A stretch of DNA of 64,000 nucleotides from Lactococcus paracarnosus (GTDB lineage Bacteria > Bacillota > Bacilli > Lactobacillales > Streptococcaceae): NCBI RefSeq assembly GCF_006770285.1, contig NZ_CP017195.1, positions 992,001 to 1,056,000 of the forward strand, in the 5' to 3' direction. Positions within the stretch are counted from its first letter, which is position 1, and every line of letters begins with the position of its first letter. Below the pieces are notes generated by a model that worked only from the letters and a program-made list of their open reading frames with translations, was not told the origin of the DNA and did no database searches. A program made the position numbers and the translations under genes. This document shows positions 1 to 64,000 of this stretch, piece after piece.

Positions 1-2
1 GC

Positions 3-911
3 GGTGTCGATATTTCTGGAGGTGCTCGTGTTCGAAAAGGCGCAACTGATGCCATCGTCAACTATGTCGAGAGATTGGGTGGGGACATTCCTAAATCTCT
101 AAAAGCAATCACAGATAGTGTCTCTTCAGTAGGTGGCACACCGCTGGTTGTGGCAAACAATCAGACGATACTAGGCGTGATTTATCTCAAAGATACCATC
201 AAGCCAGGATTGGTAGCACGCTTTGCAAGGTTGCACGAAATGGGCATTAAAACGATTATGTGTACGGGAGACAACCCTTTGACAGCAGCGACAATTGCAC
301 AAGAAGCAGGCGTCGACAGCTTTATAGCAGAATGTACGCCTGAGGATAAGATTCGCGCCATAAAAGCAGAGCAGGCACAAGGCAAAGTAGTCGCAATGAC
401 CGGTGATGGCACTAATGATGCACCCGCGCTCGCACAAGCAGATGTCGGTATTGCCATGAATTCTGGGACCAGTGCAGCAAAAGAAGCAGCAAATATGGTC
501 GACCTAGATTCAGATCCGACAAAAATTCTTGATATCGTTGAGATAGGTAAACAATTGTTGATTACCAGAGGGGCATTGACGACCTTTTCAATCGCTAATG
601 ATATCGCCAAGTATTTTGCGATTATCCCAGCCATGTTTATGGTTGCAATTCCAGAAATTAGTATCATGAATGTGATGGGACTTGCGACACCATCAAGTGC
701 AATTCTATCAGCACTCATCTTTAATGCGGTGATTATCCCGATTTTGATCCCACTTGCGATGAAAGGGGTTCGATATAAACCCCAACGTTCTGAAAAATTA
801 CTGACGCATAATATGTTAGTTTATGGGTTGGGTGGTGTGATAGCTCCCTTTATCGGGATTAAGTTAATTGATTTAGTGATAGCGCCACTCTTACATTTAT
901 TAGGGATTTAA
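3..911 (+). CDS. kdpB: Potassium-transporting ATPase subunit B (KdpB), 3' part
   Basis: This is the C-terminal 302 residues of the P-type ATPase subunit that hydrolyses ATP to drive high-affinity K+ uptake by the KdpFABC membrane complex. The frame is open from the first bases of the window, so the start and the DKTGT phosphorylation site lie upstream. Visible are the P-domain motif [20 protein letters not shown] (about residue 137 of the fragment) and the final membrane helices. The sequence fits KdpB closely, including the '[21 protein letters not shown]' region near the end. kdpC follows 12 bp downstream with its own ribosome site, so the two are one operon. The usual KdpDE sensor pair is not in the window. 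Confidence 0.97.
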
Positions 912-923
912 GAAAGGAAAACG

Positions 924-1556
924 ATGAAAAAAATCATCTATGCATTAAAAACGCCGTTTTTACTTACTGTCACACTTATGATTATCTGTGGGATAGGTTA
1001 TCCGTTACTCGTCACAGGACTAGGTCAGACTATATTTCCCTATCAGGCAAATGGCAGCCAAATCAAAGAGAATGGACAGGTTGTAGGGTCCACATTAATC
1101 GGACAAGCCTTTACTGAGGCGACCTATTTAAAAGGTAGACCATCAGGTGTCAACTATAACACCTATACAGCAGCAGAAAAAGAAAATGGACACTACTCTG
1201 GTGTGGCATCAGGATCAGAAAATCTAGCACCAAGTAATCCCGATCTCAAAAAACGAGTAGCACAGGATATGGCACGCTTCCTAGAGCAGAATCCAACGAT
1301 TAAAAAGCAGGCTATCCCAACAGATTTACTGACTGCTTCTGGATCTGGACTAGACCCTCATATCAGTCCTGAAAGTGCAAAAATTCAAGTGCCAGAAATA
1401 GCCAAGGCGAGTAAGATAAGTGAGAAAAAATTATATCAACTGATTGATGCACAGACGACAAAACCAGTTTTAAATTTTTTAGGGACGCCTACCGTTAATG
1501 TCTTAGCAGTTAATCTAGCCATACACGCGCAACTCAATACAGCCAAAAGTAATTAA
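924..1556 (+). CDS. kdpC: Potassium-transporting ATPase subunit C (KdpC)
   Basis: KdpC is the small subunit that stabilises the KdpFABC K+ pump and raises its ATP affinity. The 210-residue length is typical of the family. One N-terminal membrane helix (about residues 12-34) is followed by an extracytoplasmic domain with the family blocks GQAFTEATYLKGRPSG and SGSGLDPHISPESA. An AGAAAGGAAA-like ribosome site precedes the ATG. It sits directly behind kdpB as the last gene of the operon visible here. Regulation cannot be judged because the operon head is outside the window. Confidence 0.97.
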   Translation: MKKIIYALKTPFLLTVTLMIICGIGYPLLVTGLGQTIFPYQANGSQIKENGQVVGSTLIGQAFTEATYLKGRPSGVNYNTYTAAEKENGHYSGVASGSENLAPSNPDLKKRVAQDMARFLEQNPTIKKQAIPTDLLTASGSGLDPHISPESAKIQVPEIAKASKISEKKLYQLIDAQTTKPVLNFLGTPTVNVLAVNLAIHAQLNTAKSN

Positions 1557-1647
1557 AATATGGCTCTGGTCTTTAATTTACTCAGGACAGCTGACTGATC
1601 ATATATGCTATAATAGAAGAATAAATTATAGGATGAGGACTAGCCAA

Positions 1648-2340
1648 GTGACCTACAAAGTAATCATAGTTGACTTAGATGACACCGTTTTAGACTTTAA
1701 AGCTGGTGAAGTTAAAGGATTAGCAACAGTATTTAAAGCGTTTCAGACGGCAGCAGTTGACTATGAGGCTTGGGTCACAGCTTATAGCAAGATTAATCAT
1801 CGTATCTGGAGAGAAATTGAGGCTGGTGCAGCGACACAACCGTTATTAAATGAACGATTTTCTAAAACGTTTGCTCAGTTTGGTCAAGTCATCGATGGGG
1901 CAAAAGCAGAAACAGCTTATCGTCAAGTATTAGATGCCAATGACGCCATTGTAGCAGGAGCAGATACGCTACTTAGTAAGCTGAACCAGGCAGGTTATGA
2001 GTTAGTTGTTGGGACAAATGGTAAGACGGCTACCCAATATAGCAGATTAGCATTAACAGGATTTGATCGCTATTTTAAGCGGGTCGTGATTTCACAGGAA
2101 ATCGGACATGCCAAACCAAGTACAGGATTCTTTGACCATATCTTTAAGCTATATCCAGACAATACTAAATCAGAGTTCTTAATGATTGGCGATACCTTAG
2201 CATCAGATATTCAGGGTGCAAATCAAGCTGGGATCGATAGTATCTGGATAGATAATGACAAACAGCTAGGTCTAGTTCAAGCACATCAGGCAACTTATCG
2301 TGTGCAATCCTTATCAGAAATTTTACAAATTTTGACTTGA
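1648..2340 (+). CDS. HAD-superfamily hydrolase, YjjG/YfnB-type nucleotidase
   Basis: Predicted cytoplasmic phosphatase of the haloacid dehalogenase family. Motif I is DLDDTVLDF at the N terminus, motif II lies in VVGTNGKT, and motif III/IV is GHAKPSTGFF followed by MIGDTLASDIQGANQAGID. The YjjG/YfnB subgroup acts on pyrimidine nucleoside monophosphates, including non-canonical ones, so a house-cleaning role is likely but inferred. I place the start at the GTG at 1648. It gives an N terminus directly before the strand of motif I as in relatives, and AGGATGAGG lies 9 bases upstream. An ATG at 1633 would add five residues. It is a single-gene unit ended by a strong terminator at 2361. Confidence 0.85.
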   Translation: MTYKVIIVDLDDTVLDFKAGEVKGLATVFKAFQTAAVDYEAWVTAYSKINHRIWREIEAGAATQPLLNERFSKTFAQFGQVIDGAKAETAYRQVLDANDAIVAGADTLLSKLNQAGYELVVGTNGKTATQYSRLALTGFDRYFKRVVISQEIGHAKPSTGFFDHIFKLYPDNTKSEFLMIGDTLASDIQGANQAGIDSIWIDNDKQLGLVQAHQATYRVQSLSEILQILT

Positions 2341-2360
2341 TTGACAGACATCTTATAGAC

Positions 2361-2390
2361 AAACAGCTATCTAGTCAGATAGCTGTTTTC
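2361..2390 (+). terminator. Rho-independent terminator after the HAD gene
   Basis: A perfect 12-bp stem (AAACAGCTATCT with its complement) around a 4-base loop runs into a T-rich end. It lies 20 bp after the HAD stop codon and separates that gene from guaA. Confidence 0.85.
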
Positions 2391-2600
2391 TTGTCTCAGG
2401 GATAACAGGCTAATCGCTGATTTTTAAGTAAATAGATTGCTAAAGAAAAGAGATGAAGCCAAAAAGTCTAGGACGACATGATAAACTAGCCAAATTAATC
2501 AAGTATCCTGAAAATAAATCTCAAAAACACCACTTTTTTTGGTAAAATAGAAGAAACATATTTTCGCAGCTATATTTGCAGTTATAGAAGGAGCTTTACT

Positions 2601-4154
2601 TTGACAACCACTGATACGCAAGACATCCAGAAAATCATCGTACTGGATTACGGTAGCCAATACAACCAACTAATCACACGACGCATTCGTGAATTTGGTG
2701 TTTTTTCTGAGCTGAAAAGCCATAAAATGACTCTCGATGAAATCAAGGCCTATGCCCCTAAAGCCATCATCATCTCTGGCGGCCCAAACTCTGTCTATGA
2801 AGCGGATGCTTTTGACATTGATCCAGGCGTTTTTGAGCTGGGTATTCCAGTCCTTGGTATTTGTTATGGCATGCAGCTGATGACCCAAAAACTTGGTGGT
2901 AAAGTTGAAGCTAATCCAGGTAATGGGGAATTTGGCCCAACAAAAATTAGCCTAGATTCACCATCAAATCTGCTTGACGGCACACCTGTAGAGCAAACTG
3001 TCTTGATGAGTCACTCTGATAATGTCACAGTCCTTCCTGAAGGCTTTAAAATTGCCGCTCATACGGATAAAACACCGATTGCTGCGATTGCAAATGATGA
3101 AAAAGGCCTTTACGGGGTACAATTTCACGCTGAAACAACCCTCAGTGAATATGGTCATGTGATTATTGAGAACTTTGTTAAAAAAATAGCTAAGGCATCT
3201 GGTACTTGGTCGATGGCTGGATTTGTAGACCAACAAATCAAAGAAATTCGTGAAAAAGTTGGAGACAAAAAAGTCTTGCTCGGCCTATCAGGTGGTGTTG
3301 ACTCATCAGTTGTTGGTGTCTTGTTACAACGTGCGATTGGTGACCAATTAACGTCTATTTTCGTCGATCATGGCCTACTTCGTAAAGGTGAAGCAGAACA
3401 AGTGATGAAAGATTTAGGTGGTAAATTTGGCCTAAATATCGTCAAAGTTGACTGTAAAGACCGCTTTATGAGTAAACTTGCTGGCGTTGCTGATCCTGAG
3501 AAGAAACGTAAAATCATCGGTAACGAATTTATCGAAGTCTTTGATGATGAAGCGTCGAAACTTGATGGTGTTGACTTCCTTGCACAAGGCACACTGTATA
3601 CAGATGTGATCGAGTCAGGAACGGATACTGCACAAACAATCAAGAGCCATCATAACGTTGGTGGCCTACCAGAAGATATGCAGTTTGAACTGATCGAACC
3701 ACTTAACAAATTGTTTAAGGATGAAGTCAGAGAATTAGGTGAAGTCCTTGGCATGCCACATGATCTTGTTTGGCGTCAGCCTTTCCCTGGTCCAGGTCTT
3801 GCTATCCGGATTATGGGTGAGATTACAGAACCACGTCTTGAAAAAGTACGCGATTCTGACTTGATTCTTCGTGAAGAAATCGCTAAAGCCGGTCTAAACG
3901 AAAAAATCTGGCAATACTTCACAGTCGATACAGGCGTTAGCTCAGTCGGCGTTACAGGTGATTTCCGCAGCTATGATACGGTCATTGCCATTCGTGCCAT
4001 CACATCGATTGATGGGATGACTGCTGACTTTGCTGAGATCGATTGGCAAGTCCTTTCAGAAGTATCACGTCGCATCACAAATGAAGTTACAGGCGTTAAC
4101 CGAGTCGTCTACGATATCACGGCTAAGCCACCAGCTACGGTTGAGTGGGAATAA
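2601..4154 (+). CDS. guaA: GMP synthase (glutamine-hydrolysing)
   Basis: Converts XMP to GMP using ATP and glutamine ammonia, the last step of guanine nucleotide synthesis in the cytoplasm. The 517-residue protein has the class I glutamine amidotransferase domain first (nucleophile in GICYGMQ, Cys88; His/Glu in GVQFHAETT near 175). The PP-loop ATP pyrophosphatase follows (SGGVDSS near 230), then the C-terminal dimerisation domain ending in KPPATVEWE. The start is a TTG at 2601, seven bases after AAGGAG. A TTG start may limit translation. A -10 like TAAAAT lies near 2542. I found no purine riboswitch in the 210 bp upstream. A terminator follows. Confidence 0.98.
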
Positions 4155-4156
4155 AA

Positions 4157-4206
4157 GAAAAGAGCTTAGAATCCTTTATTTTTAAAGGCTATCTGCTCTT
4201 TTTTTT
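4157..4206 (+). terminator. Terminator after guaA
   Basis: AAAGAGC pairs with GCTCTTT across an inner CCTTTA/TAAAGG stem, and is followed by a run of T. It lies immediately after the guaA stop codon. Confidence 0.75.
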
Positions 4207-4416
4207 ATTACGAATACAGTTAATAGCAGTTGATGATAAAAAAATAGGTAGATTGAAAAACAAAGGCAACTCAACTATCACAATACAAAATGATACATAG
4301 ATAATGTAGATAATGATCCAGTACTTAAGTAGGTGTCAATCTGATTTCTAATGTCACTGATCGTCTTTTGTATCTATTAATACTGACTTATTAATATCAA
4401 ATAGTAAACAGATTCT

Positions 4417-4445
4417 TTGATTAAACATACCTATTTTGCGATAAT
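4417..4445 (+). promoter_or_regulatory. ahpC promoter
   Basis: TTGATT (4417-4422) and GATAAT (4440-4445) are spaced 17 bp apart, 37 bp before the ahpC start. I looked for a clear PerR-type inverted repeat around it and did not find a convincing one, although the flanking sequence is very A/T-rich. Confidence 0.55.
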
Positions 4446-4484
4446 GATTTTGAAGATAAAATTTATTAAATTTAGGAGAAAATG

Positions 4485-5048
4485 ATGTCATTAATTGGAA
4501 AAAAAATAGAAAATTTTGTTGCTGATGCCTATCAAGAAGGTAAATTTTTAACTGTCAATTCGGAAGATTTTAAAGGAAAATGGCAAGTGATTGTTTTTTA
4601 TCCTGCTGACTTCTCATTTGTTTGTCCAACTGAGTTGGAAGATTTGCAAGAACAATATGATTTTCTTCAATCACTAGGTGTAGATGTTTATTCATGTTCT
4701 ACAGATACGCATTTTGTACATGCTGCATGGCATGAACACAGTGAGGCGATTGGTAAAGTAACTTATCCAATGCTTGCAGACCCAACACAAAAAATCTCAC
4801 GTATTTTTGATGTATTAGATGAAGCATCTGGCTTGTCACAACGTGGTTCATTTATTATTGATCCAGATGGTGTTGTACAAGCTGTAGAAATTACTGCAGA
4901 TGGTATCGGTCGTGATGCTAGTCAACTCGTTGATAAAGTACGTGCTGCACAGTATGTTCGCAAAAATCCAGGTGAAGTATGTCCTGCAAAATGGAAAGAA
5001 GATGCAGAAACTTTGACACCAGGTTTGGATTTAGTCGGTAAAATTTAA
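4485..5048 (+). CDS. ahpC: Alkyl hydroperoxide reductase subunit C (2-Cys peroxiredoxin)
   Basis: Reduces hydrogen peroxide and organic hydroperoxides in the cytoplasm and is itself recycled by AhpF. The 187-residue length is typical. The peroxidatic cysteine is in [12 protein letters not shown] (Cys47) and the resolving cysteine in GEVCPAKW (Cys166). Two ATGs are adjacent. The second (4485) gives the usual MSLIGK start and is better spaced (7 bases) from AGGAG. ahpF follows 58 bp downstream with no terminator between, so the pair is one transcript. Confidence 0.97.
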
Positions 5049-5106
5049 CTCATTCAGGCGATGTAGACTACTCGCCTTTTTGAAAATAGAAAAATGAGAG
5101 GCTCAG

Positions 5107-6636
5107 ATGTTAGAAGAAAATCTTAAGACACAACTCAAGCAATATCTTGAACTATTAGAAAATGATATTGTACTACGTTTAAATGCAGATATCAATGAAA
5201 CTAATGGTAAAAAAGTACATGATTTTGTAACTGAAATTGCAGATATGTCTGCGAAAATTAGTATTGAAAAAACGACAGCAATCAAATCTCCAGGTTTCTC
5301 AGTTGATCAAAAGGATACGATTTCTGGTATTGTATTTGCTGGGCTACCATTAGGTCATGAATTCAATTCCTTAGTTTTGGCGCTATTACAGGTGAGTGGT
5401 CTGGCACCCAAAATAGAGGACGAACTAAAGGAACGCATTCAATCCATTCGTCAACCTTATCATTTTGAAACATATGTTAGTTTGACCTGTCATAATTGTC
5501 CGGATGTTGTACAAGCATTGAACATTATGAGTGTGCTCAATCAAAATGTCTCACATACGATGATTGAAGGTGGTATGTTCCAAGATGAAGTAAACTCTCG
5601 TGGTGTCATGGCTGTACCAACCGTTTTTGTTAATGATGAAGAGTTTTCGAGTGGACGTATGAGCTTAGAAGAAATCCTTAACAAAGTAATCGGCCAAGCA
5701 GGTAGTGAAGCTTTTGAAGAGAAAGATCCCTATGATGTCCTTGTTGTTGGTGGTGGACCTGCAGGAGCCAGTGCAGCAATTTATGCAGCACGAAAAGGCA
5801 TACGCACGGGTATCTTAGCTGAAAAATTTGGCGGACAGCCTTTAGAAACACTGGGCATTGAAAATTTTATTGGGACAACTTATACGGAAGGACCAAAGTT
5901 AGCAGCACAACTAGAAGAGCATGTTAAATCGTATCCAGTTGATGTGATGAAAACACAAAAAGCAATCAAGTTAGCTAAAAATGAACTAGTTGAAGTAACG
6001 CTAGAGAATGGTGCAGTGTTACAGTCTAAGACTGTTGTCTTGTCTACTGGGGCACGTTGGCGCTCATTAGGCATTCCAGGTGAAGAAACCTTCAAAAACA
6101 AAGGAATTGCTTATTGTCCACACTGTGATGGGCCATTATTTGCAGGTAAAAAAATAGCAGTTGTTGGTGGTGGTAACTCGGGTATTGAAGCTGCAATCGA
6201 CTTAGCTGGTGTCGTTGAACACGTGACTGTTTTAGAATTTTTACCAGAATTAAAGGCTGATAAAGTCTTACAAGATAAGCTTTATTCACTTGACAATGTT
6301 ACTGTACTGACAAATGTTGAAACGAAAGCGATTTACGGGCAAGATAAAGTTGACAGTCTAGCTTATATGGACCGTGATACACAAGAGGTGCTAACACTTG
6401 AGTTGGCAGGGGTCTTTATCTTGATTGGTCTTGTGCCAAATACAGAATGGCTTGAAGGAAGTGTAGATCGTACAGCGCGCGGAGAAATTATCGTTGATAA
6501 ACAAGGTGCGACAAACTTACCAGGTGTCTATGCTGCAGGTGACTGTACAGACTCAGTTTATAAACAAATTATTATTGCTATGGGAAGTGGTGCAACCGCA
6601 GCTTTAGGTGCCTTTGATTACATTATTAGACACTGA
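5107..6636 (+). CDS. ahpF: Alkyl hydroperoxide reductase subunit F
   Basis: NAD(P)H-dependent flavoprotein disulfide reductase that passes electrons to AhpC. The 509 residues hold an N-terminal double thioredoxin fold with the CHNC redox centre (Cys128/Cys131), then the FAD domain ([12 protein letters not shown] near 213). The thioredoxin-reductase CPHC centre (Cys337/Cys340) sits within the NAD(P)H domain (VVGGGNSG), and the final FAD motif is [10 protein letters not shown]. All four redox cysteines are present, so the protein looks functional. It is the second gene of ahpCF and is ended by the hairpin at 6726. Confidence 0.97.
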
Positions 6637-6725
6637 TTTTAGCTATAAGTGAGTACTTCGGTACTTGTTTTGGCTCTGTCAACTCTGCGGTGGTAACACA
6701 CTAAAATGAGGTAAATTGAGGTGTG

Positions 6726-6752
6726 AAAAGTTATCTTCGGATAGCTTTTTTT
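6726..6752 (+). terminator. Terminator after ahpF
   Basis: A 10-bp stem with a TTCG loop (AAAAGTTATC/GATAGCTTTT, one G-T pair) is followed by T residues. A weaker hairpin (AGTACTTCGGTACT) lies between it and the ahpF stop codon. Confidence 0.75.
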
Positions 6753-6903
6753 AGTGGTTTTATAATAAATCGTATGGGCATATATTTGTCCACATGATGT
6801 ATTATAGAGCCTTTTTTATTAACCGATGCGAATGATAGTTTATTTTGGATAAGTTAGCTGTTTTCGTTTTAAAAGAAGACGCAAACAGTAAAGGAGGAAA
6901 AAG

Positions 6904-7035
6904 ATGAAGAAGCAGAGACAAAAAAACTAGCTTGGCTTACTTGTCACCATGCTAGTAGTCTTGAGTGGATCAGCAGGTGCGTCTGCTAATGCGGCAGATA
7001 TAAGTCATCCTAAGCTTGGTATGAAAGGACGTTAA
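6904..7035 (+). pseudogene. Short secretion-signal-like ORF with TAG at codon 9
   Basis: An AAAGGAGG ribosome site precedes an ATG opening MKKQRQKN, then TAG at 6928-6930. The same frame continues for 34 more codons to TAA. Read through, it has a basic N terminus, a hydrophobic core (LGLLVTMLVVL), a signal-peptidase-like ASANAA site and a short tail DISHPKLGMKGR. An internal ATG at 6949 would give 28 residues. It could be the broken head of a secreted protein or a small peptide prepropeptide. I do not recognise a family. It lies in accessory sequence between ahpF and the GNAT gene. Confidence 0.4.
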
Positions 7036-7500
7036 GTACTTATTGTTGTTCGTTTTTTGCTTTAGAATAGTGCCAATTTAGCATTTGAAAATGTTATAAT
7101 TACATAATATAAAGAATTAAACAAAGGGTAATTTATAGGAAAAACAACGTTAATTATGAGAATTATGATATTCGACCAACATCTAAGAAATTACGAAAAG
7201 CACGGCAGTTAATTGATTTAAATTCTTAAATTATACAGAATATCAGTATTTAGTGCCTCGTTACGGATTGATACAACATTTTCTTGTTCTGTAATTTCAT
7301 CTCTATCAATTGAGAAAATTTCAAAAATAGGGCAAAACTTTTCAATATCATGTTCAGAATTAATATTAGTTGCTGTATCCTTCTTAATTATTAACTTTAG
7401 TTTTGAGTTTGTTGATACATCGTTGACTACATTAACGGCTGACTATATAGAAAAATGTATGTAAATTAATATGTGCATAAAATAAGGAGATAATACGAAA
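7036..7500. other. Gene-debris interval
   Basis: No intact gene is visible in these 465 bp. Besides the minus-strand remnant listed separately, a plus-strand open stretch near 7135-7230 reads NYENYDIRPTSKKLRKARQL and ends at TAA, without a convincing start or ribosome site. Base composition is more A/T-rich than in the flanking genes, which fits decayed acquired DNA. Confidence 0.4.
7218..7442 (-). pseudogene. C-terminal remnant of an unidentified protein
   Basis: The minus strand is open for about 75 codons between a TAG at 7445-7443 and a TAA at 7220-7218. The translation looks protein-like, with KLKLIIKKDTATNINSEHD followed by IEKFCPIFEIFSIDRDEITE. It has no start codon or ribosome site, so it appears to be the tail of a gene whose front is gone. 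I do not recognise the family. Confidence 0.4.
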
Positions 7501-7503
7501 TAA

Positions 7504-8367
7504 ATGAAAATTACACATACGACCTCACTGGATGAAGTACAAACAAAATTAGTCAAAAAATTAATTAAGAGTTGTCAAAGATTTGATAATACCTTTAGAG
7601 AACCCTATCTGTTAAATATATTAAATTTTGATAAACAAATGCCAGCATTTTTTCTAGGTTATGAAGACAGTAAACTCATTGGCTTTTTATCTGTTTATGC
7701 AGATACTAAAGATCCAGAGCTAAGTATTTTTATACATCCAGAGTATCGAAGAATAGGATATGCGACAAAACTATATCAGGCTTTTCTTAGTGAGACTAAA
7801 CCCTACCATCTTAATTCAGTCAAATATCAAACTGAAGCAAAGTTTTTAAATCATAACCCTAAGTTTATTGAGAATTTAAATCTTGTTGTTGATAATGAAA
7901 CTGAAACATGGATGACTAGAACTGGTGAAACATTTGAGTTACTGGAGAAAAATGGTTATGTTATAAAAGAAGCCTCAAAATCATTTAGTCTTCAAATTGC
8001 AAAGCTTCAATCTATTATTTTTTCAGAAGATCTAAAAGTAAGTGAAAAGTATGTTAATGAAGCGATTAATGATGAGACTGGCACACTTTATATTGTTTTA
8101 TTTAATGATATGGTGATTGCAACATGTACAGTTGATAAAAGTTCTGATTATATTTATCTTTACGGCTTGGCGGTGCTTAATGCGTATCAAAGACAAGGGA
8201 TAGGCACTTATTTTATGAAAAAATTAATCAATATAGAAATAGAAGAGACGAAAAAGCCTTTTCAAATTGCAGTGGCAGACAGCAATGTTGTTGCTAAGAG
8301 GATGTATGAAAGACTCGGGTTTCTCTTTCAAACACAAGTGGTATATTTTAAAATTGGTAATAAATAA
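7504..8367 (+). CDS. GNAT-family N-acetyltransferase with two GNAT domains
   Basis: 287-residue predicted cytoplasmic acetyltransferase using acetyl-CoA. There are two GNAT units. The first (about 20-110) carries FIHPEYRRIGYATKLYQAF, and the second (about 170-285) carries GLAVLNAYQRQGIGTYFMKKL and the terminal SNVVAKRMYERLGF block, each with an R/Q-x-x-G-x-G/A acetyl-CoA loop. The substrate is not evident. The gene stands alone between debris and a terminator. The ribosome site (TAAGGAG near 7482) is rather far from the ATG, so the exact start is less sure. Codon use is A/T-rich like the preceding interval, suggesting a variable region. Confidence 0.85.
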   Translation: MKITHTTSLDEVQTKLVKKLIKSCQRFDNTFREPYLLNILNFDKQMPAFFLGYEDSKLIGFLSVYADTKDPELSIFIHPEYRRIGYATKLYQAFLSETKPYHLNSVKYQTEAKFLNHNPKFIENLNLVVDNETETWMTRTGETFELLEKNGYVIKEASKSFSLQIAKLQSIIFSEDLKVSEKYVNEAINDETGTLYIVLFNDMVIATCTVDKSSDYIYLYGLAVLNAYQRQGIGTYFMKKLINIEIEETKKPFQIAVADSNVVAKRMYERLGFLFQTQVVYFKIGNK

Positions 8368-8416
8368 AATAAGTATCATCAAGACATCTTAAAATGAGCA
8401 GATGGCAAATCATTAG

Positions 8417-8444
8417 GTGGTAGTAGCTAATCTACCACTTTTTT
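8417..8444 (+). terminator. Terminator after the GNAT gene
   Basis: GTGGTAG pairs with CTACCAC around an 8-base loop and is followed by six T residues. Confidence 0.8.
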
Positions 8445-8482
8445 ATATCTTAAAACAATAATCAGGTATTTCTAAACTCCCC

Positions 8483-8513
8483 TTGACATTGAACCATGGT
8501 TCACAGTTATAAT
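8483..8513 (+). promoter_or_regulatory. MerR-type promoter with 19-bp spacer and palindromic operator
   Basis: TTGACA (8483-8488) and TATAAT (8508-8513) are separated by 19 bp instead of 17. A perfect 14-bp palindrome, TGAACCATGGTTCA (8490-8503), sits in the spacer. An over-long spacer with a central dyad is the hallmark of promoters twisted into shape by MerR-family regulators. The gene 24 bp downstream encodes such a regulator, so autoregulation of the two-gene unit is likely. Confidence 0.85.
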
Positions 8514-8536
8514 AGACGATAAGAGAGGATAGTTCT

Positions 8537-8947
8537 ATGTATACCATCAAAACATTAGCGCAAGCATTACAGATACCCGTGTCTACCATTCGTTACTATG
8601 AAAAGAAGGGTCTACTGGTAGCTAAAAGAGCAGCAAATAACTATCGGCAGTTTACTGAAGCAGATAAATCCCAACTTAGCCTAATCTTAGTGATGAAATA
8701 TGCAGGCTTTAGCTTAGCTGAGACAAAAGACATGCTAAGCTTTTCAGGTCTTTCACAAGCGTCATGTGCGAGTGAGACGCAGAAGCTGATCCTGCAAAAG
8801 AAAGCAGCACTTTTGAGAAAAATTGACAACTATAAAACGATTGTTCAGCTATTAGATGCGGTTGGTCCTTTAGCCATAACTAGTGATACGCCTGAGGCAG
8901 AAGCATTGTTATCTCAAAAGATCAATCACATCTTTGAAAACTTATAG
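8537..8947 (+). CDS. MerR-family transcriptional regulator
   Basis: 136-residue DNA-binding regulator. The N-terminal winged helix-turn-helix (YTIKTLAQALQIPVSTIRYYEKKGLL) is typical of MerR and is followed by a dimerisation coiled coil (about 85-110). The effector part is short and has one cysteine (Cys76 region, SQASCASE), so metal sensing of the CueR/MerR type is not evident. Small-molecule or thiol sensing is possible. It is co-transcribed with the flavodoxin-fold oxidoreductase 15 bp downstream, which is its likely target. GAGAGGA supplies the ribosome site. Confidence 0.9.
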   Translation: MYTIKTLAQALQIPVSTIRYYEKKGLLVAKRAANNYRQFTEADKSQLSLILVMKYAGFSLAETKDMLSFSGLSQASCASETQKLILQKKAALLRKIDNYKTIVQLLDAVGPLAITSDTPEAEALLSQKINHIFENL

Positions 8948-8962
8948 AAAGGATGCCTTACC

Positions 8963-9517
8963 ATGCAGACAACACTATTAATCGGACATCCCTATGACAA
9001 AAGCTTTAACCATGTCATTTTGGCTAAACTCCTTGAAACTCATCCGTCAGCAACCATCATTAACCTAGTAACGGACGGCTTTAACCCAGCGATGTTGTCA
9101 GATGATTTGGCACTTTTTTCAAAAGGGGCTTACGCTGATCCCTTGGTAGGCAAATACCAACAGATCTTAAGTCAGACGGATAAGTTGATTATTATCGCCC
9201 CCATCTGGTGGTATGGTCTACCTGCTATCATTAAGGGATTCTTTGATAAAGTCATGTTGAAAAACTTTGCTTATACAGAAGTAAATAGTCGACTAGTCGG
9301 TCAATTAACGCATATCAAGGAAACAGTCGTCATCACGACCGGGATTGCGCCTGCAATCTATCTTAGATTATTTGCTGGTCATCCTATCGGTGCATTAAAG
9401 AAAAGAATTTTGAAAGATATGGGTTTGAAACAGGTCAAGTGGTTACATAAAGGGAATGTCACAAAATCAGCAGCAGCTAATCAGAAATGGTTAGCAACAG
9501 TCGCTAAAAAAGTTTAA
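8963..9517 (+). CDS. NAD(P)H-dependent oxidoreductase, flavodoxin-like fold (quinone reductase type)
   Basis: 184-residue predicted FMN enzyme of the NAD(P)H dehydrogenase (quinone)/KefF/MdaB-like family. The N terminus carries LLIGHPYDKSFNHVI, and the active-site block is IIAPIWWYGLPAIIKGFFDKVM, as in quinone reductases. It probably reduces quinones or related electrophiles in the cytoplasm. The MerR gene just upstream and the 19-bp-spacer promoter suggest induction by a stress compound. The inducer is unknown. A bidirectional terminator follows. Confidence 0.88.
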   Translation: MQTTLLIGHPYDKSFNHVILAKLLETHPSATIINLVTDGFNPAMLSDDLALFSKGAYADPLVGKYQQILSQTDKLIIIAPIWWYGLPAIIKGFFDKVMLKNFAYTEVNSRLVGQLTHIKETVVITTGIAPAIYLRLFAGHPIGALKKRILKDMGLKQVKWLHKGNVTKSAAANQKWLATVAKKV

Positions 9518-9595
9518 CAAGTGGTTTATGGCTGTATTAAGCTATCCATTTGTGAATTGTCACCAAAGATGACACAGTACACTTATCATAGAATC

Positions 9596-9639
9596 ACAAA
9601 AAATCCGAACTAGAGGCTAAGCCTAGTCCGGATTTTTTT
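9596..9639. terminator. Bidirectional terminator
   Basis: A long hairpin (AAAAAATCCG...CGGATTTTTT with an inner ACTAG/CTAGT stem) lies between the convergent oxidoreductase and surface-protein genes. A run on one side and T run on the other let it work on both strands. Confidence 0.85.
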
Positions 9640-9694
9640 AATTTGTAGCCTTTATAGCTATTACTGATTAGCTAGTCAAGAGATGCCTGATGAA

Positions 9695-12600
9695 TTAAGG
9701 TGCTGTTCTTAAATCAAAGGCGACATCTGCAGTATATTTTGTGGTATCTAAGTCAGTCCTGTTATGGACGACTACTTTAAAGCCAAGCTCTTTAGCCCAA
9801 GATAACTTAGTCAAATTATTTTGCTTAGCGGTCTCACCTGTCACATCGTGAGACGTGATAAGTGTCGCATCAGCACCGAGTTCTGTCGTCTGTCCGATTG
9901 CCTTTGTAAAACTGACAGCCATAGTAGATAGCTTAATCGTTTTACCAGCAGCATCTTTAAATGGACTAGCTGTTGCTGTGATCTCCCAGTTAACACGATC
10001 AGGTTTTGCTGTTTCCCCATCAGGTAAACGCGTCCCTCGATAATCTGTTACTGAAATCGCATAGTCAGCATCTTTTCGGTCAATAATCTGGTTAGATTTT
10101 ATCGGTAAGATATTGTCTTTAAAGGAAATATTAGGGACTGATTTAAAACCGAATGCACCACTATTTATGACAAAATTATCCGATTTTTTAACTTTTTTGT
10201 CCCCTGATTGATTCTTGTAAGAGAGTGTGTAGTTACAATTACCACTAGGGATGGCATAAGCTTTTTCCCAGACAGTTCCAGTTAAGGTAATCTCGATATA
10301 CGAACCGAAAGGCAAGTCCGGTAAACTGAGTTCATTATTTTTAATGGTTTGCTCATTACTTGCTGTTTCCTTACCAGTCTGATCAAATGTTCTGACTGTG
10401 ACAGTAGGGGATAGTGCCCATGCATCTGTCAACAGACTGATAGTGGATAACTTAACGTCATTAGCAGTCGCGTCTGTCGGTGATTTTTCAGAGTGTTTCA
10501 CTGTGAGTTTAGCTTGGAGTTGATCACCAATCACAGCAGTCGTCGCAACTGTTTTACCTGAATCAGTGCTAAAGGAGATGTTGGTTTCTAAGATAGCACC
10601 GCTAGAGATCAGCTCACCAACATAAGTCCCTGCTTGTAGGTCTCCTTTTCCATAATTAGCCATGAAATTTTTAGGACTATATGCTTTAGACTTGCCATTT
10701 TCTCTTACCCAGTTTCCAGTTAATTGATCGCCTTCATTTAATGCGGTAGGTATAGGCAAGTCAGCATCTGTACCCATCGATGTGAACTTAACACCTAGTG
10801 TTAAACTAGCAAGAGGCGTGTTTTTAAATAGTTTTTGCATGGTTTGGACTTTACCTGTATCAAAGCTTGATAAATCGATGCTTGTAAGGGACGTACAATT
10901 TTGGAACATCTCACCCATATTTGTGACTTGTGAGGTGTCAAATGATGATAGGTTAACACTTTTTAAGCTTGAACAGCCATAAAATAGTTTACCCATCGTG
11001 ACGACACTTTTTGTATCGAAGTTTGACAGATCTAAACTTGTCAGACTAGCACATCCACTAAACATCATCCACATCTTGGTCAACTTCGAGGTATCAAAGG
11101 ATTTGAGATTTAGTTCTGTAAGTGACGCACAGTCTTGGAACATCCACTCAGTCAGGGTTACATTTGACGTGTTAAACTGAGATAGATCTAAGGTTTTAAG
11201 CGATTTACACCCGATGAACATGTGAGACATGTCTGTCACTTGTGAGGTATCCAGGTTAGTCAGGTTAACAATCTCTGTCAGGTTTGATAGACCCGAAAAC
11301 AGAGAGTCTGAATTTTCGGGTGCTTGAGTCTTCCCAGTGAATATGATTTTTCTGATGCGGTTCGCATCTATTTTTTGACTATCAGTCCGTTTCCATGGAG
11401 AAGTAGTTGCTCCTGCTTCCAGTTTCCCAGAGTTTACTGTTAAGGTGCCAGTCGGAGCATCAAATGTCCATAGCGCCTCTCCCCACTTAGTCGGGTTAAC
11501 TTCAGCGATATAAGTTCCTGCTGTTAAGTCCCCTTTCCCATAGTTAGTAATGAAATCTATAGGACTATAGGCTTTAGAGTTACCATCTTCTCGAATCCAC
11601 TTCCCGGTTGATGTCTCCCAGCTGTTTAGTGCTTTAGGGTTAGGTAGAAAAGGATCTGAATTGGGAGAGTTGATGAAAGGAGAGAATGAAAATTTATCTC
11701 CTAAAGTGAGACTAGTAAGCGAATCACACCCCTTAAACATGTTAGATATCGGTGGAAGTGAGGTCTGGAAGCGCGTCGTATCAAAGCTTGAGAGATTCAG
11801 GCTCTTAAGAGAACTACACCCAGAAAACATATATCTATAGTTGGGTAATGCTGAGACATCTAGATTCTCTAAACCGATGATTTCTGTTAGCTGACTTAGT
11901 CCAGGGAATGCGCCGTAATCCGGCATGTTTAACCCCATTATTTTGTTTTTACCTGTGAATACAATTTTTTTAACTTCGTTTGTAGCACCTATGGTAGACC
12001 AAGGTTGCCTACCATAAAGGTTACCAGAATTAACCGTTAAGGTACGAGAATTCAGATCATAAGCGCATCGTGCATCTCCCCATTTAATAGGTTTAGTCTC
12101 GAACATATAGGTGCCGGGTTTTATTGGGTTGAACCGACTGCTATTAATGAATTCCTGTACAGTGGAGTAAGGACCGAATTTGCCATTTTTGTCGACCACA
12201 ATCCCAGTAGAGTAGAGGCCTTCCTCCAGTAGTTTATTCCTAGGAAGAGGTGATAAGGAAAACTTAGTGATATTTGGCGAAGTCATAGGTGATGGAAATT
12301 GGAAGTCATTACCAAATGTGACGCTATAAGGTGATGCACCGACAAACATATCTATCATGGTCATCTGATTATATGAAGCAACAGCTCTCGTATTAAAACC
12401 TGAGATATCTAAGGTCTCAAGTGATTTACAATTAGCAAACATCTTGTCCATATTTGTCACTTTTGATGTTCTAAAACTTGATAGATCTAGGTTTAGAAGT
12501 GACTGACAGCCTGAAAACATATCTTTCATATTGGTTAGTTTAGCGGTATCAAATTTTGATACATCTAAACTTTTTAATGACGAACATTTATAAAATATGT

Positions 12601-14185
12601 TATCCATATTTGTTACATTAGGGGTATTGAAACTTGATAGATCTAAGTTTGTAAGTGACTCACATTGATAGAACATGTAGGTCATGTTTGTCACCTTAGC
12701 TGTATCAAAATTTGATACATTTAGACTTTTTAGTTTTATGCACCGGTAAAACATATTATCCATTCGCGTCACATTAGCTGTATTAAAACTTGATAAATCT
12801 AGAGCTTCTAGTGCGTTAGAATCCATAAACAGATTAGTCATATTTGTCACATTAGCTGTATTGAAACTTGATAGATCTAAGGATACTAGTGAGGTACATT
12901 GAGTAAACATCTTGCTCATATTTGTTACATTAGCTGTATTGAAGTTTGATAGATTTAAGGATACTAGTGAGGTACATTGAGAAAACATACCGTTCATAGT
13001 TTTTATCTTAGCTGTGTTGAAACTTGATAGATTTATATTTTTAAGCGACCTACATTTAGAGAACATGATTTGGAACGTTGTTACGTTAGAAGTATCAAAA
13101 TTTGATAGATCTAAACTTGTGAGTGCTGTACAGTTTCTAAACATACCGTTCATATTGTTCGCTGTTGAGGTGTTAAATTTTGACATATCCAAGTTTGTTA
13201 GTGACGTACAGTCCCTAAACATACCAGCCATATTATCCACCTCGGAGGTATCGAAATTAGTTAATCCGACGATTTCCTTTAGAGAAGTTAGGTAAGCAAA
13301 TAAGTCTAAACAACTTTTAGGTGATTTAGTTTTACCAGTAAAGACAATCTTTTTGATTTGATCAGCATTAATTTTTAGATTATCAGGACGGTTCCAAGGT
13401 GCGTTTTCACGATTGTCTAGGGTTCCCGAGCTAATTGTTAAGATACCTGTATTCGAGTCAAAAGCCCAGGGTGCATCTCCCCAAAGCATGGGGTTAATTT
13501 CTGCAACATAGGTGCCAGCTTTTAAGTCACCTTTCCCATAGTTATCCATGAATTTTTGTGTATCATAAGCAGCTGACTGATTGTCTTTTTTAATCCAGTT
13601 ACCAGTCAGATATTTCCCCTCACGTTGCAGTTCAGATTTGGAGAGTAAAGATCGTGGTTTTGATAGACTGATGTCTGTATTGATAAATTTAAAGTTGTCA
13701 CCTAGTGTTAAACTAATAAGTGGTACATTTTCAAATAGTTTATTCATCTGTGTAACAGCTGAGGTATCAAAGCTTGATAGATCTAAGCTTTTAAGTGATG
13801 TACAGCCTCTAAAGATCCCCCTCATATCTTTTACAATTTTTGTGTTAAATTTAGATAGGTCTAATGACGTGAGACTAGTACAGTCAAGAAACATATCAAG
13901 CATAGAAGTCACTTCTGACGTATCAAGATTGGTCAATCCTTTAATTTGAGTTAAGCTAGTTAGCTGCTTAAATAAATCTTTAGCATCTTCAGGTGCTAAA
14001 ACCGGCCCTGTGAGAATAATCTTCTTAATCTTTGTGCCATCTATTTTTTTATCATCATCCCGTTTCCAAGGTGATGTATCTGACTTGAATAACCGCCCAG
14101 ATTCAATCGTCAAAGTCCCTGTATTCTTGTCAAATGTCCAGGGTGCATCTCCCCCAGAGAAGCGGGGCTTCAATTTCTGCGACAT
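9695..14185 (-). CDS. BspA-like leucine-rich repeat WxL surface protein, C-terminal part of a frame-split gene
   Basis: Downstream part of a giant surface protein. After an extra C at 14151-14155 is removed, this frame joins the preceding one without loss. The apparent first residues (MSQKLKPRFSG) are therefore an artefact and the real continuation is EIEAPLLWGDAPWTFD. It holds four modules that open with WGDAPWxFDxxTGxLT-like blocks. Each contains tandem 23-25-residue DUF285 repeats of the form LDLSxFNTxxVTNMxxMFxxC. The last 330 residues switch to a beta-rich region ending in a WxL-like domain (SVTDYRGTR, VNWEITA, final YTADVAFDL). WxL domains bind peptidoglycan non-covalently, so the protein is likely cell-wall attached. 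A role in adhesion is inferred. Confidence 0.85.
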   Translation of the reverse strand: MSQKLKPRFSGGDAPWTFDKNTGTLTIESGRLFKSDTSPWKRDDDKKIDGTKIKKIILTGPVLAPEDAKDLFKQLTSLTQIKGLTNLDTSEVTSMLDMFLDCTSLTSLDLSKFNTKIVKDMRGIFRGCTSLKSLDLSSFDTSAVTQMNKLFENVPLISLTLGDNFKFINTDISLSKPRSLLSKSELQREGKYLTGNWIKKDNQSAAYDTQKFMDNYGKGDLKAGTYVAEINPMLWGDAPWAFDSNTGILTISSGTLDNRENAPWNRPDNLKINADQIKKIVFTGKTKSPKSCLDLFAYLTSLKEIVGLTNFDTSEVDNMAGMFRDCTSLTNLDMSKFNTSTANNMNGMFRNCTALTSLDLSNFDTSNVTTFQIMFSKCRSLKNINLSSFNTAKIKTMNGMFSQCTSLVSLNLSNFNTANVTNMSKMFTQCTSLVSLDLSSFNTANVTNMTNLFMDSNALEALDLSSFNTANVTRMDNMFYRCIKLKSLNVSNFDTAKVTNMTYMFYQCESLTNLDLSSFNTPNVTNMDNIFYKCSSLKSLDVSKFDTAKLTNMKDMFSGCQSLLNLDLSSFRTSKVTNMDKMFANCKSLETLDISGFNTRAVASYNQMTMIDMFVGASPYSVTFGNDFQFPSPMTSPNITKFSLSPLPRNKLLEEGLYSTGIVVDKNGKFGPYSTVQEFINSSRFNPIKPGTYMFETKPIKWGDARCAYDLNSRTLTVNSGNLYGRQPWSTIGATNEVKKIVFTGKNKIMGLNMPDYGAFPGLSQLTEIIGLENLDVSALPNYRYMFSGCSSLKSLNLSSFDTTRFQTSLPPISNMFKGCDSLTSLTLGDKFSFSPFINSPNSDPFLPNPKALNSWETSTGKWIREDGNSKAYSPIDFITNYGKGDLTAGTYIAEVNPTKWGEALWTFDAPTGTLTVNSGKLEAGATTSPWKRTDSQKIDANRIRKIIFTGKTQAPENSDSLFSGLSNLTEIVNLTNLDTSQVTDMSHMFIGCKSLKTLDLSQFNTSNVTLTEWMFQDCASLTELNLKSFDTSKLTKMWMMFSGCASLTSLDLSNFDTKSVVTMGKLFYGCSSLKSVNLSSFDTSQVTNMGEMFQNCTSLTSIDLSSFDTGKVQTMQKLFKNTPLASLTLGVKFTSMGTDADLPIPTALNEGDQLTGNWVRENGKSKAYSPKNFMANYGKGDLQAGTYVGELISSGAILETNISFSTDSGKTVATTAVIGDQLQAKLTVKHSEKSPTDATANDVKLSTISLLTDAWALSPTVTVRTFDQTGKETASNEQTIKNNELSLPDLPFGSYIEITLTGTVWEKAYAIPSGNCNYTLSYKNQSGDKKVKKSDNFVINSGAFGFKSVPNISFKDNILPIKSNQIIDRKDADYAISVTDYRGTRLPDGETAKPDRVNWEITATASPFKDAAGKTIKLSTMAVSFTKAIGQTTELGADATLITSHDVTGETAKQNNLTKLSWAKELGFKVVVHNRTDLDTTKYTADVAFDLRTAP

Positions 14186-17100
14186 AGGTGCCAGCCGTTA
14201 ACTCATTTTTACCGTATTCTCTCATGAAACCGCCCGGACTTTGGGGATAAGAACCGCGATTTGTTTTGATCCATTTTCCGGTTAATTTATCTCCAGCGTT
14301 TAGTGCAGTTGGCTTAGGTAGTTTACTATCATCTCCGATGAATCTAAACTCGTCCCCTAGTGTTAAGCTAGAGAGGACTGTGTTGTAAAACATGTCTGTC
14401 ATTTTTGGCTTGCTTAAGGTATTAAATCCAGATAAATCTAGGGTTTTAAGTTTCTGACACTCTTTGAATAGTCCCGTCATATCAGTCATCTTTTTAGTAT
14501 CGAATTTCGATAGGTCTAGCGATTCGAGATTAACACAGTAGAAGAACATATCGATAATACTTGTTACTTTTGAGGTGTTAAAGTTTGATAAGTCTAATTT
14601 TTTTAAGTCATAACAATCAAAAAACATCTCGTCCATGTTGGTCACATCAGACGTATCTAGATTAGTCAATCCTTCAATTTCAGTTAATGTTTTTAGCGCC
14701 TTAAATAATTCTTTAGAATTTACAGGTGCTTTAGTCACGCCTGTAAAGTTAATTTTCTTAATCTTTTTCGCGTCAACCTTTCGGTTGTCAGTCAACTTCC
14801 AAGGGGCATTTTCAGGTTTATCTAGTGTCCCTGAGTTAATCGTTAAGATACCTGTATCGCTATCAAATGCCCAAGGTGCATCTCCCCAAGTCAGTGCCTT
14901 AGTTTCTGCGACGTAGGTGCCAGCTTTTAAATCACCTTTGCCATAGTTCTCCATGAATTTATCTGTATCATAAGCAGCTGATTGATTATCTTTTTTAATC
15001 CAGTTACCAGTCAGGTATTTCCCTTCACGTTGCAGATCAGATGTGGAGAGTAAGGATTTTGGTTTTGATAGGCTACTGTTTGTATTGACAAATTTAAAAT
15101 TATCACCTAGTGTTAAACTCACAAGTGGTACATTTTCAAACAGTTTATCCAATGTCTTACCAAAACGTGGTGTATCTATTCCTGAGGTATCAAAACTTGA
15201 CAGATCTAAGCTTTTAAGCGATGTAAAGCCACTAAACACTCCCCTCATATCTAAGACATTTTTAGTATTGAATTTAGATAGGTCTAATGTCGAGAGACTA
15301 GTAGCGTCACAAAACATATTAAGCATAGAAGTCACATCAGACGTGTCAAGATAGGTCAAGTTCTCGAATTCAGTTAAGCTAGTTAGCTTCCTAAATAAAT
15401 CTGTCGCGTTTACAGGTGCCTTAGTTGTACCTGTGAAGACGATTTTCTTAATCTTTTCCGCATCAATCTTTCTATTACCAGTCAGCTTCCAAGGGGCATT
15501 TTCAGTTTTATCTAGGGTTCCCTGGCTAATGGTTAAGACACCTGTATCGCTATCAAAAGCATATGGCGCATCTCCCCAGAGAAGCGCTTTAGTTTCTGCA
15601 ACATAGGTGCCAGCTTTTAAGTCACCTTTCCCATAGTTTGTCATGAATTTTTGTGTATCATAAGGAGCTGACTGATTGTCCTTTTTAATCCAGTTACCAG
15701 TCAGATAGTTCCCCTCACGCTTCAGATCTCCTGGCGTTAGCGCAGCTGGATTAGATAGGTGACTATCATCTTTGATGAATCTAAACTCATTCCCTAAGGT
15801 TAAACTAGAGAGGACTGTGTCGTTAAACATGTCTGTCATCTTTGGCTTGCTTAGGGTATTAAAGCTTGATAAATCTAGGGTTTTAAGTCCTGTACATGTT
15901 TTGAATAGTCCTGTCATATCGGTCATCTTTTTAGTATCGAATTTAGATAGGTCTAGCGATTTGAGGCTAACACAGTAGAAGAACATATCGACAATGCTTG
16001 TTACATTTGAAGTGTTGAAGTTTGATAAGTCTAATTGCTTTAAGTCATAACAATCATAGAACATCTTGTCCATGTTCGTCACCTCTGACGTGTCGAGATA
16101 GGTCAAGTTTTCGAATTCAGTTAAGCTAGTTAGCCTCCTAAATAACTCAGTCGCATCTTCAGGTGCTAAAACCGGCCCTGTGAAAATAATCTTCTTAATC
16201 TTTGTGCCATCTATTTTTTTATCATCATCCCGTTTCCAAGGTGATGTATCCGACTTGACTAACCGACCAGATTCAATCGTCAAAGTCCCTGTATTCTTGT
16301 CAAATGTCCAGGGTGCATCTCCCCAAAGAAGTGGCGCTTCAATTTCTGCGACATAGGTGCCAGCCGTCAACTCATTTTTACCGTAATATTTCATGAAACC
16401 GCCCGGACTTTGAGGATAAGAACCGCGATTCTTTTTGATCCATTTTCCGGTTAATTTATCTCCAGCATTTAGTGCAGCTGGCTTAGGTAGTTTACTATCA
16501 TCTCCGACAAATCTAAACGCATCTCCTAGTGTCAAACTCACAAGTGGGACATTTTCAAACAGTTGATTCATTTTTTTGACAGCTGAGGTATTAAAACTTG
16601 ACAAATCTAAGCTTTTAAGCGATTTACAGCCACTAAACACTCCTCTCATATCTGAGACATTTTTAGTATTGAATTTAGATAGGTCTAATGTCGTGAGACT
16701 AGTAGCGTCACAAAACATATTAAGCATAGAAGTCACATCAGACGTGTCAAGATAGGTCAAGTTCTCGAATTCAGTTAAGCTAGTTAGCTTCCTAAATAAA
16801 TCTGTCGCGTTTACAGGTGCCTTAGTTGTACCTGTGAAGACGATTTTCTTAATCTTTTCCGCATCAATCTTTCTATTACCAGTCAGCTTCCAAGGTGCGT
16901 TTTCAGTTTTATCTAGGGTTCCCTGGCTAATGGTTAAGACACCTGTATCGCTATCAAAAGCATATGGCGCATCTCCCCAAGTCAGTGCCTTAGTTTCTGC
17001 GACATAGGTGCCAGCTTTTAAATCACCTTTGCCATAGTTCTCCATGAATTTATCTGTATCATAAGCAGCTGACTGATTATCTTTTTTAATCCAGTTACCA

Positions 17101-18101
17101 GTCAGATATCTTCCGTCTTGTAGCAATTCAGATGTGGAGAGTAAGGATTTTGGTTTTGATAGGCTACTATTTTTATTGACAAATTTAAAATTGTCACCTA
17201 GTGTTAAACTCACAAGTGGTACATTTTCAAACAGTTTATCCAGGGTTGTGATACCTGATTCTGATGTATCAAAAGTTGATAAATCTAAGCTCTTAAGCGA
17301 TGTACAGCCTCTAAACGTCCCCCTCATATCTGCTACATTTTTAGTGTTGAATTTAGATAGGTCTACTGTCAGGAGACTCGTACAATCACGAAACATGTCA
17401 CGGATATCCGTGACTTTTTCAGCAGTAAAGTTTGATAGATCTAATGTTACGAGACTAGAGCAGTCACGAAACATATTGAGCATCGTCGTCACATCTGATG
17501 TATCCAGATTAGTTAAGCCTTCGATTTCAGTTAAGTTGCTTAGCTCTCTAAATAAATCTTCAGACTTTTCAGGTGCCTTAGTCGTACCTGTAAGGCTAAT
17601 TCTCTTAATCTTTTTCGCGTCAATCTTTCGTTCATCAGTGCGTTTCCAAGGTGCGCTACCAACTTGGCCTAGTGTCCCTGAGTTGATGGTTAAGATACCC
17701 GTATCAGCATCAAATGACCAGGATGCATTCCCCCAGGTAAGGCCGTCATTTTTTAAGTTTTCAGTGTTTCCTGCTCTCGCTTTTTTGTCTGATGGCGTGC
17801 TCGTTTCTTTTTTGGGTGCTTCAGTAGCTTCTGGCTCAGTTTCTTGTTTCTCTGACTTTTTCTGATTAGTTTTATCTTGCTCAGTAGTTACTGACTCAGT
17901 TTCATCTTTATCAGTCTTATCTTCGTCAGTAGGCACTGGTTTGGTTTCTTTATCTTGTGTGCTTTTAGTTTCCTCGTTTGATGCAGTGGTGATAGCAGGA
18001 GTATCTTGGGTAATAGCAACTACCTGTGCAATACTTGTGAGTGGTGTTCCCATCGACAACAGTGTCAGAGAAAATAAAGTGAATAATTTATTTTTTTTCA
18101 T
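14130..18101 (-). CDS. BspA-like leucine-rich repeat WxL surface protein, N-terminal part of a frame-split gene
   Basis: Upstream part of the same giant protein. It starts with a Sec signal peptide (MKKNKLFTLFSLTLLSMGTP, cleavage around residue 25-30), then a Thr/Lys/Glu-rich linker (about 33-115), then five full repeat modules. Each module has a WGDAPWAFDSDTGxLTI opening, a KIDAxKIKKIxFTG strand, several DUF285 leucine-rich repeats, and a TGNWIKKDN...GTYVAE closing. The frame ends artificially in LLWGRCTLDI where one extra base sits in a C run. With it removed the whole gene (9695-18101) encodes 2,801 residues and nine modules. The start overlaps the end of the small anchored protein gene by 14 bp, so translation is probably coupled. 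Modules are nearly identical in DNA. Confidence 0.88.
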   Translation of the reverse strand: MKKNKLFTLFSLTLLSMGTPLTSIAQVVAITQDTPAITTASNEETKSTQDKETKPVPTDEDKTDKDETESVTTEQDKTNQKKSEKQETEPEATEAPKKETSTPSDKKARAGNTENLKNDGLTWGNASWSFDADTGILTINSGTLGQVGSAPWKRTDERKIDAKKIKRISLTGTTKAPEKSEDLFRELSNLTEIEGLTNLDTSDVTTMLNMFRDCSSLVTLDLSNFTAEKVTDIRDMFRDCTSLLTVDLSKFNTKNVADMRGTFRGCTSLKSLDLSTFDTSESGITTLDKLFENVPLVSLTLGDNFKFVNKNSSLSKPKSLLSTSELLQDGRYLTGNWIKKDNQSAAYDTDKFMENYGKGDLKAGTYVAETKALTWGDAPYAFDSDTGVLTISQGTLDKTENAPWKLTGNRKIDAEKIKKIVFTGTTKAPVNATDLFRKLTSLTEFENLTYLDTSDVTSMLNMFCDATSLTTLDLSKFNTKNVSDMRGVFSGCKSLKSLDLSSFNTSAVKKMNQLFENVPLVSLTLGDAFRFVGDDSKLPKPAALNAGDKLTGKWIKKNRGSYPQSPGGFMKYYGKNELTAGTYVAEIEAPLLWGDAPWTFDKNTGTLTIESGRLVKSDTSPWKRDDDKKIDGTKIKKIIFTGPVLAPEDATELFRRLTSLTEFENLTYLDTSEVTNMDKMFYDCYDLKQLDLSNFNTSNVTSIVDMFFYCVSLKSLDLSKFDTKKMTDMTGLFKTCTGLKTLDLSSFNTLSKPKMTDMFNDTVLSSLTLGNEFRFIKDDSHLSNPAALTPGDLKREGNYLTGNWIKKDNQSAPYDTQKFMTNYGKGDLKAGTYVAETKALLWGDAPYAFDSDTGVLTISQGTLDKTENAPWKLTGNRKIDAEKIKKIVFTGTTKAPVNATDLFRKLTSLTEFENLTYLDTSDVTSMLNMFCDATSLSTLDLSKFNTKNVLDMRGVFSGFTSLKSLDLSSFDTSGIDTPRFGKTLDKLFENVPLVSLTLGDNFKFVNTNSSLSKPKSLLSTSDLQREGKYLTGNWIKKDNQSAAYDTDKFMENYGKGDLKAGTYVAETKALTWGDAPWAFDSDTGILTINSGTLDKPENAPWKLTDNRKVDAKKIKKINFTGVTKAPVNSKELFKALKTLTEIEGLTNLDTSDVTNMDEMFFDCYDLKKLDLSNFNTSKVTSIIDMFFYCVNLESLDLSKFDTKKMTDMTGLFKECQKLKTLDLSGFNTLSKPKMTDMFYNTVLSSLTLGDEFRFIGDDSKLPKPTALNAGDKLTGKWIKTNRGSYPQSPGGFMREYGKNELTAGTYVAEIEAPLLWGRCTLDI
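14151..14155 (-). other. Single-base insertion in a C5 run that splits the giant surface-protein gene
   Basis: The paralogous module at 16311-16324 has the same flank (GGGTGCATCT) followed by four C. Here there are five. Deleting one C restores EIEAPLLWGDAPW across the junction and makes the distance from 18101 to 9695 an exact multiple of three. It could be a true mutation, a slippage-based switch, or a homopolymer sequencing error. Confidence 0.9.
15301..15575 (-). repeat. Direct DNA repeat in the surface-protein gene, copy A
   Basis: About 275 bp nearly identical (only a few differences by eye) to 16702-16976, at an offset of 1,401 bp. It encodes the end of one module's repeats and the start of the next module. 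Other shared blocks occur at an offset of 2,170 bp (13950-14150 with 16120-16320). Confidence 0.85.
16702..16976 (-). repeat. Direct DNA repeat in the surface-protein gene, copy B
   Basis: Partner of the 15301-15575 copy in the same orientation. Recombination between them would remove or add 1,401 bp (467 codons) in frame. Confidence 0.85.
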
Positions 18102-18372
18102 AGGTTAATGTCCCTTTTTTTCTGATATAGAGTATCAGTGCGACTAAAACCAGTAGGATTAGTCCGGCACAGATAAGACTCGGTATCGTCTCCTCTCCCA
18201 GGGGCAATAGCTGATTACTAGCAGGTGAACCAGCTGTAGCTGTCCCATCAATAAATGTAATGTTGGCATCAGTTTTGACTTGGTCCTTAGTGTCCCCATA
18301 AACTCTAGAGATAGGCCCTAAAAGTGTTATCCCTATCAATATGGGGGCCAAAGTTAATTTTATCGTTTTCAT
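18088..18372 (-). CDS. Small sortase-substrate-like membrane-anchored protein of a WxL cluster
   Basis: 94-residue secreted protein with a signal peptide (about 1-26), a short exposed middle, and a C-terminal LPLGEE motif followed by a hydrophobic helix and RKK tail. This is the layout of an LPxTG anchor but with a non-standard motif, so sortase processing is uncertain. Small proteins of this kind (CscD type) accompany WxL proteins in lactic acid bacteria surface clusters. Here it lies between the small WxL gene and the giant one and overlaps the latter by 14 bp. Confidence 0.7.
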   Translation of the reverse strand: MKTIKLTLAPILIGITLLGPISRVYGDTKDQVKTDANITFIDGTATAGSPASNQLLPLGEETIPSLICAGLILLVLVALILYIRKKGTLTYEKK

Positions 18373-18457
18373 ATCGTCCTTTTGACCTCTTTACTTAACA
18401 ATCATTCTATTCTACTGATACAGTCCCTGCAGTTAACAGATTTATGCAAAAAGAGAC

Positions 18458-18494
18458 TTAGCCTTCATATACAGGTTCTGTATAGCAAGGCTAA
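18458..18494 (-). terminator. Hairpin between the small WxL gene and the anchored protein gene
   Basis: TTAGCCTT pairs with AAGGCTAA around an inner ATACAG/CTGTAT stem. On the minus strand it is followed by CTCTTTTTGC. It could end or attenuate the transcript of the WxL gene and reduce expression of the two genes behind it. Confidence 0.55.
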
Positions 18495-18531
18495 CTCCCT
18501 TCTTTTGATTTGAATATTTAAGCTAGCTTGA

Positions 18532-19338
18532 CTAGGCTGTTGGGTCTGCGATTAATTCATAGGTGATCGTCGTAGTATAGGTATCAGACTCCTTAACAGA
18601 TGTATTTGGTATAGAGAGTTTGACACCCTTAGTAACTAGTCCCTTTACAGGTGTCATCTTACCATCTTTATCTGCTGTGTGGTTAACGATTCCCTCTTCT
18701 AATTTACCTAAGCCAAGGCTCCATCTGCCAATACCAGTTGTCGTATCAGCAGTCGCGAGATCTTTTGCATCGGAGGTTAAGACAACATCACCAGAAGCTG
18801 CTTTAGGCGCCCCTGCTTCATCGTTATAAAATAAATTAGAAAATGTGATAGTAGCACCATTCAACTGTTTTTTATTATCTTTTGTCGAGTTGAAAGGCGT
18901 ATCTTGCTTAGCAGTAAGTTTCCAACCTTTTCGTTCAGACCCTCTATTGTCTTCTACGCCGATAAATGGTAAGAATTCAGTGCCATTACTCCCTTTGTCT
19001 GCTTTAGCAAAGAAGTTCGTATCTGATTTTAGCTGTTTACCAAAGTTTAGGTTAGAGGCGTAAGATAGCATTAATTCGCCACCTTGTGGATTTGGTTGTG
19101 GATTTGGCGCAGGTTTTGGCTCTTCACCTGGTTCTGGTTCTGGAGTTGGTCCTGGAGGAGTAGGAGGTGTTGGTGTTTCTGATTTAATAAAAGTAAGATC
19201 AGATGTTGTTTTGGCATGCTTGGCATCCTCATACGAGGTACCATCAGCATTAGCAACTGTGGCATTTTGCAATATCGCACCAGTCGTTACAATGCTTGTC
19301 AAGACAAGCGTGCTCTTTAGTAGTTTTTTAAGTTCCAT
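18532..19338 (-). CDS. WxL domain surface protein
   Basis: 268-residue secreted protein. A signal peptide (MELKKLLKSTLVLTSIVTTG, cleavage near VANADG) precedes a Pro/Glu-rich spacer (PTPPTPPGPTPEPEPGEEPK, about 54-80). The WxL domain follows, with LNFG near its start, the first signature in RKGWKLTAKQDTPF, and a variant second one (YTTTITYELIADPTA) at the C terminus. Such domains attach to peptidoglycan without covalent linkage. I use the ATG at 19338 because AAAGGAG lies just upstream and the signal peptide begins there. A longer frame up to 19401 has no such support. It is the first gene of the surface cluster. No DUF916 partner gene is present. Confidence 0.88.
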   Translation of the reverse strand: MELKKLLKSTLVLTSIVTTGAILQNATVANADGTSYEDAKHAKTTSDLTFIKSETPTPPTPPGPTPEPEPGEEPKPAPNPQPNPQGGELMLSYASNLNFGKQLKSDTNFFAKADKGSNGTEFLPFIGVEDNRGSERKGWKLTAKQDTPFNSTKDNKKQLNGATITFSNLFYNDEAGAPKAASGDVVLTSDAKDLATADTTTGIGRWSLGLGKLEEGIVNHTADKDGKMTPVKGLVTKGVKLSIPNTSVKESDTYTTTITYELIADPTA

Positions 19339-19624
19339 AAAGTTTTCAATCTCCTTTAGTATATTAAGTTGTTTTACAATATCATTATAACAAGGTGGCA
19401 TATAATTGTCAATAATAAAAATGAAATATTTTTTATTTTTACACTTTTTAATCTTCGGAGATGATTTATTTTGATAAAAAATGGTTTGTTTTACAGGATT
19501 AATTAGATAGGTTTTGTTTATGAACGAATCACGATGAAAACTGGTTAAATATGCCTGAAAATAAACCAGTACATGCTATACTATAACTATTAAGATGGTG
19601 CGCATTTGAAAGAGGAATCCTAGT

Positions 19625-21550
19625 ATGTCAGACAATAAATATCTCGCTCTATTAGCTGAAAAATATGAAACGATAGATAAAGTCAAAAGTGAACTGGTCA
19701 ATTTAGAAGCCATACTCAATCTCCCTAAAGGAACAGAGCTCTATATCAGTGATATCCATGCTGAATATAAGGCCTTTAACCATATCATTCGAACGGGTGC
19801 TGGGAACATTAAGGAAAAAATCGATGAAATTTTTCCGGATGAAAATGCGCAAGAAATGGAACACTTGGCGATGTTGATTGCTTATCCGACCGATATGTTG
19901 CAGGGAAAGCCTACTGATTCAGCTGAGGCTGATAGCTGGTCAGCATTGACAATCAATCGCTTACTAAAATTATTACGTCATCTCGGTACAAAGTATTCTC
20001 GCTCAAAAGTGCGTAAGGCAATCGATGAAGATTTCCGTTATTTTACGGAAGAATTAATGCTAAGTGTTGATACCAATCAGACTGAGAAAAAAGACTATTA
20101 CCAACAAATCATCAAGCGTTTGATTGAGCTTGACCAAGATGAGAAGTTCATCCGCAGTCTGTGTATCACGATACAAGAGTTAACTGTCGATCATTTGCAT
20201 GTCGTAGGAGATGTATTTGATCGTGGCGCAGGTGCAGATAAGGTCATGGATCGGTTAATTCAGTTTCATAATGTTGATTTCCAGTGGGGTAACCATGATG
20301 TGCTTTGGATGGGGGCGTATGCTGGTAATTTAGCATGTCTTGCGACGCTGTTAAGGATTGCAGTCAAGTATAATTATCTATATGAGTTAGAGGATGCCTA
20401 TGGCTTAAATCTCAGACCCTTATTTTTGTTTGCGGAAGCACATTATACTGATAATAACTCGGGATTTACACCAGCATCACGCGCAGATGATGAACTTTAC
20501 GGAGTGGAAAACCAAACTCGGCTATCACAAGTACATCAAGCGCTATCAATTATTCAGTTCAAGCTAGAAGGACAAATCATCTCTAGGCGACCGGATTTTG
20601 AGATGGCAGATCGCAATTTACTTGAGAGAATTGACTATGATCAGCAGACCATCAATCTGGCTGGTCAAACATATACGCTAAAAAATGCGTGTTTTCAAAC
20701 CATTTCCTCTGAGTTTCCTAATCAACTGACTGACGGTGAAAGCTATGTCATGGCAGCTATCCTATCCTCACTTCAAAAATCTGAGAAATTTCAACGGCAC
20801 ATGCATTTTCTTGTTGAAAAAGGGTCAGCTTATTTGGTCTATAATCGCCACCTGCTATACCATGGCTGTATCCCTTTAAAAAATGACGGCTCATTTTTGG
20901 AGATGAAAATTGAGGAGGCTAGCTATTCTGGTCGTGCTTTGCTTGATCAATTTGATGCGCACATTAGGCGAGGTATTCACTATCCTGACATCGGAGATGA
21001 TTATTCGACAGATTTGATGTGGTATGCCTGGGCTGGTAAGTGTTCTCCCTTATTTGGCAGATCATCGATGACGACTTTTGAGCGGTATTTCATTGCAGAT
21101 AAAAAAGCGCATCAAGAAGGGGATAATGCCTACTTTACCTATCGCGAAGATCCTAAAATGATGACCAAGATACTAGCTGAATTCGGCTTAACTGATCCCC
21201 AGTCAGTTGTCATTAATGGGCATACGCCTATAAAAGTAGGTGATGGTGAAAGTCCGATTAAAGCAGCTGGTAAACTGATGGTCATAGATGGTGGGATGAG
21301 CAAAGCCTACCAAAAGACAACAGGTATAGCTGGTTATTCCTTACTAAATGACTCCTATGGCTTTAAAATCGTCACGCATGCACCTTTTACGTCGATAGCG
21401 GACATCTTAGCGAAGGGTAAAGGCAATGAGTCGTTGAAATATTTTCTTGAAAAAAAACCGAAACGTCGCATGATTAAAGACACAACGATTGGTGACAAAT
21501 TGCATGCAAGCATCACTGATTTAAATGCCTTATTGGACTATATGCCCTGA
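19625..21550 (+). CDS. fbp: Fructose-1,6-bisphosphatase, class 3
   Basis: Gluconeogenic enzyme hydrolysing fructose 1,6-bisphosphate to fructose 6-phosphate. The 641-residue length matches the Firmicute class 3 (Fbp/YydE) family, which is unrelated to classes 1 and 2. Metallophosphatase-type motifs are visible: SDIHAEY near residue 43, VVGDVFDRGAG near 193, WGNHDVLWMGA near 222 and NGHTPIKV near 538. A ribosome site (AGAGGAA) precedes the ATG. The gene stands next to the alpha-galactoside locus, where sugar-phosphate flux is set. A small ORF and a terminator follow. Confidence 0.95.
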   Translation: MSDNKYLALLAEKYETIDKVKSELVNLEAILNLPKGTELYISDIHAEYKAFNHIIRTGAGNIKEKIDEIFPDENAQEMEHLAMLIAYPTDMLQGKPTDSAEADSWSALTINRLLKLLRHLGTKYSRSKVRKAIDEDFRYFTEELMLSVDTNQTEKKDYYQQIIKRLIELDQDEKFIRSLCITIQELTVDHLHVVGDVFDRGAGADKVMDRLIQFHNVDFQWGNHDVLWMGAYAGNLACLATLLRIAVKYNYLYELEDAYGLNLRPLFLFAEAHYTDNNSGFTPASRADDELYGVENQTRLSQVHQALSIIQFKLEGQIISRRPDFEMADRNLLERIDYDQQTINLAGQTYTLKNACFQTISSEFPNQLTDGESYVMAAILSSLQKSEKFQRHMHFLVEKGSAYLVYNRHLLYHGCIPLKNDGSFLEMKIEEASYSGRALLDQFDAHIRRGIHYPDIGDDYSTDLMWYAWAGKCSPLFGRSSMTTFERYFIADKKAHQEGDNAYFTYREDPKMMTKILAEFGLTDPQSVVINGHTPIKVGDGESPIKAAGKLMVIDGGMSKAYQKTTGIAGYSLLNDSYGFKIVTHAPFTSIADILAKGKGNESLKYFLEKKPKRRMIKDTTIGDKLHASITDLNALLDYMP

Positions 21551-21590
21551 TTAGCTGCTAACCCTATTTTGACAAAAAGGAGGATGTGAT

Positions 21591-21671
21591 ATGTTTGACT
21601 TACTACTAGCACTGGTGATTACAGCCTTATCTACATGGGCACTTGCATCGTATGCAAAATCAACAGGCTAA
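21591..21671 (+). CDS. 26-residue small membrane peptide
   Basis: A strong AAAGGAGG ribosome site lies 7 bases before the ATG at 21591. The peptide starts MFDLLLALVITALSTWALAS and ends YAKSTG. It is one hydrophobic helix with a short tail. Size and shape resemble holin-like or Fst-type small membrane toxins, but there is no clear family match and I see no obvious antisense RNA promoter. It is 40 bp after fbp and before a terminator, so it could simply be the last cistron of fbp. Confidence 0.5.
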   Translation: MFDLLLALVITALSTWALASYAKSTG

Positions 21672-21678
21672 GCTCATC

Positions 21679-21712
21679 AAAACACCTTAAATCTGATGTT
21701 TAAGGTGTTTTA
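21679..21712 (+). terminator. Terminator after fbp and the small peptide
   Basis: A perfect 13-bp stem (AAAACACCTTAAA with its complement) closes a 6-base loop and runs into TTTTA. Confidence 0.85.
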
Positions 21713-21807
21713 TCATACAACAGCCTATTATATACAAATAGATGAAACGATATAGTGACATTTATTGTTTACTAAACATGGAAAATGTAGTAAAATAAGA
21801 TCAGAAA

Positions 21808-21836
21808 TATAATTCAACAAGACCGATAGGCTATCG
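21808..21836 (+). promoter_or_regulatory. Candidate promoter and dyad upstream of the LacI gene
   Basis: TATAAT at 21808-21813 is followed 10 bp later by the dyad CGATAGGCTATCG (21824-21836). The -35 is poor. The dyad could be an operator near the transcript start or a 5' hairpin. Confidence 0.35.
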
Positions 21837-21897
21837 CTGTCGGGGGTGATTAGTCAGATCGTCATGCTAGAAGAACACAGTAAAGGATAAAGTAGAG

Positions 21898-22929
21898 ATG
21901 GCAAGTATCAGAGAAATAGCAAAATTAGCTGGCGTATCTCCTGCTACAGTTTCCCGAGTTTTAAATGCGGATGAGACGATGCGTGTTAAAGCGGCAACAA
22001 GAAGTAGAATCATTCAAGTTGCCAATCAATTAAATTATCATAAGGTAAGTAATTTAGGGGTGAAATCACCAAAGCAGGCTAATTTATTATCTATTGCTTT
22101 AATTAAAACACACGCTTCAAAAGGTGAAAGTGACGATCCTTATTTCAGATTGATAAGAGAAGGGATCAAGCGTGAGTCGGATATATGGAGTTTTAGACTT
22201 GAAATCCTTAAGTTAGGTGACATTAGACTGGATCAGCTTGACAACTTCGGTGCAGTAATTGTGGTTGGTGTATTAACTGATAGCGCCTTATCACAACTTT
22301 ATGACGTCAATCCGAATCTGATTGTTGTTGATCATTATTTTGCAAGTTCACGATATGATCTTGTCCATCATGATTTTGCCAAACAAACACAAGCAGTTCT
22401 AGATTATTTATATGAACAAAATCATCGGCAGATTGCTTTTATTGGTGGTGAAATAGAAGTAGCGGATCTAAACGGAGATAAGCAAGATGTATTATCAGAC
22501 GTTAGAACAATTGCCTATAAAAATTGGATGACACTTCATGGTTTGCTAGATCACTGCCAAGTGAGGACAGGAAACTGGACGATGGGATTTGGCTTAGCCG
22601 CGACCAATGAGTTACTAGATCAATCAAAAGAGATGTTGCCAACCGCAATTGTCTCAGCAAGTGATCCGATGAGTATTGGGATTTATCGTGCACTGCAACT
22701 CAAATCAATCTCTATTCCTAAAGCACTATCGGTTTTTAGTTTTGACGATATTGAGATGGCAAGCTATATGTCTCCTCCCCTTAGCACTGTTCAAATAGAT
22801 AGTCTAGAAATAGGTCGAGTTGCCGTTAGACTGGCTAAGGAAAGGATGATAGATGGTCGTAAGAGCGCACTTCGTGTTGAAGTTGCATCTAAGCTGATTT
22901 TGCGTGAAAGTGTTAGAAGAAATGACTGA
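21898..22929 (+). CDS. LacI-family transcriptional regulator (GalR/RafR type)
   Basis: 343-residue sugar-responsive repressor. The N-terminal helix-turn-helix and hinge (ASIREIAKLAGVSPATVSRVL) precede a periplasmic-binding-like effector domain ending in the LacI-typical FDDIEMASYMSPPLSTVQID block. Its position directly before the alpha-galactosidase gene suggests control of alpha-galactoside or galactose use. The TAAACGTTTA palindromes in front of aga and msmE are plausible operators, although CcpA could bind the same sites. The start is the ATG after AAAGGATAAAGTAGAG. The identity of the inducer is not shown by sequence. Confidence 0.88.
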   Translation: MASIREIAKLAGVSPATVSRVLNADETMRVKAATRSRIIQVANQLNYHKVSNLGVKSPKQANLLSIALIKTHASKGESDDPYFRLIREGIKRESDIWSFRLEILKLGDIRLDQLDNFGAVIVVGVLTDSALSQLYDVNPNLIVVDHYFASSRYDLVHHDFAKQTQAVLDYLYEQNHRQIAFIGGEIEVADLNGDKQDVLSDVRTIAYKNWMTLHGLLDHCQVRTGNWTMGFGLAATNELLDQSKEMLPTAIVSASDPMSIGIYRALQLKSISIPKALSVFSFDDIEMASYMSPPLSTVQIDSLEIGRVAVRLAKERMIDGRKSALRVEVASKLILRESVRRND

Positions 22930-22981
22930 TTGCTTGTCAATGGTCTTTTTTTATAGGCAATTTAGATCCTGTTCAAACCTA

Positions 22982-23030
22982 TTGACAACGCTTTCAAAAA
23001 AATATATACTATATTGAGTAAACGTTTAGT
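22982..23030 (+). promoter_or_regulatory. aga promoter with cre-like site and palindromic operator
   Basis: TTGACA (22982-22987) and TATACT (23005-23010) are spaced exactly 17 bp. TGACAACGCTTTCA (22983-22996), a 13/14 match to the cre consensus, overlaps the -35. The palindrome TAAACGTTTA (23019-23028) lies just after the -10. Both positions fit repression by CcpA and/or the LacI regulator encoded upstream. Confidence 0.75.
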
Positions 23031-23057
23031 AAAAATATAAAGCGAATGAGGTATCAC

Positions 23058-25259
23058 ATGACATTAATTACATTTGATGAACGCAATCAAGTTTTTCACC
23101 TATCCAATAAGACGATTTCCTACATTATCGGACTTGAAAGAGCAGCATATCTTAGCCATCTCTATTTTGGTAAGGCGATTAAGAGGTATCAGAATAGTCG
23201 ACAATATCCACTTATAGACCGCAGTTTTTCACCTAATCCTGCGGGCTTACCACTTAAAACACGGGATTTTTCGTTGGATGTGTTGCCACAGGAGATGCCA
23301 AGTCATGGCCATGGGGACTTCCGAAATCCTGCTGTTCAAATCAAGCAAGTAAATGGCTCATCTATCACGGACTTTGTTTATGACAGCTATGAAATTATCG
23401 CAGGTAAACCAGCACTTAAGGGATTACCTGCAACCTATGTTGAATCAGATAGTGAAGCTGAAACGCTTGTCATTACACTAGTTGATCGCCTACTTGATCT
23501 TACTTTGAAGCTATCCTACACAATCTTTGCTGATAGACAGGTCATTGCTAGAAATTCCTTTCTTGAAAATAAGGGTCAGGAATCGGTCATCATTGAGAAA
23601 ATTGCGAGTGCATCACTTGATTTAGTTTCACAGGACTTGGAGCTTATCAGCTTGGCTGGTCGTCACAACAAGGAACGTGAGATTGAGCGTCAGACGGTAC
23701 AGAGAGGCACTCGGATTATAGATAGTAAAAGGGGGTCATCAAGTCATCAAGCCAACCCCTTTATCGCACTTGTGTCGCCAAAGACAGATGAGTTTACAGG
23801 CACTGCAATTGGATTGGCCTTAGTTTATAGTGGTAATCATGAGATGCTGGTTGAACGTGATCAGTTCGAACAAACCAGAGCGATGGCAGGTATCAATCCC
23901 TTTGGTTTTGCTTGGGAGCTAGCACCGAGTCAAAGCTTCCAATCACCAGAAGCCCTGCTCGTTTTTTCAGATCAGGGGTTAAATGGTATGAGTCAATCCT
24001 TTCATGACGTGCTTCAAAATCGATTGGCTAGAGGGAAATTTAGACATGCAGACCGACCGATTTTGATTAACAACTGGGAAGCAACTTATTTTGACTTTAA
24101 TACAGATAAAATAAAGGCAATCGTAGATGGTGCAGCCGACCTCGGTATTGAGTTATTTGTGCTTGATGATGGCTGGTTTGGTAAGCGAGAGGATGATACG
24201 TCAGGACTAGGAGATTGGTTTGAAAATAGGGACAAACTATCAGGTGGTTTAGCTGGTATTTCTGACTATGTCCACGGAAAAAATATGTCATTTGGCCTAT
24301 GGTTTGAGCCAGAGATGGTCAATGCTGATAGCGATCTCTATCGTGCCCATCCTGATTATGCCCTTCAAATACCGAATCGTAGTATCAGTACCTCACGCGA
24401 TCAATATGTGCTTGATTTTTCTAGAAAGGATGTTCGCGAGACAATCATAGCTCGGATGCGCCACATTCTTGATACTGTCAATATCGACTATATCAAATGG
24501 GATATGAACCGGAGCTTGACGGATGTCTATTCTGCAACACTTGACAGTGCGAATCAAGGGGAAGTGTTCCATAGATACGTGCTCGGTCTCTATGAGATGC
24601 TAGAAACTTTGACAACTGAGTATGATTATATACTTTGGGAAGGATGTTCAGGGGGAGGAGGTCGATTTGATCCTGGTTTCCTATATTACATGCCGCAAAG
24701 CTGGACAAGTGATAATACAGATGCAGTCGAAAGACTTGATATACAATATGGGACGAGCTTGCTGTATCCTATTTCATCAATGGGCTCTCACGTCTCAGTT
24801 GTCCCTAACCACCAAACACATCGTGTGACAGGTCTTGATATTCGAGGAGATGTTGCCATGAGTGGTGTGTTTGGCTATGAGCTCAATGTACAAGATATGA
24901 CAGTAGCGGAGAAAGTGACGGTTAGTGAACAAGTTGCCTTCTATAAACAGCATCGTCAATTACTTCAGTATGGCAAGTTTCATAGGCTTGTGTCGCCATT
25001 TGAGACATCGCATGCTGCCTGGCTATTTGTTAATCCAGATAAATCACAAGCTATCGCCTTCTATTTTAGGAAATTTGCTGAATCAGCTGGCCCACTCCAC
25101 ACGATTAAATTTGCAGGCCTTGATCCAGAAAAGGTTTATCAAGTGAATGGCGAGGCAAGTTATGGTGGAGATGAGTTGATGCATGTTGGCATCTATTTAG
25201 ATCCCTTTATGGTTGGTGACTATCAAAGTCGTAAGTTTGTGATAGATGAAGTAATTTAA
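23058..25259 (+). CDS. aga: Alpha-galactosidase, glycoside hydrolase family 36
   Basis: Cytoplasmic enzyme releasing galactose from melibiose, raffinose and stachyose. About 733 residues, typical of GH36. The catalytic nucleophile lies in YIKWDMNRSLTD and the acid/base in WTSDNTDAVERLDIQYG, with FVLDDGWFGKR and WEGCSGGGGRFDPG also conserved. I choose the ATG at 23058 because GAGG lies 7 bases upstream. An ATG at 23046 in the same frame has no good ribosome site. With sucrose phosphorylase downstream it processes raffinose to galactose, glucose 1-phosphate and fructose. It ends at a very strong shared terminator with the convergent AraC gene. Confidence 0.96.
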   Translation: MTLITFDERNQVFHLSNKTISYIIGLERAAYLSHLYFGKAIKRYQNSRQYPLIDRSFSPNPAGLPLKTRDFSLDVLPQEMPSHGHGDFRNPAVQIKQVNGSSITDFVYDSYEIIAGKPALKGLPATYVESDSEAETLVITLVDRLLDLTLKLSYTIFADRQVIARNSFLENKGQESVIIEKIASASLDLVSQDLELISLAGRHNKEREIERQTVQRGTRIIDSKRGSSSHQANPFIALVSPKTDEFTGTAIGLALVYSGNHEMLVERDQFEQTRAMAGINPFGFAWELAPSQSFQSPEALLVFSDQGLNGMSQSFHDVLQNRLARGKFRHADRPILINNWEATYFDFNTDKIKAIVDGAADLGIELFVLDDGWFGKREDDTSGLGDWFENRDKLSGGLAGISDYVHGKNMSFGLWFEPEMVNADSDLYRAHPDYALQIPNRSISTSRDQYVLDFSRKDVRETIIARMRHILDTVNIDYIKWDMNRSLTDVYSATLDSANQGEVFHRYVLGLYEMLETLTTEYDYILWEGCSGGGGRFDPGFLYYMPQSWTSDNTDAVERLDIQYGTSLLYPISSMGSHVSVVPNHQTHRVTGLDIRGDVAMSGVFGYELNVQDMTVAEKVTVSEQVAFYKQHRQLLQYGKFHRLVSPFETSHAAWLFVNPDKSQAIAFYFRKFAESAGPLHTIKFAGLDPEKVYQVNGEASYGGDELMHVGIYLDPFMVGDYQSRKFVIDEVI

Positions 25260-25280
25260 GAGGTGTAAGTACCTTTAAGC

Positions 25281-25349
25281 TAATTTATTCTCATATCATT
25301 AAAAAAAACGCTGATTTGGCGTTTTTTTTAATGATATGAGAATAAATTA
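25281..25349. terminator. Perfect 31-bp-arm inverted repeat, bidirectional terminator
   Basis: The arms 25281-25311 and 25319-25349 are exact complements around a 7-base loop, with an A8/T8 tract and GC closing pairs at the tip (AACGC/GCGTT). It lies between convergent aga and the AraC-type gene, 21 bp after the aga stop. The arms are much longer than a terminator needs. Confidence 0.9.
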
Positions 25350-25388
25350 ATGGGTTAGTCTAGCAATGAAGCATGAATCGGATAAAAT

Positions 25389-25417
25389 AAAAATAAGCAA
25401 TCCATATGCTTATTTTT
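25389..25417 (-). terminator. Terminator at the end of the AraC-type gene
   Basis: ATAAGCA pairs with TGCTTAT around ATCCATA, flanked by A and T runs. It overlaps the last codons and stop of the minus-strand gene and can act on either strand. Confidence 0.65.
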
Positions 25418-26279
25418 TTATGCGATTCATATTGGTAGAAGTCAATGTTTCAAGCATCAAATTATCATGATTTTCAGCACGAAATTTCGTTGGGCTAACG
25501 CCATAACGCTTTTTAAATGCGTTTGAAAAACCAAGGGAATCGGTAAAGCCGATACTCTCTGAAATTTGAGAAATCAAATTTTCTGAATGAATAAGTAACA
25601 TGATTGCTTGGCCCATCCGTAAGTCAATTAAATATTTTTGTGGTGAAAGGCCATACTTATGTTTAAAAACTGTAAAAAGATAGGCACGTGAAATCATCAC
25701 ATGGGCTAAAACATCTTTTATTTTGATACCACTCTTATAGTTATTATTGATAAACATATAGGCTTTTTCAGCATAGTAATCCGATTGATTTTTATGAGAA
25801 CTTGCCAGTTTTGGGAAAGCAGTAATTAGTCTTTTCATTAACAAAAAAAGCTCAGCTTCAATGAGTAAATCAACACAAGCCATATCCTTATAGGATAGAC
25901 TATAAATTTGATTAAATGATTTGATAAAGTCAGTTGTGCTGACATTTTTCAATACCCAATTTTGGTCATTGACTGAAGTTCTTGCAAATAAATCGGATAC
26001 AATTCGACCACTGATACCGAGCCAATTATAGACCCATGGATCAATAGGATCTGACTGATAAAAGGTCTCAACTTCTGCTGGTAATATGAAACAATCACCA
26101 GCTTCCAAACTATGTTTTGAGCCATTAATTGTGAATTTACCACGTCCAGATACAATATAATGCATGACATAATTTTCACGTTTTGTAGGGCCAAAACTAA
26201 AACTAGGGATTGTGGTTTCATTACCCACAAAATCAAGGTTGATATCTAAATAATTTTGATGAAACTCTCTATATTTCAT
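25410..26279 (-). CDS. AraC-family transcriptional regulator (MsmR-like)
   Basis: 289-residue regulator with an N-terminal cupin-type sugar-binding domain (GRGKFTINGSKHSLEAGDCF) and two C-terminal helix-turn-helix motifs. The second of these is the AraC signature SLGFSNAFKKRYGVSPTKFR. It is divergent from the msmEFG importer with a shared 160-bp control region. This matches MsmR, the activator of the streptococcal multiple sugar metabolism operon, so activation of msmEFG-gtfA is the likely role. The start ATG lies next to the palindrome at 26299, which could mediate autoregulation. Confidence 0.88.
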   Translation of the reverse strand: MKYREFHQNYLDINLDFVGNETTIPSFSFGPTKRENYVMHYIVSGRGKFTINGSKHSLEAGDCFILPAEVETFYQSDPIDPWVYNWLGISGRIVSDLFARTSVNDQNWVLKNVSTTDFIKSFNQIYSLSYKDMACVDLLIEAELFLLMKRLITAFPKLASSHKNQSDYYAEKAYMFINNNYKSGIKIKDVLAHVMISRAYLFTVFKHKYGLSPQKYLIDLRMGQAIMLLIHSENLISQISESIGFTDSLGFSNAFKKRYGVSPTKFRAENHDNLMLETLTSTNMNRIKK

Positions 26280-26298
26280 AATTTACTAAACTTTCTTT

Positions 26299-26399
26299 TG
26301 TAAACGTTTACTGCATACATTTTACCATGAATTAAGAACGTCTGTCTATATCTATACTCATATTTCTATCATATAATAAATATATAGAAAGCGCTTACT
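26299..26399. promoter_or_regulatory. Divergent control region between AraC gene and msmE with two cre/operator-like sites
   Basis: TGTAAACGTTTACT (26299-26312) contains a perfect 12-bp palindrome and matches the cre consensus at 13 of 14 positions. AGAAAGCGCTTACT (26386-26399) is a weaker 12/14 match. The first shares TAAACGTTTA with the aga operator. Confidence 0.7.
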
Positions 26400-26441
26400 A
26401 AGCACTAACTAAATATAAGTTCTAGAAGAGGGAAACTTAAT

Positions 26442-27686
26442 ATGAATAAAAGAACAAAATGGACAATGACAGTTGTCAGTTTAGCGTCAGTTGCTTTACT
26501 AGCGTCTTGTGGTAGTACAAGTAGCAAAAAAACTGAAATTGAATTTTTCACTCAAAAAAAAGAGACACTAGGCATTACAAAAGAAATTGCTAAAGATTTT
26601 GAGAAGGAGAATAAAGACATAAAAGTAAAAGTTGTATCTGTACCAGATCCGAGTAATGTTTTGAAAACACGTATTTCTTCAAAAGATACACCTGATGTTG
26701 TTAATATCTATCCACAAAATTCAGATTTTAAAGAATGGGCAGCGAATCATGTATTTGAAGACTTAACTGGTAAGTCGTTCATGAATAATATCAAAGAAGG
26801 CGTTGCTGCACAATATAAAATAAATGATAAGCTTTATAGTGCCCCACTAGATTCAAATGCATGGGGATTCTTCTACAATGTGGATGCCTTTAAAAAACTT
26901 GGGATTGAAGCGCCTAAAACCTGGGATGAATTTGAAGCAGTAGTTAAGGATATAAAAGAAAAAGGGAAGAATCAGTCACCTTTCGCACTATCTCTAGCAC
27001 AAGGTGATGCTTGGTCACTAAATGGATTTGGTCAGTTGGCATGGGCACAGGCTGATGGCGGTTTTGATGGGGCACAGAATGCACTTCGATTTTCTCCAAA
27101 GGGTGCAATTAAAACGGCTAATCCTAATTTTCAATCTGTTATCAAACAACTAGATATTCTAAAAGGTAATGGTCAAAAAGGTGCAGAAGGGGCTACTTAC
27201 AATGATGCAATAGCCGCGTTTGTAAGTGGAAAATCGCTTATTTTACCTCAAGGTATTTGGGCACTTGCTGCTGTTCAACAGCAAAAACCAAGCTTTGAAA
27301 TTCGGTCTTTTGCTTATCCAGGTAAAACAGCTGAAGATGCAATGAGTGTTGGTGCAGCAGATATGGCACTTTCTATTTCTAGTACGTCTAAACATAAAGC
27401 AGCAGCCGAAAAATTTGTTAACTACTTTAGTACAGCTAAAGTCTTCCAAAAATATTTTGATGTGAATGGAGAGCCGACATCAGTGAAAGGGGTTAAGACC
27501 GAAGGTAAAATGCCAGAACTCGAGGGCATAACACGGCTTACATTTACTGATAAACAGTTTGTTTGGTTACAATCTAAATGGACTAGTGAAATAGATTTCC
27601 ATACACTGACAGCAAATTACGCACGCTCAGGAAACGCAGATAATTTTGCAAAAGAACTAAATGTTTTCTTCGACTCAATGAAATAG
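26442..27686 (+). CDS. msmE: Sugar ABC transporter substrate-binding lipoprotein (MsmE-like)
   Basis: 414-residue extracellular binding protein of a CUT1 carbohydrate importer. The lipoprotein signal peptide ends in the lipobox LLASC (Cys23), which anchors it to the membrane outer face. The mature part is a family 1 solute-binding protein (IEFFTQKKETLGITKEIAKD, SNAWGFFYNVDAFKKLGIEAPKTWDEF). Together with the two permeases and the neighbouring alpha-galactosidase and sucrose phosphorylase, raffinose-type oligosaccharides, melibiose and isomalto-sugars are likely substrates. This is inferred from context and from the S. mutans msm system. Expression is probably under the AraC regulator and catabolite control. 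Confidence 0.9.
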   Translation: MNKRTKWTMTVVSLASVALLASCGSTSSKKTEIEFFTQKKETLGITKEIAKDFEKENKDIKVKVVSVPDPSNVLKTRISSKDTPDVVNIYPQNSDFKEWAANHVFEDLTGKSFMNNIKEGVAAQYKINDKLYSAPLDSNAWGFFYNVDAFKKLGIEAPKTWDEFEAVVKDIKEKGKNQSPFALSLAQGDAWSLNGFGQLAWAQADGGFDGAQNALRFSPKGAIKTANPNFQSVIKQLDILKGNGQKGAEGATYNDAIAAFVSGKSLILPQGIWALAAVQQQKPSFEIRSFAYPGKTAEDAMSVGAADMALSISSTSKHKAAAEKFVNYFSTAKVFQKYFDVNGEPTSVKGVKTEGKMPELEGITRLTFTDKQFVWLQSKWTSEIDFHTLTANYARSGNADNFAKELNVFFDSMK

Positions 27687-27784
27687 GATTGCTTTCAGAT
27701 TTATGGATTTTTCCTAAGCTCATCACATTAGATGAGTTTAGTATAAAGTTCATAAATTCATAAAACTAGAAAAGAGATCATATC

Positions 27785-28654
27785 ATGAAAGATAAATTTA
27801 TCAGTAAGTACTGGGGATACCTCTTCCTACTAGTACCAATCATCTTGCAATTTATATTCTTTTACTTACCCACTATCCGAGGTGTCATGTTCTCGTTCAC
27901 CAATTGGACGGGATTGACAGATAACTATGACTACATCGGTTTTAAGAATTATACAGCCATTTTTAGTGATCCAAAATTTATTAAAACAATCAGATTTACG
28001 ATTATTTTTACCATTGGGATGATTGTGGGTCAAGTAAGTATCGGGATTCTTGTTGCTCGTGCTTTGAATGCTAAACTTAGAACGTCTAATTTCTTTCGTG
28101 GCATTTTCTTCTTTCCTGCCGTGATTGCAACGGTAACAATCGGTATGATCTTTAAGCAAATTTTTGCTTATGGTATCCCCTTAATTGGGGAAACATTCCA
28201 TATTGCTTTTTTGAAAGAAAACCTGCTTTCAAATCCTAAAACAGTTATCTATGCGGTGCTATTTGTTGCTTTGTGGCAAGGAATTGCGACACCAACGATT
28301 ATTTTTCTAGCAGGGTTACAAAGTATACCACAGGAAATTCTGGAAGCCGCAGCGATTGACGGTGCAAATAGAAAACAAATTTTTAAAAGCATTGAAATCC
28401 CCTTTTTAATCCCATCAATTTCTATGGTATTTATCCTTGCTTTAAAAGGTGGCTTGACTGCCTTTGATAATATATTCGTGCTGACAGGTGGTGGACCAAA
28501 TGATATGACAGCAACATTAGGCATGCTAGTCTACAATACCGCCTTTAAGAATAATAGTTTTGGCTATGCTAATGCGCTTGCTGTTGTCTTATTCATTATA
28601 ATCGTCGTCATTTCTCTAATTCAACAAGCCGTTTCTAAGCGATTTGAAGTGTAG
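27785..28654 (+). CDS. msmF: Sugar ABC transporter permease (MsmF-like)
   Basis: 289-residue inner membrane component of the importer with six predicted helices. The EAA loop that contacts the ATPase is visible as EILEAAAIDGANRKQIFKSIEIPFLIPS (about residues 185-212). It follows msmE after 98 bp, with AAAAGAGATC as ribosome site, and precedes the second permease by 22 bp. The pair forms the translocation channel. Confidence 0.93.
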   Translation: MKDKFISKYWGYLFLLVPIILQFIFFYLPTIRGVMFSFTNWTGLTDNYDYIGFKNYTAIFSDPKFIKTIRFTIIFTIGMIVGQVSIGILVARALNAKLRTSNFFRGIFFFPAVIATVTIGMIFKQIFAYGIPLIGETFHIAFLKENLLSNPKTVIYAVLFVALWQGIATPTIIFLAGLQSIPQEILEAAAIDGANRKQIFKSIEIPFLIPSISMVFILALKGGLTAFDNIFVLTGGGPNDMTATLGMLVYNTAFKNNSFGYANALAVVLFIIIVVISLIQQAVSKRFEV

Positions 28655-28676
28655 GGAAGCATGAAAGGGTAGAGAC

Positions 28677-29504
28677 ATGAAAAATAAAGAAAATAAGTTA
28701 CCACATCTTTTATTACTAATAATCGGGGCTATACTTATCTTAATCCCCATCTATTTGACATTGGTCAGTTCTTTTAAAGATACGCCTCAAATCATGCAAC
28801 ATTTCTTTAGTTTACCAAAACACTTCACAATGGATAATTACACCCGCTTAATTGAGGATGGTATTGGGAAGTATTTCTTTAATTCGATCATCATCTCTGT
28901 TGTGTCCATTATATTGATCATTTTGATTGTGCCGATGGCAGCTTTCTCTATTGCTAGAAATATCAGTCGTAAAACGGCATTTACAATCATGTATTCATTA
29001 TTGATTCTTGGTATTTTCGTCCCTTTTCAGGTGATTATGTTACCAATTACGAATCAAATGACAGCGCTGGGACTGATGAATTTACCAGGTTTGATTCTCC
29101 TATACTTGACATATGCCATTCCACAAACGCTATTTTTATACGTCGGTTATATCAAGTTATCAATTCCTGAAAGTTTGGATGAGGCTGCAGAGATTGATGG
29201 TGCAAGTAAAATAACCATGTTTGTTAAAATAGCCTTTCCATTGATGAAACCGATGCATGCAACAACATTGATTCTAAATGCCTTATGGATTTGGAATGAT
29301 TTCCTCTTGCCACTGTTGATACTTAACCGGGATGATTCTTTTTGGACCTTACCTTTGTTTCAATACAATTATCAAGGACAATATATGAGTGATTTTGGTC
29401 CAAGTTTTGCTTCATATGTCATTGGTATTATTACGATTACGATTGTTTATCTCTTTTTCCAAAGAAGTATTATTTCAGGCATGAGTAATGGTGCAGTCAA
29501 ATAG
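28677..29504 (+). CDS. msmG: Sugar ABC transporter permease (MsmG-like)
   Basis: 275-residue second permease of the CUT1 importer with six membrane helices. Its EAA loop is ESLDEAAEIDGASKITMFVKIAFPLMKP (about 167-194). The usual third component, an MsmK-type ATPase, is not encoded in this cluster. It must be supplied by a shared ATPase gene elsewhere, as is common in streptococci. The next gene, sucrose phosphorylase, has its own cre-bearing promoter region. Confidence 0.93.
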   Translation: MKNKENKLPHLLLLIIGAILILIPIYLTLVSSFKDTPQIMQHFFSLPKHFTMDNYTRLIEDGIGKYFFNSIIISVVSIILIILIVPMAAFSIARNISRKTAFTIMYSLLILGIFVPFQVIMLPITNQMTALGLMNLPGLILLYLTYAIPQTLFLYVGYIKLSIPESLDEAAEIDGASKITMFVKIAFPLMKPMHATTLILNALWIWNDFLLPLLILNRDDSFWTLPLFQYNYQGQYMSDFGPSFASYVIGIITITIVYLFFQRSIISGMSNGAVK

Positions 29505-29516
29505 ATTTTAAACAAT

Positions 29517-29530
29517 GGAAAACGTTTACA
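29517..29530 (+). promoter_or_regulatory. cre-like site before sucrose phosphorylase gene
   Basis: GGAAAACGTTTACA matches the cre consensus at 13 of 14 positions. TATACT-like -10 sequences follow around 29548-29558, so the site overlaps or precedes a promoter of gtfA. Confidence 0.65.
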
Positions 29531-29594
29531 TAGCATGCATATTTTGCTATACTATACTTATTAAACGATTGACAAACTATCAGAGGAGAAAACG

Positions 29595-31040
29595 ATGCCA
29601 ATTCAAAATAAGGTGATGCTGATTACCTATGCGGACAGTTTAGGTAAAAATTTGAAAGAGCTACAAACTGTTCTTGCTGATGATTTAAAAGGGGCGATTG
29701 GTGGTGTACATTTGTTACCCTTCTTTCCATCAACAGGAGACCGAGGGTTTGCGCCGCAAGATTATCGTCATGTTGACAGTGCATTTGGTGATTGGGAGGA
29801 TATCGAGGCCATTGGTGAACATTACTATCTGATGTTTGACTTCATGATTAACCATCTATCTCGTCAAAGTCCTGAGTTTATTGATTTCAAAGAGAAGAAA
29901 GATGCATCAGAATTCGCGAACTTATTTCTTCGAAATAAAAACTTTTGGCCAGAGAATCGGCCGACGCAGGCAGATATAGATCTGATCTATAAGCGTAAGG
30001 ATAAGGCACCATTTCAAGCCGTAACCTTTGCTGATGGGACACATGAACTTGTTTGGAATACCTTTGGTGAAGAACAGATAGATCTTGATGTGACTCAAGC
30101 CGTTACAAGGCAATTTATCAAAGCAACTTTGACACAACTGATTGATCATGGCTGTGATATCGTTCGTCTGGATGCCTTTGCTTATGCTATTAAAAAGTTA
30201 GATACAAATGACTTTTTCGTAGAACCTGAGATTTGGGACTTACTAAACGACATCAGAGAGATCACGATGGCAAAAGGGTGTGAGATTTTACCAGAGATTC
30301 ATGAACACTACAGTATTCAACATAAAATCGCGTCACATGATTTCTATATTTATGATTTTACCTTACCGATGGTCGGCCTTTATACACTCTACTCAGGAAA
30401 AACAAATCAATTAGCTAAATGGTTAAAGATGTCACCCATGAAGCAATTTACAACATTAGATACACATGATGGCATTGGTGTCGTTGATGCTGCTGATATT
30501 TTAACGCAAGCAGAAACAGATTACACGTCTGAAGAACTGTACAAGGTTGGCGCTAATGTCAAGAAAATTTTCTCATCTGAAGCCTATAATAATCTAGATA
30601 TTTATCAAATTAATTCAACTTATTATTCAGCTTTGGGCGATAATGATGCCGCCTACTTACTGGCACGTGCCATTCAAGTTTTTGCACCGGGTATCCCGCA
30701 AGTCTACTATGTTGGCTTGCTAGCAGGAAAAAATGATCTTGAGCTATTAGAAGCATCAAAAGAAGGGCGTAATATCAATCGACATTATTACGACTTGCCA
30801 GAAATTAAGACAGAATTACAACGGCCAGTCGTCCAAAAATTGTTGGCACTCTTAACCTTCCGAAATACTGCAGCAGCCTTTGACCTTGAGGGGAGTATTG
30901 AGGTTGAGACACCAAGTGAGCATGAGATTATCATCAGACGATTTGATGCACAAAAAGAAAATTGTGCGGTATTGACGGCGAATGCTAAAACATATGACTT
31001 TGAGATTAGGCTTAACGGAGAAAAAGTATCAGGGCTATGA
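29595..31040 (+). CDS. gtfA: Sucrose phosphorylase
   Basis: Cytoplasmic GH13 enzyme converting sucrose and phosphate to glucose 1-phosphate and fructose. The 481-residue length is right for GtfA. The catalytic aspartate lies in [17 protein letters not shown], the acid/base glutamate in [11 protein letters not shown], and the third acid in [12 protein letters not shown]. It completes raffinose breakdown: Aga leaves sucrose, which this enzyme splits without spending ATP. AGAGGAGAAAACG is a strong ribosome site. In the S. mutans msm operon gtfA also follows msmG. dexB is absent here. Confidence 0.95.
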
Positions 31041-31110
31041 TATAATATAGTCAACATATTATGTGTCAAAAATTAATGTAAAATGATAGTTAGATAGATT
31101 GAGGTAAGAA

Positions 31111-32100
31111 ATGACAGTATTAATTTTAGGCGGAGCGGGTTATGTTGGTAGTCATGCGACAGATGAATTTTTAGCGCGTGGCTATGATGTGGCTGTCGTT
31201 GATAACTTATCGACCGGCCATCGTGCCGCAGTTGCTGATAAAGCCCGTTTTTATGAGGGGGATATCCGTGACAAGAATTTCTTAGCTGATGTCTTTACTA
31301 AGGAGTCAGATATCGAGGGTGTTATGCATTTTTGCGCCTATTCCTTGGTTGGTGAATCGATGGAAAAACCACTCATGTATTTTGAGAATAATGTGGGTGG
31401 TGCGATGACCCTACTTGATGTGATGCATCAGTTTGATGTCAAACATATCGTTTTTTCATCAACAGCAGCTACCTTTGGTATCCCAGAGGTATCACCGATT
31501 ACTGAGACAACACCACAAAACCCGATCAATCCTTACGGCGAAAGTAAACTGATCATGGAAAAAATGATGGCCTGGCAAGCCTCAGCGACTGATATGACCT
31601 ATGTTGCCTTACGCTATTTTAATGTGGCAGGTGCCAAACATGATGGCTCAATCGGTGAAGCACATAAAAATGAAACACACTTGATACCCATCATCTTACA
31701 AGTTGCCCTTGGTCAACGTGAGAAAATCATGATCTATGGTGATGACTACCACACAGAAGACGGCACTTGTGTTAGGGACTATATCGGTATGACAGACTTG
31801 ATCGATGCGCATATCAAAGCATTGGCCTATCTAAAAACTGGTGGCAAGTCGGATGCCTTTAATTTAGGAACTAAAACAGGCTACTCAAACTTGCAAGTAC
31901 TCGAAACTGCAAGACAAGTGACTGGTCATGCTATTCCTTCTGAGATTGGCCCCCGTCGAGCTGGTGATCCAGATGCTTTGGTTGCAGACAGTAGTAAGGC
32001 CCAGCAAACGCTTGACTGGAAACCAAGTGAAAGCTTGACTGATATTATCGCCAATGCTTGGCAGTGGCACCAAAATCACCCACATGGCTATGCTGAGTAA
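31111..32100 (+). CDS. galE: UDP-glucose 4-epimerase
   Basis: Interconverts UDP-glucose and UDP-galactose in the Leloir pathway. The 329-residue protein has the NAD-binding [14 protein letters not shown] motif at the N terminus and the catalytic YGESK motif (about 143-147), with the substrate-domain block [10 protein letters not shown]. It closes the alpha-galactoside region and would feed galactose released by Aga into metabolism, although galK and galT are not in this window. It has its own ribosome site (GAGGTAAGAA) and a 70-bp gap after gtfA that contains promoter-like TATAAT sequences. Confidence 0.95.
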
Positions 32101-32192
32101 GATAAATAGGCTAGCACAATGCTTATATACTTGTCGCCTAACCCTTTAAATTTCTTAGCATAATCTAGAACACAATGTATCATAAAATAGCA

Positions 32193-32205
32193 AATACCGA
32201 ACAAT
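32193..32205 (+). promoter_or_regulatory. PurBox upstream of purH
   Basis: AATACCGAACAAT fits the lactococcal PurR-box consensus AWWWCCGAACWWT at every position. It lies 101 bp before the purH start and about 45 bp before a TATAAA-like -10 near 32242. This agrees with PurR-dependent activation of purine genes in Lactococcus. Confidence 0.8.
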
Positions 32206-32236
32206 AAACGTATATTTTAACAAGATATACGTTTTT
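32206..32236 (+). terminator. Hairpin between galE and purH
   Basis: AAACGTATAT pairs with ATATACGTTT and is followed by T residues. It probably ends the galE transcript. It sits between the PurBox and the likely purH -10. Confidence 0.6.
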
Positions 32237-32305
32237 CTATATATAAAATGATAAAAAACGCTTAAAATTGAACTATCAACTGTTTTTATAAAAAAGGAGA
32301 ATAAG

Positions 32306-33850
32306 GTGACTAGACGAGCGTTAATTAGTGTGAGCGATAAAGCAGGTATTGTAGCATTTGCTACGACATTACAAGAATTAGGGTGGGAGATTATTTCTAC
32401 TGGCGGGACTAAGACAGCTTTAGACGCTGCTGGTGTTTCGACTATTGCCATCAATGATGTGACTGATTTTCCTGAAATGATGGATGGCCGCGTCAAGACC
32501 TTGCATCCTAAGATTCATGGTGGTCTCTTAGCACGACGCGATCTTGACAGCCATGTTTCTGCCATGAAAGCGCACGATATCTTACCGATCGATTTAGTTG
32601 TGGTTAACCTTTATCCATTTAAAGAAACCATCATAAAACCTGATGTGACTTATGCTGATGCTGTAGAAAATATCGATATTGGTGGACCATCTATGCTGCG
32701 TTCTGCTGCCAAAAATCATGCTAGTGTAACTGTAGTCGTAGATCCTGCCGACTATGCTTTAGTACTAGATGAGTTCTCTGAGCATGGCGATACTAGCTAT
32801 GATACACGTCAAAAACTAGCTGCTAAAGTATTTCGTCATACGGCTGCATATGATGCCTTGATCGCTGAATACTTTACCGCACAAGTTGGTGTTGATAAAC
32901 CTGAAAAATTAACAGTGACTTATGACCTCAAGCAGGCAATGCGTTATGGGGAGAATCCACAACAAGATGCTGATTTTTATGAAACAGCATTACCAGTCCC
33001 TTATTCAATTGCAGCAGCAAAACAATTGAATGGTAAGGAGCTATCCTTTAATAACATTCGAGATGCTGATGCAGCGATTCGCATCATTCGTGATTTTACT
33101 GCACCGACTATTGTTGCCTTAAAACATATGAACCCTTGTGGTATTGGCAGTGCTGATACGATTGAGAAAGCATGGGATTATGCCTATGCATCTGATCCTG
33201 TTTCAATATTTGGTGGTATTGTCGTGTCAAACCGTGAGGTAGACGTCGAAACTGCTAAAAAAATGCATGATATCTTCCTTGAAATCATTATAGCGCCGAG
33301 TTATTCTGAGGAAGCCTTAGCGGTGTTAACGACTAAAAAGAAAAACCTAAGAATTTTAGCACTCGATTTTGCACAACAAGCCGCATCAGAAGAGCCAAAA
33401 GAATTGACAGGTGTGCTTGGTGGGTTGCTGGTACAAAATCAAGATACAACTGTTGAGCTACGCGATACATGGGAAATCGTGACTAAACGCCAACCAAGTG
33501 AAAAAGAAGTCGCTGCATTAGAATTTGCTTGGCGTTCAGTTAAATATGTCAAGTCAAATGGGATTATCATCACAAATGATCACCAAACGCTAGGCGTAGG
33601 TCCTGGACAAACTAATCGCGTTGCATCAGTTAAAATTGCGATTGAGCAAGCTGCAGATCGTCTCGAAGGGGCAGCACTAGCATCAGATGCTTTCTTCCCA
33701 TTTTCAGATAACGTAGAAGAAATCGCAAAAGCTGGTATCAAAGCGATCATCCAACCTGGTGGCTCAGTTCGTGACCAAGATGCAATTGATGAGGCAGATA
33801 AACATGGTATTGCCATGGTCTTCACTGGAGCGCGTCATTTCAGACATTGA
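32306..33850 (+). CDS. purH: Bifunctional AICAR formyltransferase/IMP cyclohydrolase
   Basis: Catalyses the last two steps of IMP synthesis. The 514-residue protein has the N-terminal cyclohydrolase domain ([28 protein letters not shown]) and the C-terminal formyltransferase with [14 protein letters not shown], the KHMNPCG motif and the final ARHFRH. The start is a GTG at 32306, 7 bases after AAAAAGGAGAATAA. It is a single-gene unit here with a PurBox, and a terminator follows at 33907. Confidence 0.98.
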
Positions 33851-33906
33851 TCCATGTACGGGCGGTCTCGAAACAGTAGTCCTATAATCCGTCACTAATC
33901 TATTAA

Positions 33907-33946
33907 CTCTCCATAACCTATCATTTCTAGGTTGTGGAGGGTTTTT
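33907..33946 (+). terminator. Terminator after purH
   Basis: CTCTCCATAACCTA pairs (with mismatches) with TAGGTTGTGGAG around TCATTTC and is followed by GTTTTT. Confidence 0.75.
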
Positions 33947-34005
33947 CTATGATATCGTGAGTTGACACTTGGAGACATCTTGCTGTATGTCGTTTGATTG
34001 CAATC

Positions 34006-34034
34006 AAAAACGCTCAGATAGTGTATCTGGCGTT
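34006..34034 (-). terminator. Terminator of the dlt operon
   Basis: On the minus strand AACGCCAGATA pairs with TATCTGAGCGTT (one bulge) around CAC and is followed by TTTTTG. It lies 30 bp after the dltD stop. Confidence 0.75.
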
Positions 34035-34063
34035 ATGACTTGCTAAATAGATAGATCACCAGT

Positions 34064-35317
34064 TTACTTGCTCACTTCTGTTGCATTTGCCCATTCAGGA
34101 CTAAAGAAGTAATCATTGAGTTTATAAGTTGGTGTTTTTTGTTTTGTTGTTAAAAATTTGTCAACATGATGATCAAAAGCTAACCAGCCATTCCAGCCAA
34201 GGTGGATGGTATCCTGCATGAAATAGGGTTCATTACCTTGCTTGGATAAATCAGCAACGTGATTAAAGCCTTGCGAAGATAGCTGATGACGGATTTTATC
34301 AACTGATGTTTGATACATTTCCTCACTCAGTCCAGTATAACTTTGCCATTTTCCGTTAATAGGTGGAATGACAAAGATGACATCAGTTTTCTGCTTTGCG
34401 AATTCAGTTAGTACCAGCTGGAGATCATTATATTCTGGTGATTTAACATAAGAAAATTTTCGTTGTGCATTCTGAAGTTTAGAGACTGTATCCCTAATTT
34501 GACTAGCATAAAAACTATTTAGAATACCAAACTGGTTATTACTTGTATTTAATTTACCAAGTTGATTTGCATGTGACTGTAGTGTCTCTATATTGTAAGG
34601 TTGGGGAAGTAATTTGGCGCGTGGTTTAACGACATCTTGAAAGTTGTTACCAAACTGTAGACCTGCAAATAGATTATCTTCATGAACGGCAAGTTTCTTT
34701 TGGAGCTTAATTTGCCACTTATCGATTTGGCTGAGCTGTTTTCCTTCAGAGATTTTTGCCATAAATTTGCTTAGTGAACTAGTAGGTGCCATCTTTAAAA
34801 AACGTTTAGCCGCATACTTATCGGCAGGTGTATTTTTAGCACCTTCTAAGAAGCGGTAACCTTGGTCACTAGAAAAATAAAAATTGAAGGCACTTGGTGA
34901 CTGCCCTTTTTTGATAAACCATTGGGGAGAAATAACAAAAACAGCTTGCTTATTCTCTAGCTCAGGCTTAACTTGTTGCATGCCGAAGTAATGTGTCAGC
35001 GATTCGGCACCTTTTAATCCTAGTAAGAAAGGTGTGTAACTTCTATTATAGGCTTGAGACAAAACAGAAGGGTGCATCTCGTCAAGTCGTTTCCACTCGC
35101 TTGATCCGAAAAAGGGAACAAAACGGTGATTTGTATCTGAGAGGGCCTCTTTTTTTAGGGAAGCATTCTTGAACACAATCGGTGTTAACGCAGTAGCGGC
35201 ACGCTTTTCATCATATAAGCGATGATTTGTTTTATCAGGCGCAAATAATAGGAAAGTCACAAGTAGCAGAATAGAGATGAGAATGGGGCCAAAAATAAAC
35301 CAAAGACGCTTAAGCAT
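34064..35317 (-). CDS. dltD: D-alanyl-lipoteichoic acid biosynthesis protein DltD
   Basis: Final component of the Dlt pathway, an extracellular-facing, N-terminally membrane-anchored SGNH-like acyltransferase that transfers D-alanine to lipoteichoic acid. About 417 residues. The N-terminal helix ([20 protein letters not shown]) is followed by [17 protein letters not shown], which holds the catalytic-serine block GSSE. A C-terminal [10 protein letters not shown] supplies the Asp/His pair. I place the start at 35317, after AAGGAATTACAAC. This overlaps the end of dltC by 8 bp, so translation is coupled. Confidence 0.95.
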
Positions 35318-35549
35318 GTTGTAATTCCTTAACACCCTCAACTATTTTATTACCAGTATTCCAGTCATCACGACCCATGTCTGAAACTGGAATTTTGATA
35401 TTAAATGTTGTTTCTAGCTCAATAACGAGTTCAACTGTTCCCATTGAGTCTAAAACACCAGCATCAAAAAGATCTTCATCCATCATGTCTGAAATATCTA
35501 CCATAAATAACGTATCAATAAGTTGAATCACTGTTGTTTGAATATCCAT
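35310..35549 (-). CDS. dltC: D-alanyl carrier protein DltC
   Basis: 79-residue acyl-carrier-like protein that carries D-alanine as a thioester on phosphopantetheine. The modified serine lies in [18 protein letters not shown] (Ser37 region). CAGGAGAAATAAA is the ribosome site. It is charged by DltA and passes the residue toward DltB/DltD. The 135-bp gap to dltB is large for this operon and carries A/T-rich, promoter-like sequence. Confidence 0.97.
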
Positions 35550-35684
35550 TTTTATTTCTCCTGTAAAATATAATAGTAAGTTTCTGAGTAGTTTAAGTAG
35601 GATAAACTTGTACCCTAAAGCGCGTTACTATTCTCAGAAAAGAGGTGGTCATTAAGGTGTGAAGCTTAGTTAAACGCTATCAGG

Positions 35685-36947
35685 CTACTTGGGTTGACGG
35701 ATAAAATTATGAAACCAAAGTGTGTCTAGAAAACCTGAAAAGATTAACAAACTCAGCATGACAACATGGAATGTGATAAAGATCCCAATCCCATGTGTCC
35801 ATTTATTGTCGGCAAGGGGCTGTTGACCAGCCTGTTTTCTTTTTTTATTGATTGTTTTTTTCTTGCGAATCCACCAATCATTAATGATTAATCCAACACC
35901 ATGGAAAATACCATAGACAATGTAGTACCAATGTATGCCATGCCAGAAGCCCATTAGTGTCATATTCAGTAAATAAGCGACACTTGATGTGGTATTTCTG
36001 TTTTTAAAAACTTTACGCTTCATCATGGTATAAACCAATCTCATAAAGACAAAGTCTCTAAACCAGAAACTTAGGGACATATGCCAACGGTTCCAAAAAT
36101 CTTTTAAATCTCTTGCAAGGAATGGCTTATTAAAGTTGATGGGTGTTTTGATTCCCATGACATAAGAGATACCAACAGCAAACATGGAATAACCAGCAAA
36201 GTCAAAGAATAGGTCAAATCCCCAAGCATACATATACAAAATTGTGTGCCAATTGATTAAACCACCATCAGCCAGTGCAGTTAATTTGATTGGTGGAATA
36301 ACATAAGTGACTAACATATGAGATATGATGAACTTATATAGGGCACCGAGCATGATATACCAAACAGCTTTTTCAAGCATGCTCAGATAGTCGTCACGAC
36401 TTGGTACCTTAAGATAATCTTGTTGGAACCGACGATAGCGGTCTATAGGTCCCGAAGAAATGGTAGGGAGGAAAATCATAAATCGTATAAATGGCCACAA
36501 AGTAACCTCGGTTAACTCACCATCTCGCATCTCCATGACCATAGCAACAGTCTTAAAAGTAAGATACGAAATACCTAGGAAACCAAGTAAAGAATTACTA
36601 CCGAATATGGTGGGTGCCAGTTTCACGATGATCAATGGTAATGCAGCTAGTAAGACACTGAGATAGAACACCAAATGATGATCATATTTTTTGCGATACC
36701 CCTGGTAGGCAAATACCACCAATGATTGCCAAATTAGATAGCCGAGTAAGGCGAAGAATTGCTTATAATGTGTGCCGCCAAACATCAAGCTAATGAACCC
36801 AATAGAGACAAGCTCCTCATAGATCGGGAGTCTTTTGCCTAAAAATAGGGCAATCACGATTGGTAGCAGTGCTAATAATAAGATTGAAAAATAATGTGGT
36901 GTCCCATATGGCTGCCAATTGGGTAGTGACTGTAAAAATGAACTCAT
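35685..36947 (-). CDS. dltB: D-alanyl transfer protein DltB (MBOAT family)
   Basis: 420-residue multi-pass membrane acyltransferase of the MBOAT family that moves D-alanine across the membrane. Around ten hydrophobic segments are visible. The MBOAT signature is [20 protein letters not shown] (about 285-305), and the catalytic histidine is in [18 protein letters not shown] (about 335-352). The start ATG overlaps the dltA stop in ATGA, so the two are translationally coupled. Confidence 0.96.
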
Positions 36948-38485
36948 CGGGCGTTCACCTCAGTAATTAGCGCTTTGATATCAATTTTACCATTTGGTGT
37001 AATTGGCAACGACTCCCGATACATAAATCTTGATGGCATCATATAAGACATCATCTCATCCACAAGTTCAGCTTTAATCGCTTTGGTTAAGGCTAACTCT
37101 TTGTCAAATTGGGCTTTGACACCTGGTTTAGCGACAACAAAAGCAAGTAATTGTTGGACTTTGTGTTGCGCATTATAGCGTGGGACAGCAACAGCAGCCT
37201 CTACATATTCAGATAGGTTTAAGACATGTGCGACTTCTTCAAGTTCTATACGGTAACCATTAAACTTGATTTGGAAATCGATTCGGCCCTGGTAATGCAA
37301 CATGCCATCAGCGTCTAGAGACCCTAAATCACCTGTATGATAGGCTGGTGCACCATTTAATTCAAAGAAAGATTGGGCTGTCTTTTCCGGGTTATTAATG
37401 TAGCCTTTTGAAACAGCAGGCCCTGTGACGATAATTTCACCAGGCATATCAGGTTCTAGGATATCCCCCGCATCGTTAATAATGAAGGTTGGTGAATCGG
37501 CTTTGATATACCCAATTGGCAGACGGTCAGCTTTTTCAATCATCTCATCTGAAATTGCAACTGCTGAAAAAGCGACAGTACTCTCAGTAGGACCAAATGA
37601 ATTGATAATCCTAGCATTTGGGAATCTTTGACGTAATTTACTTGCAGTCCCAACTGTTAACTCTTCACCACAAAAATAGAAATGGGTTAACTCTGGCATT
37701 TTCTCGCTTGAGAAGTCATCTGATAAAAGGACCATATCAGCAAAAGAAGGGGTAGAAACCCATACTTGAACTGGCATTTGAGGTAAGATCGCAAACAAAT
37801 CTTTGAAATTCTCTGTTTTTTCTTTGGGCAGTGCATATAAGCAACCACCTACTGCTAAGGCAGGTGCCCAAGACATGACTGACAAATCAAAAGAGTAAGG
37901 TGCTTGTGATAGTATCTTAGCACCCGATGGCAGATCAAATTCACTCGATGTTAAAACCCAATTAACAAATGATAATAGGTTATCATGAGAAATCTGTACA
38001 CCTTTTGGTTGGCCAGTTGTCCCAGAAGTGAAGATGATGTAATAGGTATCATCACCCGCTACAGGATGGGTCATCTCATAGGCAGTAGCTTGTGAGATGC
38101 TATCTGCCAAATCTTCTGAATTAATGACGGGTAAGTCTGAGATAGTGATAGGCAGTTGCTGTACAGCAATGATTGCACTTGGTGCTGCGATTGTGACGAT
38201 TGACGTGATACGTTCAGTCGTTGAGTTCACATCTACTGGAATATAGGCGTGTCCTGATTTTGATAGGGCAACAAAAGCGACAAGCATCTCATAGTCTTGT
38301 CCACCAAATACCATGACGGGGCTCTTAGCAGGTAAGTTTAAGCTATCAATATAAGCAGCAAGACTATCGGAATCTTGTTTGAGTTGGGCATAGGTATTTT
38401 GTTTACCTAACATATCATAAACTGGTTTTTGGGGTTGTGTGCTTGCATAAGTATCAAGTGTCACTATAAAGTCTGAAACGGGCAT
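36944..38485 (-). CDS. dltA: D-alanine--D-alanyl carrier protein ligase DltA
   Basis: Cytoplasmic adenylation enzyme that activates D-alanine with ATP and loads it on DltC. About 513 residues of the AMP-forming ligase family, with [20 protein letters not shown] (P-loop), [21 protein letters not shown] and the C-terminal catalytic lysine in [13 protein letters not shown] use the ATG at 38485 ([14 protein letters not shown]), which matches the usual N terminus. Longer in-frame extensions up to 38542 run into dltX and are not family-like. It opens the enzymatic part of the operon. Confidence 0.96.
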
Positions 38486-38507
38486 GTCTGTTCTTCTTTC
38501 TGTGCGA

Positions 38508-38666
38508 TTAAAATTCATTATAGATAAAATTACCTTGTCCAACGCCAGTGTAACTAAAGAAGTAGAGGAGGACTAAAAAAATAAAGAAGTAGAGTATAGT
38601 TTGTAAAATAAATTTGATGATAGGCCACTTATTTTGTTGTGGCAAGTTTAAGATGTAATGAATCAC
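38508..38666 (-). CDS. dltX: Teichoic acid D-Ala incorporation-associated small protein DltX
   Basis: 52-residue membrane microprotein just ahead of dltA. One hydrophobic helix ([19 protein letters not shown], about 19-37) is followed by the C-terminal FIYNEF motif typical of DltX, which is thought to participate with DltB/DltD in acyl transfer. The start is a GTG at 38666 with AGGAG 6 bases upstream, which explains why it is easily missed. The stop lies 22 bp before the dltA start. A TATAAT on the minus strand at 38739-38734 is the likely operon promoter. Confidence 0.9.
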
Positions 38667-38869
38667 GTTTAGCTCCTGTTAGGTTTAACCATTTTAATGC
38701 TAGTGAAACGCTGGTTTTGATCACGATTATTATATTATAGCAAAAGAGAAATTAAAAATGTATTAAAAACCATCAAATATAACTTACATTTTTGAAAGTT
38801 ATACATCTTTTAATATCAATTGTGTCTTTCTCCTATTATTAACTGGTTTATTGATTAGTCGAGTAGCGA

Positions 38870-39589
38870 TTAAAGTGGCTTTTTATTCGGTGTGCCCGCT
38901 TTACGAGGAAATTTCTTGGGTGTTTCTTTTTTCTTCTCGATCATCACTAAGTGTCGTTCATCACCATTTGGTAAGTTATAATCCAGAGGATCTCCTAATT
39001 TACCACCTAGAATAGCAATCGCATGTTTGGCTTCCGTCATCTCATCTAGCATCTGACTTGCTTTAAGTGATAGTAGCTTACCATTCTTTTTCAAAAAAGG
39101 TAAGGTTAATTCTGATAAGACATTTAAACGTGCTACTGCGCGAGCAGTCACATAGTCAAATTGGCCTCTATAAATAGGATCTTGTCCAAAATCCTCAGCT
39201 CGCCCATGTAGTAAGGTGACTGTAGCGGTATCAAAGCCCAATTTATCAGATAGGGCTTCTAAAAACTTGATACGCTTATTTAGAGAGTCAATGATGGTTA
39301 CGTTTAACTCAGGAAAGATGATCTTCATCGGAAAACTTGGAAAACCAGCACCAGCACCAATGTCTAATAACTTGAGTGATGTATTATCAATTACTTGATA
39401 TAACAGTGGCGCAATTGAATCATAAAAGTGCTTAAGATAGACGTCTTGTTTTTCAGTGATAGCAGTCAAATTAATTTTTTCGTTTTCAGTTACTAAAAAA
39501 TTAAAATAAGTTTCAAATTGTGCTTTTTGCGTATCAGTTAGATGAATATCAAATTTTTCTAGTTCGCTATAAAATACTTCTGGAGTCAT
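38870..39589 (-). CDS. rsmG: 16S rRNA (guanine(527)-N7)-methyltransferase RsmG
   Basis: SAM-dependent methyltransferase modifying G527 of 16S rRNA, formerly GidB. 239 residues. The SAM-binding block is [17 protein letters not shown] (about 76-92), and [27 protein letters not shown] follows. The C terminus is lysine-rich. Its start overlaps the stop of the polyprenyl synthase gene by 4 bp (ATGA), placing it as the last cistron of a four-gene unit. Loss of this enzyme is known to give low-level streptomycin resistance in other bacteria. Confidence 0.96.
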
Positions 39590-40530
39590 AATTGTCTTTC
39601 TAGTAGGGTTTTCGTGATCATATAGATATCCGATTTTACAGGGTTATCTGGTAGTTTATGAATCAGTTTCAGTGCGATATCAGTATGCTTTTTAGCTAGT
39701 GCATAAGTCTTATCTAAGGCATCGGTCTCATGGATAATAGTGAAAATTTGATCATAAGCTTCTTGTGCTAATAATTCAGCTACCTTAGTATCGGCAGCTA
39801 TTGCAAATAAAACAGGTGCAGAATAAATCCCTTGTTTGATATCTGTCAGTACAGGTTTGCCAAAGGTTTGACTTTTTGCTGTATAGTCCAGGTAATCATC
39901 CATGATTTGGAAGGCAATTCCGATATTAAGCCCAATATCGTAGGCACGCTTAGCAAGTATCATTTGCCCATCCGCAAAAAGAGAGGCAGCACAAGCTTGT
40001 GCGAATAATTCGGCTGTTTTTCCAGAAATATTTTCTATGTAATCCGAAATCGTTTGCTTAGTATTGAAACGCAAGTTCATCTGTCCAAGTTCACCATTAA
40101 GTACAGTTTCCATGGCATCAATTCGCTTTGATAGATTTGACATATCTAAGGCGTGTTTAATCATTAACTTAAAGACAGTTATAAATAGATAATCGCCTGC
40201 ATAGACCGCAACTTCATTACCATAAAGGTGAGAAATCGTTGGGACACCACGTCTTGTTTCAGCTTTATCTATAATATCATCATGGATAAGCGTTGCGGTA
40301 TGGAGAAGTTCTATCGAACTTGCTAAGGCTATTTTTTTGTCTTCATCTAATGTCGTAAAATTAGAAAATAGTAACAGGTAGGCTGGGCGTAGCATCTTAC
40401 CACCAGAAGCTAGCAAGCTTAAAATCGCTTGCTGGGTCTGAGGGTTTTTTACTTTAATCGCACCAGTCATCGTGTCATGAACGATATCAAGTTGTTTAGC
40501 AAGTTGGGGATATGTGGTCCAAAAAGTCAT
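39586..40530 (-). CDS. Polyprenyl diphosphate synthase (long-chain, quinone side-chain type)
   Basis: 314-residue trans-isoprenyl diphosphate synthase. The first aspartate-rich motif is [19 protein letters not shown] (DDIID) and the second is [11 protein letters not shown]. The [14 protein letters not shown] block near the N terminus binds the allylic substrate. It resembles component II of heptaprenyl/solanesyl diphosphate synthases, which make menaquinone side chains. It is translationally coupled to the upstream Gx-type gene and to rsmG, which supports a quinone or isoprenoid function for the group. Confidence 0.9.
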
Positions 40531-41075
40531 AGGTCAGTCATCCAAATTTTATTTTCTTTTACAAATAAGTCATTGATTGGTTTAATTTTATATAGTAGTG
40601 AGTTGCCAGCCACCCCTATAAAAAAGCCAGCTAAAAGGCCAAAAAATGCTAGCCAAGGTAAATATAAAAGGACAGCCGGTGTTTGTGATATAAAAGTCGC
40701 CATCATTAGCTGACCAACATTATGAAAAAATCCGCCTGCTAATGAGATGCCAATTAGACTAACTAGCTTTGGTCCCATCATTTTGATGAGATACATGGCT
40801 AGTAGGGATAATATTCCACCAGAAAGACTATATAAGAAAACAGAAAATCCAGTAAATAGGGCAGTAAGCAGCAATTTTAGGATCATCAAAATAATGACAT
40901 CTGATTTTTTTAGTGTAAAAATTGCCATTAAGACAACAAGATTACTAAAGCCTAGTTTGGCACCAGGGGCGAATGCAAAAGGTGAGGGAAACAGGGTTTC
41001 AACTATGCCGATAATCGTTGCCGTAGCAGTAAGTAAGGCAATGTAGACAAGTCTATGTAGTTGATGTTGTGTCAT
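40527..41075 (-). CDS. Gx transporter family / heptaprenyl diphosphate synthase component I-like membrane protein
   Basis: 182-residue protein with about five membrane helices. The block LFPSPFAFAPGAKLGFSNLV is characteristic of the family annotated as Gx transporter or heptaprenyl diphosphate synthase subunit I. The ATGA overlap on both sides couples it to the NusG-domain gene and the polyprenyl synthase. The true function is not settled. Structure of the family suggests an ECF-type substrate-binding membrane component, and the neighbour suggests an isoprenoid or quinone link. Confidence 0.82.
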   Translation of the reverse strand: MTQHQLHRLVYIALLTATATIIGIVETLFPSPFAFAPGAKLGFSNLVVLMAIFTLKKSDVIILMILKLLLTALFTGFSVFLYSLSGGILSLLAMYLIKMMGPKLVSLIGISLAGGFFHNVGQLMMATFISQTPAVLLYLPWLAFFGLLAGFFIGVAGNSLLYKIKPINDLFVKENKIWMTDL

Positions 41076-41503
41076 TGGTAATCTACTATCCTATCTTTTT
41101 TATCTTTACCTTTATCATCAGATGTGCCCATAATTTCAATCACTAAACGATGAGGTAAGCAGACGATGGTTTGACCAGTCTTACCGATATAGCCCTTGCG
41201 AACACAAATTTGATCACCACAGTTAGCATAAACAATGGCAATTTGACCATCACGAACTTCTATTTTATTAATGTCATCATGTGCTTGATCACGGTAAGTG
41301 TAGGTTTGATCTTTTCGTAAATCAAAATTTTTGATAACTTGACTATTGACTCGAAGTTGTGCGATCTGTCCAGGTTGTTGATTTCCTTTTAATAATAGAA
41401 AAGGCAGAAAGCTTGCAATCATTAATATGACTATGAGGATGAAATCAAACGGTTTCATCTGTAAGTGCTTTACTTTTTTAGAGATACCTGTCAATGATTT
41501 CAT
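41072..41503 (-). CDS. NusG domain II-containing protein
   Basis: 143-residue protein with an N-terminal membrane anchor (DFILIVILMIASFLPFLLL, about 19-37) and a short extracytoplasmic domain. This domain contains the block IVYANCGDQICVRKGYIGKTG and the closing CLPHRLVIEIMG. These are hallmarks of stand-alone NusG domain II proteins, with three conserved cysteines that might bind a redox cofactor or metal. It heads a coupled group with the Gx-like and polyprenyl synthase genes, a set also seen near quinone and flavin electron-transfer genes in other Firmicutes. The biochemical role is unknown. Confidence 0.82.
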   Translation of the reverse strand: MKSLTGISKKVKHLQMKPFDFILIVILMIASFLPFLLLKGNQQPGQIAQLRVNSQVIKNFDLRKDQTYTYRDQAHDDINKIEVRDGQIAIVYANCGDQICVRKGYIGKTGQTIVCLPHRLVIEIMGTSDDKGKDKKDRIVDYQ

Positions 41504-41585
41504 TATTCCATTTTATCATTTTTTGTGGATTTTTGCTTAAAAGTTTTATGGTGGGACTGGGCAGTGAGCTAGTTTATTAATGCCA

Positions 41586-41614
41586 TTAAAAAAGCGCCCC
41601 TATCGGAACGCTAA
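41586..41614 (-). terminator. Terminator after galU
   Basis: On the minus strand AGCGTTCC pairs with GGGGCGCT around GATA and is followed by six T residues, just after the galU stop. Confidence 0.8.
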
Positions 41615-41618
41615 TGGA

Positions 41619-42542
41619 TTAACCTTTTTTTGTAGTCGCTTTATCAGAAGACTCAAGTTCTTTTGCCTTTTTGATAATGTAATCATGCAAGGCATCTTTA
41701 ATTTGCGGGTGAGTTAAGCCGTATTCGATTGTCGTTTCGACAAAACCGAATTTGTCACCAACGTCATAGCGTTTGCCCTTAAACTCACGAGCAAAAACAC
41801 GTTGTGTTTTGTTCAATCGCTCGATTGCATCTGTTAGTTGGATTTCATTTCCAGCACCAGGTTTTTGATGTTCTAGAATCTCGAAAATTTCTGGTGTTAA
41901 CAGGTAACGCCCAATAATCGCCAAGTCACTAGGGGCATCTTCAATCGCAGGTTTTTCAACAAAGTTTGCCACATTATACAACCCTTTTTCGACTTCGCCT
42001 TCGGGTGCAATGACGCCATATTTATCTACCTCTTGATGAGGTACTTTCATAACAGCAATTGTAGAAGCATGTGTTGTCTCATAGTCATTAATCAGTTGCT
42101 TAGTTAAAGGAACATCAGACTCCATCAAGTCATCACCGAGCATGACAACAAAAGGTTCATCACCTATGAATGCTTTAGCTTGAAGCACTGCATGTCCTAG
42201 GCCTTTAGGATGGCTTTGGCGGATAAAGTGTAGATTAATATCCGTTGTTTCCTCAACAAGTTTTAATAAATCATCTTTACCTTTTTCTTTTAAAAACATT
42301 TCAAGTTCGATATTTGAATCGAAATGGTCTTCGATAGGTCTCTTTGCCTTACCAGTGACGATCAATATATCCTCAATACCAGATTTAAGAGCTTCTTCAA
42401 CGATGAATTGGATAGTTGGTTTATCAACTATCGGTAGCATCTCTTTGGCAATTGCTTTAGTGGCTGGTAAAAAGCGCGTACCTAAACCAGCTGCTGGAAT
42501 TACTGCTTTGCGTACTTTGACAGTCTGAAGTTCTTTCTTCAT
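41619..42542 (-). CDS. galU: UTP--glucose-1-phosphate uridylyltransferase
   Basis: Makes UDP-glucose from UTP and glucose 1-phosphate for wall polysaccharides, glycolipids and the Leloir pathway. 307 residues. The nucleotide-binding motif is [21 protein letters not shown], with the catalytic lysine in the [13 protein letters not shown] region and VEKP...[16 protein letters not shown] following. It begins one base after the gpsA stop, so they form an operon. Glucose 1-phosphate from GtfA (29.6 kb) would be a natural substrate. Confidence 0.97.
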
Positions 42543-42543
42543 G

Positions 42544-43581
42544 TTAGTTTTTCCCTTTAATTTCTATAATATATTCGTTTTCTGGACGACCTTCTCGACG
42601 CATGAGCTGAATGATACTCTCCTTGATTTCTGCACCTTCATAAATGACATGATAAATCGCATTGACAATCGGCATATCAATGTTTAGCATCTGTGCGAGC
42701 TCATAGGCAACTTTGGTTGTCGAGACACCTTCAATAACCATGCCCATATTATTTTGGATATCAGCTATTTTTTCTCCACGACCAAGGGCATCACCAGCAC
42801 GCCAGTTTCTTGAGTGAATTGAAGTGCCTGTGACAATCAAATCACCTACGCCTGACAAGCCGATGTAAGTCATGGGATTTGCGCCCATGGCAACACCTAG
42901 TCTTGTGATTTCTGCAAGGCCACGTGTAATGATCGCAGCTTTAGCATTATCACCAAAGCCTAGGCCATGAAGTGCACCTGCACCAACAGCGATAACATTT
43001 TTAAGTGCTGCGGCAGTTTCCACACCAATCACATCGTCGTTTGTATAAAGGCGGAAATAGTCATTACTAAATAAAGCTTGGACATATTTAGCATCTGCTA
43101 TCTGTTTAGAGGCAGCTGTAATCAGTGTTAAATCACGTACAATCGTCTCCTCAGCATGAGAAGGACCAGATACGACAACTATCTCTGAGCGAAGACTTTG
43201 AGGGATTTCTTCTTCTAATATAGTTGATATTCTCTCATGTGTCCCTTGTTCAAGCCCTTTTGAGGCATGCATGACAATAACTTTATGGTCTAGTAGTTGA
43301 GCAACCTGCTTAGCTACGAGTCGTGTCACACTGGTAGGCACAACAAATAAAATCGCATCTACATCAGTAAGGGCAAGGGCCAGATCATCATAGCCAACTA
43401 TCTTACTGTCTAAGACAACATCTTTAAAATATAGTGTATTCGTGTGTTTTGTATTGATTTCGGAAATCTGTTGCGGGTTATTTCCCCAGATACGAACGTC
43501 ATGACCATTGTCATTAAGGACTTGTGACAAAGCTGTTCCCCAAGATCCAGGACCTAGGACTAAGATTTTCTTTTGAGACAT
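42544..43581 (-). CDS. gpsA: Glycerol-3-phosphate dehydrogenase [NAD(P)+]
   Basis: Reduces dihydroxyacetone phosphate to sn-glycerol 3-phosphate for phospholipid and teichoic acid synthesis. 345 residues. The dinucleotide-binding motif [21 protein letters not shown] is at the N terminus and catalytic-domain blocks are [36 protein letters not shown] and [12 protein letters not shown] start it at 43581 (MSQKKILV), four bases after GGAGG. An ATG seven codons upstream lacks such a site. It is coupled with galU. Confidence 0.97.
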
Positions 43582-43678
43582 AATACCTCCATTTGTATTC
43601 ATCTTATTTTAACATATTCTCATTTAAAATCATACTCTAGACTGAGAATCACAGGTGAATTTGTGATAAAATAGGGGT

Positions 43679-44191
43679 ATGAATATAATAATAATATTGA
43701 TGTTAATCGTCGTTCTACTTATTATTTGGCTGATACATGATTATAAAACTGATAAAAAAAATCCAAAGTTAATCAAAACCTATCACAAGGCAGGATTGTC
43801 TGATCAGGACATTGTCATTTTTCGTCAAACCATGCAAGATGCCAAAGACCAAATTAAGCAATGGGAGCTTGCTGTAAAAGAAGATGCTGCCTTACAAGTT
43901 ATTGAACAGGTGACAGGTGGGCTTGATAGTGCCAAAAAATTATTTCAACTGATCGTCAAAAGGCCCAAGATTGCCTTGTCAAATAATGATTTTTTGTATA
44001 AGCATTTACCGACCATGCTTGACTTGATCGAGACGTATCAAAATATAAAGTCTGTAGATAAGTTAGATCAAGCCTTACTAGTCGACAGTCAAAAAGTCAT
44101 TAGAGCATTGTCTGAAAAAATCGCAAGTCTTTATGCGCTAACTGTATCAGATGATATCGAAACAATTAAGAATGAGGTGGAAAATGGCTAA
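43679..44191 (+). CDS. XpaC-like 5-bromo-4-chloroindolyl phosphate hydrolysis family protein
   Basis: 170-residue protein with one N-terminal membrane helix (MNIIIILMLIVVLLIIWLI) and a helical cytoplasmic part (FRQTMQDAKDQIKQWE). Family members were named for a plate phenotype, and no enzyme activity is established. The ATG overlaps a weak ribosome site. Its 3' end overlaps the TelA gene start by 8 bp, a pairing common in Firmicutes, which indicates a shared and possibly envelope-stress role. Confidence 0.8.
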   Translation: MNIIIILMLIVVLLIIWLIHDYKTDKKNPKLIKTYHKAGLSDQDIVIFRQTMQDAKDQIKQWELAVKEDAALQVIEQVTGGLDSAKKLFQLIVKRPKIALSNNDFLYKHLPTMLDLIETYQNIKSVDKLDQALLVDSQKVIRALSEKIASLYALTVSDDIETIKNEVENG

Positions 44192-45356
44192 TGAATTATT
44201 AGATGAGTTAATGCTTGCTGACCAAGATAAAAAAGTATCAGAAGTCACATTGCAAGAAGCGCAGGTCGTATCAGGAACACAAACACCTGAGGCAACGGCA
44301 CTGTCGACACTAACTGATGAAGAATTAGGTAAGGCAAAAGAATTATCCAAATCTCTTGATGAAAACAATGCCCAATCAGTAATCGAGTACGGTGCACTTG
44401 CACAAAAAAAGATTGGTGATTTTTCACAATCAGTCTTAAATAAAGTACAAACGAAGGATTTAGGTGATGTAGGCAGTGCCTTGACTGATTTGATGTATCA
44501 GTTGCAAGAATCAAATCCGAATGACCTAGCGGCAGAAGATCCCGGGTTTTTCAAGAAGATGTTTGGTAAAGTCAAAAAGTCTATTTTTGAAGTGACGCAA
44601 AAATACCAAAAATTAGGTGCTGGTATTGATAAAATTTCGATCAAGTTGGGCCATGAATATAAAGGGTTGCTTGATGATAATAAGACGCTCGAGACACTAT
44701 ATGCTGAGAATTTAGATTTCTTCCATGCCCTCAGTGTTTATATCGCTGGTGCTGAGTTAAAGATTAAAGAACTGGCTGAGATTACGATTCCCCAAGCACA
44801 AAAAGACGCTGAGAGCATGGCAGATAATGCCATTGCTGTTCAGAAAATTTCGGATTTAGAGAACTACAAAAATCGCTTAGATAAGCGACAATATGACCTG
44901 AAATTAGCACGTCAAATTACAATCCAGCAGGCACCACAAATCCGTATGATTCAAAATACAAATCAAGAATTAGCTGAGAAAATCCAAACGTCGATTAATA
45001 CGGCTATTCCTTTATGGAAAAATCAGGTGGCGATTGCCTTGACACTTTTGAAGCAAAAGGATGCCCTAACTAGTCAACGGATTGTGTCTAATACGACAAA
45101 TGATCTATTAACTAAAAATTCTGAGATGCTGAAACAGTCGTCTATTGAGGCAGCACGAGAGAACGAGCGTGGTGTTGTGGACATTGAAACCTTGAAAATA
45201 ACACAAGCTAACTTGATTGAGACGATCCAAGAAACGATGACCATACAGCGTGAAGGTGCTATCAAACGTCGACAAGGTGAAGTTGAGCTAAGTCAATTAG
45301 AAGCAGAAATAAAGGCAAAATTATTAGCCTTGTCAAATAAAGAAAAAAGTGAGTAG
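44184..45356 (+). CDS. TelA/YceH-type toxic anion resistance protein
   Basis: About 390 residues, rich in helices and coiled coil (notably 180-260 and 330-385), with the family block QAPQIRMIQNTNQELAEKIQTSI. Members are linked to tellurite or other toxic anion and cell-envelope stress tolerance, but the mechanism is unclear. I use the ATG at 44184 (MANELLDELML) since GAGGTGG lies just before it. A longer frame from 44151 begins inside the preceding gene. A strong terminator overlaps its stop. Confidence 0.88.
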   Translation: MANELLDELMLADQDKKVSEVTLQEAQVVSGTQTPEATALSTLTDEELGKAKELSKSLDENNAQSVIEYGALAQKKIGDFSQSVLNKVQTKDLGDVGSALTDLMYQLQESNPNDLAAEDPGFFKKMFGKVKKSIFEVTQKYQKLGAGIDKISIKLGHEYKGLLDDNKTLETLYAENLDFFHALSVYIAGAELKIKELAEITIPQAQKDAESMADNAIAVQKISDLENYKNRLDKRQYDLKLARQITIQQAPQIRMIQNTNQELAEKIQTSINTAIPLWKNQVAIALTLLKQKDALTSQRIVSNTTNDLLTKNSEMLKQSSIEAARENERGVVDIETLKITQANLIETIQETMTIQREGAIKRRQGEVELSQLEAEIKAKLLALSNKEKSE

Positions 45357-45373
45357 CCGATACTCGCTTTTTT
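45342..45373 (+). terminator. Terminator after the TelA gene
   Basis: AAAAAAGTGAGTA pairs with TACTCGCTTTTTT (one G-T pair) around GCCGA. The left arm includes the last codons and stop of the gene. Confidence 0.8.
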
Positions 45374-45456
45374 AAATTGGACTATACCATTTTTGACAAA
45401 GGCAAGAGAAAGGTGTAAAATGAGGTATAAAATTAGGAAAGCAAGAGGGACACTTG

Positions 45457-46617
45457 ATGACAACGACTTATATAAAAGCTGATAAATTTTTCTACCCATA
45501 TGAAAGTAAGATGGGTGGTTATTTAGAACTAACGGCAGATGGCAAATTTGGTAACCATGTCGCACAGGTAGCAGAGGACAGTACTGTATTAGATTATAGT
45601 GGAAAGTTCATTGCGCCAGGATTAGTGGATACACACGTGCATGGTTATGCTGGAGTAGATGTGATGGATAATCATAAGGATGGGATTGTCCATACCATGA
45701 GTGATGCACTTTTATCAACGGGCGTCACCTCGTTTCTACCAACTGCTTTGACGGCAAGTTATGAACAACTCAGAGACATCTGTCAAACGATTGGTGAGCA
45801 TTATACAGAAGCAACAGGCGCTAAGATACAAGGTATTTTCTTCGAGGGGCCTTTCTTTACTGAAAAATATAAAGGGGCGCAAAATGCTGCCTACATGCGT
45901 AATCCCAGTTTTGAAGAGTTTCAGGGCTGGCAAGAGGCTGCAAAGGGCATGCTACTAAAAATTGCTGTTGCACCAGAACGAGAAGGCAGTGTCGACTTTA
46001 TTTCAAAAGTAGTAGAGACGGGTACCAAAGTTGCGCTAGGTCACTCAGATGCAACTTATGAGCAAGCAGTACGTGGTGCTGAAGCAGGCGCTAGCATCTG
46101 GGTTCATGCTTATAATGGTATGCGTGGGTTGACGCACAGAGAACTCGGTATGGTTGGTGCTGTTTATGAAATACCACATACTTATGCTGAGTTAATTTGT
46201 GACGGGCATCATGTTGTGCCAAAAGCCTGTGATATTTTGATCAAGCAAAAAGGGCATGACCATGTCGCCTTGATTACGGATTGTATGCGTGCGGGTGGAG
46301 AACCTGACGGTGATTATATGCTTGGCGAATATCCAGTCATTGTGGAAAATGGGACAGCGAGATTAAAAGAAGGTGGAAATCTAGCAGGCTCTATTTTGAA
46401 ACTAAAAGATGGTATTAAAAATGTTGTAGATTGGGGTATTGCGTCGCAAGATGAAGCCATTAGAATGGCATCGCTCATTCCAGCTATATCTGTTGGTATT
46501 GATGATAAATGTGGTCGAATCAAGCCAGGATTTGATGCTGACTTTATCGTACTAGACCCTAATCTAGAGCTAACCGCAACTTATTTAAATGGTCAAAAAG
46601 TTTATAGTGCGTCATAA
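45457..46617 (+). CDS. nagA: N-acetylglucosamine-6-phosphate deacetylase
   Basis: Removes acetate from N-acetylglucosamine 6-phosphate in amino-sugar recycling. About 386 residues of the amidohydrolase fold. The metal-binding region is GLVDTHVHGYAGVDVMD, with EGPFF, GHSDATYEQA, HAYNGMRGLTHRELG and the catalytic aspartate block ALITDCMRAGG. I use the ATG at 45457, 7 bases after AGAGGG. A TTG immediately upstream is in frame. It is a single-gene unit ending at a hairpin. Confidence 0.96.
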   Translation: MTTTYIKADKFFYPYESKMGGYLELTADGKFGNHVAQVAEDSTVLDYSGKFIAPGLVDTHVHGYAGVDVMDNHKDGIVHTMSDALLSTGVTSFLPTALTASYEQLRDICQTIGEHYTEATGAKIQGIFFEGPFFTEKYKGAQNAAYMRNPSFEEFQGWQEAAKGMLLKIAVAPEREGSVDFISKVVETGTKVALGHSDATYEQAVRGAEAGASIWVHAYNGMRGLTHRELGMVGAVYEIPHTYAELICDGHHVVPKACDILIKQKGHDHVALITDCMRAGGEPDGDYMLGEYPVIVENGTARLKEGGNLAGSILKLKDGIKNVVDWGIASQDEAIRMASLIPAISVGIDDKCGRIKPGFDADFIVLDPNLELTATYLNGQKVYSAS

Positions 46618-46664
46618 TACAAACTTGTATTGTATGGGAGTCCACGCATGATTAATCGTAAATG

Positions 46665-46685
46665 AAGCGCGTAAAAGCGCTTTTT
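46665..46685 (+). terminator. Terminator after nagA
   Basis: AAGCGC pairs with GCGCTT around GTAAAA and is followed by T residues. Confidence 0.65.
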
Positions 46686-46699
46686 CTATTTTAATAGTA

Positions 46700-46753
46700 G
46701 AAAACGTTTTCTTTACTTTTTGTCTGACAAAATATAGTTAAACGTGGTATAAT
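46700..46753 (+). promoter_or_regulatory. cre-like palindrome and promoter of pfkA-pyk
   Basis: GAAAACGTTTTC (46700-46711) is a perfect 12-bp palindrome of the cre type. It lies about 54 bp before the expected start set by TATAAT at 46748-46753. An upstream cre is the arrangement through which CcpA activates the lactococcal las operon. Activation here is inferred. Confidence 0.75.
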
Positions 46754-46789
46754 GATTAAGATAAAAAACATTGGAGGATTGATACTTAA

Positions 46790-47797
<1,008 letters not shown>

Positions 47798-47915
47798 TCG
47801 CTTTACAGTTTCACTAAACATCAGTTAAAAACTGCATATGCAGTCTAAGGATACCTCATATGAGATGTCCTATATATTGGCGAAAGCCATCTAATTTAGA
47901 AGGAGTTCTACTAAA

Positions 47916-49418
47916 ATGAACAAACGTGTAAAAATTGTTGCAACACTTGGACCAGCTGTTGAAATCCGTGGTGGCAAAAAATTTGGTGACGATGGTTACT
48001 GGGGTGAAAAACTCGATGTAGAAGCTTCAGCGCAAAAAATCGCGCAATTAATCAAAGAAGGCGCAAATGTTTTCCGTTTCAACTTCTCACATGGTGACCA
48101 TGAAGAGCAAGGCGATCGTATGAACGTTGTCCGTCGTGCAGAAGAAATTGCTAACCAAAAAGTTGGTTTCTTACTTGACACTAAAGGACCAGAGATCCGT
48201 ACTGAATTATTCGAAGGCGAAGCTAAAGAATTCGAATACAATACAGGTGACTTACTCCGTGTTGCAACACAACAAGGCCTAAAATCTACTAAAGATGTTA
48301 TCGCTTTGAACGTTGCTGGTGGTCTTGACATTTTTGATAACGTTGAAATTGGTCAAACAATCCTTATCGATGACGGTAAACTTGGTTTAACTGTTGCTGG
48401 TAAAGATGCTGCAACTCGTCAATTCGAAGTTGAAGTTCAAAATGATGGCGTTATCGCTAAACAAAAAGGTGTTAACATCCCGAACACTAAAATTCCTTTC
48501 CCAGCACTTGCTGACCGTGATAACGCGGACATCCGTTTTGGTTTGGAACAAGGTTTGAACTTCATCGCGATCTCATTTGTTCGTTCTGCTAAAGATGTTA
48601 ACGAAGTTCGTGCAATCTTAGAAGAAACTGGTAACACACACGTTCAACTTTTTCCTAAAATCGAAAACCAACAAGGTATTGATAACATCGATGAAATCAT
48701 CGCTGCTTCTGAAGGTATCATGATTGCCCGTGGTGATATGGGTATCGAAGTACCATTTGAAATGGTACCAGTTTACCAAAAACAAATCATTCAAAAAGTA
48801 AATGCTGCTGGTAAAGCTGTTATCACAGCAACTAACATGCTTGAAACAATGACTGACAAACCACGTGCGACACGTTCAGAAATCTCTGACGTATTTAACG
48901 CTGTTATTGATGGTACAGATGCAACAATGCTTTCTGGCGAATCAGCAAATGGTAAATACCCAGTTGAATCAGTTCGTACAATGGCAACTGTTGACAAAAA
49001 TGCGCAAGCACTTTTGAAAGAATATGGCCGTTTGTCAACTGATAAATTTGACCGTTCTAACGTGACTGAAGTTATGGCATCAGCTGTTAAAGATGCAACT
49101 AACTCTATGGAAATCAAACTAATCGTTGCTTTGACTGAGTCAGGTTCAACTGCTCGTTTGATCTCTAAATACCGTCCTGATGCTGATATCTTAGCAATTA
49201 CTTGGGATGAAAAAGTTCAAAAATCACTTATGATTAACTGGGGCGTTATCCCAATCTTGAACGAAAAACCTGCATCAACTGATGACATGTTTGAAGTTGC
49301 TGAAAAAGCTGCTATCGAATCAGGTCTTGTTGAATCTGGCGACAATATCATCATCGTTGCTGGTGTACCAGTAGGTTCAGGCCGTACTAATACAATGCGT
49401 ATCCGTACAGTTAAATAA
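47916..49418 (+). CDS. pyk: Pyruvate kinase
   Basis: Final ATP-yielding step of glycolysis, phosphoenolpyruvate to pyruvate. The 500-residue length matches lactococcal enzymes. Visible are VFRFNFSHGDHEEQG, LLDTKGPEIRTELF, the active-site lysine block VQLFPKIENQQG, MIARGDMGIEVPFE and ATNMLETM. Codon use is strongly biased, as expected for a highly expressed glycolytic gene. AGAAGGAG is the ribosome site. A strong terminator follows directly, and ldh, the third las gene in L. lactis, is not behind it. Confidence 0.98.
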   Translation: MNKRVKIVATLGPAVEIRGGKKFGDDGYWGEKLDVEASAQKIAQLIKEGANVFRFNFSHGDHEEQGDRMNVVRRAEEIANQKVGFLLDTKGPEIRTELFEGEAKEFEYNTGDLLRVATQQGLKSTKDVIALNVAGGLDIFDNVEIGQTILIDDGKLGLTVAGKDAATRQFEVEVQNDGVIAKQKGVNIPNTKIPFPALADRDNADIRFGLEQGLNFIAISFVRSAKDVNEVRAILEETGNTHVQLFPKIENQQGIDNIDEIIAASEGIMIARGDMGIEVPFEMVPVYQKQIIQKVNAAGKAVITATNMLETMTDKPRATRSEISDVFNAVIDGTDATMLSGESANGKYPVESVRTMATVDKNAQALLKEYGRLSTDKFDRSNVTEVMASAVKDATNSMEIKLIVALTESGSTARLISKYRPDADILAITWDEKVQKSLMINWGVIPILNEKPASTDDMFEVAEKAAIESGLVESGDNIIIVAGVPVGSGRTNTMRIRTVK

Positions 49419-49426
49419 TCTATTTT

Positions 49427-49459
49427 AAAAAACGTCTGACTGAGTCAGGCGTTTTTTTT
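49427..49459 (+). terminator. Terminator after pyk
   Basis: AAAAAACG/CGTTTTTTT with an inner CTGACT/AGTCAG stem. It lies 9 bp after the pyk stop. Confidence 0.9.
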
Positions 49460-49543
49460 ATGGGCTATAAAGTTATATGATAAGGAAACTGATTATTGAT
49501 GCCAAAAAACGTATGAGCGTGTTATTTGGCATATGATTATTAT

Positions 49544-50325
49544 CTAGCCTGATATGTTGCTTATTGCATATAAAAGGTGATCAATTTTTTGAGGATATCT
49601 GAGGGGGAGTTCAGACAAATCAGTGATGCAAGCACCAAGCTGATTATCTAATATAAAGTTAGAAAAAGGAGAAAATGTTGGTAAGATAACTGGTAGCTCT
49701 GCAGCCAAATAAAGACTGAGTTTGTGCGGGCTTTTGATGTTTTGATAGCGCTGATAGCTTGTATCATGATCACTGTCGCTATCCCATACAAGGCCGATAC
49801 CATTTTCGTGGCCTTTTACCAAAAACAGAGATCTGTTGCATGCAGGTCTTAAGCCAGCTTGCCTTTGTCAACGTACCCGCATAAAGCAACTGAGGGGTGA
49901 GCAGGCGCTCTGGTATGGTAGCTGTTGTTAAATAATCAAATAGGCCTAAGATAAAGGTAGGGACTGGGCTAGCTAATGCGTCAGCCATTTGTTTTGTATG
50001 AACGACTAGGCCATCTGACTGGTGGAGTAGTGCATATTCACGATCGCAAGTTGGACGGTTGGCTAGTCTTAGGGGTTCAAAATCATGAATCAACAAGATG
50101 AATGTCGCATCTGTCTGTTTGACAGCTTATTGGAAATTTTTTCGAATGCCAAGGGTAAATAACTTGGATACTGATGACTAATGAGGCCAACTGAGCTTGC
50201 ATCAGGTGATTGACTTGCCCAATATATCAACAGCTCTTGCTAGCTGACTTGTTTTGCTATATGGCTATGTCATCTTTTGGTTTTGTTGCCCCAATAGTCA
50301 TCCATGGTTCAATCGTATGTGTCAT
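49544..50325 (-). pseudogene. Decayed glycosyltransferase (galactofuranosyltransferase-like) gene
   Basis: Three minus-strand fragments together resemble one GT-B-type sugar transferase. The head at 50325 (MTHTIEPWMTIGATKPKDDI) runs into TAG and further stops. The middle (50096-49840) reads LIHDFEPLR, FDYL and LLYAGTLTKASWLK. The tail in another frame (49822-49544) reads GIGLVWDSDSD, YNIKSPHKLSLYLAAELPV-like sequence and ACITDLSEL. Stops, at least one frameshift and a total length of about 260 codons against more than 320 in intact relatives show that it is broken. Intact versions add sugars to surface polysaccharide. It has no neighbours of its pathway here. Confidence 0.8.
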
Positions 50326-50470
50326 ATAATTCATACTTATAGTTTATCATGTTCTGCTAAATTAAGGCTAAGTAGTTCATAAAATTAGGGAATTCGTGAC
50401 TGGGTAATGGCAAAAAATAGCGTTTTACGGTATAATTGACAGAGGTAGTTTAAAAAATATGAGGTGAGTG

Positions 50471-50983
50471 ATGATTGCAGGAATTTGGGCAGAAGACGCG
50501 CAAGGGTTGATTGGTGTTAATGGTACGTTGCCGTGGTCTCTACCCGCAGAGCTGCGTCACTTTAAAGACACAACGATGGGTCAGGTTATCCTAATGGGCC
50601 GCAAGACCTTTGATGGGATGAAGCAACGGACATTACCAGGTCGGACAACGATCGTAATGACTCGGGATAAAAGCTACACGGTAGCTGATAAATCAGTCCT
50701 CATATTTCATGAACCAGAAGCTGTTTTAGCCTGGTACGCGGCACAAAGTCCTGAATCAGCAAAAGACTTATACATTATTGGTGGTGCAGAGATGTTTCAG
50801 GTATTTAACAAGTCGCTAGACCGCTTATATCGGACGATTGTTTCAGGCGTTTTTGAGGGAGATACTTACTTTCCTGATGTGATTCAGTTTGGTCATTTTT
50901 CTGAACTGTCATCTACTACCCATCCTAAAGATCCAGAAAATAAATACGGTTTTACAGTTAAAACCTACGAGAAGAATAAATAA
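50471..50983 (+). CDS. folA: Dihydrofolate reductase
   Basis: Reduces dihydrofolate to tetrahydrofolate with NADPH and is the target of trimethoprim. 170 residues. The N terminus is MIAGIWAEDAQGLIGVNGTLPW, with the substrate/NADPH motifs LPAELRHFKDTT, ILMGRKTFDGM and YIIGGAEMFQVF. The ATG at 50471 follows GAGGTGA closely, and a GTG one codon upstream is also possible. Its stop overlaps the next ATG by one base (TAATG), so it is coupled to a small membrane protein gene and to clpX behind it. Confidence 0.96.
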   Translation: MIAGIWAEDAQGLIGVNGTLPWSLPAELRHFKDTTMGQVILMGRKTFDGMKQRTLPGRTTIVMTRDKSYTVADKSVLIFHEPEAVLAWYAAQSPESAKDLYIIGGAEMFQVFNKSLDRLYRTIVSGVFEGDTYFPDVIQFGHFSELSSTTHPKDPENKYGFTVKTYEKNK

Positions 50984-51153
50984 TGGAAAAATCAATATTT
51001 GGCGTTTTTACGGCTGTCTTAGCTTGGATTTGTGTTATCTGTGCAGTACAATGTTTCCGCAAGAAAAAGTTTGGTCTTGCGATTTTATTTTTATTGTGTG
51101 CGTTCACGAATCTGGTGAATTCAATTCATGCAGTCTATCAAACACTCTTTTAA
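50983..51153 (+). CDS. Small conserved membrane protein between folA and clpX
   Basis: 56-residue protein with two hydrophobic helices (about 5-23 and 31-46) separated by RKKK, so a hairpin membrane topology is likely. The start overlaps the folA stop in TAATG. A similar short membrane protein sits at this place in other lactococci and streptococci, which supports it being a real gene. Function is unknown. Confidence 0.8.
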   Translation: MEKSIFGVFTAVLAWICVICAVQCFRKKKFGLAILFLLCAFTNLVNSIHAVYQTLF

Positions 51154-51188
51154 GGGTAAGCATTTAGAAAAGGAACTAGCAAAATCAA

Positions 51189-52406
51189 ATGATAAATAAA
51201 GATCAGATATTTTGTTCATTTTGTGGTAAATCACAAGACGAAGTCAAGAAAATTATTGCCGGCAGCGATGTCTTTATCTGTAATGAATGTGTTGAATTAT
51301 CAATGGACATTCTACGTGAAGAATTCAAGGATGACCTATCTTCTGATATGTTAGACAGTAAGACGCCAAAAGAATTACTTGCGATCTTAAATGACTATGT
51401 TATCGGACAAGATACAGCTAAACGTGCTTTATCTGTTGCTGTTTATAATCACTATAAACGTATTAATTTTGTAGCCAGTAAAGCAGACGATGACATTGAA
51501 CTCCAAAAATCAAATATTTTGATGATTGGGCCAACTGGATCAGGAAAAACATTCCTAGCCCAAACCTTGGCTAGGTCTCTAAATGTCCCATTTGCGATCG
51601 CAGATGCAACGAGTCTGACTGAAGCGGGCTATGTTGGGGAAGATGTTGAAAATATCCTCCTCAAATTGCTACAGGCGGCAGACTATAATGTTGACCGGGC
51701 CCAACGTGGGATTATCTATGTAGATGAAATCGATAAAATCGCTAAAAAATCGGAAAATGTATCGATTACCCGTGATGTATCTGGTGAAGGTGTGCAGCAA
51801 GCCTTACTAAAAATCATCGAGGGTACAGTAGCGAGTGTCCCACCACAAGGTGGTCGTAAACACCCGAATCAAGAAATGATTCAGCTAGATACTAAAAATA
51901 TTTTGTTTATCGTGGGTGGCGCCTTTGACGGGATCGAAGAAATCGTGAAGCAACGTTTAGGTGAAAAAGTGATTGGCTTTGGATTTAATAATAAAGCCTT
52001 ATCAGAGGATTCGTCTTATATGCAAGAGATCGTTGCTGAAGATATCCAAAAATTTGGCTTAATTCCTGAGTTTATCGGGAGATTACCGATTGTTGCGGCA
52101 CTTGAATCTTTAACAGAAGATGATTTGATTCATATTTTAACGCAACCTAAAAATGCTTTAGTTAAACAGTACCAACGCCTATTGAGCTTTGATGATGTTG
52201 AGCTAGCCTTCGAAGAAGACGCGCTCAAAGCCATTGCACAAAAAGCCATTACACGTAAAACAGGTGCGCGTGGACTTCGCTCGATTATAGAAGAAGTGAT
52301 GATGGACGTTATGTTTGAAATCCCTAGTATGAATGGGATTACAAAAGTCGTGATTACGGAAGCAGCTGTTTTAGGAACTAATGAACCGTTACTAATCGGT
52401 GCTTAA
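51189..52406 (+). CDS. clpX: ATP-dependent Clp protease ATP-binding subunit ClpX
   Basis: AAA+ unfoldase that feeds substrates to ClpP. 405 residues. The N-terminal zinc-binding domain ([11 protein letters not shown]...ICNECVEL, two CxxC pairs) precedes Walker A ([13 protein letters not shown] near 115) and Walker B ([11 protein letters not shown] near 178). It also has the IGF loop for ClpP docking (EKVIGFGF), pore and sensor motifs ([15 protein letters not shown]). It is co-transcribed with folA and the small membrane protein. Confidence 0.98.
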
Positions 52407-52414
52407 TGACAAGA

Positions 52415-52446
52415 AAAGAACGCATAATTGCGCTCTTTCCTTTTAT
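52415..52446 (+). terminator. Hairpin between clpX and engB
   Basis: AAAGAACGCA pairs with TGCGCTCTTT around TAAT and is followed by CCTTTTA. It lies 9 bp after the clpX stop and would partly insulate engB. Confidence 0.65.
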
Positions 52447-52459
52447 AGAAATGAGACTC

Positions 52460-53050
52460 ATGAAATTTAATATCCATAATGTCAGTTTGACAATTTCTGC
52501 TGCATCAAGCAAGCAGTATCCTGATACAGACTGGCCAGAGATTGCACTTGCTGGTCGTTCAAATGTTGGTAAATCAAGCTTTATCAATACCTTACTTAAC
52601 CGTAAAAACTTTGCGCGTACATCAGGTAGACCTGGTAAAACACAGTTGCTTAACTTTTTCAATATCGATGATACCTTACACTTTGTCGATGTACCAGGCT
52701 ATGGTTATGCACGTGTTTCTAAAAAAGAACGTGAGAAATGGGGAGGGCTAATAGAAGAATATTTGACGACCCGTCCTAATCTTCGTGCGGTTGTGAGCTT
52801 AGTTGATATGCGTCATGAACCATCTACTGAGGATATTCAAATGTATGAATTCCTTAAGTATTATGAAATTCCAGTTATTTTAGTTGCGACTAAGGCTGAT
52901 AAGATTAAACGTGGCAAGTGGAACAAACATGAAAGTGTCATTAAAAAGGCCTTACAGTTTGATAGTACTGATGACTTCATCATTTTTTCAAGTTTTGATA
53001 AAACAGGTTTGGATGAGGCGTGGCGTGTGATTGAGGAATTTATAGACTAA
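52460..53050 (+). CDS. engB: Ribosome biogenesis GTP-binding protein EngB/YsxC
   Basis: Essential GTPase needed for 50S subunit assembly. About 196 residues. G1 is [17 protein letters not shown]2/switch I is [14 protein letters not shown]3 is [13 protein letters not shown] and G4 is [12 protein letters not shown] choose the ATG at 52460 ([21 protein letters not shown]), as in relatives. The frame is open back to 52406 but that part passes through the hairpin at 52415 and is not family-like. clpX-engB adjacency is common in lactococci and streptococci. Confidence 0.96.
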
Positions 53051-53183
53051 ATGACACGAGAAGTTATCAATAGGATGGAAATAGTCTGAAAATTCTGCTA
53101 TAATTTAGCTAATGCCAGTTGATCGCTGGTTTAATCAAAATTAAATAGTATTTAACTTAATCGGATAAAGGAGTTTAAGATTT

Positions 53184-54464
53184 ATGACAGTCAACATCGC
53201 TTTACTTGGATTTGGGACAGTAGCCAGTGGTATTCCATTTTTATTAAAAGAAAATGGTGAAAAAATCACCTCAGCTGCCTGTACGGATATCAGTATCTCA
53301 AAAGTTTTAGTCAGAGATGAAGCAGAAAAAAGTGCCTTATTGGCACAAGGGCATGATTATAACTTCGTGACGGATATCAACGCTATCTTGACGGATCCAT
53401 CAGTTCATATTGTCGTTGAGCTTATGGGACGTATTGAACCAGCCAAAACATTTATTTCTCAAGCGCTTGAGGCTAAGAAGCATGTTGTGACAGCTAATAA
53501 AGATTTACTTGCCATGCATGGCTCGGAATTATTAGCTATCGCTTCTGCTAATCAAGTGGCACTCTACTATGAAGCAGCAGTAGCAGGTGGTATTCCTATC
53601 TTGAGAACACTAGCAAGTGCTTATACGTCTGACAAGATTACAAAAGTGCTTGGTGTTGTCAATGGCACCAGTAATTTCATGATGACCAAAATGGTAGATG
53701 AAGGCTGGACGTATGATCAAGCATTAGCAGAAGCAAGCCGTCTAGGCTATGCTGAATCTGATCCAACCAATGATGTTGACGGGATTGATGCTGCTTATAA
53801 GATGGTGATTCTGAGTCAATTTGCTTTTGGTATGACCATTAAGTTTGATGATGTCCGCCATGAAGGCATTCGCAATATCACACCAGCTGACGTTAAATTA
53901 GCACAGAAATTGGGCTTCGTAATTAAGTTAGTTGGTGAAATTGTTGAGCGTGAGTCTGGTATTTATGCAGAAGTCGTGCCAACCTTCCTACCTAAAACAC
54001 ACCAATTAGCAACAGTTAATGGTGTCATGAATGCAGTCTTTGTTGAATCTATTGGTATTGGTGAGGCCATGTTTTATGGACCTGGTGCTGGTCAAAAGCC
54101 AACAGCTGCCTCTGTTGTTGCTGATATTATTCAACTAGCTATGAGTGTAGCAGAAGGCTATTCAGCACCGCCATTTAATATCTTTGCGCGTGAAACAGTC
54201 TATGCTAAAAATGAAGATTTGTTAGATAAGTATTATTTTGCCATCGAAACTGAGGACAAATCTGGTCAACTTTTACGCCTTGCAGAGCTCTTCCATGCAG
54301 AAAATGTCTCATTTGAACAAGTTTTCCAAGATAAAATTAGTGATCATGTTGCAACGATTGCTATCATTTCACATCAAATGGACTTGAATCAATTTGATAA
54401 TTTGGTAGCTAAAATTTCATCACTTGATGGATTTACACTACGTAATACGATTAAAGTAATCTAA
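53184..54464 (+). CDS. hom: Homoserine dehydrogenase
   Basis: Reduces aspartate semialdehyde to homoserine for threonine and methionine synthesis. 426 residues. The NAD(P) motif is LLGFGTVASGIPFLL, the catalytic block is YYEAAVAGGIPILRTL and GVVNGTSNFMMTKM, with ANKDLLAMHG between. A C-terminal ACT domain (FAIETEDKSGQLLRLAELF) suggests threonine feedback. TAAAGGAG is the ribosome site and TATAAT near 53098 a likely -10. thrB follows 12 bp later. Confidence 0.97.
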   Translation: MTVNIALLGFGTVASGIPFLLKENGEKITSAACTDISISKVLVRDEAEKSALLAQGHDYNFVTDINAILTDPSVHIVVELMGRIEPAKTFISQALEAKKHVVTANKDLLAMHGSELLAIASANQVALYYEAAVAGGIPILRTLASAYTSDKITKVLGVVNGTSNFMMTKMVDEGWTYDQALAEASRLGYAESDPTNDVDGIDAAYKMVILSQFAFGMTIKFDDVRHEGIRNITPADVKLAQKLGFVIKLVGEIVERESGIYAEVVPTFLPKTHQLATVNGVMNAVFVESIGIGEAMFYGPGAGQKPTAASVVADIIQLAMSVAEGYSAPPFNIFARETVYAKNEDLLDKYYFAIETEDKSGQLLRLAELFHAENVSFEQVFQDKISDHVATIAIISHQMDLNQFDNLVAKISSLDGFTLRNTIKVI

Positions 54465-54476
54465 AGGGTAAGATAT

Positions 54477-55349
54477 ATGACTTTGATAATTTCAGTGCCA
54501 GCGACATCAGCTAATCTTGGGCCAGGGTTTGATTCGGTTGGACTTGCAGTATCGCTTTACCTAAATATAGAGGTGCTTGAGCCATCAAGTAACTGGGAGA
54601 TTGAGCATCGTCTAGGGAAGAAATTACCTAGCGATGAGCGAAATCTCTTAATCAAGACGGCCTTGAAAGTCTGTCCAGATCTGTTACCTCATCGGCTAAA
54701 GATGACCAGTAATATTCCCTTAGCAAGAGGGCTTGGGTCGTCAAGTTCAGTCATTGTGGCTGGGATTGAGTTGGCCAACCAACTCGGACATCTGGAGTTA
54801 TCAGCTGACACGAAGTTGGCTATCGCGACAAAAATAGAAGGACATCCAGATAATGTGGCACCGGCTATTTTTGGTGGTCTTGTTATTGCCCAAAGTTTTG
54901 CTGGTAAGACGAGCTATGTGGCGGCTAAGATGCCTCCGACAGGTTTACTTGCTTTCATCCCAAAATACGAGTTAAAAACAAGAGATTCTCGTCGTGTCTT
55001 ACCAAGTGAGTTTGCCTATAAAGAAGCAGTCGCAGCAAGCGCCATATCAAACGTTGCCATCGCAGCTCTTCTAACAGGAGATTTAAAGTTGGCTGGTCAA
55101 CTAATGGCAGCAGATAGGTTTCATGAACCCTATCGTAGTCCACTAGTCCCTGAGTTTAAAATGATTCGTCAACTTGCCGAACAGCTCGGTGCCTATACAA
55201 CCTATCTGTCAGGGGCAGGGCCTACTGTCATGGTCTTAGCAACACCGGACGTGATAAAAAAAATAAAAGCAAGTCTCTTATCAGAAAAAATAGCTGGTCG
55301 ACTAGTAGAATTAAAAGTCGATACAAGAGGTATACAAGTTAAAAACTAA
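54477..55349 (+). CDS. thrB: Homoserine kinase
   Basis: Phosphorylates homoserine for threonine synthesis. 290 residues of the GHMP kinase family. The N-terminal [21 protein letters not shown] block and the ATP-binding [21 protein letters not shown] motif are both complete. The C-terminal [11 protein letters not shown] is also present. It is the second gene of a hom-thrB operon that ends at a strong terminator. thrC is not in the window. Confidence 0.97.
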
Positions 55350-55377
55350 GGGAACGACGCGTTCTCCTTAGTTTTTT
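55341..55377 (+). terminator. Terminator after thrB
   Basis: AAAAACTAAGG pairs with CCTTAGTTTTT around an inner AACG/CGTT stem. The left arm includes the thrB stop codon. Confidence 0.9.
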
Positions 55378-55399
55378 AAACTTTAAGTAAAGGAAAAAT

Positions 55400-56287
55400 A
55401 TGAAAAAAGGACTATTATTAGCAGTGGGATCCTATGTTTCTTGGGGATTTCTATCTTTATTTTGGAAATTATTAGGAAATGTTGATTCTTATGACGTTTT
55501 TTCTTATAGAATTCTGTCGACTATGCTGACGATGGTGGTCTATTTTTTTGTTTTTGGTAAAGTTGGTAAATTAAAGACCGAAGTTGTACAACTTGTTACG
55601 AATAGAAAAGAACTTACTAGTATGATAGCCGCAAGCTTTCTCATCTCAATCAACTGGATTGTGTATATCTATGCCATTGCACATCATCAAGCTACTGCGG
55701 CAAGTCTTGGTTACTATATTAATCCCTTATTTTCTGTACTACTAGCTGTTGTATTATTAAAAGAAACACTTGATAACTATACCAAAATCTCCTTATTCTT
55801 AGCAGTGAGTGGGGTGGTCATACTTGCAGTGCAAGGGGGCCATCTGCCAATTATATCCATCATCTTACCTTTATCATTTGGAACATATGGCTTTATCAAG
55901 AAAAATGTTGTGCTATCAAGTGATGTTGCCATGCTTGTCGAAACGCTTGTGATTACACCTTTTATTCTGGTCTATCTCTTCTTTTTTGCCCAACATAGCT
56001 TGCTAGACTATAGTGCAAACCAACTAGGCCTGCTGTTAATATCGGGAATCATTACAGCAATCCCTTTATTGTTGTTTTCAGAAGCTTTAAAAAGAGCACC
56101 ACTGAATGTCGTTGGTTTTGTGCAATATCTCAATCCAACGATTCAGTTAGCGATTGCCATCTTCCTATTTCATGAACCCTTTAAATTCGAGAATTTATAC
56201 GGTTTCCTTGCCATCTGGTTAGCTATCATTGTCTTTATCATCGGTCAGATTATAGTGATCAAAAAAACTAGAATTATGATAAAATAG
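55400..56287 (+). CDS. rarD: EamA/RarD-family membrane transporter
   Basis: 295-residue protein with about ten hydrophobic helices in two EamA halves. The N terminus (LLAVGSYVSWGFLSLFWKLL) and INWIVYIYAIAHHQATAASLGYYINPL are characteristic of the RarD branch of the drug/metabolite transporter superfamily. The substrate is unknown. The symbol reflects family membership and does not imply chloramphenicol resistance. AAGGAAAAAT is the ribosome site. It stands alone between hom-thrB and murB. Confidence 0.9.
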   Translation: MKKGLLLAVGSYVSWGFLSLFWKLLGNVDSYDVFSYRILSTMLTMVVYFFVFGKVGKLKTEVVQLVTNRKELTSMIAASFLISINWIVYIYAIAHHQATAASLGYYINPLFSVLLAVVLLKETLDNYTKISLFLAVSGVVILAVQGGHLPIISIILPLSFGTYGFIKKNVVLSSDVAMLVETLVITPFILVYLFFFAQHSLLDYSANQLGLLLISGIITAIPLLLFSEALKRAPLNVVGFVQYLNPTIQLAIAIFLFHEPFKFENLYGFLAIWLAIIVFIIGQIIVIKKTRIMIK

Positions 56288-56379
56288 AAGTGATTATAGA
56301 TGATACAATCAGTTTAAAAATACGTGTATTATCTAGCTTTTTATGTTACGAATTAAAAAATATTGTGAAATGAGTTCAA

Positions 56380-57294
56380 ATGTTAACTAAACTTGAAATA
56401 AATGAAAAACTATCTGATATAACTATAAAATACAATGAGAATCTTGCTAACTATACCTATACAAAAGTGGGTGGCCCTGCTGATTTTTTAGCCTTTCCAA
56501 CTGACAAAAAACAGTTACAAGCAATCGTAAGGCTTGCAAACGCGACACAGACCCCTTTTATCGTGCTCGGTAATGCCAGTAATCTCATCGTTCGAGATGG
56601 TGGGATACGTGGGTTTGTTATCTTACTTGAGAAAATGGATGCTGTGCGGGCAAATGGTTATGTAATTGAAGCACAAGCTGGTGCGAACTTGATCAAGACA
56701 ACCCAATTAGCCTTAGCTAATTCTTTGACTGGCTTTGAATTTGCCTGCGGAATTCCAGGATCTATCGGGGGTGCAGTCTTTATGAATGCGGGTGCTTACG
56801 GTGGTGAAGTGGCTAATATCTTGTCAAGTGTCCAAGTCATGGATCATACAGGTGAGTTTTCTGTTATCAGTGTAGAAGACTTACAGTTTGGTTATCGTAA
56901 ATCTCTTTTACAGAGCGAGCATTACATCGCGATTTCTGCTAAGTTTTCTTTATCAACTGGTGATCATCAGCTGATAAAAGCTGAGATGGATCGCTTGACC
57001 CATCTACGTGAGTTAAAACAGCCATTGGACTACCCAAGTTGTGGATCAGTCTTTAAAAGACCTGTTGGCTATTTTGCTGGCCAATTAATTCAGGATGCGA
57101 ACTTGCAAGGTCATCAGATTGGTGGCGTACAAGTATCTGAAAAACACGCTGGATTTATGATTAATTTAGGCCATGGTACAGCAAAAGACTATGAAGCCTT
57201 GATTGCTGATGTGATTGCACAAGTTGAACAAGCCTCTGGTGTTAGATTAGAGCCAGAAGTTAGAATATTAGGAGAAGAGACTCGTGACGCATAA
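56380..57294 (+). CDS. murB: UDP-N-acetylenolpyruvoylglucosamine reductase
   Basis: FAD- and NADPH-dependent reductase making UDP-N-acetylmuramate for peptidoglycan. 304 residues. The FAD-binding [20 protein letters not shown] block, [26 protein letters not shown] and the C-terminal substrate motif [10 protein letters not shown] (type II MurB serine region) are all present. It has a weak ribosome site. Its last 11 bases overlap the potA start, an arrangement also known from L. lactis. Confidence 0.97.
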
Positions 57295-58447
57295 ACCGAT
57301 CATTAAATTTGAAAATGTGTCAAAGTCGTTTGATGATAATGGAGAGTTAATCCTAAAAGACATCAATTTTGAGTTAGAAAGCGGCAAGTTTTATACGCTA
57401 CTCGGCGCTTCAGGCTCTGGGAAGTCAACGATTCTAAATATCATTGCTGGTCTGACTGATGCGACGAGTGGGGATATCTACCTTGATGGTGAGCGAATAA
57501 ATGACGTACCGATTAATAAACGGGATGTCCATACAGTCTTTCAAAACTATGCACTTTTACCACATAAAAACGTCTTTGATAATATCGCCTTTCCACTCAA
57601 AATACGCAAGATCGATAAGCATGAAATCGAAAAGCGTGTCATGGAAGCACTAAAATTAGTTCGGCTAACAGGACTTGAACAGCGACGGATTCAAAAATTA
57701 TCCGGTGGTCAAAAACAACGGGTGGCCATTGCCAGAGCAATCATCAACCAACCTAAGGTTGTCCTACTAGATGAACCTTTAAGTGCCCTTGACTTAAAAC
57801 TGCGAACTGAAATGCAATATGAACTGCGTGCCTTACAGCAAAAACTAGGGATTACTTTTGTATTTGTTACCCATGATCAAGAAGAGGCCCTTGCGATGAG
57901 TGACTGGATTTTCATTATTAATGAAGGTGAAATCATCCAATCTGGTACACCAGTTGATATCTATGATGAACCGATTAACCGCTTTGTCGCGACCTTTATC
58001 GGGGAATCAAATATCGTTAAGGGCATCATGCTAGGTGACTATCTAGTCGAGTTTAATGGCAAAAAGTTTGAAGCCGTCGATGGTGGCATGCGACAAAATG
58101 AAGCCGTTGATGTCGTGATACGTCCTGAAGATTTGCGCCTAACTTTACCAGATGAAGGTAAGCTACTTGTTCGCGTTAAAACCCAGCTATTTCGGGGTGT
58201 GCATTATGAAATCATCGCTAGGGATGACTTAGGGCAAGAGTGGATGATCCACTCGACACGCCAAGCCATTGTTGGTGAAGTCATCGGACTTGACTTTGAT
58301 CCAGAAGATATTCATATCATGCGTCTGAATGAGACAGAAGAAGATTTTGATGCGCGGATTGAAGAATATGTAGAAGAAGAGACGATTGAGGCGGGCTTAA
58401 TCAATGCAATAGAAGAGGAGATGGTAGTCGATGGTACAAAAGACTAG
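57284..58447 (+). CDS. potA: Spermidine/putrescine ABC transporter ATP-binding protein
   Basis: ATPase that powers polyamine import. 387 residues. Walker A is [13 protein letters not shown] (about 38-50), the signature is [15 protein letters not shown], Walker B is [12 protein letters not shown], and a C-terminal TOBE regulatory domain starts near 240. The C terminus is acidic. The start is a GTG inside the murB 3' end with AGGAGAAGAGA upstream. It leads a polyamine operon in which potD is displaced by two extra genes. Confidence 0.96.
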
Positions 58448-58465
58448 TAACAACCCATATCAAAC

Positions 58466-59266
58466 ATGACTAAGAAAGTTTATTTATCTGCTTTACCTTA
58501 CTGTCTCTGGCTCTTTTTATTTGTTTTAGCGCCAATCGCTTTGTTGGTTTATAAATCATTTTTTGATATTCATAATCAATTGACGCTAGCCAATTATGCA
58601 ACCTATTTTACCAGCTGGACGTATTTAAAAATGTCACTTAATTCACTGATTTATGCAACGATCATCTCATTTGTGACACTGGTCGTTAGCTATCCAGCAG
58701 CTTACTTTTTAACAAAACTCAAACATAAGCAACTTTGGTTGATGCTGATTATCTTGCCGACTTGGATTAATCTCTTACTGAAAGCCTATGCCTTCATCGG
58801 TATTTTTGGTAAATCAGGTGCGGTCAATCAATTTCTATCTTTCTTTGGTATCGGTAGCCAACAATTGCTGTTTACAGATTTTGCCTTCATCTTTGTTGCC
58901 TCATACATTGAGATACCTTTTATGATTTTACCCATTTTTAATGCCATAGATGATATCGATCAGAATTTGGTTAAAGCAGGCTATGATTTGGGCGCAACAC
59001 GGCTTCAAAATTTCACCCAAATTATTTTTCCACTGTCAATGAATGGGGTAAGATCTGGTGTACAGGCTGTCTTTATTCCTAGTCTAAGCTTATTCATGTT
59101 GACGCGACTAATCGGTGGTAATCGAGTGATTACGCTTGGTACTGCCATAGAAGAACATTTTCTGGTCACACAAAACTGGGGAATGGGTGCAACGATCGGC
59201 ATGGTATTGATTGTGACGATGTTTATGGTCATGTTCTTGACTCGCAAGAGAGGGGATAAATCATGA
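58466..59266 (+). CDS. potB: Spermidine/putrescine ABC transporter permease PotB
   Basis: 266-residue membrane channel subunit with six helices. The EAA-type loop is NLVKAGYDLGATRLQNFTQIIFPLS (about 170-195). The ATG has no clear ribosome site of its own. Instead a 12-codon frame starting at an ATG at 58431, behind GAGGAG, ends in the TGA of ATGA at the potB start. This suggests translation by re-initiation. The potC start overlaps its stop (ATGA). Confidence 0.95.
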   Translation: MTKKVYLSALPYCLWLFLFVLAPIALLVYKSFFDIHNQLTLANYATYFTSWTYLKMSLNSLIYATIISFVTLVVSYPAAYFLTKLKHKQLWLMLIILPTWINLLLKAYAFIGIFGKSGAVNQFLSFFGIGSQQLLFTDFAFIFVASYIEIPFMILPIFNAIDDIDQNLVKAGYDLGATRLQNFTQIIFPLSMNGVRSGVQAVFIPSLSLFMLTRLIGGNRVITLGTAIEEHFLVTQNWGMGATIGMVLIVTMFMVMFLTRKRGDKS

Positions 59267-60042
59267 AACGACAGTTTAAATTTGAAAAAGCCTATCTGAT
59301 TTTTGTCTTTGCCTTGCTCTATCTGCCAATCTTTTATTTGATTTTCTATGCCTTTAACAAGAATGGCAATATGAATGCCTTTACTGGCTTCACCTTAACC
59401 TATTTTAAGGCCTTATTTGCGGACAGTCGGTTGATTTTGATCGTCGTACAAACCTTCTTCCTTGCTTTTTTGTCAGCCTTATTAGCGACAATTATCGGGA
59501 CTTTTGGCACGATTTATATACACCAGACCAAGGCAAGACGTCAGAATACCTTATTAGCCTTAAATAGTGTGCTATTAGTTTCACCAGATGTCATGATTGG
59601 GGCTAGTTTCCTGATTTTGATGACGTCAGTTGGCTTTAAACTGGGCTTTGCATCAGTCTTGTTGGCACATATCGCCTTTTCTATTCCTATCGTTGTATTA
59701 ATGGTTTTACCCAGACTGCAAGAAATGGACCAGGACATGGTAAATGCGGCTTATGATTTAGGGGCTAGCCATCGCCAAACGCTAAGCGAAGTGATTCTAC
59801 CCTTTTTGACACCAGGTGTCATCGCCGGTTTCTTTATGGCTTTTACCTACTCCTTGGATGATTTTGCGGTTACCTTTTTCGTAACAGGTAATGGCTTTTC
59901 CACTTTATCAGTCGAAATCTACTCAAGAGCACGCCATGGCATATCTCTAGAAATCAATGCACTATCAGCTCTCGTGTTTATGCTTTCAATTTTGCTTGTA
60001 ATCGGGTATTATATGATTATGAGGAGTTCAGATGAAAAATAA
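59263..60042 (+). CDS. potC: Spermidine/putrescine ABC transporter permease PotC
   Basis: 259-residue second channel subunit with six helices. The EAA loop MVNAAYDLGASHRQTLSEVILPFLTPG lies at about 162-188. It overlaps potB by 4 bp and the following TPM-domain gene by 11 bp, so all are translated together. Confidence 0.95.
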   Translation: MKRQFKFEKAYLIFVFALLYLPIFYLIFYAFNKNGNMNAFTGFTLTYFKALFADSRLILIVVQTFFLAFLSALLATIIGTFGTIYIHQTKARRQNTLLALNSVLLVSPDVMIGASFLILMTSVGFKLGFASVLLAHIAFSIPIVVLMVLPRLQEMDQDMVNAAYDLGASHRQTLSEVILPFLTPGVIAGFFMAFTYSLDDFAVTFFVTGNGFSTLSVEIYSRARHGISLEINALSALVFMLSILLVIGYYMIMRSSDEK

Positions 60043-60874
60043 TTTTACTAGAAAAATAATCCTGATTACGGTTATGATCCTCGCTTTCGGTGCTCTACTT
60101 GCTTTTTTTAATCGATCAGGTAATGGTCTAGGTAAAGATCCCATTCCTAAACTGACTTGGCAAGCCAATACCCATGTCTATGACAAGGCTAAGATGCTAA
60201 GTGAGCCGACTAAAAGCAGCTTAAACCAGTCCCTGGGTGAGTTAGATAATCGTAAAACGACACAATTTATTGTGTTGACGGTCGACTCCCTGGGCGGTCA
60301 ATCGATTGAAACCTATGCTAATACTGTATTTAGTAAAACAGGGATTGGTGACAAGGCAACTGATAATGGCCTACTGATGCTGATTGCTAAAGATGAAAAG
60401 AAGGTTTGGGTTGAAGTTGGTCAAGGCCTTGAAGGTGACCTCAACGATGGTAAAGTAGGTCGTATCCTAGATGATAATTTTGTTCCCTATCGCAGTAAAG
60501 GGGATTATGATACGGCTGTCTTGAAAACGACTGCCGCCCTCACAGGTGTCTTAACAGGCACCACACCTGCAACGGATACAGCAGATAAATCTGCTAATAC
60601 TGATAGTGATACATCTGATAGTGATGAGCGAGATACAGGTAGTCCAATCGGTGGCTTGATCTTATTGGGTCTTATTATCGCTGTAGTAGTTGGCCTTATT
60701 GCAACTGGTCATGGGGATATCTTACTCTGGATCTTGATGTTGTTCTTCAATAATCGTGGCGGCGGGTCAGGTGGTGGTTACGGCGGCGGCTCAGGCGGCT
60801 TCGGTGGCGGGTCATCTGGCGGTGGTGGCGGATTTGGCGGCGGGTCATCATCAGGTGGTGGTGCCGGTCGATAG
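60032..60874 (+). CDS. TPM-domain membrane protein with glycine-rich tail (YgcG-like)
   Basis: 280 residues. An N-terminal helix (about 9-26) precedes a TPM domain on the outer side (VYDKAKMLSEPTKSSLNQSL, DNGLLMLIAKDEKKVWVEVGQG, about 47-180). An acidic Asp/Ser/Thr linker, a second helix region (about 208-240) and a Gly/Ser tail made of GGGSGG-type units follow. TPM proteins of this layout are frequent partners of LemA. Biochemical function is unsettled, and roles in membrane-protein quality control have been proposed for relatives. It is unusual here for lying inside a polyamine transport operon, overlapping potC by 11 bp. Confidence 0.87.
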   Translation: MKNNFTRKIILITVMILAFGALLAFFNRSGNGLGKDPIPKLTWQANTHVYDKAKMLSEPTKSSLNQSLGELDNRKTTQFIVLTVDSLGGQSIETYANTVFSKTGIGDKATDNGLLMLIAKDEKKVWVEVGQGLEGDLNDGKVGRILDDNFVPYRSKGDYDTAVLKTTAALTGVLTGTTPATDTADKSANTDSDTSDSDERDTGSPIGGLILLGLIIAVVVGLIATGHGDILLWILMLFFNNRGGGSGGGYGGGSGGFGGGSSGGGGGFGGGSSSGGGAGR

Positions 60875-60938
60875 TCATCTCGCACTGCTTTAGAGCAAGC
60901 TGTTTTAAAGCGAGTTTATATATAGAAAAGAGAAAATA

Positions 60939-61523
60939 ATGGAATTTATCAAGAAGAATAGTATTGTTGTCGGTATCATTGGTGTATTAGTTGTGATCAT
61001 CATTGCCTTTTTCTCAATCGGCAACGGGATTGTTAAAGAAGAAAACAGTGTTGACTCGGCTTTTGCGGATATCGATACACAACTCCAACGTCGTAATGAC
61101 TTAATACCAAACTTAGTATCGACTGTCAAAGGCTATGCGGCACATGAAGAAAAGATTTTCACAGCCATTTCAACTGCACAAAGTGCTATGACAAAAGCTG
61201 AATCAGTCACTGACAAAGCAGCTGCAAATGATCAAGTATCTTCAGCGCTTAATGGCTTATTACGTCTCCAAGTCAGCTATCCTGATATCAAAGCAGACAA
61301 ACAATTTACACAGTTAGCTGATGAATTGGCTGGTACAGAAAATAGGATTGCTGTTGCACGTACACGTTATAATGATGTCGTTAAAACCTATAATAATAAA
61401 GTAACGTTATTTCCAACATCTATCGTTGCAGGCATGCGTGGTGCAACTAAAAAAGAGTTCTTCAAAGCCAGTGAGTCAGCTAAAAATACACCTTCTGTTG
61501 ACTTCGGTAATGACAAGAAATAA
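60939..61523 (+). CDS. lemA: LemA family protein
   Basis: 194 residues with one N-terminal membrane helix (about 8-27, N terminus likely outside) and a helical bundle. The bundle carries the family blocks NSVDSAFADIDTQLQRRNDLIPNLVSTVKGY and ENRIAVARTRYNDVVKTYNNKV. AGAAAAGAGAAAATA is the ribosome site. It pairs with the TPM gene 64 bp upstream and abuts potD, which begins at the next base after its stop. The molecular role of LemA is not established. Confidence 0.95.
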   Translation: MEFIKKNSIVVGIIGVLVVIIIAFFSIGNGIVKEENSVDSAFADIDTQLQRRNDLIPNLVSTVKGYAAHEEKIFTAISTAQSAMTKAESVTDKAAANDQVSSALNGLLRLQVSYPDIKADKQFTQLADELAGTENRIAVARTRYNDVVKTYNNKVTLFPTSIVAGMRGATKKEFFKASESAKNTPSVDFGNDKK

Positions 61524-62597
61524 ATGAAGAGATTAGTCTACTTTATCGGTGGTATCATTGCCATCATTGCCTTACTAGGCGGCTTGTCCGTGAAACTCTC
61601 AGCAGATAAAGGTAGCTCGGGTATCAATAACCAATTGACCATCTATAACTGGGGAGATTACATAGACGAAGCACTATTGCGTCAGTTTGAAAAAGAGACA
61701 GGCTACAAGGTCAACTATGTGACATTTGACTCAAATGAAGCCATGTATACCAAAGTCAAACAGGGTGGTACAACTTATGATATCGCAATTCCCAGCGAGT
61801 ATATGATCGATAAGATGAAATCCGAGAAACTCCTATATCCACTGGACTATAGTAAAATAAAAGGGCTGAAAAATATTGATCCTAAATTCTTGGATCAGCC
61901 ATTTGACCGAGAAAACAAGTATTCGGTTCCATATTTCTGGGGAACACTAGGGATTGTTTACAACGATAAGCTGGTCAAAACGCCACCAGCGCATTGGAAA
62001 GACTTGTGGTCACCAGACTACAAGGATAATCTGATGCTAATCGATGGGGCGCGTGAAATAATTGGCATGGGTCTAAATGAACAGGGCAGTAGTCTGAATA
62101 GCAAGGATATGGGGCAGCTGAATCAGGCTTATGATCGCCTCAAGGACTTGACACCAAATATTAAGGCAGTCGTTGCTGATGAAATCAAGCAGTACATGAT
62201 TAATAATGAGGCAGCAGCTGCAGTTACCTTTTCTGGAGAAGCCTCTGAGATGGTCAGCCAAAACAAGGACTTGCACTATGTGGTGCCCAGTGAAGGCTCA
62301 AATCTGTGGTTTGATAATATCGTCATTCCCAAAACAGCTAAGAACTTTACGGCAGCTTATGCCTTTATCAATTTCATGTTAACTCCTAAGCATGCCGCTC
62401 AAAATGCTGAGTATGTTGGCTATGCAACGCCTAATGCAGCAGCTAAAAAATTACTACCAAAAGACATCCTGGAAGATAAGGCATTTTATCCGAGTGATCA
62501 AGCGATGAAAAATTTGGAAGTTTATAAAAATTTAGGACCAGAATACTTAGGTATCTATAATGACTTATTTTTGTCGATCAAGATGTATCGGAAATAA
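61524..62597 (+). CDS. potD: Spermidine/putrescine ABC transporter substrate-binding protein
   Basis: 357-residue extracellular polyamine-binding protein, with ITIYNWGDYIDEALLRQFEKE-like and GGTTYDIAIPSEYMIDKM blocks and the closing GIYNDLFLSIKMYRK. The N terminus is an uncleaved-type membrane helix (about 5-24) without a lipobox cysteine. This is also the case in streptococcal homologues, so it is probably membrane-tethered. It completes the PotABCD importer but is separated from potC by 1.5 kb of TPM and LemA genes. The start directly abuts the lemA stop. A terminator follows. Confidence 0.95.
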   Translation: MKRLVYFIGGIIAIIALLGGLSVKLSADKGSSGINNQLTIYNWGDYIDEALLRQFEKETGYKVNYVTFDSNEAMYTKVKQGGTTYDIAIPSEYMIDKMKSEKLLYPLDYSKIKGLKNIDPKFLDQPFDRENKYSVPYFWGTLGIVYNDKLVKTPPAHWKDLWSPDYKDNLMLIDGAREIIGMGLNEQGSSLNSKDMGQLNQAYDRLKDLTPNIKAVVADEIKQYMINNEAAAAVTFSGEASEMVSQNKDLHYVVPSEGSNLWFDNIVIPKTAKNFTAAYAFINFMLTPKHAAQNAEYVGYATPNAAAKKLLPKDILEDKAFYPSDQAMKNLEVYKNLGPEYLGIYNDLFLSIKMYRK

Positions 62598-62640
62598 TTG
62601 TTTTTATCTGGTATTTGGAACACCTCTAAAATTAAACTGA

Positions 62641-62667
62641 AAACAAGCCGTGTGCTTGTTTTTTTGT
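62641..62667 (+). terminator. Terminator after potD
   Basis: AAACAAGC pairs with GCTTGTTT around CGTGT and runs into T residues. It closes the murB-pot-lemA unit. Confidence 0.85.
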
Positions 62668-62994
62668 TGTCCAAATAAGGTAAATTATTTTACTTAGCCT
62701 CTTATTCGAAATTAGGTCAGTTTTATAATATTGATTGATAAATTTATCTAATATTTATTTTTCGAAAAATATAACTTAATTTTTGACAAACTATAATGCC
62801 TTATGTATACTTAAGTGAAAATATTGATTAAAAAAAAAGTTTATTTCACTTTTTGACGTGTGTAGAAAAGAGAAACATGTATAGAATAATATCCTCAATC
62901 TTGATAAAAGAGTCAAAGGCAAGTAGGAACGTCCCAATATTTAAGTAGGGAGGTTATCAAAAATGCTTATTTAAAAAGAAAGGAATGACTTGTC
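62668..62994 (+). promoter_or_regulatory. Promoter and long leader of the LXG gene
   Basis: TTGACA (62783-62788) and TATACT (62806-62811) with a 17-bp spacer form a near-ideal promoter. The transcript would have a leader of about 177 bases. In it lie a 23-codon frame (62877-62948, starts MYRIISSILIKESKAS) with a weak ribosome site, and a GGGAGG followed by the three-codon frame ATG CTT ATT TAA. The rest of the interval is A/T-rich without recognised features. Confidence 0.6.
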
Positions 62995-64000
62995 ATGGGA
63001 TTAATTTATAACCCAAGTGAATCAGAAGAGTTGGTATCAAATTTCAATGCTAGTATTGCTACTTGTGAACAAATGATTTCGGATTTAAAGAATGGGAATG
63101 AGCACCTTGTTGGTGCACTGAATAGTAAGCAATTGAGTGGAGCAGCTTTCACTGCAGGACAAGCTTTGTTTACACAGCTGGTTATACCAGCTGTCAATAA
63201 ATCTGATACCGCCATTCATGAATTGAAAGCGAAACTACAACAATATAGTCAATATACTAGGGATGCAGGTGGTGAAATTCTTGATGAAGATAAATTGAAC
63301 GAGCAACTTGAAGCATTATGGCATCAGTAAGCCTTAATCACTTCACAAATTAGGCTTTATCAAGCTCAGGCAAGAGTATCTGAAACACCAGAGTTGACAG
63401 CAATGTGCTACAGCTATACGAGTACACTCACAAATTTCATAAATACCGTTCAAGAAGATATTCGAAGAGTCGAGGAAAAACTCAAGAAACTTCATGAAAT
63501 TGATATGAAGATTGCCACTTTGTTTAATGGTATTTCGAATAAATTTTCAATTATTTCCGATGGTATTTTGACAATCAATAATGCGAGTTTTGATAAAACT
63601 GGTAAATTTGTTATAAAGGCAAGTAGTAAAAACTTTGATAGAATTAAAGCATTTGTCAGAGATATTTATAGTAGAACAAAAGATGAGACTTTAAATACTA
63701 TTTTTGAGGAGACCATTCAAGATGGTGTCAAAAAAAATACGGATGTTGCAGTTAAAATAGCCGTAGAGAATGTTTGGAAAAATCGATACACAACTGAACT
63801 TGCAAGTGGTAAAATAATGGGAAAAGTATCGGGTGCTACAGCATCGGCCATGAAAGATGCAGAAGGATTAGCATTAAAATCGGGGAAAAGTTTAGGTAGG
63901 TGTGTATCTGGTGGATTTTCTGTTATTGGTGGTGTTATGGACGGTTTCTCGGATTATCAACACGACAAAAATGTAGGGAAAGCTATTGCACATGGGGTAC
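62995..64000 (+). pseudogene. LXG-domain type VII secretion substrate, interrupted by TAA and cut by window end
   Basis: The first 111 codons (62995-63327) give an LXG-type N terminus (MGLIYNPSESEELVSNFNAS, QLSGAAFTAGQALFTQLVIP), which targets toxins to the ESX/type VII system. TAA stands at 63328-63330. The same frame then stays open to the window end (224 codons) with ITSQIRLYQAQARVSETPEL and the coiled EEKLKKLHEIDMKIATLFNG typical of the rest of an LXG domain. A glycine-rich stretch (GGFSVIGGVMDGFSDYQHDK) follows, like the approach to a toxin domain. Either the gene is inactivated by one nonsense change or the N-terminal part is made alone. AAAGGAATGACTTGTC gives the ribosome site. Confidence 0.75.

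What the first reader, a model, noticed from the sequence alone, without database searches (positions are those of the whole stretch)
57284..62597. TPM-LemA pair embedded in the polyamine importer operon
potA, potB and potC are followed, with 11-bp overlap, by a TPM-domain membrane protein and a LemA protein, and only then by potD, which starts at the base after the lemA stop. potABCD is normally contiguous. TPM and LemA are a recurrent pair of unknown role. Tight overlaps suggest they are co-expressed with, and may act on, the polyamine transporter or the membrane processes it affects.
Basis: partly seen in the sequence, partly recalled or inferred. Interest (0 to 1): 0.5.

Follow-up and report, generated by a model that had tools for sequence, protein, structure and literature searches.

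The report
Membrane gene pair inside polyamine-importer operon
In one branch of the lactococci and a related genus, two widespread membrane-protein genes of unclear function (TPM and LemA) sit inside the operon for a putative polyamine importer, an old and conserved arrangement that suggests they are made together but does not show that they help transport.

Summary
It is not an assembly quirk: 12 of 12 genomes held for the genus (Lactococcus piscium/raffinolactis group) and 4 of 4 of a second, unnamed Streptococcaceae genus have it. Twenty of 20 loci read from eight other genera keep potABCD contiguous. Trees fit one ancestral insertion; the coding joins stayed coupled and both genes are under purifying selection. 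LemA-TPM is itself a common free-standing pair: 57 of 60 sampled Bacillota LemA loci have TPM close by, 0 of 60 have pot genes. A second linkage exists in Tissierellaceae, lemA-TPM-(regulator)-potABCD, in 8 of 15 genomes with a strong LemA match, although in Tissierella sp. P1 a promoter-like site lies between pair and importer. Most likely: a known envelope module captured by the pot operon and locked in by translational coupling, co-expressed but not an essential importer part. Direct action on PotABCD is possible and untested.

The parts
56380..57294 (+). murB; last 11 nt overlap potA
   Evidence: NF010480 386.1 bits, cut-off 259
57284..58447 (+). potA, ABC ATPase with TOBE domain
   Evidence: best match spermidine/putrescine ATPase NF043075, 475.6 bits, cut-off 550 not reached
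58466..59266 (+). potB, permease
   Evidence: best match PotB NF007044, 174 bits, cut-off 348 not reached; Pfam BPD_transp_1 24.8 bits, cut-off 26.4 not reached
59263..60042 (+). potC, permease; 4-nt overlap with potB
   Evidence: best match PotC NF007047, 221.5 bits, cut-off 326 not reached
60032..60874 (+). TPM-domain membrane protein: N-terminal helix about 3-31, TPM domain 49-171, two further predicted helices about 206-240, Gly/Ser-rich tail
   Evidence: model is of low confidence (mean pLDDT 56.7)
60875..60938 (+). 64-nt gap with a hairpin 60886-60912 that the scan lists as terminator-like; its tail has at most three T in a row and it is not conserved outside the closest relatives, so it is not treated as a terminator
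   Evidence: (6 such sites found, 5.2 expected by chance)
60939..61523 (+). lemA: N-terminal membrane helix running into a helical bundle
   Evidence: 2etd, TM-score 0.93 by target length
61524..62597 (+). potD, substrate-binding protein; TAA-ATG junction with lemA, no clear Shine-Dalgarno sequence by eye
   Evidence: (best match PotD NF007048, 273.4 bits, cut-off 582 not reached)
62639..62663 (+). terminator-like hairpin with T run after potD
   Evidence: one of the same 6 sites

Best explanation
A known envelope module, the TPM-LemA pair, was inserted once at the potC-potD junction in a common ancestor of the Lactococcus piscium group and a second Streptococcaceae genus, and has been kept since. 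The insertion left the reading frames coupled: TPM starts inside the end of potC, and potD starts at the lemA stop, probably by termination-reinitiation. The six proteins, and MurB as the seventh, are therefore likely made together. The pair most likely works as an extracytoplasmic, membrane-anchored maintenance or assembly factor for envelope proteins, made whenever the importer is made; it is not a core part of the importer. Shown here: gene order, conservation, close joins at sequence level, purifying selection, single-clade trees, the pair without pot and pot without the pair. Inferred: co-transcription, reinitiation, topology and the maintenance role.
For: 12 of 12 and 4 of 4 genomes of two genera carry the order. 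The 16 pot-embedded LemAs form one clade, bootstrap/SH-aLRT 100/99; in a joined PotA-D tree the two genera are sisters, SH-aLRT/bootstrap 78/82. potC/TPM overlap of 8-14 nt and lemA/potD spacing of -1 to +2 nt in 16 of 16, counted by eye. On the + strand no promoter-like site between potA and potD exceeds 9 of 12, and the count in the region is at chance level (29 found, 24.6 expected). dN/dS 0.07-0.22 for TPM and 0.03-0.08 for lemA in six pairs of genomes, not all independent. TPM close to LemA in 57 of 60 Bacillota loci, with no other neighbour family in more than 10 of 60. TPM domains are linked to PspA envelope-stress operons and proposed as assembly chaperones (PMC11237479, section 19 read).
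Against: No transcript or protein data. The sister relation of the two genera has only moderate support (78/82). The scan lists a terminator-like hairpin between TPM and lemA. The maintenance role is borrowed from proposals in other lineages. A second linkage to potABCD in Tissierellaceae (8 of 15) suggests that the link to the importer may be more than one capture event.
Confidence: 0.55

Rival explanations
1. TPM and LemA are dedicated auxiliary factors of the importer: their outward-facing domains help PotABC assemble with, or stay stable beside, PotD, much as Psb32/TLP18.3 assists photosystem II repair.
For: Insertion exactly between permease and binding-protein genes, kept in 16 of 16 carriers; separate linkage lemA-TPM-potABCD in 8 of 15 Tissierellaceae genomes with a strong LemA match, with a HTH-cupin regulator between in 7 of 8; TPM and, separately, polyamine-metabolism genes occur around PspA.
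Against: potABCD is contiguous without the pair in 20 of 20 other Streptococcaceae loci. PotD is present in 23 of the 24 Tissierellaceae genomes searched (24 of the 28; four linked ones were not searched again), including the five with the pair elsewhere and others without a strong LemA match. A 12-of-12 promoter-like site lies between TPM and the regulator in Tissierella sp. P1. No complex was modelled.
Confidence: 0.22
2. Passenger: the pair landed in the operon by chance and stays only because removing it would break the coupled translation of potD; polyamines have nothing to do with its function.
For: Trees fit one event in Streptococcaceae. The operon tolerates other inserts: a further membrane-protein gene lies between potA and potB in 5 of 10 named loci. 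The pair has no fixed neighbour elsewhere.
Against: Independent linkage in Tissierellaceae. Retention in 16 of 16 genomes. Rough chance estimate, my own inference: among the 16 non-lactococcal loci first looked at, one chance pot neighbour within 5-6 kb has a probability of a few percent.
Confidence: 0.23

Closest known systems
potABCD spermidine/putrescine importer operon
   Same: same four gene types in the same order; Pot families are the best matches in NCBIfam
   Different: two foreign membrane-protein genes between potC and potD
LemA-TPM gene pair of Bacillota and other phyla
   Same: both protein families close together (57 of 60 loci, 56 of them directly adjacent)
   Different: order is TPM then LemA, as in the 3 Streptococcus-like loci and 3 of 60, where lemA-TPM is the common order; and the pair is embedded in another operon
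YdjH (TPM) with PspA, Bacillus subtilis ydjFGHL (PMC11237479, section 19 read)
   Same: TPM-domain membrane protein in an envelope-related operon
   Different: LemA is not mentioned in that paper's main text; none of the ten window proteins scanned against Pfam matched PspA
Psb32 / TLP18.3
   Same: TPM domain; assists a membrane complex (from PMC11237479 and its reference titles)
   Different: window protein scores 55.1 bits against the Psb32 equivalog, cut-off 160

Membership tests
LemA family | PF04011 over gathering score | tested here: met
   183.4 bits, cut-off 26.2
LemA family | helical-bundle fold as in 2etd | tested here: met
   profile E 1.4e-71; Foldseek E 2.3e-10, TM-score 0.93 by target length
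TPM-domain proteins | PF04536 over gathering score | tested here: met
   127.8 bits, cut-off 22.1; solved relatives 2kw7, 7tbr, 5anp
TPM-domain proteins | ATPase/ADPase activity reported for one member | not testable with these tools
   that paper was seen only as a reference title in PMC11237479
Psb32 | NF047379 equivalog cut-off | tested here: not met
   55.1 bits, cut-off 160
MamQ | NF040966 equivalog cut-off | tested here: not met
   92.6 bits, cut-off 250
PotABCD polyamine importer | ATPase, two permeases and binding protein with Pot families as best match | tested here: met
PotABCD polyamine importer | NCBIfam equivalog cut-offs of the best-matching Pot models | tested here: not met
   475.6/550, 174/348, 221.5/326, 273.4/582 bits; the same operon in other Streptococcaceae was not scored, so this may say little
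PotABCD polyamine importer | transports polyamines | not testable with these tools
   needs an uptake assay

The most novel reading that the evidence does not exclude
TPM-LemA is an auxiliary complex of polyamine importers, recruited independently in two Bacillota lineages, that holds or repairs PotABC-PotD at the membrane and ties polyamine uptake to envelope stress. This would give the LemA family a concrete client.
Probability: 0.18. Interest if true: 0.65.

Novelty: new variant of a known kind. Interest (0 to 1): 0.38.

Why it matters
LemA and TPM proteins are widespread and their roles are unsettled. A lineage in which they are locked inside an operon of predictable function, plus a second lineage with a different layout, gives a defined and cheap test of what the pair does: polyamine uptake and envelope stress in clean mutants of a food-associated lactococcus. 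If the pair proves to be a passenger, the case still shows how coupled translation can freeze an insertion for the life of a genus.

Tried and rejected
Assembly artefact or strain oddity: rejected, 16 of 16 genomes in two genera. Hairpin between TPM and lemA as a terminator or attenuator: the scan lists it, but its tail has at most three T in a row, and by eye it recurs only in the three closest rows (window, L016, L004); L017 and L018 have a different inverted repeat, others none that I saw. Origin from the separate TPM-LemA pair of Streptococcus-like genomes: not supported, that pair branches with other Lactobacillales pairs. A shared third partner of the pair elsewhere: none in more than 10 of 60 loci. 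Resemblance of LemA to Vipp1/PspA: ranks 2-4 of Foldseek have E 0.2-0.3 and rmsd 24-26, treated as noise. The TPM model is of low confidence and was used only for a rough topology. (phylum of the window) redrew largely the same genomes as and no loci were taken from it.

Limits. Lactobacillales: 60 LemA loci were taken (56 outside g3), chosen by me for spread of families, some cut by contig ends. dN/dS used stop-to-stop frames for the relatives, and dS is near saturation in the pairs of the window with L022 and L023, where four pot values could not be computed.

Full report
What is there. The window lies at 992001-1056000 of a single-contig genome of 2,265,140 bases. Its LemA is 99% identical to that of Lactococcus piscium DSM 6634. 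The reported genes and coordinates are exact: potA 57284-58447, potB 58466-59266, potC 59263-60042, TPM 60032-60874, lemA 60939-61523, potD 61524-62597. Pfam confirms the TPM domain (127.8 bits) and LemA (183.4 bits) well over cut-off. The four transport proteins have Pot families as best NCBIfam matches but do not reach the equivalog cut-offs, so polyamine specificity is inferred. At E <= 0.001 the genome has one LemA and one TPM match.

How conserved. In the genus (g1), 12 of 12 held genomes have LemA, and in all 12 it sits between TPM and potD, behind potC. In a sample of 147 Streptococcaceae genomes, TPM occurs in 76, PotD-like proteins (E <= 1e-60) in 139 and LemA in 119. Genus g3 (4 of 4: G013, G022, G029, G035) has the same order, murB-potABC-TPM-lemA-potD. 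Twenty potABCD loci of eight other genera (g2, g4-g10) were read directly and none has TPM or LemA inside.

One insertion. In a tree of 100 LemA proteins, a 100/99 branch (bootstrap/SH-aLRT) separates 48 rows, of which 45 have TPM nearby and 3 do not (L029, L030, L039), from 52 rows without a detected TPM. The 16 pot-embedded LemAs form one clade (100/99), split into g1 and g3, apart from the Streptococcus-like TPM-LemA pairs and from Tissierella sp. P1. In a tree of joined PotA-D, g1 and g3 are sisters with moderate support (SH-aLRT/bootstrap 78/82). One insertion in their common ancestor is the simplest reading; early transfer between the two genera is not excluded.

Coupling and selection. 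In all 16 genomes TPM starts inside potC (overlap 8, 11 or 14 nt), and potD starts from 1 nt before to 2 nt after the end of the lemA stop (counted by eye, starts assigned by homology). In g1 no clear Shine-Dalgarno sequence precedes potD by eye. The TPM-lemA gap varies in length and sequence. A terminator-like hairpin is listed there in the window, shared only with the two closest relatives. On the + strand no promoter-like site inside the operon exceeds 9 of 12, and the count in the scanned region is at chance level. In six pairs of genomes dN/dS is 0.07-0.22 for TPM and 0.03-0.08 for lemA, against about 0.05 or less for the pot genes where it could be computed. TPM evolves fastest but is under constraint.

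The pair elsewhere. Of 60 LemA loci taken from Lactobacillales (four of them g3), the 56 outside g3 have no pot gene in the fetched stretch (about 6 kb each side, some cut by contig ends), and 13 of the 56 have TPM beside LemA. Of 60 phylum-wide loci, 57 have TPM close to LemA (56 adjacent, one about 1.2 kb away) and 0 have pot genes within about 7 kb. Clustering of neighbours within 5.5 kb found no other family in more than 10 of the 60.

A second linkage. Tissierella sp. P1 has lemA-TPM-(HTH-cupin regulator)-potABCD. In its family, 15 of 28 genomes have a LemA match at E <= 1e-40; 8 of these 15 have the pair directly upstream of potABCD. Seven of the 8 have the regulator between. Of the seven unlinked loci, two (L224, L225) carry a distant LemA without a detected TPM, and some are cut by contig ends. 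The LemA tree of the family needs two changes of the label, for example one gain and one loss. Against a tight functional unit: a promoter-like site with 12 of 12 consensus bases lies between TPM and the regulator in Tissierella sp. P1 (10 sites found there, 9.8 expected, most with 9 of 12), and PotD is found in 23 of 24 family genomes searched, including unlinked ones. The linkage came up because I followed one of 16 non-lactococcal loci; by my own rough estimate a chance neighbour in such a set has a probability of a few percent, so it is suggestive only.

Structure. LemA is predicted with good confidence (mean pLDDT 82.0) as a membrane helix running into the helical bundle of Thermotoga LemA 2etd. 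TPM is related to solved TPM domains 2kw7, 7tbr, 5anp and, weakly, 3ptj; its own model is poor. From the basic residues at the N-termini I infer that both domains face outwards, where PotD also works.

Literature. PMC11237479 (section 19 and passages read) places TPM proteins with PspA, places polyamine-metabolism genes around PspA in other operons, and proposes a chaperone-like role in assembling membrane-linked complexes; LemA is not in its main text. [quoted passage not shown] PMC13236525 (passages) reports a lemA and a TPM gene both raised in an sppA mutant of Flavobacterium. No paper on LemA or TPM inside pot operons was seen in searches. Two of these lists were capped: one search showed 20 of 409 papers, and one search showed 20 of 59, in none of which LemA occurs. 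The library holds only open-licence papers.

Verdict. The finding is real, conserved and evolutionarily old. Action on the transporter is possible but unproven; a captured envelope module held by coupled translation explains the evidence with fewer assumptions.

Noticed in passing
L017:2381-3565, L021:2397-3575, L025:2375-3568; also a gap of that size in L018 and L019: A further inserted membrane-protein gene (about 394 aa; DUF998 match in L017 and L021, no Pfam match in L025) lies between potA and potB in 5 of 10 named relatives; it is absent from the window.
   Followed up: partly
window 62995-63330 and 63394-64000: Downstream of potD, behind the best promoter-like site of the scanned region (62783-62811, 11 of 12), a WXG100-like protein (20.3 bits, cut-off 44.85) and an unassigned ORF running off the window (no Pfam match): a possible type VII secretion locus.
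   Followed up: no
L217:2645-4235: Two TPM genes in tandem between lemA and potABCD, without the HTH-cupin regulator.
   Followed up: partly
L022 and L023, about 1-230: In L. plantarum a rarD-like stretch cut by the edge of the locus lies upstream of the complete rarD gene, a possible tandem copy.
   Followed up: no
L172 and L174, TPM gene: The TPM proteins printed for genus g3 carry a longer basic N-terminal tail before the first membrane helix than the window's.
   Followed up: no
window 57284-57294: potA starts inside the end of murB (11 nt), so the operon also looks coupled to a cell-wall gene; murB lies upstream of potA in most but not all of the other loci read.
   Followed up: partly
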